Shown here piece after piece: positions 1 to 35,552 of a stretch of 35,552 nt of DNA. The notes below the pieces were generated by a model that saw only the letters and a program-made list of their open reading frames with translations, was not told the origin of the DNA and searched no databases. The translations under genes and the position numbers were made by a program. Where the stretch lies: the NCBI GenBank assembly GCA_021845665.1, contig JAJZVO010000045.1, positions 1 through 35,552 of the forward strand, given 5' to 3'. The first letter of the stretch is position 1, and each line of letters starts with the position of its first letter. The stretch comes from Bacteroidota bacterium (GTDB lineage Bacteria; Bacteroidota; Ignavibacteria; Kryptoniales; JAKASW01).

Positions 1-10
1 TCCTCTTCGT

Positions 11-158
11 TCCCGCCTTTGGCGGGACGGCTTCCTTCAGATCCTGCCTCACGGCAGGCACCCTTGCCGTCCGACTAACACTTCCCCCTCTCGGGTGTGT
101 AAAGAACTTACCTGCTCTCGCAGGTGCATCTCCAAGCAGATGCGCCCTGCCGGGCGCA
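11..158. repeat. Chain of short palindromes downstream of tRNA-fMet
   Basis: The stretch holds a run of small hairpins: a 7-bp stem 11-17/21-27 with loop ttt, a 6-bp stem 43-48/53-58 with loop tcac, a 6-bp stem 110-115/120-125 with loop tctc, a 6-bp stem 126-131/138-143, and a 7-bp stem 141-147/152-158 with loop tgcc that overlaps the previous one. A longer-range 7-bp pairing, 25-31 with 66-72, encloses the second hairpin and competes with the first. No convincing reading frame covers the region. It may be a REP-like dispersed palindrome cluster or the edge of a longer element starting before the window; the sequence alone cannot tell which. Confidence 0.6.
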
Positions 159-159
159 C

Positions 160-198
160 AAAAAAGAAGCCGCCGTACCCTTTTGGTACGGCGGCTTC
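160..198 (-). terminator. Rho-independent terminator of tRNA-fMet
   Basis: A perfect 14-bp stem (166-179 with 185-198) closes on a 5-base loop. On the minus strand it is followed by six T (complement of 160-165), the layout of an intrinsic terminator. It starts 6 bases past the 3' end of the tRNA gene, so it should define the end of that transcript. Confidence 0.9.
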
Positions 199-203
199 TG
201 AAG

Positions 204-276
<73 letters not shown>

Positions 277-403
277 ATCGGCAAACAATATAACTTGCCG
301 TTCGCTCTTAAACAAGGACTAATGGCATGAACAGAACCTACTGAAAGGAACTCTCATCCAATGAAAGGAAATCGTAAAGGCGACAGGTTGCCCGAACACA
401 ATC

Positions 404-432
404 TTGAAAGTTCGCGCTGAATTGGTTAGATT
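404..432 (+). promoter_or_regulatory. Possible sigma70-like promoter for the FmdB gene
   Basis: TTGAAA at 404-409 and TAGATT at 427-432 are separated by 17 bases and lie 44 bases before the start codon at 476. Only four of six -10 bases match consensus, and primary promoters in Bacteroidota differ from the E. coli form, so this is tentative. Confidence 0.3.
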
Positions 433-475
433 TTGCATATTTTAAGTCGAAGAAAGTGGAAATGGAGTACTAACG

Positions 476-769
476 ATGCCGACGTACGAATACAAATGCG
501 ACAGTTGCGGCTACATTTTCGAGGAACTTCAATCGATCAAAGATGATCCTTTGAGCAAGTGTCCCAAGTGCGGCGGAAAGGTTCAACGTCTGATCGGGCC
601 CGGTGCCGGGCTGATATTCAAGGGATCAGGATTCTACCTCACAGATTATAAGAAGTCCAATACCTCGCCGTCGACATCAGGCGGAAACGGAAACGCAAAG
701 AAGACCGAACCGGCCGCTCCCCCAAAGGCGGAGAAATCGAGCACGGGAGACAACAAACCGAAGAGCTAG
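476..769 (+). CDS. FmdB-family zinc ribbon protein
   Basis: The 97-residue product opens with the MPTYEYKC signature of the FmdB/CxxC_CXXC_SSSS family. Cysteines 8, 11, 29 and 32 form two CxxC knuckles that should bind one zinc. After about residue 55 comes a low-complexity tail rich in Ser, Gly, Lys and Pro, as is usual in this family. FmdB was first described as a putative regulator of formamidase genes; the general role is not settled, so I give no substrate. A GGAG at 464-467 sits 8 bases before the ATG. The gene converges on fmt: the two genes end inside the same CTAG (766-769), each using TAG as stop on its own strand. Confidence 0.9.
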   Translation: MPTYEYKCDSCGYIFEELQSIKDDPLSKCPKCGGKVQRLIGPGAGLIFKGSGFYLTDYKKSNTSPSTSGGNGNAKKTEPAAPPKAEKSSTGDNKPKS

Positions 770-1701
770 ATGCTGCTCCTGTTAAGTCTCGTACCAGACT
801 CGATACGCGCACCCCGGACAAACTCGCGCGCATCGAGTTTTTTCTTCCCTTCCGACTGGAGCTCAAGGATCTCGAGCTTCTCATCCCCACAGCCTACGAA
901 CAGCCTGCCGCCCACCACAGAGACACTTCCCGGTTGATCCGTATTCGATTCGCCGGTCCGCTTCGTCCTGAACACCTTTAACATCTTTCCGTTCATGAAA
1001 CTGAACGCGGCCGGTTCGGGGGAAAACCCCCTAATGAAGTTATGCACGGCTTCGGCAGGCTTCGACCATTCGATGAGGCAATCCTCCTTTGAAATCTTTG
1101 GAGCCTTGGTCGCAAGAGTGCCGTCCTGTTCCATGACCTTTACCGTACCTTGTTCGATCATCTTCACAGTCTCCAAGACGGCGTCTGAACCTGTTGCGGA
1201 TAGTCTGTCCGCCAGTTCCCCCGCAGTTTCATCCCCGCCGATAGTTATTTTCTTCTGCAGGATGATTCTGCCGGTATCCACCTTCTCATCGAGAAAGAAG
1301 GTAGTGACTCCCGTTTCCCTTTCACCGTTAATGATTGCCCAATTGATGGGCGCGGCTCCCCTGTATCGCGGAAGAAGTGAAGCGTGAAGATTAAATGTAC
1401 CGAGTTTAGGGATCGTAAAGATTTCCCTGGGAAGTATCCTGAATGCGACCACAACGATAAGATCAGGCGAAATACTGTTTATAGAGCCGGCGAAACCGGG
1501 ATCCTTCAAAGATGCGACCTGGATAACCGGTAGTCCAAGTCCCTCCGCCGCACTTTTTATTGCAGGCGGAAATACTTTAAGTCCTCTTCCCCGAGGCTCA
1601 TCGGGGTTAGTCACGACAGCGGCAATCTCAAAACCCGAGTTCACCAGCGCCCTCAACGAAGGCACGGCAAATTCAGGCGTGCCCATGAAAACTATTCTCA
1701 T
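766..1701 (-). CDS. fmt: Methionyl-tRNA formyltransferase
   Basis: This enzyme transfers a formyl group from 10-formyltetrahydrofolate to initiator Met-tRNA in the cytoplasm. The 311-residue length is normal. The N-terminal Rossmann-like transferase domain starts MRIVFMGTPEFAVPSL, and the catalytic triad is visible as Asn104 and His106 in FNLHASLLPRYRGAAP and Asp142 in VDTGRI, matching N106/H108/D144 of the E. coli enzyme. The C-terminal OB-like tRNA-binding domain covers roughly residues 205-311. No def gene is adjacent, which is the commoner partner; instead the initiator tRNA lies just downstream on the same strand. A 5-formyltetrahydrofolate cyclo-ligase, also a folate one-carbon enzyme, is at 26.6 kb. 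Confidence 0.96.
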   Translation of the reverse strand: MRIVFMGTPEFAVPSLRALVNSGFEIAAVVTNPDEPRGRGLKVFPPAIKSAAEGLGLPVIQVASLKDPGFAGSINSISPDLIVVVAFRILPREIFTIPKLGTFNLHASLLPRYRGAAPINWAIINGERETGVTTFFLDEKVDTGRIILQKKITIGGDETAGELADRLSATGSDAVLETVKMIEQGTVKVMEQDGTLATKAPKISKEDCLIEWSKPAEAVHNFIRGFSPEPAAFSFMNGKMLKVFRTKRTGESNTDQPGSVSVVGGRLFVGCGDEKLEILELQSEGKKKLDAREFVRGARIESGTRLNRSSI

Positions 1702-1778
1702 CGCGAAGCCTAATTGTTAACGTATAAAAATAATCGAACGCGTCGAGTAATTCTACCCATCTGCATCCGGCTTACCGG

Positions 1779-2117
1779 TCAATAACGCGGCATATCGGGA
1801 TCTATTTCTCTTGCCCATTTGTCTATCCCGCCTGAGAGATTCCTCGAGTTCTTGAAACCGGACCTCTTGAGAAGCTGAACAGCCATGGCGCTTCTTCCCC
1901 CGGAATGGCACATGACAATTATCTCACGGTTCGGGTCAAGTTCGCCTATACGCTTTGGAAGCTCCCGCAGCGGTATGAGATGTCCTCCGAGGTTGCAGTG
2001 ATCGTATTCGCCCTGCTCGCGAACGTCAAGGATGAATACGTCCTCCCCTTTGTCGATTCTCGCCTTGAGTTCAGTCACAGAGATGTCTTTATCTGAATCG
2101 TTTTTGAATCCGAACAT
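1779..2117 (-). CDS. Single-domain rhodanese-like protein
   Basis: A cytoplasmic rhodanese domain of about 112 residues. The active-site loop CHSGGRS has the sulfur-carrying cysteine near residue 70, and the family motif LDVREQGEYDHCNLGGHLIPL, broken here as LDVRE then GGHLIP, is present. Such stand-alone domains move sulfane sulfur in cofactor, tRNA-thiolation or detoxification pathways; nothing here fixes the acceptor. I chose ATG at 2117 because GGAG lies 8 bases upstream; a GTG at 2126 would add three residues but overlaps the GGAG. It lies 77 bases downstream-to-upstream of fmt on the same strand and may share a transcript with it. Confidence 0.9.
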   Translation of the reverse strand: MFGFKNDSDKDISVTELKARIDKGEDVFILDVREQGEYDHCNLGGHLIPLRELPKRIGELDPNREIIVMCHSGGRSAMAVQLLKRSGFKNSRNLSGGIDKWAREIDPDMPRY

Positions 2118-2163
2118 TAATTTCACTCCGATTTTGTGTTTTAGAATTTTATCTGCGGATCAG

Positions 2164-3003
2164 TCAGATCGACTTGGCGCCGTCAAGTTGTCCGAGTCCC
2201 ATCCGGCAAACGGAGTCACCGCTTTTCTTAACTTCTTCAAATCTTATCAACGATTTTTGCGATGGCTGGGTTCTTGGATGGTACACATGGTATTGAACAG
2301 CAAGGTTGCGGAGCGATTTCCCGGTTACACCGATTAGAGAAAGTCGGTATTGAATATCGGAATCTTCTCCGTGTCCGGGACCATCGTAAGCCTCGTCGAA
2401 CCCGTTTATCGCAACCAGCTCTTTTTTGTAGAGGGAGAAATTACTCCCAAGTATCGTCGCCGATTTCCGCCCGATCAATTCACGGATGGAAGGATTAGTT
2501 ATTCTTATCCCGTCTTCTATCCTAAGAGCTTTTCCCAGGGCTCCATCAAGCAGCTCATGAAACCCCACATGCTCGAACTTGCCGGACATGACTTTCGCGA
2601 GGGTCAACTTAGCCGCCCAGCGTTTGCTCATCTCGACGCGTCTTCCGAGAAGTACTTTGCCCTCCTCTCGTTCCAAATAGTGGTCCAGGAGAAAGTCTTT
2701 CCCTGGAAGGCAATCGCCGTCTATGAAAACCAGGTAGGGCGAAACGGCGGCGCGCACTGCCGAATTGAGAATTCGGTTTTTCCGCCAACCTATATCTTCC
2801 TGCCAGAGATGTCTTATTGAAAGTCCGAACTCTGCGCGGGCTTCGTCGACCACATCTTTCACTCCGGGGCCCGAGCCGTCATCAGCAACTATGACTTCAA
2901 ACTCCCTGAACGATTGTCTTTGAACCGCCGCGAGAACAAGGCGTAAGACCTCTTCGCGGTTATAGACCGAGATAATGAGTGACAGATCGGGAATATCGTT
3001 CAT
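2164..3003 (-). CDS. Family 2 glycosyltransferase
   Basis: A 279-residue GT-A fold enzyme. The N-terminus SLIISVYNREEVL, the nucleotide-binding DD at 41-42 and the metal-binding DGD at 95-97 (VFIDGDC) mark family 2. The C-terminal part has GHGEDSDIQYRL, the pattern of the galactosyltransferase-type C-terminal domain also seen in polysaccharide-chain transferases. There is no membrane segment, so it probably acts on the cytoplasmic face of the membrane on a lipid- or sugar-linked acceptor. Sugar donor and acceptor cannot be read from the sequence. No other glycan genes are next to it, so it is not part of a recognisable polysaccharide cluster. Confidence 0.9.
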   Translation of the reverse strand: MNDIPDLSLIISVYNREEVLRLVLAAVQRQSFREFEVIVADDGSGPGVKDVVDEARAEFGLSIRHLWQEDIGWRKNRILNSAVRAAVSPYLVFIDGDCLPGKDFLLDHYLEREEGKVLLGRRVEMSKRWAAKLTLAKVMSGKFEHVGFHELLDGALGKALRIEDGIRITNPSIRELIGRKSATILGSNFSLYKKELVAINGFDEAYDGPGHGEDSDIQYRLSLIGVTGKSLRNLAVQYHVYHPRTQPSQKSLIRFEEVKKSGDSVCRMGLGQLDGAKSI

Positions 3004-3060
3004 TCAGAGTAACAATGGGGATAAGCGGACGGGGTGAGCTTCAGACATCATACTACAATT

Positions 3061-3417
3061 TCAACAACACGCAGCCTGGAGAATCTCTCTCACATTCGCG
3101 TTGAACTCGAATCTGGAAAGCACGCTATCGCATCCCGATGCCATAGCTTTCGCGCGCAGCGGCGTATTTAGATGAGACATATATCCGATCAATTTGATAG
3201 ACGACGTACCAGGATTGCTCTTTAACCTTTCGATCAGACCCAATGAATCGACAAAATCATTTTCCAGGTCGATCAATATCAATTCGCAGTCTTTGAGGTA
3301 ATGGTCGACCTGACTTTCATTTCCCACAAAAGCGACTGAGAGTCCGAAATACTCAGCAGTATTTCTGATTTTGGTCATGAACATCAAATCGTTAACGATC
3401 GCTGTAATCTTCGCCAT
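3061..3417 (-). CDS. Stand-alone receiver-like domain protein
   Basis: The 118-residue protein has the alternating beta/alpha pattern of a CheY-like receiver: acidic-pocket Asn9-Asp10, a candidate phospho-acceptor Asp50 in LILIDLEND, and a small residue at the switch position in LIGYMSH. The invariant lysine near the C-terminus is replaced by Arg102 (VLSRFEF), so normal phosphorylation chemistry may be altered. It has no output domain. The start codon overlaps the stop of the HD gene (TAATG), which indicates translational coupling. A signalling partnership with the HD protein is inferred from this coupling only. Confidence 0.7.
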   Translation of the reverse strand: MAKITAIVNDLMFMTKIRNTAEYFGLSVAFVGNESQVDHYLKDCELILIDLENDFVDSLGLIERLKSNPGTSSIKLIGYMSHLNTPLRAKAMASGCDSVLSRFEFNANVREILQAACC

Positions 3418-3974
3418 TAGTCCAATCCTAATATTGTAGCGTTGTCCTGAAGCGCCTTAGTCACGAACGAAATGTGATCCGCCTCGGGTATACCGAGTTC
3501 TGCAATGCCGTTCATGATATCTTCACGGCTCACACTCCGTGCAAACGCTTTGTCCTTGAGCTTCTTCTTGACGGACGATACTTCCATACCCGCCAGTTTT
3601 GTGGGACGAACCAGCGCTATCGCAATAATAAACCCCGTCAATTCATCGCAGGCGAAAAGACACTTCGCCATCCTGGTCTCTCTCGGGACCTTTGTGTACG
3701 GTGCGTGTCCCATGATAGCCTGTGTTACCGAATCGGGGTAGCCCTTCTCAGCCAGGATTTTGTTCCCAACATACGGATGTTGATCGGCGTTGGGATACAT
3801 TTCATAATCGAAGTCATGAAGAAGCCCTGCGAGTCCGTAGAGACACTCATCTTCCCCGAACTTCCTGGCGTAGGCGCGCATTACAGCCTCGACGGACAGC
3901 GCGTGTTTTCTCAGGCTGTCAGTCTTGGTGTACTCAAATAGCAGTGATAATGCTTCCTCTCTTGTAGGCGCCAC
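3417..3974 (-). CDS. HD-domain metal-dependent phosphohydrolase
   Basis: A 185-residue HD hydrolase of the kind often annotated as HDIG-domain protein. Metal ligands read as His24, the His53-Asp54 doublet in GLLHDFDYE, His90 in IMGHAP and Asp110 in FACDELTG. These enzymes cleave phosphate esters, often of nucleotides; the substrate here is unknown. Translation probably starts at GTG 3974, with GGAG 6-9 bases before it. Downstream it is coupled to the receiver-like gene through TAATG. A candidate 54-residue gene ends just 9 bases upstream of the GTG. Confidence 0.88.
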   Translation of the reverse strand: MAPTREEALSLLFEYTKTDSLRKHALSVEAVMRAYARKFGEDECLYGLAGLLHDFDYEMYPNADQHPYVGNKILAEKGYPDSVTQAIMGHAPYTKVPRETRMAKCLFACDELTGFIIAIALVRPTKLAGMEVSSVKKKLKDKAFARSVSREDIMNGIAELGIPEADHISFVTKALQDNATILGLD

Positions 3975-3983
3975 TGGTACTCC

Positions 3984-4148
3984 TCAAATCACGTTCGAAA
4001 TATATTTCCCGCGAATCTCATAATCAAACACCGCGCGAATCTCAGCGTGGGCCATTTTGGGATGATCGCACACGCAGGGTGCAGCAAGAGTGACGATTCT
4101 TACTGATGGGCACCGAGTGAATACTTTTTCGTTTGCGACTATTACCAT
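3984..4148 (-). CDS. Candidate small protein (54 aa) leading the HD operon
   Basis: An open frame of 54 codons fills most of the gap between the HD gene and suhB. It starts with ATG at 4148, preceded by GGAAG about 8 bases upstream, and stops at TGA 9 bases before the HD start, so the spacing fits an operon. The product starts MVIVANEKVF, has three cysteines (13, 25 and 27) and no membrane segment. An 11-base direct repeat (4010-4020 and 4034-4044) lies inside it in frame, 24 bases apart, giving AEIRA and YEIRG eight residues apart. I do not recognise the family. It could be noncoding leader sequence instead. Confidence 0.4.
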   Translation of the reverse strand: MVIVANEKVFTRCPSVRIVTLAAPCVCDHPKMAHAEIRAVFDYEIRGKYISNVI

Positions 4149-4196
4149 CAGATTTCTTCCGAATGATACTTAAATTAAATAAAAAACAGGAAAAGT

Positions 4197-4967
4197 ATGC
4201 TCGACAGAATAATTGAGATTGCGAAACAAGCCGGCACGTTTCTAAAAGAAAACGAGGGGAATATCTCGGAAATAAAAGAGAAGGGATCGTTCACCAATTT
4301 AGTGACCGACATAGACAAAGGGTCGGAGGCGATGATTAAGGCGTTCATTCAGAAGAATTTCCCGGATCATGGGATACTCGCCGAAGAGAGCGGGGCTTCG
4401 TCGCCGACATCAGAATACCGCTGGATAATCGATCCGCTTGACGGCACAACAAATTTCACTCACTCCTTCCCGGTGTATTGCGTTTCAATCGCCGTCGAAA
4501 GAAAAGGGGAGCTGATAGCGGGAGCGGTCTACGATCCTAACTTCGATGAGATGTTCACCGCAGAAAAAGGGGGCGGTGCACACGTCAACGGGAAGAGACT
4601 GCAGGTTACGACGACGAACACGCTTGAAAAGTCTATGCTCGCTACAGGCTTCCCGTACGACGTAAAGAACAATCCGTTCAATTGCGTCCAGCATTTTGAG
4701 GAGTTTCTGGTGAAGACACAGGCTGTCCGCAGGCTCGGCTCAGCGGCACTCGACAGCTGCTATGTCGCATGCGGAAGACTCGACGGATTCTGGGAGGTCA
4801 ACCTGCATCCATGGGACACTGCTGCAGCGGTCCTAATCACCACGGAGGCAGGCGGAAAGGTGACAGGGTTCAACGGCGAAAAATATTCCATCTACCAGAG
4901 AGATATCGTTCTCTCGAACGGCACCATCCACGACGAGATGCTTGAAGTAATCAAGAAGAATCTCTGA
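4197..4967 (+). CDS. suhB: Inositol monophosphatase family protein
   Basis: A 256-residue Mg2+- and Li+-sensitive phosphatase fold of the IMPase/FBPase superfamily. Metal-binding motifs are complete: Glu63-Glu64 (LAEESG), the signature DPLDGTTNF beginning at Asp79, and the C-terminal WD at 206-207 (HPWDTAAA). It should hydrolyse myo-inositol-1-phosphate or related sugar phosphates in the cytoplasm. AGG at 4188-4190 lies 6 bases before the ATG. It is alone on the plus strand, divergent from the HD operon and convergent with the next minus-strand gene, whose stop is only 2 bases away. The symbol is by family; true SuhB function in transcription complexes is not implied. Confidence 0.93.
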   Translation: MLDRIIEIAKQAGTFLKENEGNISEIKEKGSFTNLVTDIDKGSEAMIKAFIQKNFPDHGILAEESGASSPTSEYRWIIDPLDGTTNFTHSFPVYCVSIAVERKGELIAGAVYDPNFDEMFTAEKGGGAHVNGKRLQVTTTNTLEKSMLATGFPYDVKNNPFNCVQHFEEFLVKTQAVRRLGSAALDSCYVACGRLDGFWEVNLHPWDTAAAVLITTEAGGKVTGFNGEKYSIYQRDIVLSNGTIHDEMLEVIKKNL

Positions 4968-4969
4968 GG

Positions 4970-5374
4970 TTATTCCAGGACAAAGTTCGAATCCGGTTCC
5001 ATATCGATCCGTTCGGAATAGCGAACGTAAATGGTTTCTTTGCCGTTGAAAGGGATTTGGATTGCCCAATCTCCCTTCCAGTTTTTGATGGCGCTTCCGA
5101 ATAATTTCCGGCTCTTTGTTTCGGTGAACCGTTCAATGAATACCCAGCCGAAAAAGGCCTTTGATTCACGTAGGAGAAACGCGGCTGCACGCTGGTCTAA
5201 TCCGACTTCAACTTGACCGACCGTCGTCGCGATGAAGCCTGCGGCTACCAGGCGCTCGGCAAAAATACTTGAGAGGTCGCGTCCTTCGAAGAGGAGGTCG
5301 TGCACGAATCTTTTCACGTTTCTCCCGTTTATTATTTCGTCGAGAGCCTCGATTATCTCACCGTCGGACTTCAC
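4970..5374 (-). CDS. Hypothetical protein downstream of bcp
   Basis: A 134-residue soluble protein I do not recognise. It is mixed alpha/beta by eye: a charged helical start (EIIEALDEIINGRN) and a second half rich in aromatic and beta-forming residues (FFGWVFIERF, GDWAIQIPF). There is one Cys-free core, no signal peptide and no membrane segment. The start is GTG at 5374; it lies 14 bases after the bcp stop on the same strand, so the two are probably co-transcribed. A redox or stress link is only guilt by association. Confidence 0.65.
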   Translation of the reverse strand: MKSDGEIIEALDEIINGRNVKRFVHDLLFEGRDLSSIFAERLVAAGFIATTVGQVEVGLDQRAAAFLLRESKAFFGWVFIERFTETKSRKLFGSAIKNWKGDWAIQIPFNGKETIYVRYSERIDMEPDSNFVLE

Positions 5375-5388
5375 TCGAGATGCCGGTC

Positions 5389-5835
5389 TTACCCGGAAAC
5401 GCCTTTCGCCGCATCGATATGCGCCTTCGGGGAGAACATGTTTTTCGTTATCGAAATGATCTTCTTTTCCCGGCTGATTATGAAGGTGACCCTGTTGGAA
5501 ATCCTGAAAAGCTTATTGTAAACGCCATAGAGACCTGAGACAGTACCATCTCTGTCCGACAAGAGCTCGAATGGAAGCTTGTGTTCGGCTTTGAACTTCT
5601 CGTGGCTCTCAATCGTATCGGTACTTACCCCGAACACCCGGAGTTCAGATTTCCTGAGGTCTGCGAACTCATCCCTGAATCCGCACGCCTCGCGGGTACA
5701 GCCGGAAGTAAAATCCTTCGGATAGAAATACAGGACAAGCTTGCCGTCTTTGAGACTCTCGTTGAGATTGAAAGTCCCTCCTCCCGTCGACGGCAGTTCA
5801 AAGTCGGGAGCTTCATCACCTATGTTTAGTTTCAT
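5389..5835 (-). CDS. bcp: Peroxiredoxin of the Bcp/PrxQ class
   Basis: A thiol peroxidase that reduces hydrogen and organic peroxides with thioredoxin. From the ATG at 5835 it has 148 residues, the normal length. The peroxidatic cysteine lies in DFTSGCTREACGF, with the resolving cysteine five residues on (C-x4-C), the atypical 2-Cys arrangement of Bcp. A TTG at 5844 in frame would add MIP; I prefer the ATG because the protein then starts KLNIGDEAPDFELP as in relatives. No clear ribosome binding site is visible: a 9-bp inverted repeat (5837-5870) occupies that place. Confidence 0.93.
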   Translation of the reverse strand: MKLNIGDEAPDFELPSTGGGTFNLNESLKDGKLVLYFYPKDFTSGCTREACGFRDEFADLRKSELRVFGVSTDTIESHEKFKAEHKLPFELLSDRDGTVSGLYGVYNKLFRISNRVTFIISREKKIISITKNMFSPKAHIDAAKGVSG

Positions 5836-5836
5836 A

Positions 5837-5870
5837 GGAATCAAAACACAAGTCGAGGCAATTTGATTCC
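5837..5870 (-). promoter_or_regulatory. 9-bp inverted repeat directly upstream of the bcp start
   Basis: GGAATCAAA (5837-5845) and TTTGATTCC (5862-5870) are exact reverse complements with a 16-base spacer. The repeat ends one base before the ATG at 5835. As RNA it would form a hairpin covering the usual ribosome-binding position; as DNA it could be a dimer operator. Function not shown. Confidence 0.45.
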
Positions 5871-5964
5871 AGGGGCAGAAAAAAGGGATAGCTCAGCCGA
5901 TTACACTGTTATCCATTCCATGGTCCGGCAAAAACAGGGATACACGCTTCAACGGTTTAAGGCC

Positions 5965-7122
5965 TCATGGGGATTGGAGGCTGTCGAGTGCGATCCTCGC
6001 CTGCCTGCATGCGTTGTAGTCCCCATTGAGCTTAATCGCTGTCTTAAAATCTAAAATGGCCTTATCCTCTTCTCCCATACGTTCGTACACCGAGCCCCTT
6101 CCATAATAGGCCCTCGAGAGGAGCACACTCGGCTTGCCCATTTCAATGATCTTGCTCAAATCCGCGATCGCCTCACCGTAGTTCCTTCTGAGGGCGGCAT
6201 AAGCTTCACCCCTGTAAAAACGGATGTAGCTAAGGCTCACAAACCGGAGGGAGTCTGCCCCGCGATAATCGGCGAGGCACGGATTCGCGAAGCGCAGTAC
6301 TTTGTCGTACTCATGCAGCCTGTAGTACCCGAAGCATAATGAACGAACGAAATCGAGATTTCCAGGATACATCCGGTGGAGAGAGAGAGCGCGCTTCACA
6401 ATCCCGGAGTAATTCTTCTTATCGACGTCAACGATGTCCGCGAGAAATGATGCCGCCTCTGCTTTCGAGTAGCTCCCGCGTTCCGCCGCCTTCTTCAGTT
6501 CTTCAATCCCGAGCTTCTCATTCCCATTTATCCCGAGGATAAGCGCCATAGGTTTCAGGTACCAGGGAAGATGAGCCGCATAGTAATTGAATGCACCTAT
6601 CCCGGAATAAGCGTCGTAGAAATGAGGATCTAGCTTTACAGCCTTCTCGAGGATTTTCCTGCTTTTGAGCCCATCGGCCATCAGACCGAACCAGTCGCTC
6701 TTTGCGGCTTCGTATCTTGACCGGTAGACAAGCGCACTTGCATAATAGAAGAGCCTGTGCACATTGTCGGTAGCCGATTCAACACGCTTTTTTGAAAGGG
6801 AACATGCCTTGTCGACGATAACATGGTACACGTTCCAAATGCTGTCGGGCGAGCGGAAACAATCTTCCGCAATCATCTTCGAGTAGATCCCGCACCTGTA
6901 AACATATCCCTCCGGCATCTTCGGGTACTCGGCCATCATGGAATCCGTAAACTCGAGCGCATGTCCGAACCTGTAGTTGTAGGTGTTCTCGACCGTCGAG
7001 TCGATCAGAGCATCGAGCCTGTTGTGGACAACCGCCCTGCCTCCGGTCCGTGCATCGGCTCGCAAGGCAAGGAGGCTTGCAACTGCAAATATTGCAGCCG
7101 CGGCTATATAGTGTCTCGTCAA
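5965..7122 (-). CDS. Exported tetratricopeptide-repeat protein
   Basis: A 385-residue protein with an N-terminal signal peptide: basic start, hydrophobic AAAAIFAVASLLAL and a cleavage-like RADA near residue 24. The mature part is almost wholly helical with degenerate TPR units; the clearest are near the C-terminus (SRAYYGRGSVYERMGEEDKA, ending DFKTAIKLNGDY) and the middle (KILEKAVKLDPHFYDAYSGIGAF). It is probably a periplasmic or membrane-attached scaffold. The start codon is TTG at 7122. It sits 10 bases after the ArsC-like gene on the same strand. No partner can be named. Confidence 0.82.
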   Translation of the reverse strand: MTRHYIAAAAIFAVASLLALRADARTGGRAVVHNRLDALIDSTVENTYNYRFGHALEFTDSMMAEYPKMPEGYVYRCGIYSKMIAEDCFRSPDSIWNVYHVIVDKACSLSKKRVESATDNVHRLFYYASALVYRSRYEAAKSDWFGLMADGLKSRKILEKAVKLDPHFYDAYSGIGAFNYYAAHLPWYLKPMALILGINGNEKLGIEELKKAAERGSYSKAEAASFLADIVDVDKKNYSGIVKRALSLHRMYPGNLDFVRSLCFGYYRLHEYDKVLRFANPCLADYRGADSLRFVSLSYIRFYRGEAYAALRRNYGEAIADLSKIIEMGKPSVLLSRAYYGRGSVYERMGEEDKAILDFKTAIKLNGDYNACRQARIALDSLQSP

Positions 7123-7132
7123 AATTATTCCA

Positions 7133-7459
7133 TTAAATCTCGGTGTACCCGAAGTAGACTTTCTTTCCGTCGATCATGACCGGGCGTTTGATAAGGTTGG
7201 GATCTTTCAGCATGAGGTCGATAAGATCAGACTTATCGACCTTCCTCTTCGCGAGGTTCAATTCTCTATACGGCTTCGAATGCTTGTTTATGAAAGCTTC
7301 CAGGTTACCGGCATCGATGTGTTCCTCGAGAAATCCCCTGGACGGCGGGTATTTCAAGATGTCAATCTCGTCGAAAGAAACTTTCGCTTTCGTCAGGTAT
7401 TCCTTTTCCTTTCTGCAGGTACCGCAAGTCGACTTCTGATAAATCACGATCCTTTTCAA
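7133..7459 (-). CDS. ArsC/Spx-family thioredoxin-fold protein
   Basis: A 108-residue member of the ArsC-like superfamily. It keeps a CxxC at Cys12-Cys15 (STCGTCRK), which is more like the Spx/YffB-type and glutaredoxin-linked members than R773 ArsC, and the C-terminal LIKRPVMIDGKKVYFGY signature. It may reduce arsenate or another small substrate, or act as a redox-sensing regulator; the sequence does not decide. Translation starts at TTG 7459, which overlaps the stop of the upstream phosphorylase gene as TTGA, with AGAGAGG just before it, so translation is coupled. Confidence 0.85.
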   Translation of the reverse strand: MKRIVIYQKSTCGTCRKEKEYLTKAKVSFDEIDILKYPPSRGFLEEHIDAGNLEAFINKHSKPYRELNLAKRKVDKSDLIDLMLKDPNLIKRPVMIDGKKVYFGYTEI

Positions 7460-8763
7460 GAAATCCTCTCTTTGATCAGTTTGGATCCTACGGGTTTTCC
7501 CGATGAAAGTACATAAGACGAGATGACTTGTTCAACTGCAGACTTCGTCTTCGAGTCATCGTTTCCACGGACGACGGCCAGGACATCTCCCGCCGAAACT
7601 TTCTCGCCGACTTTTTTCATAACGGTGATGCCGACCACCGGGTCAACTTTGTCGCCGACTTTGGCTCTGCCGCCGCCGAGTTTCACATTCGCCATCCCGA
7701 CTCCGAAAGTATCGATTTTCGACACGTACCCGTTCCGGGCTGACTTCGCTTCGAGAACGAAGCGTGGTTTCGGGTAACTACCCGGGGTTTCGACGACTTT
7801 CAAATCTCCTCCTTGCGCCCTCACCATTTCGAGAAATTTCTCGTAACCCGCGCCGGAGGTAATTGCTCTCTGGACGCGTTTCTGAGCCGACGCCAGGCCC
7901 TCCTCCGTACAGAGTGATATCATTTCAGCCGTAAGTCGCTCCGTCAGCTCGATAATGTCTGTGGACTTAGATTCACCGCGCAGTACCATGATCGACTCGA
8001 CAACTTCATCCCAATTGCCGATTTCCCTGCCAAGAGGCTGGCTCATATCGGTCAGGTAGGCGGTTACTTTCTTGCCGTAGAGCTTTCCCACCTTGACCAT
8101 CTTCTTCGCAAGCTTCCGGGCATCGATTGCCTTCTTCATGAATGCCCCGTTTCCCACTTTCACGTCAAGGACCAGCGCGTCGATTCCCTCGGAAAGTTTC
8201 TTGCTCATTATGCTCGAAGTTATGAGAGGTATCGATTCCACGGTCGCGGTAACATCCCTCAGCGCATAAAGCTTCCTGTCTGCTGATACAAGATTCTCAG
8301 ACTGCGCGCTCATCACCAGTCCGACGCTGGCAAGAATTCGCTTGTACTCGTCAATGGACAGTTGAGTCTTGAATCCGGGTATCGACTCGAGCTTGTCCAC
8401 CGTGCCGCCAGTATGGCCGAGACCTCTCCCGGATATCATCGGGACTTTAACACCGCACGCAGCAGCGAGTGGCGCAAGAATGAGCGATATCTTGTCGCCG
8501 ACACCGCCGGTTGAATGCTTGTCCGCTTTGGGGCCGGGAATGTCCGAAAGGTCGACGATAACGCCGGTCGACATCATCGCTTTAGTGAGGTGGAGAATCT
8601 CTTCGTCGCTCATACCGGTGAAGAAAGTCGCCATGAGGAACGACGAGGCCTGATAGTCCGGAAGATTACCCGCGGTGTACTCTTTGACAAAATAGTCGAT
8701 TTCTTCCGCTGAGAGGCGATTCCCGTCGCGTTTCTTTCGGATTATCTCATAAGCAGACAACAT
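7456..8763 (-). CDS. Pyrimidine-nucleoside (thymidine) phosphorylase
   Basis: A cytoplasmic salvage enzyme that splits thymidine, uridine or deoxyuridine with phosphate. About 435 residues, normal length. The phosphate-binding KHSTGGVGDKISL near residue 82 and the family signature SGRGLGHTGGTVDKLESIPG (about 109-128) are intact, as is the C-terminal domain of the PYNP family. Whether it is DeoA-like (thymidine only) or Pdp-like (broad) cannot be told. I use ATG 8763, whose A is shared with the TGA stop of the Nudix gene (TGATG); a GTG at 8766 is the alternative. It lies between Nudix and ArsC-like genes in one coupled unit. Confidence 0.95.
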   Translation of the reverse strand: MLSAYEIIRKKRDGNRLSAEEIDYFVKEYTAGNLPDYQASSFLMATFFTGMSDEEILHLTKAMMSTGVIVDLSDIPGPKADKHSTGGVGDKISLILAPLAAACGVKVPMISGRGLGHTGGTVDKLESIPGFKTQLSIDEYKRILASVGLVMSAQSENLVSADRKLYALRDVTATVESIPLITSSIMSKKLSEGIDALVLDVKVGNGAFMKKAIDARKLAKKMVKVGKLYGKKVTAYLTDMSQPLGREIGNWDEVVESIMVLRGESKSTDIIELTERLTAEMISLCTEEGLASAQKRVQRAITSGAGYEKFLEMVRAQGGDLKVVETPGSYPKPRFVLEAKSARNGYVSKIDTFGVGMANVKLGGGRAKVGDKVDPVVGITVMKKVGEKVSAGDVLAVVRGNDDSKTKSAVEQVISSYVLSSGKPVGSKLIKERIS

Positions 8764-9296
8764 CACGCGCCCTGAAACTTTTCTAAGAAGAACAGCCCGA
8801 CAATTGTCTTAGCGTCGACGATCTCGTTTCGCCTTACCATTTCGAATGCTTCTGCGGGAGTGAAATATTTGATCGACAGGCCGAGTTCTCCCTCCTCAAG
8901 CTGCTGCTTGCCGCCCTTCAGGTCTCTCGCGATGAAGATATGAAGCTTCTCGGTACAGAAACCTGGTGTGGTATAGATAGCCGTAAGTTTCTCGATCCGG
9001 CCCGCATCGTAACCGGTTTCTTCTTTGAGCTCACGCTTCGCGCAGACTTCCGGGGGCTCGCCCGGTTCAAGTTTGCCTGCGGGCAGCTCGTAGAGATACT
9101 CTTTGAGCGGATAACGATACTGGTAAACGAATGCAATTCTTCCATCGTTCGTAACCGGTAGTACAACGGCGCCGCCGGAGTGCTCGGCGACTTCGCGAAC
9201 GCCTCTGTTCCCCGATTCGTATTCGATTTCGTCCACGATGGTGTTAAAGACTCTGCCTTTGAAGACAACTCTATGATCAATGATTTTCAGAGACAT
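8763..9296 (-). CDS. Nudix hydrolase, ADP-ribose pyrophosphatase type
   Basis: The 177-residue protein contains an unbroken Nudix box starting at Gly74 (GKLEPGE...REL KEETGY), matching GX5EX7REUXEEXGU, within which REL-KEET supplies the metal-binding glutamates. The preceding YELPAGKLEPGE is typical of ADP-ribose pyrophosphatases (NudF class), which cut ADP-ribose to AMP and ribose-5-phosphate. AAGGGAAG lies upstream of the ATG. The stop overlaps the phosphorylase start (TGATG). Together with the phosphorylase it makes sense as nucleotide and ribose-phosphate recycling. Confidence 0.92.
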   Translation of the reverse strand: MSLKIIDHRVVFKGRVFNTIVDEIEYESGNRGVREVAEHSGGAVVLPVTNDGRIAFVYQYRYPLKEYLYELPAGKLEPGEPPEVCAKRELKEETGYDAGRIEKLTAIYTTPGFCTEKLHIFIARDLKGGKQQLEEGELGLSIKYFTPAEAFEMVRRNEIVDAKTIVGLFFLEKFQGA

Positions 9297-9383
9297 TGTT
9301 TATTCTTCCCTTCGGAACAGTGGGCGAGAGGCCGGCGGGCATTTCTCGAACCGTGCCGCTGCAATTTTATGAATTGTGGCCGG

Positions 9384-9971
9384 TCATTTCGCGGACAGCT
9401 CCACTTTACGGCTGCCGGGCTTCACAATGGGTACATCTTCTTTGCAGAGGGGGCAGGAATCGGGATGGTAAACCGGCACCTCCATCTTCAGAAGTGGAAA
9501 AGACTCTGCACCGAAGTTTATCGGTTCCCGGCTTCGGTCCACGATGCTCGCCACTCCGACGACCACGCCACCGCGGGCCTTAACAAGCTCCACGACTTCC
9601 TGTACGCTTCCACCGGTTGTGACGACATCCTCGCAGACGAGTACGCGCTCTCCCTGCTTCACCTCGAAGCCCCTTCGGAGCGACATGGTTTTGTCCTCGC
9701 GTTCCGCGAAAACGCCGCGAACGCGGAGCTGGCGTGCGACTTCCTGCCCGACCATTATGCCGCCGATCGCCGGCGCCACGACAAGATCCACTCTCCAATC
9801 GTGGAAGTGTCTGAATATTTCGCCGCAAAGGAGCTCGTTGTACTGAGGATACTGAAGGACCTTAGCGCACTGGAAATATTCAGGGCTGTGAAGCCCACTT
9901 GTGAGGCGGAAGTGTCCATGCTGAAGAGCACCTGTCGATTTGAAGAGGTCGAGTATCTTTTCTTTTTCCAT
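9384..9971 (-). CDS. pyrE: Orotate phosphoribosyltransferase
   Basis: Adds PRPP-derived ribose phosphate to orotate in pyrimidine synthesis. The 195-residue protein has the type I PRTase PRPP loop VLVCEDVVTTGGSV (about 110-123) and the N-terminal FRLTSGLHSPEYF expected of PyrE. The C-terminus carries SCPLCKEDVP, a CxxC extension seen in some PyrE proteins that may bind metal. It is followed, 87 bases on, by the Nudix/phosphorylase unit, so pyrimidine synthesis and salvage genes are neighbours. Confidence 0.95.
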   Translation of the reverse strand: MEKEKILDLFKSTGALQHGHFRLTSGLHSPEYFQCAKVLQYPQYNELLCGEIFRHFHDWRVDLVVAPAIGGIMVGQEVARQLRVRGVFAEREDKTMSLRRGFEVKQGERVLVCEDVVTTGGSVQEVVELVKARGGVVVGVASIVDRSREPINFGAESFPLLKMEVPVYHPDSCPLCKEDVPIVKPGSRKVELSAK

Positions 9972-10090
9972 TTTGGTTTATGAATTCCTCTGCCGTTTTC
10001 CCGCCCGAAGGATCCTACGGACCGCTCACGTCGATTTGCGCAGATACAAATCAGCGAGCATCTTCGCCATCGGCGGGAGAGATTTATGTT

Positions 10091-10372
10091 CTAGTCTCCC
10101 ACGAACTTTTCTATCTTTTCGGCGAGATCAAAATCCTTGGCGGTCAGTCCTTCCTCGCTGTGAGTCGTCAGAACGATCTTCACCCTGTTGTATTCGATGG
10201 TTATGTCCGGGTGATGCTGAACTCTCTCGGCCTCAAGGGCAATCTTGACTACAAATCCCATCGCTTCCGAAAAGTCCTTGAGCTTGAAGTCCTTCTTAAT
10301 CGAATCATCCGCCAGCTGCCAATCATGCAGCTTCGACAGTCTCGTATCTATTTCCTGCTTCTTGAGTTTCAT
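10091..10372 (-). CDS. phhB: Pterin-4a-carbinolamine dehydratase
   Basis: A 93-residue single-domain enzyme with the family signature EAERVQHHPDITIEYN, catalytic His53 and His54, and the later His71 (LTTHSEEG). It dehydrates 4a-hydroxytetrahydropterin to regenerate the cofactor of aromatic amino acid hydroxylases. No hydroxylase is visible in this window; in several bacteria related proteins have other pterin or moonlighting roles. It lies between gmhA and pyrE on the same strand. Confidence 0.92.
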   Translation of the reverse strand: MKLKKQEIDTRLSKLHDWQLADDSIKKDFKLKDFSEAMGFVVKIALEAERVQHHPDITIEYNRVKIVLTTHSEEGLTAKDFDLAEKIEKFVGD

Positions 10373-10411
10373 ATTGCGCTCTCTCGTTGAATGTTAGACA
10401 ATGGCACCGCC

Positions 10412-10996
10412 TCAGCCGAATAGCTCCATCTCCACAAGCTCGGATACAATGTGGCCGATCGTAATATGCCCTTCCTGAATTCTCTGTGTATTGTCGGACG
10501 GGACAATGATCGGGAGATCGCATTTGGCCTTGAGCTTTCCTCCATCCTTTCCGAGGAATCCGATAACGGTCATCCCGTTCTCATGCGCCTTATCGGCAGC
10601 TAAGAGAATGTTGGCGGAGTTCCCGCTTGTGGAAATACCGACAAGAACATCGCCCTTTCGGCCTAGAGCTTCGACCAGCCTCGCGAATGTATTTTCAAAA
10701 CCGATGTCGTTTCCCCCTGCGGTCAGGGCGGAAGTATCCGTCGTCAGCGCGATCGCGGGGAGCCCTTTCCTTTTAATATCATGGTTCAAACGAATAGTGA
10801 ACTCAGTAGCGATGTGCTGCGAGTCTGCCGCACTGCCGCCGTTTCCGCAAAACAGTATCTTGTTGTCTTTTTTCAGCGCGTCTCTCACAATAGTGACTGC
10901 GCGCGAAATATCTTCGAAGCATGAATTCAGAATTGCTTTCTTAGTTGCCGCACTTTCTTCAAGAGATTCTCTAATAAATTTCGAGCGATCTACCAC
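10412..10996 (-). CDS. gmhA: Sedoheptulose-7-phosphate isomerase
   Basis: A SIS-domain isomerase making D-glycero-D-manno-heptose 7-phosphate for the lipopolysaccharide core. The 194 residues show CGNGGSAADSQHIATEF (about 50-66) with the zinc ligands His61 and Glu65, the SIS motif STSGNSANI, and the C-terminal RIQEGHITIGH that supplies the remaining ligands. GTG at 10996 is the apparent start, preceded by AAAGGAG. Its presence argues for a Gram-negative outer membrane. No other heptose genes are adjacent. Confidence 0.95.
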   Translation of the reverse strand: MVDRSKFIRESLEESAATKKAILNSCFEDISRAVTIVRDALKKDNKILFCGNGGSAADSQHIATEFTIRLNHDIKRKGLPAIALTTDTSALTAGGNDIGFENTFARLVEALGRKGDVLVGISTSGNSANILLAADKAHENGMTVIGFLGKDGGKLKAKCDLPIIVPSDNTQRIQEGHITIGHIVSELVEMELFG

Positions 10997-11047
10997 TATA
11001 GGGCTGCTCCTTTCACGGTCAGTCTGTTATGATCAAATGAAACCCGA

Positions 11048-11812
11048 CTAAACGACCGTCGGGACAGGTTGCTTAAAATGGACGGCATTGGCAAAAGCCT
11101 TGAGCTTACTGGAATTGCCGTTCTCCTCAAAGAAGTTTCCAGTCACGATGAATGACGCCCCGGCCCGGGCCAGTTCGTTGGCAGCCTCCGGATCCTTTAT
11201 GCCGCCACCGACGACCACCGGCATCTTCACCGTCCGGGAGACTGCATAAACCATTTCTTTCGGTACATGAGCGAGAGCTCCGCTCCCAGCTTCGAGATAA
11301 ACCATCTGGAATCCGAACATATCTGCGGCAAGCGAGTAAGCGCAGGCGATTTCCGCTTTCTCGCGCGGGATCGGCAGGCTGTCGGACATGAAATGAGCCG
11401 TGGTCAGCTTACCCGACTCTATCAGCAAATACGCCGTCGAAATAGGCTCGAGGTCATGCTGCTTCAGCAAGGGAGCTGCATGGACATGGTTCCCGACAAT
11501 GAAGTCGGTGTTTCTGGAGGTGAGTGCGGAAAGGAAGAGGATCGCGTCCGCCTGTGCCGAAATCTGGAAGAGGCTGCCGGGGAATATGATGACGGGCACC
11601 TTCGAATATTTTTTTATCTCGGTCAATGACCGCTCAAAAATGTCGCGCGTCATCAGGCTGCTTCCGACGAGGAAAGCGTCGACGCCTGAATCCTGAGCGT
11701 GTTTGACGACGGCGCCAAGGTTTTCGCCCACAAGTTTATCAGGATCGAGAAGGAGCAGGAATCCAGCCCCCTTCTGCTCGCGCAAGTCGAGAAGGTAGTC
11801 GAAAGTTTTCAT
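11048..11812 (-). CDS. Geranylgeranylglyceryl-phosphate synthase family protein
   Basis: A 254-residue TIM-barrel prenyltransferase of the GGGPS/PcrB/MoeO5 family. Phosphate- and glycerol-phosphate-binding motifs are visible: LLLDPDK (20-26), VPVIIFPGS (72-80), YLEAGSGA (172-179), VVGGGI (about 200-205) and VTGNFFEE. In archaea the enzyme makes the first ether bond of membrane lipids; homologues of the larger group occur in Bacteroidota and relatives. AGGAGG sits 4 bases before the ATG. The gene is just 7 bases downstream of alaS on the same strand, so it should share its transcript. The product in this organism (ether lipid or other prenylated glycerol phosphate) is not known from sequence. 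Confidence 0.92.
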   Translation of the reverse strand: MKTFDYLLDLREQKGAGFLLLLDPDKLVGENLGAVVKHAQDSGVDAFLVGSSLMTRDIFERSLTEIKKYSKVPVIIFPGSLFQISAQADAILFLSALTSRNTDFIVGNHVHAAPLLKQHDLEPISTAYLLIESGKLTTAHFMSDSLPIPREKAEIACAYSLAADMFGFQMVYLEAGSGALAHVPKEMVYAVSRTVKMPVVVGGGIKDPEAANELARAGASFIVTGNFFEENGNSSKLKAFANAVHFKQPVPTVV

Positions 11813-11819
11813 TGGCCTC

Positions 11820-14423
11820 CTATTTTAAAAGCTGCTTCACAATTTCTGGCACGCTGTTGACTGCATCGTGAATCTTAGATTGGTCTTTCCCTCCGGCGGT
11901 CGCGAAATTCGGTCTGCCTCCTCCTCCACCGCCGACTTTGCGGGCAACTTCGTTCACGATCTTCCCGGCATGGAGCTTCTTCTGCGTTATCGCGTCCTGC
12001 GACACGCTCGAGACAAACATCGCTTTTTCCTGGATCTTGGCTCCGAGGACAATTACGCCGCTGCCGAGTTTGTCCTTCAGGTAATCGGCGACCTGTTTAA
12101 GCTCGTCATCCGAATCGACATCGACAAGACCGTAAACCACTTTTACGCCTTCGACCGTACCATCCTGACCCGCGGCATGGAGGAGCTTCTCAGCGGCGGA
12201 CATCGCCGTCCTCAACCGGAAGCCACCCAGTTCTTTTTCTAAATTCTTTATCCGCTCAGCGAGCTCGTCCTTTTCCCTTTCCTTCTCGTCGGCCTTTGCC
12301 GTAAGGTTTGCGATAATCCTTTCGATACCGCCGCCGGTAACCGCTTCGACCCTCCTGACACCGCTCGCGATACTCGACTCGGAGACGATCTTGAAGAGTC
12401 CGATCTCGCTCGTGTTCCTGACGTGCGTGCCGCCGCAGAATTCCATTGAGAAATCCCCGAACTGCACGACGTTTACTCTGTCGCCGTACTTGTCACCAAA
12501 GAATGCAAGCGCTCCCATCTTTGTAGCCTGGCCGTAAGGAATGTTGCGATGGTGGACCAGCTCGATGCGCTCCAGGATTTTATCGTTAACGATCTGCTCG
12601 ATGCCGCGAAGTTCTTCCGGTGACACTTTCTTGTGGTGGGCAAAGTCGAAGCGCAAATGTTCCCGGTCGACCAGCGAGCCGGCCTGGTGAACGTGAGTCC
12701 CGAGCGTCTTCCTGAGCGCAGCGTGAAAGAGGTGTGTCGCGGAATGGTTACGCATTATTTCAAGCCGCCGCTTACCGTCGACTTCGGCTGTGACCTCACT
12801 TCCTACTTTCAATGCCGCTTCATTTTCCCCTTCAACGACATGGACGATCCTGTCGTCCACCTTCACGAGATCCACGACGGGTATCGAATTTCCAGCAGTG
12901 CGAATAATTCCCGTGTCGTCAACCTGGCCGCCTGCCTCCACATAGAATGGAGTCTTGTCGAGGACTACGAAGCTCTCGTCGCCTGTTCTCTTCACGCCGA
13001 CAACCTTCGCCGCATTCTCTGTAGTATCATATCCTGTGAATTGGCTCTGGACATTTTTGACCAGTTCATCGAGGTGAGAGTCGCCGGCAAGATTGACGTT
13101 GAATGTTTTCCTGGTTGCTTCGCGCGACCTGTTTTGCTGCTTTTGCATGAGACTGTCGAAACCGGCATTATCGATCGTGAAGCCGCGTTCCTGGGCAATC
13201 AGGTTGGTGAGGTCGGCGGGAAAGCCGTAAGTATCATACAACTTGAACACATCTTCGCCCGGAATTTCCTTTCCCCCGGCCTCTTTCAGCCGGCCTGCGA
13301 CTTCTTCAAATATCTCGAGGCCGCGGTCGAGGGTCTGGTTGAAGCTCTCCTCCTCGGACTTTATGACGTCCTTTATCCTTTCTCTTGAGGTAGCTATCTC
13401 AGGATAAGCCTTTCCCATATTCGCGACGAGCACATCTACGAGCATATAGATAAACGGATCGCGCACATCTAGATTTCTCGCGTAGCGGGACGCGCGCCGA
13501 AGGATTCTTCTCAGGACGTAACCGCGTCCATCATTGGAAGGGTTCGCGTTATCGGCGATGGCAAACGTCAGGGCACGGACATGGTCCGCAATGACGCGCA
13601 TCGCCACCTGGTTGCGCTCCCCCTCGTACTTCTTCGCGGTGAGTCCGGCTATCTCAGAAATGATCGGCGTAAAGACATCGGTATCGTAATTCGATCTCTT
13701 TCCCTGTAGAACAGATACGACTCGCTCGAAGCCCATTCCCGTATCGACATGTTTCGACGGGAGCGGCTGAAGCTCACCCGACTCATCCCTGTTGTACTGG
13801 ATGAACACCAGGTTCCAGAGTTCGATGAATCTCGAGCAGCCGTTGACATTGACACCGTGCTGGTGCTTTTTCCGGCAAATTCCCTCACCAAGGTCGATAT
13901 GAATTTCTGAACATGGACCGCACGGTCCCGTCTCGCCCATTTCCCAGAAATTGTCTTTCGAGCCGAACCTTAATATCCTGGACGGAGCAATATCGGTGAC
14001 TTTTGTCCAGAGTTCGGCTGCCTCGTCGTCGGTCTCGAAAACTGTAGCGTACAGCTTATCTTTGGGGAGCCTCCATTCACCGGCAAGAAGCTCCCAGGCC
14101 CATCCGATCGCCTCTTTCTTGTAATAGTCTCCGAACGACCAGTTGCCGAGCATCTCGAAGAAGGTATGATGGTACGTATCGTGTCCGACTTCTTCGAGAT
14201 CGTTGTGCTTCCCGCTGACGCGGATGCACTTCTGGTAATCGACAGCCCGCGTGTAGTCGCGTTTCCCTTTCCCGAGAAATACGTCCTTGAACTGGTTCAT
14301 GCCGGCGTTCGTGAAAAGAAGCGTGGGGTCGTCGTAAGGAACGACCGGTGCGCTAGGGACAGCTCTGTGCCCGTGCTTTTCGAAAAACTTTATGAAACTT
14401 TCGCGTACTTCGTTTGAATTCAT
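11820..14423 (-). CDS. alaS: Alanyl-tRNA synthetase
   Basis: The 867-residue class II synthetase charges tRNA-Ala. The N-terminus SFIKFFEKHGHRAVPSAP and the ATP-binding region with FTNAGMNQFKD are typical. The editing domain is complete, with HSATHLFHAAL near residue 560 and the CxxxH of CGGTHVRNTSEIG near residue 661 forming the zinc site that clears Ser-tRNA and Gly-tRNA. The C-Ala domain ends with a glycine-rich GGGGGGRPNFATAGG near residue 830. It is preceded 3 bases away by clpS and followed closely by the GGGPS gene. Confidence 0.98.
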   Translation of the reverse strand: MNSNEVRESFIKFFEKHGHRAVPSAPVVPYDDPTLLFTNAGMNQFKDVFLGKGKRDYTRAVDYQKCIRVSGKHNDLEEVGHDTYHHTFFEMLGNWSFGDYYKKEAIGWAWELLAGEWRLPKDKLYATVFETDDEAAELWTKVTDIAPSRILRFGSKDNFWEMGETGPCGPCSEIHIDLGEGICRKKHQHGVNVNGCSRFIELWNLVFIQYNRDESGELQPLPSKHVDTGMGFERVVSVLQGKRSNYDTDVFTPIISEIAGLTAKKYEGERNQVAMRVIADHVRALTFAIADNANPSNDGRGYVLRRILRRASRYARNLDVRDPFIYMLVDVLVANMGKAYPEIATSRERIKDVIKSEEESFNQTLDRGLEIFEEVAGRLKEAGGKEIPGEDVFKLYDTYGFPADLTNLIAQERGFTIDNAGFDSLMQKQQNRSREATRKTFNVNLAGDSHLDELVKNVQSQFTGYDTTENAAKVVGVKRTGDESFVVLDKTPFYVEAGGQVDDTGIIRTAGNSIPVVDLVKVDDRIVHVVEGENEAALKVGSEVTAEVDGKRRLEIMRNHSATHLFHAALRKTLGTHVHQAGSLVDREHLRFDFAHHKKVSPEELRGIEQIVNDKILERIELVHHRNIPYGQATKMGALAFFGDKYGDRVNVVQFGDFSMEFCGGTHVRNTSEIGLFKIVSESSIASGVRRVEAVTGGGIERIIANLTAKADEKEREKDELAERIKNLEKELGGFRLRTAMSAAEKLLHAAGQDGTVEGVKVVYGLVDVDSDDELKQVADYLKDKLGSGVIVLGAKIQEKAMFVSSVSQDAITQKKLHAGKIVNEVARKVGGGGGGRPNFATAGGKDQSKIHDAVNSVPEIVKQLLK

Positions 14424-14426
14424 TAA

Positions 14427-14732
14427 TCAGATTTCTATTTGAGTGATCAAACTTATTTCTTCCAGGACACTGTTTATTTGAAGGCAGTCCTTCATCGGAC
14501 CTTCGAACACGAGCGCCTTGCCCTTTGTGTGTGCCTCCAGAGCTATCGCGCCCGCCTTGTCCGAGTCACAACCCAGAGCTTTTATAAGCTGACCGATCAC
14601 TTCCTCGAAAGTGTGCCAGTTATCGTTGAAAAGGATCACTCTAGCCGGCGTCTGTAAGTCGGTCGTGGTTTCTTCAATTTCAAGAGGTTGATTTTCGGTC
14701 GTTAGACCGGAAACACCCATAAGCGTAATCAT
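14427..14732 (-). CDS. clpS: ATP-dependent Clp protease adaptor ClpS
   Basis: A 101-residue N-recognin adaptor that passes N-degron substrates to the Clp unfoldase. The first 28 residues are a variable extension; the folded core begins at PARVILFNDNWHTFEEV. Asn36, Asp37 and His68 occupy the places of the N-terminal-residue pocket of E. coli ClpS. The C-terminal half KALVFEGPMKDCLQ is the Clp-contact surface by homology. No clpA is nearby. It is the first gene of the clpS-alaS-GGGPS run and is divergent from the membrane-protein gene at 15023. Confidence 0.94.
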   Translation of the reverse strand: MITLMGVSGLTTENQPLEIEETTTDLQTPARVILFNDNWHTFEEVIGQLIKALGCDSDKAGAIALEAHTKGKALVFEGPMKDCLQINSVLEEISLITQIEI

Positions 14733-15022
14733 TGTAAACCTCTGTAAAATATAAACCTAAACGGGGGTCTGATTCAAGATTGACTTCCGTTCGAAAATGC
14801 GGCAATTGCTGAAGGGGCTATGGCGCACAGATGACGTGGACTAAAGGCGTGGCGACAGGCTATCCAGCGTTCTGTGGATCCTAATCCGTATGAGTCCGTG
14901 CCCTTTCGGTATGCAATGACACGCAGGAAGGGCAATTTCTTCCTGCGCCGTGTCTTTGGTTTTCTGATCACCCACTGATAAATTCATCTTAATTCTATTC
15001 CCAAAAGAGGAGGAGCCGGACC
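14733..15022. other. Divergent intergenic region with an imperfect hairpin
   Basis: The 290 bases between clpS (minus) and the membrane-protein gene (plus) must hold both promoters. The clearest structure is an inverted repeat: 14918-14930 pairs with 14939-14954 through 5-bp and 8-bp stems, with a 3-base bulge (14947-14949) and an 8-base loop. A smaller 5-bp hairpin lies near 14860. Frames of 64-65 codons exist on the minus strand but are Arg-rich, lack a ribosome binding site and cross the hairpin, so I do not call them. The end contains GAGGAGGAG, the ribosome binding site of the plus-strand gene. Confidence 0.5.
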
Positions 15023-16024
15023 ATGACTTCCACATTTAGCCCGATGACAATCGGGGAAATATTCGACACGACTTTCTCGATGATCGGCAAAACTTTCCTG
15101 CGCAGTGCGGCGATCGCGTTGACCTTCATAGCGTTCCCGATACTGCTTTTAATGATTTCCGCGCATCATTTCTATTCGACAATGCCCGGGTTCACGATAG
15201 GAGGCGCCGGAAAGCATTTCACCGATTTCGCGCCGATGTTTGCCGGAAGTTTCTATTTCGGCAGCGCTTCCCTTCTGTTGGCTGTCGCAGCGTTGCTTGC
15301 AGAAGTCGCGATAAGCATCGTGATCGGAAGCGAGTTGAGATCCGAACGTGTCAGTTACCGGGACGCTTTGAGGAAAACCTTCGACGGCAGGTGGCTGAAT
15401 GGCATCGGCGAGGGATTCTTGAAGATGGTGATCTTCTTCGGCTTTGGATTCTTTGCAGCCATTGTGGGTGGAATCATTGTCATGGTCGTCGGGAAGAGCC
15501 CCGGTTCGTCCGGCTTGGTGTCTATCATGTTCGCCATCCTTCTTATTTTCGTCATAGTCGCGGTGATCTTCTATTTTATCGTAAGACTTTATTTCGCGTT
15601 GACCGCGGTGGCTCTGCAGGAAGTCGGCCCTGTTGAAGCGCTCAAGAAGAGCTGGTTCCTTGTAGGAGATCATTGGTGGAAAACCCTCGGCTTACTAATC
15701 CTATTTTATGTCGTATCCAGTTTCGCTATCTCCCTCATTACACTCCCCGTAACGTTCGGAAGCATGTGGGGCACATACAAACATTTCTTCACTTTCCTCG
15801 GACAGACTGGAGGCAGGATTCCTTCGGCAGAGTTGAGCAAACTCCAGAGCGGGTTTGGCCCGATGATCGGCATCAGCACCGGACTCAGTTCGATCCTGTC
15901 GCTCCTCATCACGCCCGCATTCACGGTGGTTATGTACTTCGATCTTCGGGCACGTCATAATGATATTCCCGACATCGAGAGCCCGGCTGATTCCGAAGAT
16001 ACACCTCCAGTTAAGGTCATTTGA
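15023..16024 (+). CDS. Polytopic integral membrane protein
   Basis: A 333-residue protein with about six hydrophobic segments (near 28-45, 75-105, 130-155, 165-190, 215-240 and 280-300) and short hydrophilic ends. The stretch FALTAVALQEVGPVEALKKSWFLVGDHWWKTLG is reminiscent of membrane domains found with glycerophosphodiester phosphodiesterases and of YciC/DUF975-like proteins, but I cannot place it firmly; motif parts are V-ALQE, A-KKSW and H-WWKT. A strong AGGAGG lies upstream of the ATG. The stop is immediately followed by the ATG of the CPBP protease gene, so the two are almost certainly one operon and may work together in the membrane. Confidence 0.85.
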   Translation: MTSTFSPMTIGEIFDTTFSMIGKTFLRSAAIALTFIAFPILLLMISAHHFYSTMPGFTIGGAGKHFTDFAPMFAGSFYFGSASLLLAVAALLAEVAISIVIGSELRSERVSYRDALRKTFDGRWLNGIGEGFLKMVIFFGFGFFAAIVGGIIVMVVGKSPGSSGLVSIMFAILLIFVIVAVIFYFIVRLYFALTAVALQEVGPVEALKKSWFLVGDHWWKTLGLLILFYVVSSFAISLITLPVTFGSMWGTYKHFFTFLGQTGGRIPSAELSKLQSGFGPMIGISTGLSSILSLLITPAFTVVMYFDLRARHNDIPDIESPADSEDTPPVKVI

Positions 16025-17002
16025 ATGGACGCGAAAGATCAGGAGGAAAAGGTCAGCGCCCTACCGGGCGAGGTCGAAGAATTCGAAGGCTCCCGGGAAA
16101 AAGCAGGCAGAAGCCTGACGACCACCGCGATCCTGGGTTTCATAATCGTAGCGATTATATACTTTTATGCCCAGACCATGATAGGTTTCCTCGCGGTGGT
16201 AATCCGAGGTAAGGCCGCAGCCGGCACATCCAATCCTCGTGAGACGGTCACGCAACTCCTTACCGCGAGAGCGCTTTTCACCAAACCGATTATCCTGTAC
16301 TCGGTTATCTTTTCGCAGTTTATTTTTCTGCTCCTTCCGACAATCTGGCTTGTCCGCCGTTGGCACACTAAACATGTATTCACTTATGTCAGGTTCAGGA
16401 AAACGCCTCCTTTTCAGATAATCCTTGCTCTCGTTGGCGGGATACTCTTTTACCCGGTGAGTGCAGGTATCGGTAACTTCCTGATGGATGAGCTCCACTT
16501 CCCCGATTTTCTCGCAAAAATAGGCTCGCTGGTCTTTACGTCGAACAAACCTTCGCAACTTCTGCTCGTAATCGCAGTGGTATGCGTTACTCCTGCGATA
16601 TGCGAGGAGACACTGTTCCGCGGATATGTCCAACGCACTCTAGAGCGGTCTTTGGGTCCGAAGAGCATAATCGTCGCCGGAATCCTCTTCGGACTGTATC
16701 ACATGCGGCCCCTTGATCTTGTATCCCTCTCGCTTTTCGGAATGCTTATAGGCTACTTTGTCTATAGGAGCAAAAGCCTTCTCCCCAGTATGACTGCTCA
16801 CTTCGCTTACAATCTTGTCGCGGTTCTTTCGCTCTACAAATCCACTAACGGAAGTTCGACAACGCCGCTGGCGTCGCTCCACATACCTTTGGTGATTATG
16901 CTCTTGTCGGCTGCCGGGACAGTAGTTGTGGTACTTCTCTATCGGATCGTAACGAAGGACAAAAATCGACTGCGGGTTGCAACGGTGGAGTACAGCCCGT
17001 AG
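16025..17002 (+). CDS. CPBP-family intramembrane glutamic protease
   Basis: A 325-residue membrane protein of the Abi/CAAX-protease-and-bacteriocin-processing family. Conserved motifs are in order: EETLFRGYVQR (Glu-Glu near 193-194 and Arg about four residues on), FGLYHMRP with a conserved His near 223, and HFAYNLVAV with His and Asn near 258. The glutamates act as the catalytic base for intramembrane cleavage in characterised members. About eight hydrophobic segments; the acidic N-terminal 30 residues should be cytoplasmic. The ATG abuts the TGA of the preceding gene. Substrate unknown; protein processing or bacteriocin immunity are known family roles. Confidence 0.9.
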   Translation: MDAKDQEEKVSALPGEVEEFEGSREKAGRSLTTTAILGFIIVAIIYFYAQTMIGFLAVVIRGKAAAGTSNPRETVTQLLTARALFTKPIILYSVIFSQFIFLLLPTIWLVRRWHTKHVFTYVRFRKTPPFQIILALVGGILFYPVSAGIGNFLMDELHFPDFLAKIGSLVFTSNKPSQLLLVIAVVCVTPAICEETLFRGYVQRTLERSLGPKSIIVAGILFGLYHMRPLDLVSLSLFGMLIGYFVYRSKSLLPSMTAHFAYNLVAVLSLYKSTNGSSTTPLASLHIPLVIMLLSAAGTVVVVLLYRIVTKDKNRLRVATVEYSP

Positions 17003-17061
17003 CGACTGAACTGTCCATCGGTCGGCGTTATCTTTTCGGCATATGCACCAGGACCTACAAA

Positions 17062-17088
17062 AAAGAGCCCGGCACAGCCGGGCTCTTT
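17062..17088 (-). terminator. Terminator of the pectinesterase gene, possibly bidirectional
   Basis: A perfect 12-bp stem (17062-17073 with 17077-17088) closes on loop aca. On the minus strand it is followed by further T residues (complement of the A run around 17059-17064), a good intrinsic terminator about 55 bases past the pectinesterase stop. On the plus strand the tail is only TTTC, so it may end the CPBP transcript less efficiently. Confidence 0.85.
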
Positions 17089-17141
17089 CGGAACAGATCG
17101 TAACCTGAGACTCACCTTCGAGGTGAACGCAGGTTCGTATG

Positions 17142-20100
17142 TCACTTGAGGAGAAGAAGTTTCCTTATGGAACTGAAGCGATTCCCTTGCGATGAGGTCG
17201 CTATCATCCGGTAGAAATAGACCCCGCTGGCATACCTGCTTCCATTGAAAGTGACATGGTATTCGCCGGCAGACTGGGTCCCATCCACGAGCGTGGCGAC
17301 TTTTCTCCCGAGCACATCATAAACGTCGATCACGACCCTGCTGGTGTAAGGCACGTCGTACTCTATGATCGTCGTCGGATTGAAAGGATTAGGATAGTTC
17401 TGGAGCAGTGCAAAACGCTTAGGAGTGACGGGCTTTCCTTCAACCCCTGTCACACTAAGTTCGCTGAACTGTTTCTTCACTCCATAGATTGAAACGCTCT
17501 GCAGTTCGTACGAGTAGGTATCGCCTTTTTGAACTGTCGAGTCTGTGTATGCATAGGAACTGACGGAGTTCGTCGTTCCGGCTCCCTGCCCTACGAGCGA
17601 AGGATCGTTTACATAACTTGCGATCATCACATAATTGGCGTCGTTCGGACCTTTCCTGAGAATGTTGAAGCCGAGGTTGTTGACTTCTTCCGACGTCTGC
17701 CAATTGAGCGTCACAATTCCGGTGTTCACGGAAGATGTAAACGAGGTGACATCAACGGTGTAGCTTGAATCGGGAAACGGGGCGTTATCAAATGGAGTCG
17801 CATCCGGCGGCATCCAGTTCGCGACCATCAGCGAAGAACTCGCGGAATTCTTCGAGAAGATATTCTTCAGAGTGTACGTAGCGGCTACGGAGTCGGAAAG
17901 CTGCGACGACCAGTTCACCCTGTATTTCGCACCCGAGCCCGGTCCGTAACATTGATTTTCCGCATACAATCCAGGAGTGACGTTCCAAGCAAGCCACCCT
18001 GTTGAATCGAGATTTGCCGGCTCATAGCATTTGATATATACCGTTCTTGGGCTGGACTGCCACGGTCTTCCCAGGTAGAAAGTACTGACAGGATTGCCGT
18101 CATAGCCGATGGAGTCTGCGATTATTTTGCAATTCCTGAAGACATACCCATATAGCGTGGTTGGGTCGGTATTGGCTGCCGTAAGTGTACCGTCGTTTCT
18201 GGTCTCATGGATGACGCAACTGTCGAAGACGACGATATCACGACCGAAGATGAAATCCACCGAGCCTTCGATGCTGTCGTCCTTCATCCAGATCCTGCCG
18301 ACGCCTGAACCGCCGCGCGTGTAGTAAGTATCCTGGTAACCGAGAAGACGGCAATGGATGTATTCCTGCCTGTCGCCGTTCACTTCAAGAGCGACCGCCT
18401 GAGTACCGCTTACTCCCGGCTGTGGAGAATAGGTGTTTTGAAAAGTGATGTTCTTAGCGATGAAGTCATTCGCGTTGATTTCCACCGTAAACGTACCGCT
18501 CGTCCCCGGATTGCCGGAGCCGTACTTGTCGCCGTAATCGTCGTTCCAGATTATCGTGCTGTCTTCGCTCTGGCCTTCGAGGATCACGTTTGACTGGCCT
18601 GCCTGCAGCGTATCCTTTTCGTTGTACGAGCCGTTCTTGACGTAGATAGTCCACTTGCCCGTGTAGTTATACGGAACGGCATTGAATGCGGCCTGGAGAG
18701 TCTTGTAATTACCGCTCCCATCCTGCGCCACTATCACAGTCGTGTCGGGCTGGGCGACCTGGGTTGTGAAGGTAACATCAGAACCATAGCCTGTACCGGC
18801 GCTGTTAGTAGCGTACGCGCGAACATGGTAGAGCGTGCCCGGTTTAAGACCGGTTATGCCGCTGCTGAACGAACCGATACCGGTTCCGTCGACAGTCTTC
18901 GGATCGCTTGTCGTGGGATTAGCGGTCGTGTCCCAGCAGACACCATACGCACTTACCGAATCTCCGCCCCAGCCGGTCACGATACCGCCTCCGGTCGCAG
19001 TGACGGCCAGGACATTCGTCGGCGTCGAGGTTGTTACCGACGGCGGTATTATGGCTGCAAGCGTGCTGACTGAATCTTCGGCGCCGTACCCGGTACCTCC
19101 GATGTTGGTCGCGTATGCGCGGAGATAAAATTTTGTTCCTTTCGCAAGGCTCGTGACGGCGCTCGTGAATTGGCCGACGCCGGTCCCATCGGAAGTGTGG
19201 CTGTCGGATACAGTCGGACTGCCGGTCGTGTTCCAGCATACGCCGCGGGCCGTTACTGTACCACCACCATCAGCGGTGACATTTCCACCGGTCGTGAAGA
19301 ACGTCGTTGAAACATACGATGGCGCCGTTGTAGCTACTGTCGGCGGTAGAATCGCAAGCCCCGTTGTGGCTCCCGCGATCTCAACGCTGTCGACATCTAT
19401 CAATTTGTAAGACCCCTCCGTCGCAAGGTCGTAAGGGAAAAATCTTACATACAGCGTATCGCCCGTGCCGATCGTGTCGCCGATTGCATATGTGTATGTC
19501 GTTTTTGCCTGCGGTACGGTTGTATCGGCAACAAAAGTACTTGTCGCGAAAGTAGGGTCATTGGAGTAGTAAAGGGCCATGCGAAGATTTTTTGAGAACT
19601 CATAGTTCTGGGAGAAAGTAATGGCCTTCGCGTAGAATGTTCCGCCCGTTTGAGGAGCAACGGTAAACTGCGCATATCTTGTCATGTTCGGGCTGGATTC
19701 AGCCGGCCACGCGCCGGTAGTAGTAGTCCATCTAGCGCCATTCGAGCCGAAGCCGTAGTTTCTTAGGCCTCCGGCATATGTTACGGTCCCGCCGTTTATG
19801 AGTCCGCTTACCTGGGCGTTGCCGTCGCTCATGAGCGGCCACATCGCGCCGGCGTTTACCGGGATGGGAATCGCAGTCGCGTAGATCTTGACGTTTTGTG
19901 GAGCGAAGTATTTACCGGAGACTGAGCTTGAGCTGTCCACCCATGGATAAATTCTAAAATAGAAGTTTTGTCCCTGGCTGACCGTATCGTTAACAGCGGC
20001 GTGAATTGTATCAAGCTGACTGCTGTTGAGAAAAACGCTGTCGGTACCGGTCGTGGTGTAGCTTATCTGCGTCTTGTTAGAAAATGTGGGGTCGGTCGAA

Positions 20101-20483
20101 TAGTAAAGGTTGGCCTTCATGTCCTTCGTGAACACGGCGCCGAGGCTCAACACGATCGAATCGACTTGCAGTTTATAGTTTGTTTCCGGGGAGGCTTCGT
20201 ATTGGATATAGACGCTGTCCAGCTGGGTTAGCTGGTTGACAGGCCATGTCGGCATCTTGATTCGCTGGGTATAGAAACTGGCACCCGGCGCCGAGTAGCT
20301 TCCATAGACTAGGTTACTTGTGATGAATTCGGGAACGCCCGATATTGCGCCTGATACCTGCACGCTTCCATCTGTAAGGCAAGGCCAGGTCACAACGGAC
20401 TGAACGTTTTGAGCGAGCGCCAGACTGCTTAATGAAAACAGGATCATGACGGCAATCGTGGATCTTCGTAACATGGATCTCAT
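17142..20483 (-). CDS. Secreted multidomain pectinesterase with T9SS-type tail
   Basis: A 1113-residue exported protein. From ATG 20483, chosen for the GGAGG 8 bases upstream, it begins with a signal peptide (MRSMLRRSTIAVMILFSLSS, ending LALA). Two copies of an unfamiliar module follow (about 25-195 and 200-370; each opens W-P-L-DG--QVSG and contains LYYS-DPTF), then two beta-sandwich repeats (about 378-575; each has YGVCW or RGVCW and FYLRAYATN or YHVRAYATN). The carbohydrate esterase family 8 domain covers about 578-895, with QAVAL, QDTYY near 715, VDFIFG near 741 and LGRPWQ near 803 supplying the catalytic Asp pair, Arg and Gln. An FN3-like domain and the LLQNYPNPFNP sorting tail (from about 1028) end the protein. 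It should remove methyl esters from pectin outside the cell. An upstream in-frame start at 20588 lacks a signal peptide at the right place and is rejected. Confidence 0.93.
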   Translation of the reverse strand: MRSMLRRSTIAVMILFSLSSLALAQNVQSVVTWPCLTDGSVQVSGAISGVPEFITSNLVYGSYSAPGASFYTQRIKMPTWPVNQLTQLDSVYIQYEASPETNYKLQVDSIVLSLGAVFTKDMKANLYYSTDPTFSNKTQISYTTTGTDSVFLNSSQLDTIHAAVNDTVSQGQNFYFRIYPWVDSSSSVSGKYFAPQNVKIYATAIPIPVNAGAMWPLMSDGNAQVSGLINGGTVTYAGGLRNYGFGSNGARWTTTTGAWPAESSPNMTRYAQFTVAPQTGGTFYAKAITFSQNYEFSKNLRMALYYSNDPTFATSTFVADTTVPQAKTTYTYAIGDTIGTGDTLYVRFFPYDLATEGSYKLIDVDSVEIAGATTGLAILPPTVATTAPSYVSTTFFTTGGNVTADGGGTVTARGVCWNTTGSPTVSDSHTSDGTGVGQFTSAVTSLAKGTKFYLRAYATNIGGTGYGAEDSVSTLAAIIPPSVTTSTPTNVLAVTATGGGIVTGWGGDSVSAYGVCWDTTANPTTSDPKTVDGTGIGSFSSGITGLKPGTLYHVRAYATNSAGTGYGSDVTFTTQVAQPDTTVIVAQDGSGNYKTLQAAFNAVPYNYTGKWTIYVKNGSYNEKDTLQAGQSNVILEGQSEDSTIIWNDDYGDKYGSGNPGTSGTFTVEINANDFIAKNITFQNTYSPQPGVSGTQAVALEVNGDRQEYIHCRLLGYQDTYYTRGGSGVGRIWMKDDSIEGSVDFIFGRDIVVFDSCVIHETRNDGTLTAANTDPTTLYGYVFRNCKIIADSIGYDGNPVSTFYLGRPWQSSPRTVYIKCYEPANLDSTGWLAWNVTPGLYAENQCYGPGSGAKYRVNWSSQLSDSVAATYTLKNIFSKNSASSSLMVANWMPPDATPFDNAPFPDSSYTVDVTSFTSSVNTGIVTLNWQTSEEVNNLGFNILRKGPNDANYVMIASYVNDPSLVGQGAGTTNSVSSYAYTDSTVQKGDTYSYELQSVSIYGVKKQFSELSVTGVEGKPVTPKRFALLQNYPNPFNPTTIIEYDVPYTSRVVIDVYDVLGRKVATLVDGTQSAGEYHVTFNGSRYASGVYFYRMIATSSQGNRFSSIRKLLLLK

Positions 20484-20740
20484 TGCCACTTCCTCCGTGG
20501 GTTGTTGATGAGTTCTCTCTTTGAGCGGCTTACCGGCACGCGGGCTTCCGACGCCGGCAACCGTCGACTTAAACACGCAATTGATCACCTCATCCAGTTA
20601 AGGAGGCTGGATCTGTGCGTGGCGACAATCTCCCTCCAGTTGCAGCGTTAAATTCTAATGTGACGGACAAAAGTAAAACTGTTATTAGGCGGGACGTGTA
20701 ATGATGCGGTAAACCGGAGATACCGGAGGACGAAACGGAG
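20484..20740 (-). promoter_or_regulatory. Long leader and probable promoter region of the pectinesterase gene
   Basis: The 257 bases between the LytTR gene stop and the pectinesterase start contain several paired elements on the minus strand: an exact 6-bp inverted repeat (20592-20597 with 20607-20612), a 7-base direct repeat TCCAGTT on the plus strand at 20593-20599 and 20635-20641 (42 bases apart, near four helical turns), and a longer stem near 20528-20558 with a 7-bp outer helix. No coding frame with a ribosome binding site is seen. It is a reasonable place for LytTR-type binding or for a structured 5' UTR, but no riboswitch class was recognised. Confidence 0.4.
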
Positions 20741-21556
20741 CTAGAGAGAGTTACCGATAACTTTCTGGAAATTTGAGCGGAATGACCGGCTGAGCTTGAG
20801 CCGCTCGCCGGTTTTCAGAAAGACTTCGAAATCACCATGCTCATTCGGACGAAGGGCTTTTACCTTATCGACGTTCACGATTGTCCTGCGGTGGATACGG
20901 ACAAATTTATGCGGATCGACTTTGCTTTCAAGCGAGTTCATTGTCTGCCGAATGATATATTTGCGCGAATCGGAATGGACATAAACATAATCACCCGCCG
21001 ACTCTATCCAGTCTATTTCAGAAACCGGGAGCATCGAAATGTAGTCGTGAGTTTTTACAGCGAGGCGATCGAGGTAATTCCGCGGATCGCGACTGCGTTC
21101 TCCGTCAACCGACTCTTCCGATCCGATGGCAGGATTCAGATATTCATTTACCATCTTCTTAAGATTCATTGCGTAAACTTCGAGATGGCGCCGGCCGAGT
21201 TGGGAAAGCGCTATTCTGAGAGTCTCTCTGAACCTTTCCTCGCCGATAGGTTTCAGAAGATAGTCCAGTGCGTGAAACTCAAATGCCTTAACTGCATACT
21301 TATCGTATGCCGTTACGAATATCACGATCGGCACCGGATCGACGCTTACACTGCGGAGCACTTCAAATCCGTTCATCTCCGGCATCTGAATATCGAGGAA
21401 CAACAGATCGGGCCGGAGTTCTTCGATGGCCGATACCGCTTCTGAACCCGAAGAGGACTCCCCCACCACTTCGATCTCCGGAAATTCCTTAAGGCGGATC
21501 CGTATCCCTTCACGCGCGTGAGGCTCATCGTCAACGATCACAGTCCTTACTTTCAA
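20741..21556 (-). CDS. LytTR-family response regulator
   Basis: A 271-residue two-component regulator. The receiver (about 1-120) has Asp9-Asp10, the phospho-acceptor Asp55 in LLFLDIQMPEMNG, Thr82 and Lys102 in LLKPI, so it looks fully functional. A linker of about 40 residues leads to a LytTR DNA-binding domain (about 165-270) with DRLAVKTHDYI, SEIDWIESAGDYVYVH and FVRIHRRTIVNV. It starts at TTG 21556, overlapping the TGA of the upstream kinase gene (TTGA), with GGAGG before it. It lies directly between the kinases and the pectinesterase gene. Confidence 0.94.
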   Translation of the reverse strand: MKVRTVIVDDEPHAREGIRIRLKEFPEIEVVGESSSGSEAVSAIEELRPDLLFLDIQMPEMNGFEVLRSVSVDPVPIVIFVTAYDKYAVKAFEFHALDYLLKPIGEERFRETLRIALSQLGRRHLEVYAMNLKKMVNEYLNPAIGSEESVDGERSRDPRNYLDRLAVKTHDYISMLPVSEIDWIESAGDYVYVHSDSRKYIIRQTMNSLESKVDPHKFVRIHRRTIVNVDKVKALRPNEHGDFEVFLKTGERLKLSRSFRSNFQKVIGNSL

Positions 21557-22752
21557 TTCGATCTGCCTCCTGCGGCTATCAGGTTCTGACCCGCTGTCCG
21601 GATGGGAAGAGTCATCAGGACAACTCTGCTTCCATCTGCATCAACCCCCTCATAAAACTGATGCCTATTCTGATAGATTTGTTCCAGATGAGCACGGGTA
21701 ATATTGAAAACACTTTCCCCCACATTCTCCGCCTGAATAGCACGATGCATTTCGTTTCTTCTTCCTCTGATGATCAGCTTTAGAGAACTCTCCTCCCTCA
21801 TGATCTTTATTTGAATCTCGCACGGCTCCCCCGAACTTTCAAGGTTACGGAGAACCAATTCTTCCACTATCGGCTGGAGTATGAAATTAGGCACAATTTC
21901 CCTAGCCGCGTCTTCATCTATCTCCTTCCTGATTTCAAGTCTATCTCTGAATTTCACTTTCTCGATAGCGATGTAGTTGTCAAGGAACCTGATCTCTTCT
22001 TCCACGGTACTGTACTCCCGGTCGTTTTCATACACAGTCGTCCTCAGGAAATCACTGAGGAGAGAAAGAATCCTATTCGCCTCCCTGTCACGATTTTTAT
22101 GCACGAGCGAGCACACCTCACTCAGAGTATTAAAAAGAAACTGTGGATGGATCCGGCTTCTCAATTCGTGAAGATTGGACTTAACGAGCTCCGTCTGGAG
22201 CCGGAAGTACTTAACCTCATTTTCCTGATTCTTTCTCCTGTATTCTATCATGTAAAACCCGAGTAGAAAGAGGACATACGCAACAAAATCTCCCCATACG
22301 GCTGGATTGTTGAAGAGAACGCTGAATACCGTCTCGGACTGCCGCGATCCCAGCACGATTCTGTCCAGACCGAAAGAAGCGGTTTGATGAACGACCGTGA
22401 GGAGAACCAACGTAGTAAGATGTATCAATACCCAGGAAGGAAGCGATTTGGTTGTCAGGGACACTTTTCTCGAGAGCCGTCTAACGGCAAGTGCCGGAAT
22501 CACGAAATACCAGGAGTAGAACAGATTTGAAATCAGGAACCTGAGGATATTTAAGACGGAATGGTCGCCTGAAAAAAACATGTAGAACGCTTGAAGAGTA
22601 TTGACGACAGCTATGAAAGTCAGGACGACTACGATAGGTACGATCAGCCTGGAATCGGATTTCGTTGCGTCGGCAGGTAGTTCACCGCCGTTCGGGGCGG
22701 CAGATCGAAGTTCGGGAAAGAAATCGCTGAAAGAAGTTGAATCAGGCGCCAT
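21553..22752 (-). CDS. LytS-like sensor kinase homologue with degenerate ATP-binding domain
   Basis: A 399-residue membrane protein with four or so N-terminal hydrophobic segments (about 36-165) and a His_kinase region. The phospho-acceptor motif is kept, with His202 in IHPQFLFNTL, followed by FLRTTVYEND and the I-EK--F-DRLE stretch. The catalytic part is not: the N-box asparagine is Glu298 (QPIVEELVL against QPIVENAIR in the neighbour), the G1 box DNGPG is replaced by GRRNE (330-334) and the G2 glycines by GESVFN. It is therefore probably unable to bind ATP. Its ATG lies 11 bases inside the end of the intact kinase gene and its stop overlaps the regulator start. Confidence 0.88.
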   Translation of the reverse strand: MAPDSTSFSDFFPELRSAAPNGGELPADATKSDSRLIVPIVVVLTFIAVVNTLQAFYMFFSGDHSVLNILRFLISNLFYSWYFVIPALAVRRLSRKVSLTTKSLPSWVLIHLTTLVLLTVVHQTASFGLDRIVLGSRQSETVFSVLFNNPAVWGDFVAYVLFLLGFYMIEYRRKNQENEVKYFRLQTELVKSNLHELRSRIHPQFLFNTLSEVCSLVHKNRDREANRILSLLSDFLRTTVYENDREYSTVEEEIRFLDNYIAIEKVKFRDRLEIRKEIDEDAAREIVPNFILQPIVEELVLRNLESSGEPCEIQIKIMREESSLKLIIRGRRNEMHRAIQAENVGESVFNITRAHLEQIYQNRHQFYEGVDADGSRVVLMTLPIRTAGQNLIAAGGRSN

Positions 22753-23893
22753 GAAACGCGACCTTCTTAGCGGCGATCATTTCAATGAATGGAATTTCGA
22801 TCAGCACGCTCACGCCTCCGCCCGCCGGGCTCGCGAGCGAAAAGATGTGGTTCTCTCCGAAGAGCCGCAAGAGCCGTTCGGCGGTGACCCGTAGGCCGAC
22901 CCCTCCGGACGAATTCGATTCTTTGCCCGCCGCCAGGCCCGGTCCATTATCTTCTACTACAATTCTCAGTCTGCCTTCACGACGGCTCGAACTGATAGAT
23001 ATGCGGCCCTTTGACTTCCTGGGGGCAATCGCATATCTAATCGCGTTCTCCACGATAGGCTGAAGCAGGAAATTGGGGACGCTCGCGTTCAGACTATCCG
23101 CGCTGATTTCTTCAACAACCTCAAGCCTGTCGCTGAATCTCACCTTCTCTATTTCCAGGTAATCGTTTATGAACTTCAACTCCTCACTGAGAGTAATCAC
23201 ATGACGGTCGCTTCCGTATATCGTCGTCCTCAAAAAGTCCTGGAGCAGCAGAAGCATCCGTTCGGCCTCGGCGTTCTCTTTTTTCAATATGAGCGTCGAG
23301 ACTGTGTTTAACGTATTAAATAGGAAATGGGGATGCAGCTGGCTTTCCAGCGCGTTCAACTGTGAGAGTACTAGTTCTCTGTGCAGTTGAGTTATTCTCA
23401 ACTCGTCGTCGCTGTTCTTCTGCCTGTACTCGAACACATTCACCGCAATCATTACGGCAAAATAGATGATGAAGTCGAGACCGAGCCATGGATTACGGAG
23501 TATTCGTTTGTAGACGAGCGTCGGGACGTTAAGGTACTGGAGCGAAAGATTTATGACGAGCGAAGCGATCACCTGATGGACGAGGACGAACAGAACCGGG
23601 AAACAGAAATATACACAGATCCAGTAAGTGAACTTCAATCTGCCATTTCTGAAGTCTTTCGAGATTTTGTATATGAAGGGGAAGACGAGAAACCAGTACC
23701 AGAAATAGAAAAGATTGAATGGGATATGCCACCACAGGCTGAAGCGCGTGGCGGTATTGAAGTTGATAATATAGAACTGTTGAAATGCAACCGCGAGCGC
23801 GACGATAGTCAGCGACGCGAAGAGAATACCGGACAGATATCCCTTGAGATAGTGCTTCTTTATGAATTCGGTGAAAACATGTCTGTTTCTCAT
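22742..23893 (-). CDS. LytS/YehU-like sensor histidine kinase (intact)
   Basis: A 383-residue kinase with N-terminal membrane segments (about 20-42, 52-75, 88-118, 138-155) and no extracellular sensor domain of size. The phospho-acceptor His187 lies in LHPHFLFNTLNT. The ATP-binding motifs are complete: N-box VENAIRYA with Asn283, G1 box VEDNGPGL with Asp315, Gly317 and Gly319, and G2 GGVGLRVT. It heads the unit intact kinase - degenerate kinase - LytTR regulator, joined by overlaps. It should phosphorylate the regulator and perhaps the histidine of the degenerate partner. Confidence 0.93.
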   Translation of the reverse strand: MRNRHVFTEFIKKHYLKGYLSGILFASLTIVALAVAFQQFYIINFNTATRFSLWWHIPFNLFYFWYWFLVFPFIYKISKDFRNGRLKFTYWICVYFCFPVLFVLVHQVIASLVINLSLQYLNVPTLVYKRILRNPWLGLDFIIYFAVMIAVNVFEYRQKNSDDELRITQLHRELVLSQLNALESQLHPHFLFNTLNTVSTLILKKENAEAERMLLLLQDFLRTTIYGSDRHVITLSEELKFINDYLEIEKVRFSDRLEVVEEISADSLNASVPNFLLQPIVENAIRYAIAPRKSKGRISISSSRREGRLRIVVEDNGPGLAAGKESNSSGGVGLRVTAERLLRLFGENHIFSLASPAGGGVSVLIEIPFIEMIAAKKVAFHGA

Positions 23894-23966
23894 TTGCCGG
23901 CAATCGTGTCTTGACCGAGGAACAATATTATGAAAGCGGGACTTTAAAGCAAAGTCAAGGAGTCTC

Positions 23967-25250
23967 TCAGTGTCTCTCGACTATTTTCAGTTTCAGCCCC
24001 TTCGTCTCGGGGAAAGTCCAGATCCAGATTCCGGTTAACACGGCAAATACCGCGGCGAGTGAAATCCCTCCACCGAGACCGTACCTTTCCGCGACAACGG
24101 CTATGATAACGAGCGTAAAGAATTGGACTCCGCGAGCAAGGTTGAAAGCCGACCCCATGGCAGTGTTGCGGATGCCTGTCGGGTAAAGCTCGCTGAACAT
24201 CCCGGTGCCGAAGCCGACGAAGAACATGAACGAAAGGAGCACTGCCGGGTAGACGACGACATTCCATAGCAGTGTAATCATGATCAGAGAAGCAGCCATG
24301 ATGAAGGAATAGACCGAATAGGCCGGACGGCGGCCGAATTTATCGGCCGCGAAACCGAACGACAAATATCCGAGCAGTCCGCCTGCCTGCGTTACGAGCA
24401 TCCAAATTGCGGACTTAATCATCGGGAAATGGCGCTCCTCGTGAAGATAACCAGGCAGCCAGGAGTAGGTGAACCAGTATGCCGACGTATCAAAAACGGA
24501 AAGAACCAGCGACTGAAGGAAGAGTCTTCTATATTCGTTCGAGAAGAGGAGAAGGAACCTGTTGTTCCACTCCCGATCCACGTTCTTCGCATCGAAACCG
24601 GTCTACGATATCATGGCACGCCTTGCGGTCCACACGTCCGATTCAGGAAGCCTTTTCCTTATGATTATCACAAGGGCTGCCGGCAGCACCGAAAGGAGGA
24701 AGCACGCTCTCCAGCCAATGGCGGGCTCGAGAAATCCTCCCACAAGAGACGCGAGGACGATGCCGAACGGAGCGCCGGTTTGCATGAAGGCTGCGTACCT
24801 CGCCCTCACTTCCGGAGGAAAAGTCTCGCCAACATACGTTTGCCCCGTCGCCTATTCCCCGCCGACGCCAATCCCGGTGATAACGCAGAACAGTACAAGG
24901 AAAGGAAGGCTTGGAGAGAAACCGCTAAGGAACGTGCCAATGCTGTAGGTAAGGATAGTCCACTGAAGAACCTTTCGTCTCCCGTAGCGGTCTGAGAGGA
25001 CGCCCATCACGACCCCGCCAAGCGCCGTTGCGGCGAGCGACGATCCTATTACATAAGACCTGGCAACGTTTGAAAGATGAAACTCTCTGCTTATGGGAAT
25101 TAGAAGGAATGTGAAAAGTACAAGGCTATAGAAATCGAAGACCCAACCCGCCCAGCTCATGAGCAGTATTTCGAAGTGTGTCCTGCCAGGTTTCCTCTGC
25201 TCGCTCAAAAGAATCTGTTCCATACGCCGGCGCCCCCTTTCGTTTGACAT
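23967..25250 (-). pseudogene. MFS transporter interrupted by two in-frame TAG codons
   Basis: Read through, the frame encodes a full-length transporter of about 427 residues with 12 hydrophobic segments. MFS motif A is present as GVLSDRYGRRKVL between segments 2 and 3, and YVGETFPPEVRARYAAF resembles sugar or organic-acid permeases. TAG at 24852-24854 falls in GVGGE-stop-ATGQ, where relatives have a conserved tryptophan, so a single G-to-A change of TGG explains it. A second TAG (24603-24605) lies in the cytoplasmic loop after segment 6 (RRAMIS-stop-TGFDAK). The reading frame is otherwise unbroken, with no frameshift. Other genes in the window end with TAG, so it is a stop here. Likely a recent pseudogene; sequencing or assembly error is possible. 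Confidence 0.85.
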
Positions 25251-25331
25251 AACGGAGACAATATCGAACGCTTCTTCAAACTAAGGTGTCTCCCTGATCA
25301 CGACACAGGAGACAAGATGGAGATCGGTCCT

Positions 25332-25862
25332 CTAACTTCGATTTCTGGAGAAGTTTCTCCAGATGACATAAATACCCGCGATGACAACCGCTAGGGGGAT
25401 AACGACTTTCAAGGTGCCGAGAGCGCCATAGCTGAATCCGAAGTCGCCGCTTTGTATTAAGAGTCCTCCCCATCCGACGACGACAAACAGCACAGCGATC
25501 AGAAGAAGCGTGTATTCACGCGGATGTGAAAAGAACAGCATCAGGAAAGCCAGGCCCGGGATAATAAGCGCGGTCGGCCATATCCGGCTCCAGGAGCCGG
25601 GCACATAATTGTACGAGACGAGTAAAGTCAGCAATGCGCACAGGAACAGCAGCGACCCCCAGAAGAGTCGTTTCTGGTTCGAAGAGGCAAACGCGACAAC
25701 GGCTTCAAATCCGCCGGCCGCCAGGACCGTGAAAGCGGCCACCCTGGTAAAATTCAGATAAACAACTCCCGCCCGACTCAACAGGAGAAGTACGCCGAAG
25801 AGTAGAAGGAGAAGACCTGCTAGGAAAGTGCCGATGTGGCTCTTTCCGGTAAGCGTGCTCAT
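25332..25862 (-). CDS. Small polytopic membrane protein downstream of PspC gene
   Basis: A 176-residue protein made almost wholly of five or six hydrophobic segments, with a short basic C-terminus (WRNFSRNRS). The pattern of paired segments with FGVLLLLSRAG and IIPGLAFL resembles the small membrane proteins that accompany PspC or LiaF in envelope-stress operons (inference). Its ATG shares an A with the stop of the PspC gene (TGATG), so translation is coupled. A 7-bp inverted repeat (25287-25293 with 25308-25314) follows its stop, without a T run. Confidence 0.75.
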   Translation of the reverse strand: MSTLTGKSHIGTFLAGLLLLLFGVLLLLSRAGVVYLNFTRVAAFTVLAAGGFEAVVAFASSNQKRLFWGSLLFLCALLTLLVSYNYVPGSWSRIWPTALIIPGLAFLMLFFSHPREYTLLLIAVLFVVVGWGGLLIQSGDFGFSYGALGTLKVVIPLAVVIAGIYVIWRNFSRNRS

Positions 25863-26560
25863 CAGTTAACCTCCTTTGGCATTATGAAAGCACATACCAC
25901 ATATAAGATCAGCGCGATACCGAAAGATGCGAAGGCAAGGATGACGTAGACGAATCTTACGATAGTCGGATCGACCTTCAGGTAAGCAGCCAGTCCGCCG
26001 CATACACCTGCCAATTTCTTGTCTTTGCTAGACCGCGTGAGTCTTTTCTTCTCCACTCCCGAATCCACACTTTCTCCAGCTCCCTCCGCTTCCTTTTCAC
26101 CCTCTTTCTGCACTTTTCTTTCTCTCCCCAGCAACAGCGCACCGCCTATCAGTATGAAGATTATCGGTAACGCCAATCTTCCGAACTGGCTGAAGACAAG
26201 TGAAACTGGAATAAAATCATAATAGTCGAAGAGGAGGGTGACGCCTATTATCACAATGATTATCCCGATGACGAGGGTGAACGTTGCGCCACCCGCAGAA
26301 CGCGACTTGGCCGGTTCCCCTTCCGCGGGAGTCTCCAAACTCGGAGGTCTCGTCGGTATAACGATCATGCCGATGATGTAGAAGATGACCCCGGCGCCGA
26401 TGCTCAATATTGAAAACGCGATCAACAAAAGGCGAACCACTGTAGCATCAATTCCGGCGTACTCAGCAATCCCTCCGCAGACTCCGTCGATTATTCTGTC
26501 GTCGTGAGACTTGTAAAGCTTATGCGATGTCGTCCGGTTTTCAGTTTTTTCTTCATCCAT
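25862..26560 (-). CDS. Protein with two PspC domains
   Basis: A membrane protein of about 232 residues with a PspC domain at each end. The N-terminal copy has DRIIDGVCGGIAEYAGID followed by two hydrophobic stretches; the C-terminal copy has DKKLAGVCGGLAAYLKVD and its own hydrophobic pair. Two more membrane segments and a charged, Glu/Lys-rich linker lie between them. PspC family members act in the phage-shock type envelope response. I use ATG 26560; a TTG at 26584 would add eight residues but has no ribosome binding site. It is downstream of the 5-formyltetrahydrofolate cyclo-ligase gene on the same strand. Confidence 0.88.
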   Translation of the reverse strand: MDEEKTENRTTSHKLYKSHDDRIIDGVCGGIAEYAGIDATVVRLLLIAFSILSIGAGVIFYIIGMIVIPTRPPSLETPAEGEPAKSRSAGGATFTLVIGIIIVIIGVTLLFDYYDFIPVSLVFSQFGRLALPIIFILIGGALLLGRERKVQKEGEKEAEGAGESVDSGVEKKRLTRSSKDKKLAGVCGGLAAYLKVDPTIVRFVYVILAFASFGIALILYVVCAFIMPKEVN

Positions 26561-26589
26561 GGTGGTCTCTTGAGTCTGCTGCAAATACT

Positions 26590-27165
26590 TTAACGACGGG
26601 CTCCGGTCTTTATGATCTCGTCCTCCGTCACAATATAGTCAACTTTCACATCCATGTCAGAGGATTCAATAGCATCCACCACCTGAAAATTGTACGCGAG
26701 TGCGACTATCGGCCGTTTCTGGGATTGAAGAAGTCTGTCATAGTACCCCATTCCCCATCCGATCCTGTTCCCATTCCTGTCCGCAGCCACAACCGGTACT
26801 ATGAAGAGGTCCACCTCATCAAGCGACACGGCGTCGAATACTTTCGGCTCTTTCGTATCGAAAGGGCCATCGGCAAGGTCGCCCAGATTCATAAGCTCGG
26901 AGGTTTCGAGTTTTCTTTCCTTCTTGTCGGTAATGACCGGAACTGCGATTCTCTTCCCCCTCGCAAAGGAACGGGCGATCAGCATTATTGTGTCGACTTC
27001 ATTCGGTTTCGCAGAGATATAAGTATGGACAAGGCCTGCGTTCCTATACTCGGGCAGATTCTCGAGATGTCGCAGCACGCTCTTGCTTCTCTGTACGGCT
27101 TCTTCCTGGTCAAGCTCTTCACGGAGCTTCAAGACGGCTTTTCTGATTTTTTCCTTTTCCGTCAA
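26590..27165 (-). CDS. 5-formyltetrahydrofolate cyclo-ligase
   Basis: Converts 5-formyl-THF to 5,10-methenyl-THF using ATP. The 191-residue protein has the basic N-terminal R/K pair (KIRKAVLKLR), the central E-x-D type KPNEVDT, and the family signature GWGMGYYDRLL at 136-146. The start is TTG at 27165 with GGAG 7 bases upstream. In many proteobacteria this gene lies beside the 6S RNA gene; I looked for that here and did not find a convincing fold. It supplies folates also used by Fmt. Confidence 0.94.
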   Translation of the reverse strand: MTEKEKIRKAVLKLREELDQEEAVQRSKSVLRHLENLPEYRNAGLVHTYISAKPNEVDTIMLIARSFARGKRIAVPVITDKKERKLETSELMNLGDLADGPFDTKEPKVFDAVSLDEVDLFIVPVVAADRNGNRIGWGMGYYDRLLQSQKRPIVALAYNFQVVDAIESSDMDVKVDYIVTEDEIIKTGARR

Positions 27166-27409
27166 AAGATTTCTCCTAACGCGGCTAGGCCGCAGTGATA
27201 ATGCGCTGATAACAGCAACGGTTCGAGAATCACTTCCGATCCGGCTCGGGCAGAAAGATGAAATTGCAAAACGATTGCAGCATCAACAATGTTCAAATTG
27301 ACATTCCGTTCCTGGTGCGGGACTTGACGGCCATCTGATAGCCGTTATGCTCCAACCAGGCTCCAATGCACGAAATGTGTCGTGCATCCCCACCTAAAGT
27401 TAAGGCGTA
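27166..27409 (-). other. Intergenic region with three small hairpins
   Basis: The 244 bases between the dehydrogenase and the cyclo-ligase gene hold an exact 8-bp hairpin (27366-27373 with 27380-27387, loop aatgtg) just after the dehydrogenase stop, a 5-bp hairpin with GCCGT/ACGGC near 27330-27348, and a 5-bp GCGGC/GCCGC hairpin near 27180-27192 close to the cyclo-ligase start. None carries a T run, so none is a standard terminator. A 34-codon frame (27283-27387) exists but starts inside the first hairpin. No known RNA family was recognised. Confidence 0.4.
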
Positions 27410-28276
27410 TTATTTCTTCGTAAGAAATTCATAGAGGACCGAGAAGTCTTTTTCTCCAAGCCCCTCCCTTGCTGCAGCGGAATATTGCTCCTTCACTGCG
27501 TCGTGAACCGGCATACGCGCTCCGGCTTTTTCAGCAGTCAGGGTAATGTAATCCAGGTCCTTGACGATAAGCTTCAGAGGAAACTGTGCCGAAAAATCGC
27601 GGCTGACCATCTTGGGAGTCTTCATATCGTACATCGGAGATTTGACCGCGCTCGAGTTCAGCACGTTGGAAAATACGCTCGGATCGATGCCGAGGCTCTC
27701 GGAGAGGCTGAGCCCTTCAGCCAGAAGGGCGGTCATACCGGCAACGAAGTGATTAATTACAAGCTTCATCGAGACCGCCGACCCGTTATCGCCGATATGA
27801 AATATAAATTTCCCCATCGCCTGGAGCACAACCCTGACCTCATTGAGGACGCGGGGATCGCCGCCGACCATGACGGTGAGCTCGCCTTTCTCTGCAACGC
27901 CGGTGCTTCCTGAGACAGGGGCATCGAGCATCTTCGCGCCCGTTTCCTCAACCATGGCAGCGAATCTTCTCGACGAATCCGGGGTTATCGTACTCATGTC
28001 TATGAATACTTTCCCGTTTTTCAGGCCGCGAAGTATTCCGTCGATCCCGGTGAGAACCGCTTCCACGGCTTCAATGTTTGAAACCATCGTGACAACGACA
28101 TCGGCCGCTTCCGTCGCCTCGCGAGGCGTACGTGCCACTCGGGCTCCCGCCCTGGCGAGATCTTCCGTCTTCGACGCCGTTCGGTTATAGACTACGAGTG
28201 GGAACCCCTTCTTCAATACGTTCAATGCCATGGGTTTCCCCATTAGCCCAGTCCCAATGAATGCGACAGTCTTCAC
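27410..28276 (-). CDS. Beta-hydroxyacid dehydrogenase (3-hydroxyisobutyrate dehydrogenase family)
   Basis: A 288-residue NAD(P)-dependent enzyme of the 6-phosphogluconate dehydrogenase-like group. The dinucleotide loop GTGLMG is at 8-13, the substrate-binding DAPVSGSTG at 118-126, and the catalytic lysine is Lys171 in MKLVINHF with Asn175. NRT at 31-33 after the second strand suggests NADP preference, since an Arg follows the strand instead of an acidic residue. Substrates in this family include 3-hydroxyisobutyrate, tartronate semialdehyde and succinic or glyoxylic semialdehydes; the length and NRTASK segment fit glyoxylate/succinic semialdehyde reductase-like members. The start is GTG at 28276. 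Confidence 0.9.
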   Translation of the reverse strand: MKTVAFIGTGLMGKPMALNVLKKGFPLVVYNRTASKTEDLARAGARVARTPREATEAADVVVTMVSNIEAVEAVLTGIDGILRGLKNGKVFIDMSTITPDSSRRFAAMVEETGAKMLDAPVSGSTGVAEKGELTVMVGGDPRVLNEVRVVLQAMGKFIFHIGDNGSAVSMKLVINHFVAGMTALLAEGLSLSESLGIDPSVFSNVLNSSAVKSPMYDMKTPKMVSRDFSAQFPLKLIVKDLDYITLTAEKAGARMPVHDAVKEQYSAAAREGLGEKDFSVLYEFLTKK

Positions 28277-28319
28277 GATTGCTGTGTCTTCTCGGCTAAC
28301 TTTGATTGATACTCTTACC

Positions 28320-28350
28320 CCGGCTGCGTGGGCACAGCCGGTCTTTTTTC
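28320..28350 (+). terminator. Plus-strand intrinsic terminator without an evident gene
   Basis: A 7-bp stem (28320-28326 with 28335-28341) is followed on the plus strand by TCTTTTTTC. The minus strand has no T run after the stem. It lies in the 5' leader of the minus-strand dehydrogenase, and no plus-strand gene ends before it. Confidence 0.55.
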
Positions 28351-28420
28351 TTCAATTGATGATCGTACCGTTGCAAATATCACGAAAGATAGAACAAAAA
28401 GCAATCCAGTTTAATTCCAA

Positions 28421-30442
28421 TCACAATTCAAACCTGATTTCGCCGGTCGGCCCGACGGTCCTTACGGCAACGTGATGGTTCTCATCGGCCTCGACCATCC
28501 CCCAGTACAATGCAAATTGCTGCATCTGGTACTCGGAGGGATACCGTTCCGACGAACCAAGGAACACTTCTTCTGCGCCAAGCTGGACAGTAGTGTGTGC
28601 GATCGCATAGGACGCGTTGTTCGTGGGAACGACTATCGGAAGAATTGTCTTCCCCTGCTTCTCGGCCATCTTTATGACCTCGCTGAACACTTCCTCTTCG
28701 GGTAAATCTATCGATTGTCTCACAGCAACGCTCTGCCCGGGAATCATTTTCGCGGTCATGACCACAATATCCACTTCATCCGGATCGTTCTCTTCGAGAC
28801 ACCGTTGAAGGTGATGCAGCCTGTTGGGTGCCCTGACAGCCACCAGCTTTCGTTTCGGGTGCCTGCAACCTATCGCCTCGGCAGTAAGACTATCCTGCGC
28901 AAATACATTGAACTTCTCCAGGTCTATCGACTGCTGCTCGTATTTTTTCCTGTTAGCCCTTTCGGAAAAAACAAAAAGCGCGGACAGGAAGATCGTGAAC
29001 GTGACGCCGCCTTCGGTAGCGATCGGCTTGGTGAATAGATTCGTGAACCCGAGAGCAAAGAGCATGATGAAAACAAAAATGAGCCCGATGGGTAGTTCGA
29101 ATTTTCCTATGACTATGTTCGGGGGAACCTTCCATTCGCGCGGCGACTTGTCCTTGTAACGGAGCACCAGTATGGAAAAGCTCGTCATGATGAACGTCCA
29201 CACAACGCCGAAAGCATATGCCTCACCGAGGAGAAAGACATTTCCCCTGCTTCCGATTATCATAGCCAGCTGAATTATCGCGAGAAGGTTGATGATCCTG
29301 AACGATGTGCCGTATCGTTTGTGCGGTTTCCTGAACCATTCATGAAGCACTCCGTCTTCGGCAACACGGTTCAGCACGCTGTTCGCCCCGATGATGGAAG
29401 TATTGACGGCTCCTGCAAGGATGAGAAATCCCACGATCACCACGAATATCTGCAAGCCGAGCAATACGGCGTGCGGGCCGACAAGATTCATGGCCTGTCC
29501 ACTCAAGGCATTGTCGTTGTATTTTCCGATGAGCTCACTTTGCGGAATAAGCATTGCTCCGAAAAGTGAATTCAGGCCCGTAAATATCAGGCTGAAGACA
29601 AACATTATGAAGGCGGTTCTCTTGAGATTCTTGAGCTTGGGCGACTCAATCTCCCTGTAGACCTGTGCCAGTGTCTCTTCACCGCTTACCGCCAGTACGG
29701 AGTGCCCCATGCCGATGATAACTCCCACTAAGCCGATGGTTTTCACCCAATTCATGCCCTTAAGCCAGCCTAACGATGTTGGATCCAGGTCGACAGTGAA
29801 CGGTGGAAGCTTAACGCCCTTTATGAAGATCGAGATGAGCGACCACACGAAAAGTACGACTGCGAGTACGGTAGTTATCTGAAATATCCTGAGCGCTTTC
29901 TCGCTCGATTCCTCGATTCCAATTATGTTGTTCCGCCAGAAATAGATCTCGATAAGTACCGCCGCTCCAACGGCTATGGCATTGCCGGGCAATTGGTAAT
30001 TCATTCCAGCAGAGTGCAGTATCGAGTTCAACAGCCCTTCAAAATACTGACCCGCTGACACTGCACTTATGGGGGCCGTAAGGAGATAATCAAAGACCAG
30101 AGCGGAGACCGCCACCTTGGCGAATCCGCTCCCGAGAGTCTTTTTGACAACACGGTAGCTGCCCCCGCGGACGAACATGCTCGAAGATTCGATGTAGACC
30201 GCGCGTATACCGTACGCGAAAAGCATAATGAAAAGGATGAACCAAGGGGCGGAAGGGCCCACAGCCTTTTCGGCGATGCCGAGAGCATAGAAGGCACTCG
30301 AGCCCAGGTCCGACACGACAACTGCAGACGCCCGCCAATAAGAAATGAACGACAGCATCACGGTGGTTATTACAACCACCTTAACTTTCTTTAAATCAAT
30401 TCCTTCGGAATCTTTAGGTACGTTTATGTATTCTTGTTTCAT
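28421..30442 (-). CDS. APC-superfamily permease with soluble C-terminal domain
   Basis: A 673-residue transporter. The first 485 or so residues hold about 12 membrane segments of the amino acid-polyamine-cation type, starting VVVITTVMLSFISYWRAS and including the long extracellular loop PQSELIGKYND. The C-terminal 185 residues are soluble and alpha/beta, with RKLVAVRAPNRLHHLQ, VDIVVMTAKM and KTILPIVVPTNNASYAI; this resembles the universal-stress-like domains fused to some APC and cation-chloride carriers. The domain probably regulates transport from the cytoplasm. Substrate cannot be read from the sequence. It stands alone on the minus strand. Confidence 0.87.
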   Translation of the reverse strand: MKQEYINVPKDSEGIDLKKVKVVVITTVMLSFISYWRASAVVVSDLGSSAFYALGIAEKAVGPSAPWFILFIMLFAYGIRAVYIESSSMFVRGGSYRVVKKTLGSGFAKVAVSALVFDYLLTAPISAVSAGQYFEGLLNSILHSAGMNYQLPGNAIAVGAAVLIEIYFWRNNIIGIEESSEKALRIFQITTVLAVVLFVWSLISIFIKGVKLPPFTVDLDPTSLGWLKGMNWVKTIGLVGVIIGMGHSVLAVSGEETLAQVYREIESPKLKNLKRTAFIMFVFSLIFTGLNSLFGAMLIPQSELIGKYNDNALSGQAMNLVGPHAVLLGLQIFVVIVGFLILAGAVNTSIIGANSVLNRVAEDGVLHEWFRKPHKRYGTSFRIINLLAIIQLAMIIGSRGNVFLLGEAYAFGVVWTFIMTSFSILVLRYKDKSPREWKVPPNIVIGKFELPIGLIFVFIMLFALGFTNLFTKPIATEGGVTFTIFLSALFVFSERANRKKYEQQSIDLEKFNVFAQDSLTAEAIGCRHPKRKLVAVRAPNRLHHLQRCLEENDPDEVDIVVMTAKMIPGQSVAVRQSIDLPEEEVFSEVIKMAEKQGKTILPIVVPTNNASYAIAHTTVQLGAEEVFLGSSERYPSEYQMQQFALYWGMVEADENHHVAVRTVGPTGEIRFEL

Positions 30443-30526
30443 TTTTGCTCTTTGTACAAGTGCTTAAGCTATCAGGTGAATTAGGAAAAGTCAAATCGGC
30501 ACACAAATAACTGCGTTTCGACTATA

Positions 30527-31657
30527 CTATTTCAGATAGACAGCTTTCAGGACAAAGAGATTCCGGATTCCCGAGCCATCCATGCCGAGCACTACGAAAT
30601 ACATACCGGTGGCATAGCGGGAAAAATCCAACCGCAATCGGTTTCCACCAGGAGTTGGCACGATGTCCTCTCTTCGCACGAGCCTTCCGTCCGATGAGTA
30701 GACCGAGAGCACGGCAGACGACTTTCGAGAGTTCGTCGGAATGCCGACATCTACATTCGTTACTGGGTTGAACGGATTGGGATACAAATCGGAAATGAGA
30801 TAATCGGCAGGGACCGCCGCCGAAACGATTCCCGTAATCGAAGGAGACCCGGCCTCGATCCATGCAGAGTAGACAAGCGAAGCGAGTGCCTCCGACGCAT
30901 AGTTGAGCTGATCGGTCGTAAGCGTATCAAGTTTCGACCACAGTGCCGAATAATAAGCAGAGCCGCAGGATGGATCCACTTTCCTGGCGTAGGTGTCGGC
31001 ATCCATAATCACACCGACTTTCGAGTTCGACTCGGCTACAACCCGGAACGCAAATTCAAGCGCAGAAGTGTCCAGCCTCTCCGACTGCCTTACTTTAATC
31101 GAGACACTTCCCTGGTACCTGTCGAGAAGTCCGCTCTCAAACCTCGAGTGGATCCCCCGATTGCCTGTCATCGCGCCATCATAGTTCTGAGTGCAATGAA
31201 GCGGCTGACACGCGTCGCCGATATAATGGCCGAGATCTGCTATGATACGGTCGGCGTTGTTCCAGTCCCGGTTTTCCATATACACTACAAGCGTCTTGTA
31301 CGCGGAGTTAATCGCCCAAGGCAAAGTCCCTTTCTCTAAAACCGTGCTTGATCCATACTCCGCGCAGAGCGAGTCATAGTTGTGAGGGAGCAGACCTTTG
31401 TTGAATTCCGGATAGTAATCGACGTCGATGAAATGCCTCGGACTTTCACCGGCATCCGAGCTCTTGCGGTCGTCCGCATCCGATGCGTGGGCAACATAGA
31501 AAGATGATTTCTCTGTTATGAAACGCAACGCGGGGGGAAGACAGGATTCAAAGGTTCCGTTGATGATTTTATGCCCGGTTCTCCCCCATCCGAATGCGAG
31601 GTTGCTCATCAATAAAAGGGCAACCGGCAATTTCCAGCAGGTCTTACAAATTCTCAA
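30527..31657 (-). CDS. Secreted zinc hydrolase, S1/P1 nuclease-phospholipase C fold, T9SS-type tail
   Basis: A 376-residue exported enzyme. A signal peptide ends LAFG, exposing Trp24 as the mature N-terminus, which in this superfamily is itself a zinc ligand. All nine ligands of the trinuclear zinc site can be placed: Trp24, His29, Asp60, His75, His144, Asp148, His154, His170 and Glu174. Spacing at the N-terminal ligands matches P1 nuclease, while Glu as last ligand is as in bacterial phospholipase C, so nuclease or phospholipase activity is open. The C-terminus has DLYPNPFNPVT and ends in the basic/hydrophobic sorting tail. I use TTG 31657 with GGAG upstream; TTG 31678 would overlap the aminopeptidase gene by 17 bases. 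Confidence 0.85.
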   Translation of the reverse strand: MRICKTCWKLPVALLLMSNLAFGWGRTGHKIINGTFESCLPPALRFITEKSSFYVAHASDADDRKSSDAGESPRHFIDVDYYPEFNKGLLPHNYDSLCAEYGSSTVLEKGTLPWAINSAYKTLVVYMENRDWNNADRIIADLGHYIGDACQPLHCTQNYDGAMTGNRGIHSRFESGLLDRYQGSVSIKVRQSERLDTSALEFAFRVVAESNSKVGVIMDADTYARKVDPSCGSAYYSALWSKLDTLTTDQLNYASEALASLVYSAWIEAGSPSITGIVSAAVPADYLISDLYPNPFNPVTNVDVGIPTNSRKSSAVLSVYSSDGRLVRREDIVPTPGGNRLRLDFSRYATGMYFVVLGMDGSGIRNLFVLKAVYLK

Positions 31658-31661
31658 TAAT

Positions 31662-33683
31662 CTACTTCTCCAATACAAGTTTGGTGGTCAGACGGCCCCC
31701 AGGGGCGACAAGCCTGCACAAATATACTCCGCTCGCGAGTGCCGCACCGCTTAAGGCGACGGTGTGTGTGCCGGAGGTTTGGAAGCTGTTAACGAGTGTC
31801 TCAATCCGCTGCCCAAGGATGTCGTACAATTCAAGCGACACCATTCCGGATTCCGGAAGTCTGTACACAACCTCCGTCCGGTCGTTGAACGGATTTGGAT
31901 AGTTTTGAAGCAGCGCGTATGTCGCCGGGGCGACATTGACCTGCCCGACGCTTGTAAGGCTTTGCCCCGGGTATCGCGCAAGTATTTCATTGTTCGGATC
32001 GAGAATTACGGAATCGACCCTGGCCGGGAAGTATATGCTGAAAGTTTGTGACTGAAGCGAATCGAGCACCGTTTCCAGTGTCATCCGGCCGCCCGACCAG
32101 ACTCCGACTTCCATCGGCATCCTGAAAACCGGCGCATTCGATTGGGTCTGACGAATCGTAAGCGCCAATGAATCACCGTCTTGTTCGAACGACTTCGTGT
32201 ATACCGGATATCCGGCGTCAAAAATCCATTCGTCGAAGAACCAGCTCATATCTGAATGAGTGACGGTATCGGCGACGTTCACAAAATCTGCCGTCACGGC
32301 ATTCCGGTACTGGTAATCCGCCCGATACCTTCTCATTACGCTGAAGTAAGTGGAGTCTCCAACGATATTTCGGAGCATGTTAAGTACCCAGGCCGCCTTA
32401 TAATATTCCGCGAGACCGAAGATGTAACCGGGGGGCGGAGCATAGATTGCGTACCTGAGCTGCGTGCTGTCTTCGACGAAGAACTGGCTCGCATAGAAAT
32501 CCATTTCGTTCTCGAAATCTCTCTGGCTATCGTGTTGAAGCTGCATAGCTTCGGAGTACGTTGCGAAGCCTTCGTTGAGCCAGATGTCTTTCCATGTACC
32601 CAGTGTGACCATGTCGCCCCACCACTGGTGCGCAAGTTCGTGCGCGACATCGCGCCTGTTGAACTCGTCCGATCTGTTCAGGGTGGTAATCGTCTGGTGC
32701 TCCATACCGCCGTATTGGAACGGTTCCACACCGGTCATCCCATACTTCTCGAAAGGATATGGGCCATATATGGAAGAATAGAATTTTATCATCGAGATGA
32801 CCGAGTCGATGTTACATCCTGAGCCGTCGACCGCCTGTAAGGAATCCTGAGGATAAACATAATACTGCACGGGGATTTGTCTTCCGCCTATGTTGGCGTT
32901 TTTCTGAATGAGAGCATAGTGCGCCGCCGTCGCACACATGAGGTAAGTCGCAACCGGATAGCTCTCCTTCCAGCTGAAAGTGACGCTCCCGTCTCCGTTG
33001 TTCACGTCCCCGACCAGTAGACCGTTCGAAGCGGCGGTATAGCCGTCAGGGACTCGTACAGAAATTTCGCACAAAGCTTTGTCGGAAGGCTTGTCGTAAC
33101 ATGGCATCCAGTCACGCGCATCGCTCGGCTCACTCATGGTGTAGGCTACCGTTGCAGGAACTTCCGTGCTGTTAGGCCCGACGGTATTTTCTCCCGCATA
33201 GTAGAGGTAGAAACCTCTCTGCAGCGAATCCGGCGCCGGAGCAATGCCCGGGTCTGTCTCGTGATAGTAAATCACAACCGTTCCGGTGTCAATCCCGATA
33301 AGCGGGGCTGACAGGAATATCGTTAATTTTTCACCTGAGAGAGAAGTTCCAAGGCGTGCCACTCCTGAGAAAACGGAGTCGACATGCAAATACGCCGGGT
33401 TGCAGTCGAGATGAATTGAATCCAGTGGGTTTGATAATGACGGCACGAACGACACCTCCATTTTTCCGCTGAAACCGTGGGCCTTACCGGACAATGCATC
33501 GTACCAATCCATATGCAGATCGTAATTGACAACGTTGTATGCATGAAGCGCAATGTCGCTTGCGGACAAGACTGCTGCCGGACCGGTGTAGTGAAGGGTG
33601 GCGTTTACCCTGGAAGTCGCAACTGCTGCAAAGGCAGCCGACCAGGCAAGAAGCAGGACAGGAAGGGATCTGACTACTTTCAC
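31662..33683 (-). CDS. Secreted M1-family aminopeptidase with T9SS-type tail
   Basis: A 673-residue exported metallopeptidase that should trim N-terminal residues from peptides outside the cell. A signal peptide ends near AFAAVA (residue 22). The M1 catalytic zinc site is complete: His348-Glu349-x-x-His352 in VAHELAHQWWGD and Glu371 in WLNEGFATYSEA. The exopeptidase motif, usually GAMEN, reads GGMEH at 325-329. After about residue 585 comes the sorting tail with LLQNYPNPFNDRTEV and FQTSGTHTV, ending TKLVLEK. Translation starts at GTG 33683, with GGAGGAGGAG upstream and the EamA stop one base before. The zinc hydrolase gene follows within a few bases. Confidence 0.94.
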   Translation of the reverse strand: MKVVRSLPVLLLAWSAAFAAVATSRVNATLHYTGPAAVLSASDIALHAYNVVNYDLHMDWYDALSGKAHGFSGKMEVSFVPSLSNPLDSIHLDCNPAYLHVDSVFSGVARLGTSLSGEKLTIFLSAPLIGIDTGTVVIYYHETDPGIAPAPDSLQRGFYLYYAGENTVGPNSTEVPATVAYTMSEPSDARDWMPCYDKPSDKALCEISVRVPDGYTAASNGLLVGDVNNGDGSVTFSWKESYPVATYLMCATAAHYALIQKNANIGGRQIPVQYYVYPQDSLQAVDGSGCNIDSVISMIKFYSSIYGPYPFEKYGMTGVEPFQYGGMEHQTITTLNRSDEFNRRDVAHELAHQWWGDMVTLGTWKDIWLNEGFATYSEAMQLQHDSQRDFENEMDFYASQFFVEDSTQLRYAIYAPPPGYIFGLAEYYKAAWVLNMLRNIVGDSTYFSVMRRYRADYQYRNAVTADFVNVADTVTHSDMSWFFDEWIFDAGYPVYTKSFEQDGDSLALTIRQTQSNAPVFRMPMEVGVWSGGRMTLETVLDSLQSQTFSIYFPARVDSVILDPNNEILARYPGQSLTSVGQVNVAPATYALLQNYPNPFNDRTEVVYRLPESGMVSLELYDILGQRIETLVNSFQTSGTHTVALSGAALASGVYLCRLVAPGGRLTTKLVLEK

Positions 33684-33684
33684 T

Positions 33685-34617
33685 TCACTCCTCCTCCGCG
33701 GGAACCGTTCGCGCTGCTCCTGAACGGCGCCCGCCGAACAAATTCATCAATAATATGCCGGCTAATATCAATGCCGACCCAACAAGCGTGCCCCCGGGGA
33801 ACTTCTCACCCAGAATCAGAGAGCCCGAAGCGATCGCGAGAAGGGGCGTCACAAACGAGGTCATCGAGAGTAAAACGACGCTGATATGTTTAAGCAAATA
33901 GAAGTAAACGACAAATGCGAATACGGAGCCGAATGCGGCGAGGTAAAATATCGCGATGAGATTCGAGACATTGAATCTTATCGTTCCCCAGTCCTCGATG
34001 AAGAAACTAGTGGCGAGTAGTGTTACGGCTCCGATCGCCATCGGAATGAGGTTGATGAAGACAGGGTCGATATGGTAACCGTATTTTTTGACTCCCACCG
34101 CGACGACGGCATTGAAGAATGCGCTCAGCACCACAGCAAGTATCCCGAGCGCCGCATCGGTGGACCCTATTTTCAGATCGCCTCCGAAAATCACCAGCAA
34201 CCCGGAAAAGCCGATTAGGATCCCGAAGATTTTCCAAAATGTCAGCTCTTCGCCCTTCAGAAAGAACCTCGAAAGCGGCGCCGCGAAGAACGGCATAACG
34301 GCGAAAGTAACTGCCGTCAGTCCGGAGGTGATACGCTGTTCAGCCCAGTATACGAGCCCGTACGGAACGCTGAACGAAGCCAATCCGACGAGAAGAAGGA
34401 AACACGTTTCTCTCATATCGAACCGGTATTTGTACTTTCTGTATTTGAGGACAGCAAGTATCAGGAGAGACGCGATAGAGAAACGCACTCCGGCGCTGAA
34501 GAAAGGAGGGAGAGTATTGATCGACACCTTTATGGCGAGCCAGGTGGTCCCCCAGATCAGGCAAATCAGGATGTACCCAAGAAACAGGTTTACCCTTTTC
34601 GGGGCTGGAGGAGGCAT
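33685..34617 (-). CDS. EamA/DMT-superfamily transporter
   Basis: A 310-residue inner-membrane protein with ten hydrophobic segments in two EamA repeats. The first begins YILICLIWGTTWLAIKVS, the second after about residue 155 (ALGILAVVLSAFFNAVVAVG). The pattern is that of RhaT/YdcZ-like drug/metabolite exporters; substrate unknown. It lies between the PAP2 and aminopeptidase genes with gaps of 4 and 1 bases, so PAP2 - EamA - aminopeptidase - zinc hydrolase form one operon. Export or uptake of amino acids next to a peptidase is a plausible but unproven link. Confidence 0.92.
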   Translation of the reverse strand: MPPPAPKRVNLFLGYILICLIWGTTWLAIKVSINTLPPFFSAGVRFSIASLLILAVLKYRKYKYRFDMRETCFLLLVGLASFSVPYGLVYWAEQRITSGLTAVTFAVMPFFAAPLSRFFLKGEELTFWKIFGILIGFSGLLVIFGGDLKIGSTDAALGILAVVLSAFFNAVVAVGVKKYGYHIDPVFINLIPMAIGAVTLLATSFFIEDWGTIRFNVSNLIAIFYLAAFGSVFAFVVYFYLLKHISVVLLSMTSFVTPLLAIASGSLILGEKFPGGTLVGSALILAGILLMNLFGGRRSGAARTVPAEEE

Positions 34618-34621
34618 TATC

Positions 34622-35347
34622 TCAAAAGGTCACTCTTAAACTCAGGGCCGTTGGCGCTGCTGCCAGCTGGATTCCAATGTCGCGGCCGAGGATCTGCTCG
34701 CGGAGTTTCGAGATTTGAGGAGCGATCAAATGTATAGCAAAAGCGGAAGCTGTACCCAGCAAAGCTCCTGCCACGACATCACTAGGGTAGTGAAGTCCCC
34801 AGTACATTCGTCCATAGCCGACGACCACAGCCCACGCATATGCAGGTATGTAAACGTACGGTTTCGGATACCTCAGCGTCAGCGCGGTCGCAAGCGCAAA
34901 AGCGGCGGTGGTATGTCCGGATGGCATCGAGTACTTGTCGGCGCTGTCCAGGTGACCGGTGTGGACGCCTGTCAAGGCTGCATAAGGTCTTGGCCTTTTT
35001 ACGATATAGTTCTTGATCGGATAATACAGGACATAAGCCAGAACATCTGTAACACCGATAATCACACCGGTATCGAAGGTATAAGCATTGTCCTGGGCAA
35101 GTCCCACTCCGGCAAAAACTATCGGTGCTCCGATGGCTATGGGAAGTACCAGGTTGTCGCTTGCGCCCAATGTCGTGGTGAGGAACGGAGAACGCGCATC
35201 ATTTATGCTTCTGAAGATACTTACATCCCAACTTGGCGGCTGTGCACGTACAACCGCGGGAGAGGCTATCAGGAGAAGAGCACAAAAAAAGGCAGCCCCT
35301 CGGACTTCGCCGAGGTGCCGCCTGTCAAGAGTCTGGTCATTTTTCAT
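34622..35347 (-). CDS. Exported PAP2-family phosphatase
   Basis: A 241-residue lipid-phosphatase-type protein. A signal peptide or first membrane segment ends near VVRAQ (residue 36). The three PAP2 motifs are present: KNYIVKRPRP (112-121), PSGHT (142-146, with His145) and R-x5-H-x3-D as RMYWGLHYPSD (Arg180, His186, Asp190). The first motif has one residue more between Lys and the last RP than the usual form. Such enzymes remove phosphate from phosphatidic acid, undecaprenyl diphosphate or lipid A on the periplasmic side. It is the first gene of the four-gene operon. Confidence 0.92.
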   Translation of the reverse strand: MKNDQTLDRRHLGEVRGAAFFCALLLIASPAVVRAQPPSWDVSIFRSINDARSPFLTTTLGASDNLVLPIAIGAPIVFAGVGLAQDNAYTFDTGVIIGVTDVLAYVLYYPIKNYIVKRPRPYAALTGVHTGHLDSADKYSMPSGHTTAAFALATALTLRYPKPYVYIPAYAWAVVVGYGRMYWGLHYPSDVVAGALLGTASAFAIHLIAPQISKLREQILGRDIGIQLAAAPTALSLRVTF

Positions 35348-35425
35348 TATTCAGGTTCGGCATTTTGTCGATTAAAGTAAAGAGCGGCGGAATTAGTATC
35401 AATTCTATATTTTTTCCGATTGGCC

Positions 35426-35552
35426 ATCGAGTAGGAGGCGGGATTCCACCCGCCGTCCTCTCACACCACCGTACGTACGGTTGCAGATTGCCAAGCACGA
35501 GCTTCGTCCAGTCCTCGGTCCATCAGTTTACGCGCTCGCGTGTAAGGCCGCT
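35426..35552 (-). mobile_element. 3' end of a group II intron (runs off the window)
   Basis: Read on the minus strand, the sequence ends like a bacterial group II intron. Domain VI is a hairpin with a 6-bp GGCGGG/CCCGCC stem (35437-35442 with 35449-35454) extended by AGGA/TCCT, and the typical end CCTACTCGAT places the branch-point A seven bases from the 3' end at 35426. Upstream lies CGTACGGTGGTGTGAGAGG, resembling the 3' strand of domain V. The 5' strand of domain V is not obvious: a 14-base palindrome (35468-35481) takes its place, so the copy may be internally deleted. Confidence 0.6.
35461..35550 (-). pseudogene. C-terminal fragment of group II intron reverse transcriptase/maturase
   Basis: A 29-codon frame entering from beyond the window reads RARKLMDRGLDEARAWQSA and then stops after TVRTVV. 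The first part is like the C-terminal region of intron-encoded reverse transcriptases, where relatives continue with an NG-GPWWN-GASHM segment. Here the frame instead runs straight into the putative domain V strand, so the end of the protein appears lost. Most of the gene is outside the window, so its overall state is unknown. Confidence 0.5.

Follow-up and report, generated by a model that had tools for sequence, protein, structure and literature searches.

The window, meaning the whole stretch of 35,552 nucleotides analysed here, carries on its minus strand three overlapping genes, referred to as K, D and RR, followed by a repeat element and a pectinesterase gene:

22742..23893, minus strand: K, an intact LytS-type histidine kinase with four transmembrane helices, 383 aa (open reading frame, PF06580 and PF02518 matches, motifs, helix pattern)
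21553..22752, minus strand: D, a pseudo-histidine kinase and K paralogue, 399 aa (open reading frame, PF06580 match only, motifs, structure model, D-specific invariant residues)
20741..21556, minus strand: RR, a LytTR response regulator with a TTG start, 271 aa (open reading frame, domain matches)
20705..20739, minus strand: candidate RR binding site, repeats TCCGTTTCGTC and TCCGGTTTACCGCA, their starts 21 bp apart, directly after the RR stop codon
17142..20483, minus strand: secreted pectinesterase with a T9SS sorting tail (PF01095, E 6e-58; Por_Secre_tail)

The K and D frames overlap by 11 nt and the D and RR frames by 4 nt, with the TTG start of RR overlapping the D stop codon. An earlier note made from the sequence alone had placed three overlapping open reading frames on this strand, and our check of the frames bears out all of its coordinates, while the overlaps support its view that the three proteins are made together. 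It had also described K and D as paralogues over the His_kinase region; they are indeed paralogues, but the similarity extends beyond that region, at 32% identity over 341 aa with the membrane part included. In the 4.6 Mb genome (135 contigs), K and D are the only His_kinase genes found and RR the only LytTR gene found. An Rfam search matched a tRNA alone, and scans for sigma-70 promoters and terminators yielded none above chance. Upstream of K on the minus strand lies an MFS transporter gene (23967-25250) with two in-frame stops; its orthologues in loci L032 and L034 align over their full length, and the window copy is either a pseudogene or a sequence error in the assembly.

By domains and motifs, K and RR are ordinary members of the LytS/LytTR two-component family. 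K matches PF06580 and HATPase_c and contains the acceptor His in HPHFLFN (LHPHFLFN, with the PHF signature), the N-box Asn in VENA (QPIVEN) and both glycine boxes (G1, DNGPG; G2, GGVGL), as a LytS-type histidine kinase should; no 5TMR_LYT or GAF model matched the sensor part. RR has the receiver residues DD, D, T and K and an intact LytTR domain, the features of a LytTR response regulator. Among solved kinase domains, that of GanS of Geobacillus (PDB 6swj) comes nearest to K and to D alike. The two single-protein models, one for each of K and D, are of moderate confidence (pLDDT 73 and 76; pTM < 0.5), and only their secondary-structure order was used; for the window D, the kinase helix and strand order is still present, and the predicted fold matches kinases.

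By comparison, D has lost the residues of catalysis. In the LytS family the phospho-acceptor is the His that stands between Pro and Phe (PMC10653868), as in the RPHFLFNSL motif of AlgZ (PMC4064291). At this position D has Gln204 (IHPQFLFN), the same change as BtsS H382Q, by which phosphorylation is abolished (PMC10653868). The earlier note held that D keeps the phospho-acceptor as His202, which is wrong, as this residue lies two positions before the acceptor site and is H, Q, K or N across the D proteins. Its claim that the N-box Asn, the DNGPG box and the second glycine box are lost is borne out by motif alignment: D reads QPIVEE for QPIVEN of K, IRGRRNE for DNGPG and GESVF for GGVGL, and no HATPase_c model matched. 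Because the acceptor is the His of PHF where D reads PQF, and the boxes are also gone, D lacks the acceptor His, N, G1 and G2, and hence both hallmarks of a LytS-type histidine kinase, the acceptor His and the ATP-binding boxes with their HATPase_c match.

These losses recur across the related loci (see below). The acceptor position is H in 16 of 16 K proteins and in none of the 16 D proteins, in which it is Q, T, A, S, D or E. The N-box Asn is present in all K proteins and missing from most D proteins, with N at the aligned position in four D; the Gly-box residues are kept in almost all K and lost in D. HATPase_c matched all 15 K proteins scanned and none of the 16 D proteins. Loss of the acceptor and the Gly boxes in 16 of 16 loci is far beyond chance. 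Furthermore, mean identity among the D proteins is 34% in the membrane part, 40% in DHp and 21% in CA, and the sharp fall in CA is seen in D alone. In three D proteins (L079, L074 and L075) the CA part is lost or shortened, with 73 residues after DHp in two and 29 in one, compared with about 130 in most. This pattern suits a protein retained for the sake of its membrane and DHp portions. An atypical mode of ATP binding like that proposed for AlgZ was considered for D and rejected, since AlgZ keeps H and N, whereas D is without the acceptor everywhere.

The earlier note had suggested looking for the same three-gene layout in other genomes. A protein search of 61 genomes and then a profile search covering 391 genomes of the class brought up D-like proteins beside K-like ones. 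The DNA around them has K, D and RR in the same order and orientation at 16 loci in 14 genomes from at least four families; one genome (G355) has three such loci (L077, L078 and L084). In the genus of the source organism, 6 of 13 genomes gave a match, and 4 of those have the K–D–RR genes. A scan of genome contigs gave L031 alone, which is the same DNA as the G003 locus. No strong D was found outside the class in a profile search of 395 genomes of the phylum. Within the sample D is never found apart from K, and its frame is open, free of frameshifts, in 16 of 16 loci. On this sequence evidence, K, D and RR are inherited as one unit.

In the tree, the K clade (support 95/90), the D clade (100/100) and the two together (100/100) are recovered, and within the sample K and D are sister clades; one duplication therefore explains both. 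The pairwise distances of K and D are correlated (r = 0.94, permutation p = 1e-4), a correlation that shared descent predicts as well. For the closest pair, dN/dS is 0.15 for D, 0.06 for K and 0.07 for RR, and D ranges from 0.08 to 0.20 over three pairs, with synonymous sites near saturation; D is thus under purifying selection (dN/dS near 0.15). Two DHp-region residues not shared by K, R237 and Y241, are invariant in all 16 D proteins, and E196, S233, Y79 and Y82 are nearly so. D has nevertheless evolved faster than K, with a stem length of 0.75 vs 0.25. Stable retention of D, as the earlier note argued, is supported by recurrence, purifying selection and intact frames.

Other LytS-type pairs were seen in the class. 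In three genomes of one genus, a kinase is followed by a LytTR regulator and then by another LytS-type protein, whose acceptor His is replaced by R, Q or K (L100 2416-5283, L101 3509-6328 and L102 1394-4274). One member of this group was placed in a quick tree and sits far from D, so that dead LytS partners probably arose at least twice in the class. In another genome (G049, L103 3188-6114), a tandem LytS-type pair accompanies a regulator; the second copy has the acceptor His and carries D for the N-box Asn (VEDALRD), and is possibly an ATP-dead, phosphate-accepting partner.

The region downstream of RR, overlooked in the earlier note, likely provides the output of the system in the form of the pectinesterase gene and the repeat element. 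The pectinesterase probably starts, judging from the GGAGGA before it, at the ATG at 20483, although the listed frame begins at 20588. A secreted pectinesterase gene directly follows RR on the same strand in 12 of 16 loci (the window locus, L032, L033, L034, L035, L074, L075, L076, L080, L082, L083 and L084), called by profile match except in L032, L034 and L075, which were called on other evidence. A thirteenth case is L079, where a similar secreted-protein N-terminus is visible by eye before the contig ends. In G355, two of the three loci adjoin a GDSL lipase or a SusC-like receptor and the third a pectinesterase, and L081 has no pectinesterase nearby. Most other neighbours differ beyond the genus; in L082 and L083, the upstream neighbours include GH28 and GH43 genes. 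All 14 genomes with K–D–RR carry a pectinesterase, compared with 56 of 377 others (Fisher p = 1e-11, kinship ignored). The synteny could partly reflect inheritance of one ancestral cluster. The pectinesterase is the likely target of K–D–RR.

Comparison of the stretch after the RR stop codon across the loci revealed two direct repeats of consensus approximately TCCGttTtaTC, 21-22 bp apart, with a motif log-likelihood of 233.7 against a shuffle maximum of 132.8. With a profile trained on other clades only, the window site ranks first of 71,014 window positions, and with profiles from other clades the equivalent stretch takes first place in 10 of 16 loci; in L076, L077 and L081 the element is weak or missing. 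Across the 4.6 Mb genome the window site is the sole match at up to three mismatches, and the reversed control gave none. The repeats of published LytTR sites mostly have 12 bp between them (PMC6193735), and a 9-bp repeat of 21-bp period agrees with this. The element thus shows what is expected of a predicted LytTR binding site, namely direct repeats about 12 bp apart upstream of a target gene, and by its sequence it is a LytTR-like direct repeat between RR and the pectinesterase, hence a candidate site. Autoregulation through repeats before K was also considered, and no such site was seen there. About 31 bp after the second repeat, a third conserved block was noticed by eye on the minus strand (20660-20690, CTAATAACAGTTTTAC; CTCATTTCTGTTT in L083), which could be another half-site or a promoter element.

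It is probable, in our judgement, that K, D and RR work as a three-component system dedicated to control of the adjacent secreted pectinesterase, with D acting as a non-catalytic partner of K. From the anatomy of K–D–RR, the losses of D, the gene linkage and the repeat element, which are seen in the sequence, we infer the following scheme of phosphotransfer, pairing and activation. K would autophosphorylate its own His and then phosphorylate RR. D would pair with K by way of the membrane and DHp regions that the two have in common, in a heterodimer or a higher complex, and would set the activity of K or supply a second sensing surface. Phosphorylated RR would then bind the repeats and raise transcription of the pectinesterase in the presence of pectin or its degradation products. 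In a bolder version, to which we lean slightly less than to its opposite, K–D–RR would be a class-wide three-component pectin sensor whose signalling unit is an obligate K–D heterodimer carrying one ATP site and one acceptor His; half of the classical symmetric kinase dimer would have been replaced by a sensing or tuning subunit, in some species reduced to membrane helices and DHp.

Other roles for D have to be weighed against that of a non-catalytic partner. One of them builds on the earlier note's proposal that K phosphorylates D: K would act on a conserved His of D, and the phosphate would be relayed to RR, as FasC, the pseudokinase of FasBCA, is thought to work. His202 does lie in the H-box region of D, and FasC needs its His246 (PMC12675982); against this, the acceptor of D is Gln, the equivalent H382Q abolishes phosphorylation of BtsS (PMC10653868), the acceptor is gone from 16 of 16 D proteins, and the position of His202 varies among H, Q, K and N. 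Acceptor loss led us to reject this model, which we regard as highly improbable. The note's alternative of an allosteric or sensor subunit without catalysis fits, and its broader suggestion of a regulatory system not yet described, in which a pseudokinase is the partner, is supported; the checks it named came out in its favour, with the layout present in other genomes, selection purifying and the sampled D copies free of frameshifts.

D might instead act as an inhibitor, keeping RR or K switched off at the membrane until the signal comes, as in LytTR Regulatory Systems (LRS), which use membrane inhibitors of LytTR regulators (PMC6193735). D likewise is a membrane protein and is produced along with a LytTR regulator, and the D proteins without CA keep the TM and DHp parts. 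Unlike LRS, however, the locus encodes a complete kinase together with a receiver whose phosphorylation residues are intact, and the repeats precede the pectinesterase, not the K–D–RR operon, so that we consider this role unlikely. The least credible reading takes D for a decaying kinase duplicate that has no separate function. The faster evolution of D and the drift and occasional loss of its CA-like part would suit decay, but the frame is open in 16 of 16 loci, dN/dS is well below 1, D-specific positions are invariant, and D has one ancient origin and is never apart from K in the sample; selection and the 16 intact loci led us to reject it.

K–D–RR is a real, conserved variant of the kinase, pseudokinase and regulator theme, linked to pectin breakdown. 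The variant is apparently undescribed, no paper describing it having been found in a literature search of incomplete coverage. Few natural pairs of an active and a dead histidine kinase have been documented. With its single origin, its presence in many genomes, an ATPase part lost by degrees and a likely output gene, K–D–RR makes the role of a dead kinase in a dimer testable, and it is a candidate regulator of pectin breakdown in a poorly studied class.

Compared with LytS/LytTR systems such as BtsS/BtsR, YpdA/YpdB and LytSR, K–D–RR adds a second, dead LytS paralogue between kinase and regulator. GanS was solved as a single kinase, unlike the K–D pair, and we know of no dead partner for it; nor, to our knowledge, is an intact kinase partner encoded beside AlgZ. 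AlgZ of the AlgZ/FimS–AlgR system resembles D as a LytS-type protein without G1, F and G2 boxes, with four TM helices and a LytTR regulator, but differs in keeping the acceptor His and the N-box (PMC4064291). LRS are two-protein systems of a LytTR regulator and a membrane inhibitor with repeats upstream of their own operon; K–D–RR departs from them in having a kinase and a receiver and in showing no site upstream of K. In RetS–GacS, one kinase is regulated by another via DHp contacts (PDB 7n0e; PMC12148439). Kinase–kinase regulation of this kind is what we propose for K and D. RetS and GacS are encoded by separate genes, involve a hybrid kinase and are not known to have a LytTR regulator.

Dead ChrS of Corynebacterium and DivL of Caulobacter act without an acceptor or ATPase domain (PMC9491836). 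Like D as proposed here, DivL and truncated ChrS are catalytically dead kinases that modulate another kinase, and by this analogy they are a closer functional parallel for D than FasC. DivL is not known to share an operon with the kinase under its control. Truncated ChrS arose in laboratory evolution (PMC9491836), whereas D is a natural, operon-linked paralogue. By analogy, the nearest known system and precedent is FasBCA of group A Streptococcus, for which two-hybrid data indicate a heterodimer and the kinase domain of the proposed pseudokinase is dispensable (PMC12675982). Both systems combine, in one operon, two sensor-kinase-like membrane proteins, one with a non-functional kinase domain, and one regulator. 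They differ in that FasC keeps and needs His246, whereas D has lost the acceptor in every genome, and in that the output of FasBCA is the FasX RNA, whereas the candidate output of K–D–RR is a pectinesterase.
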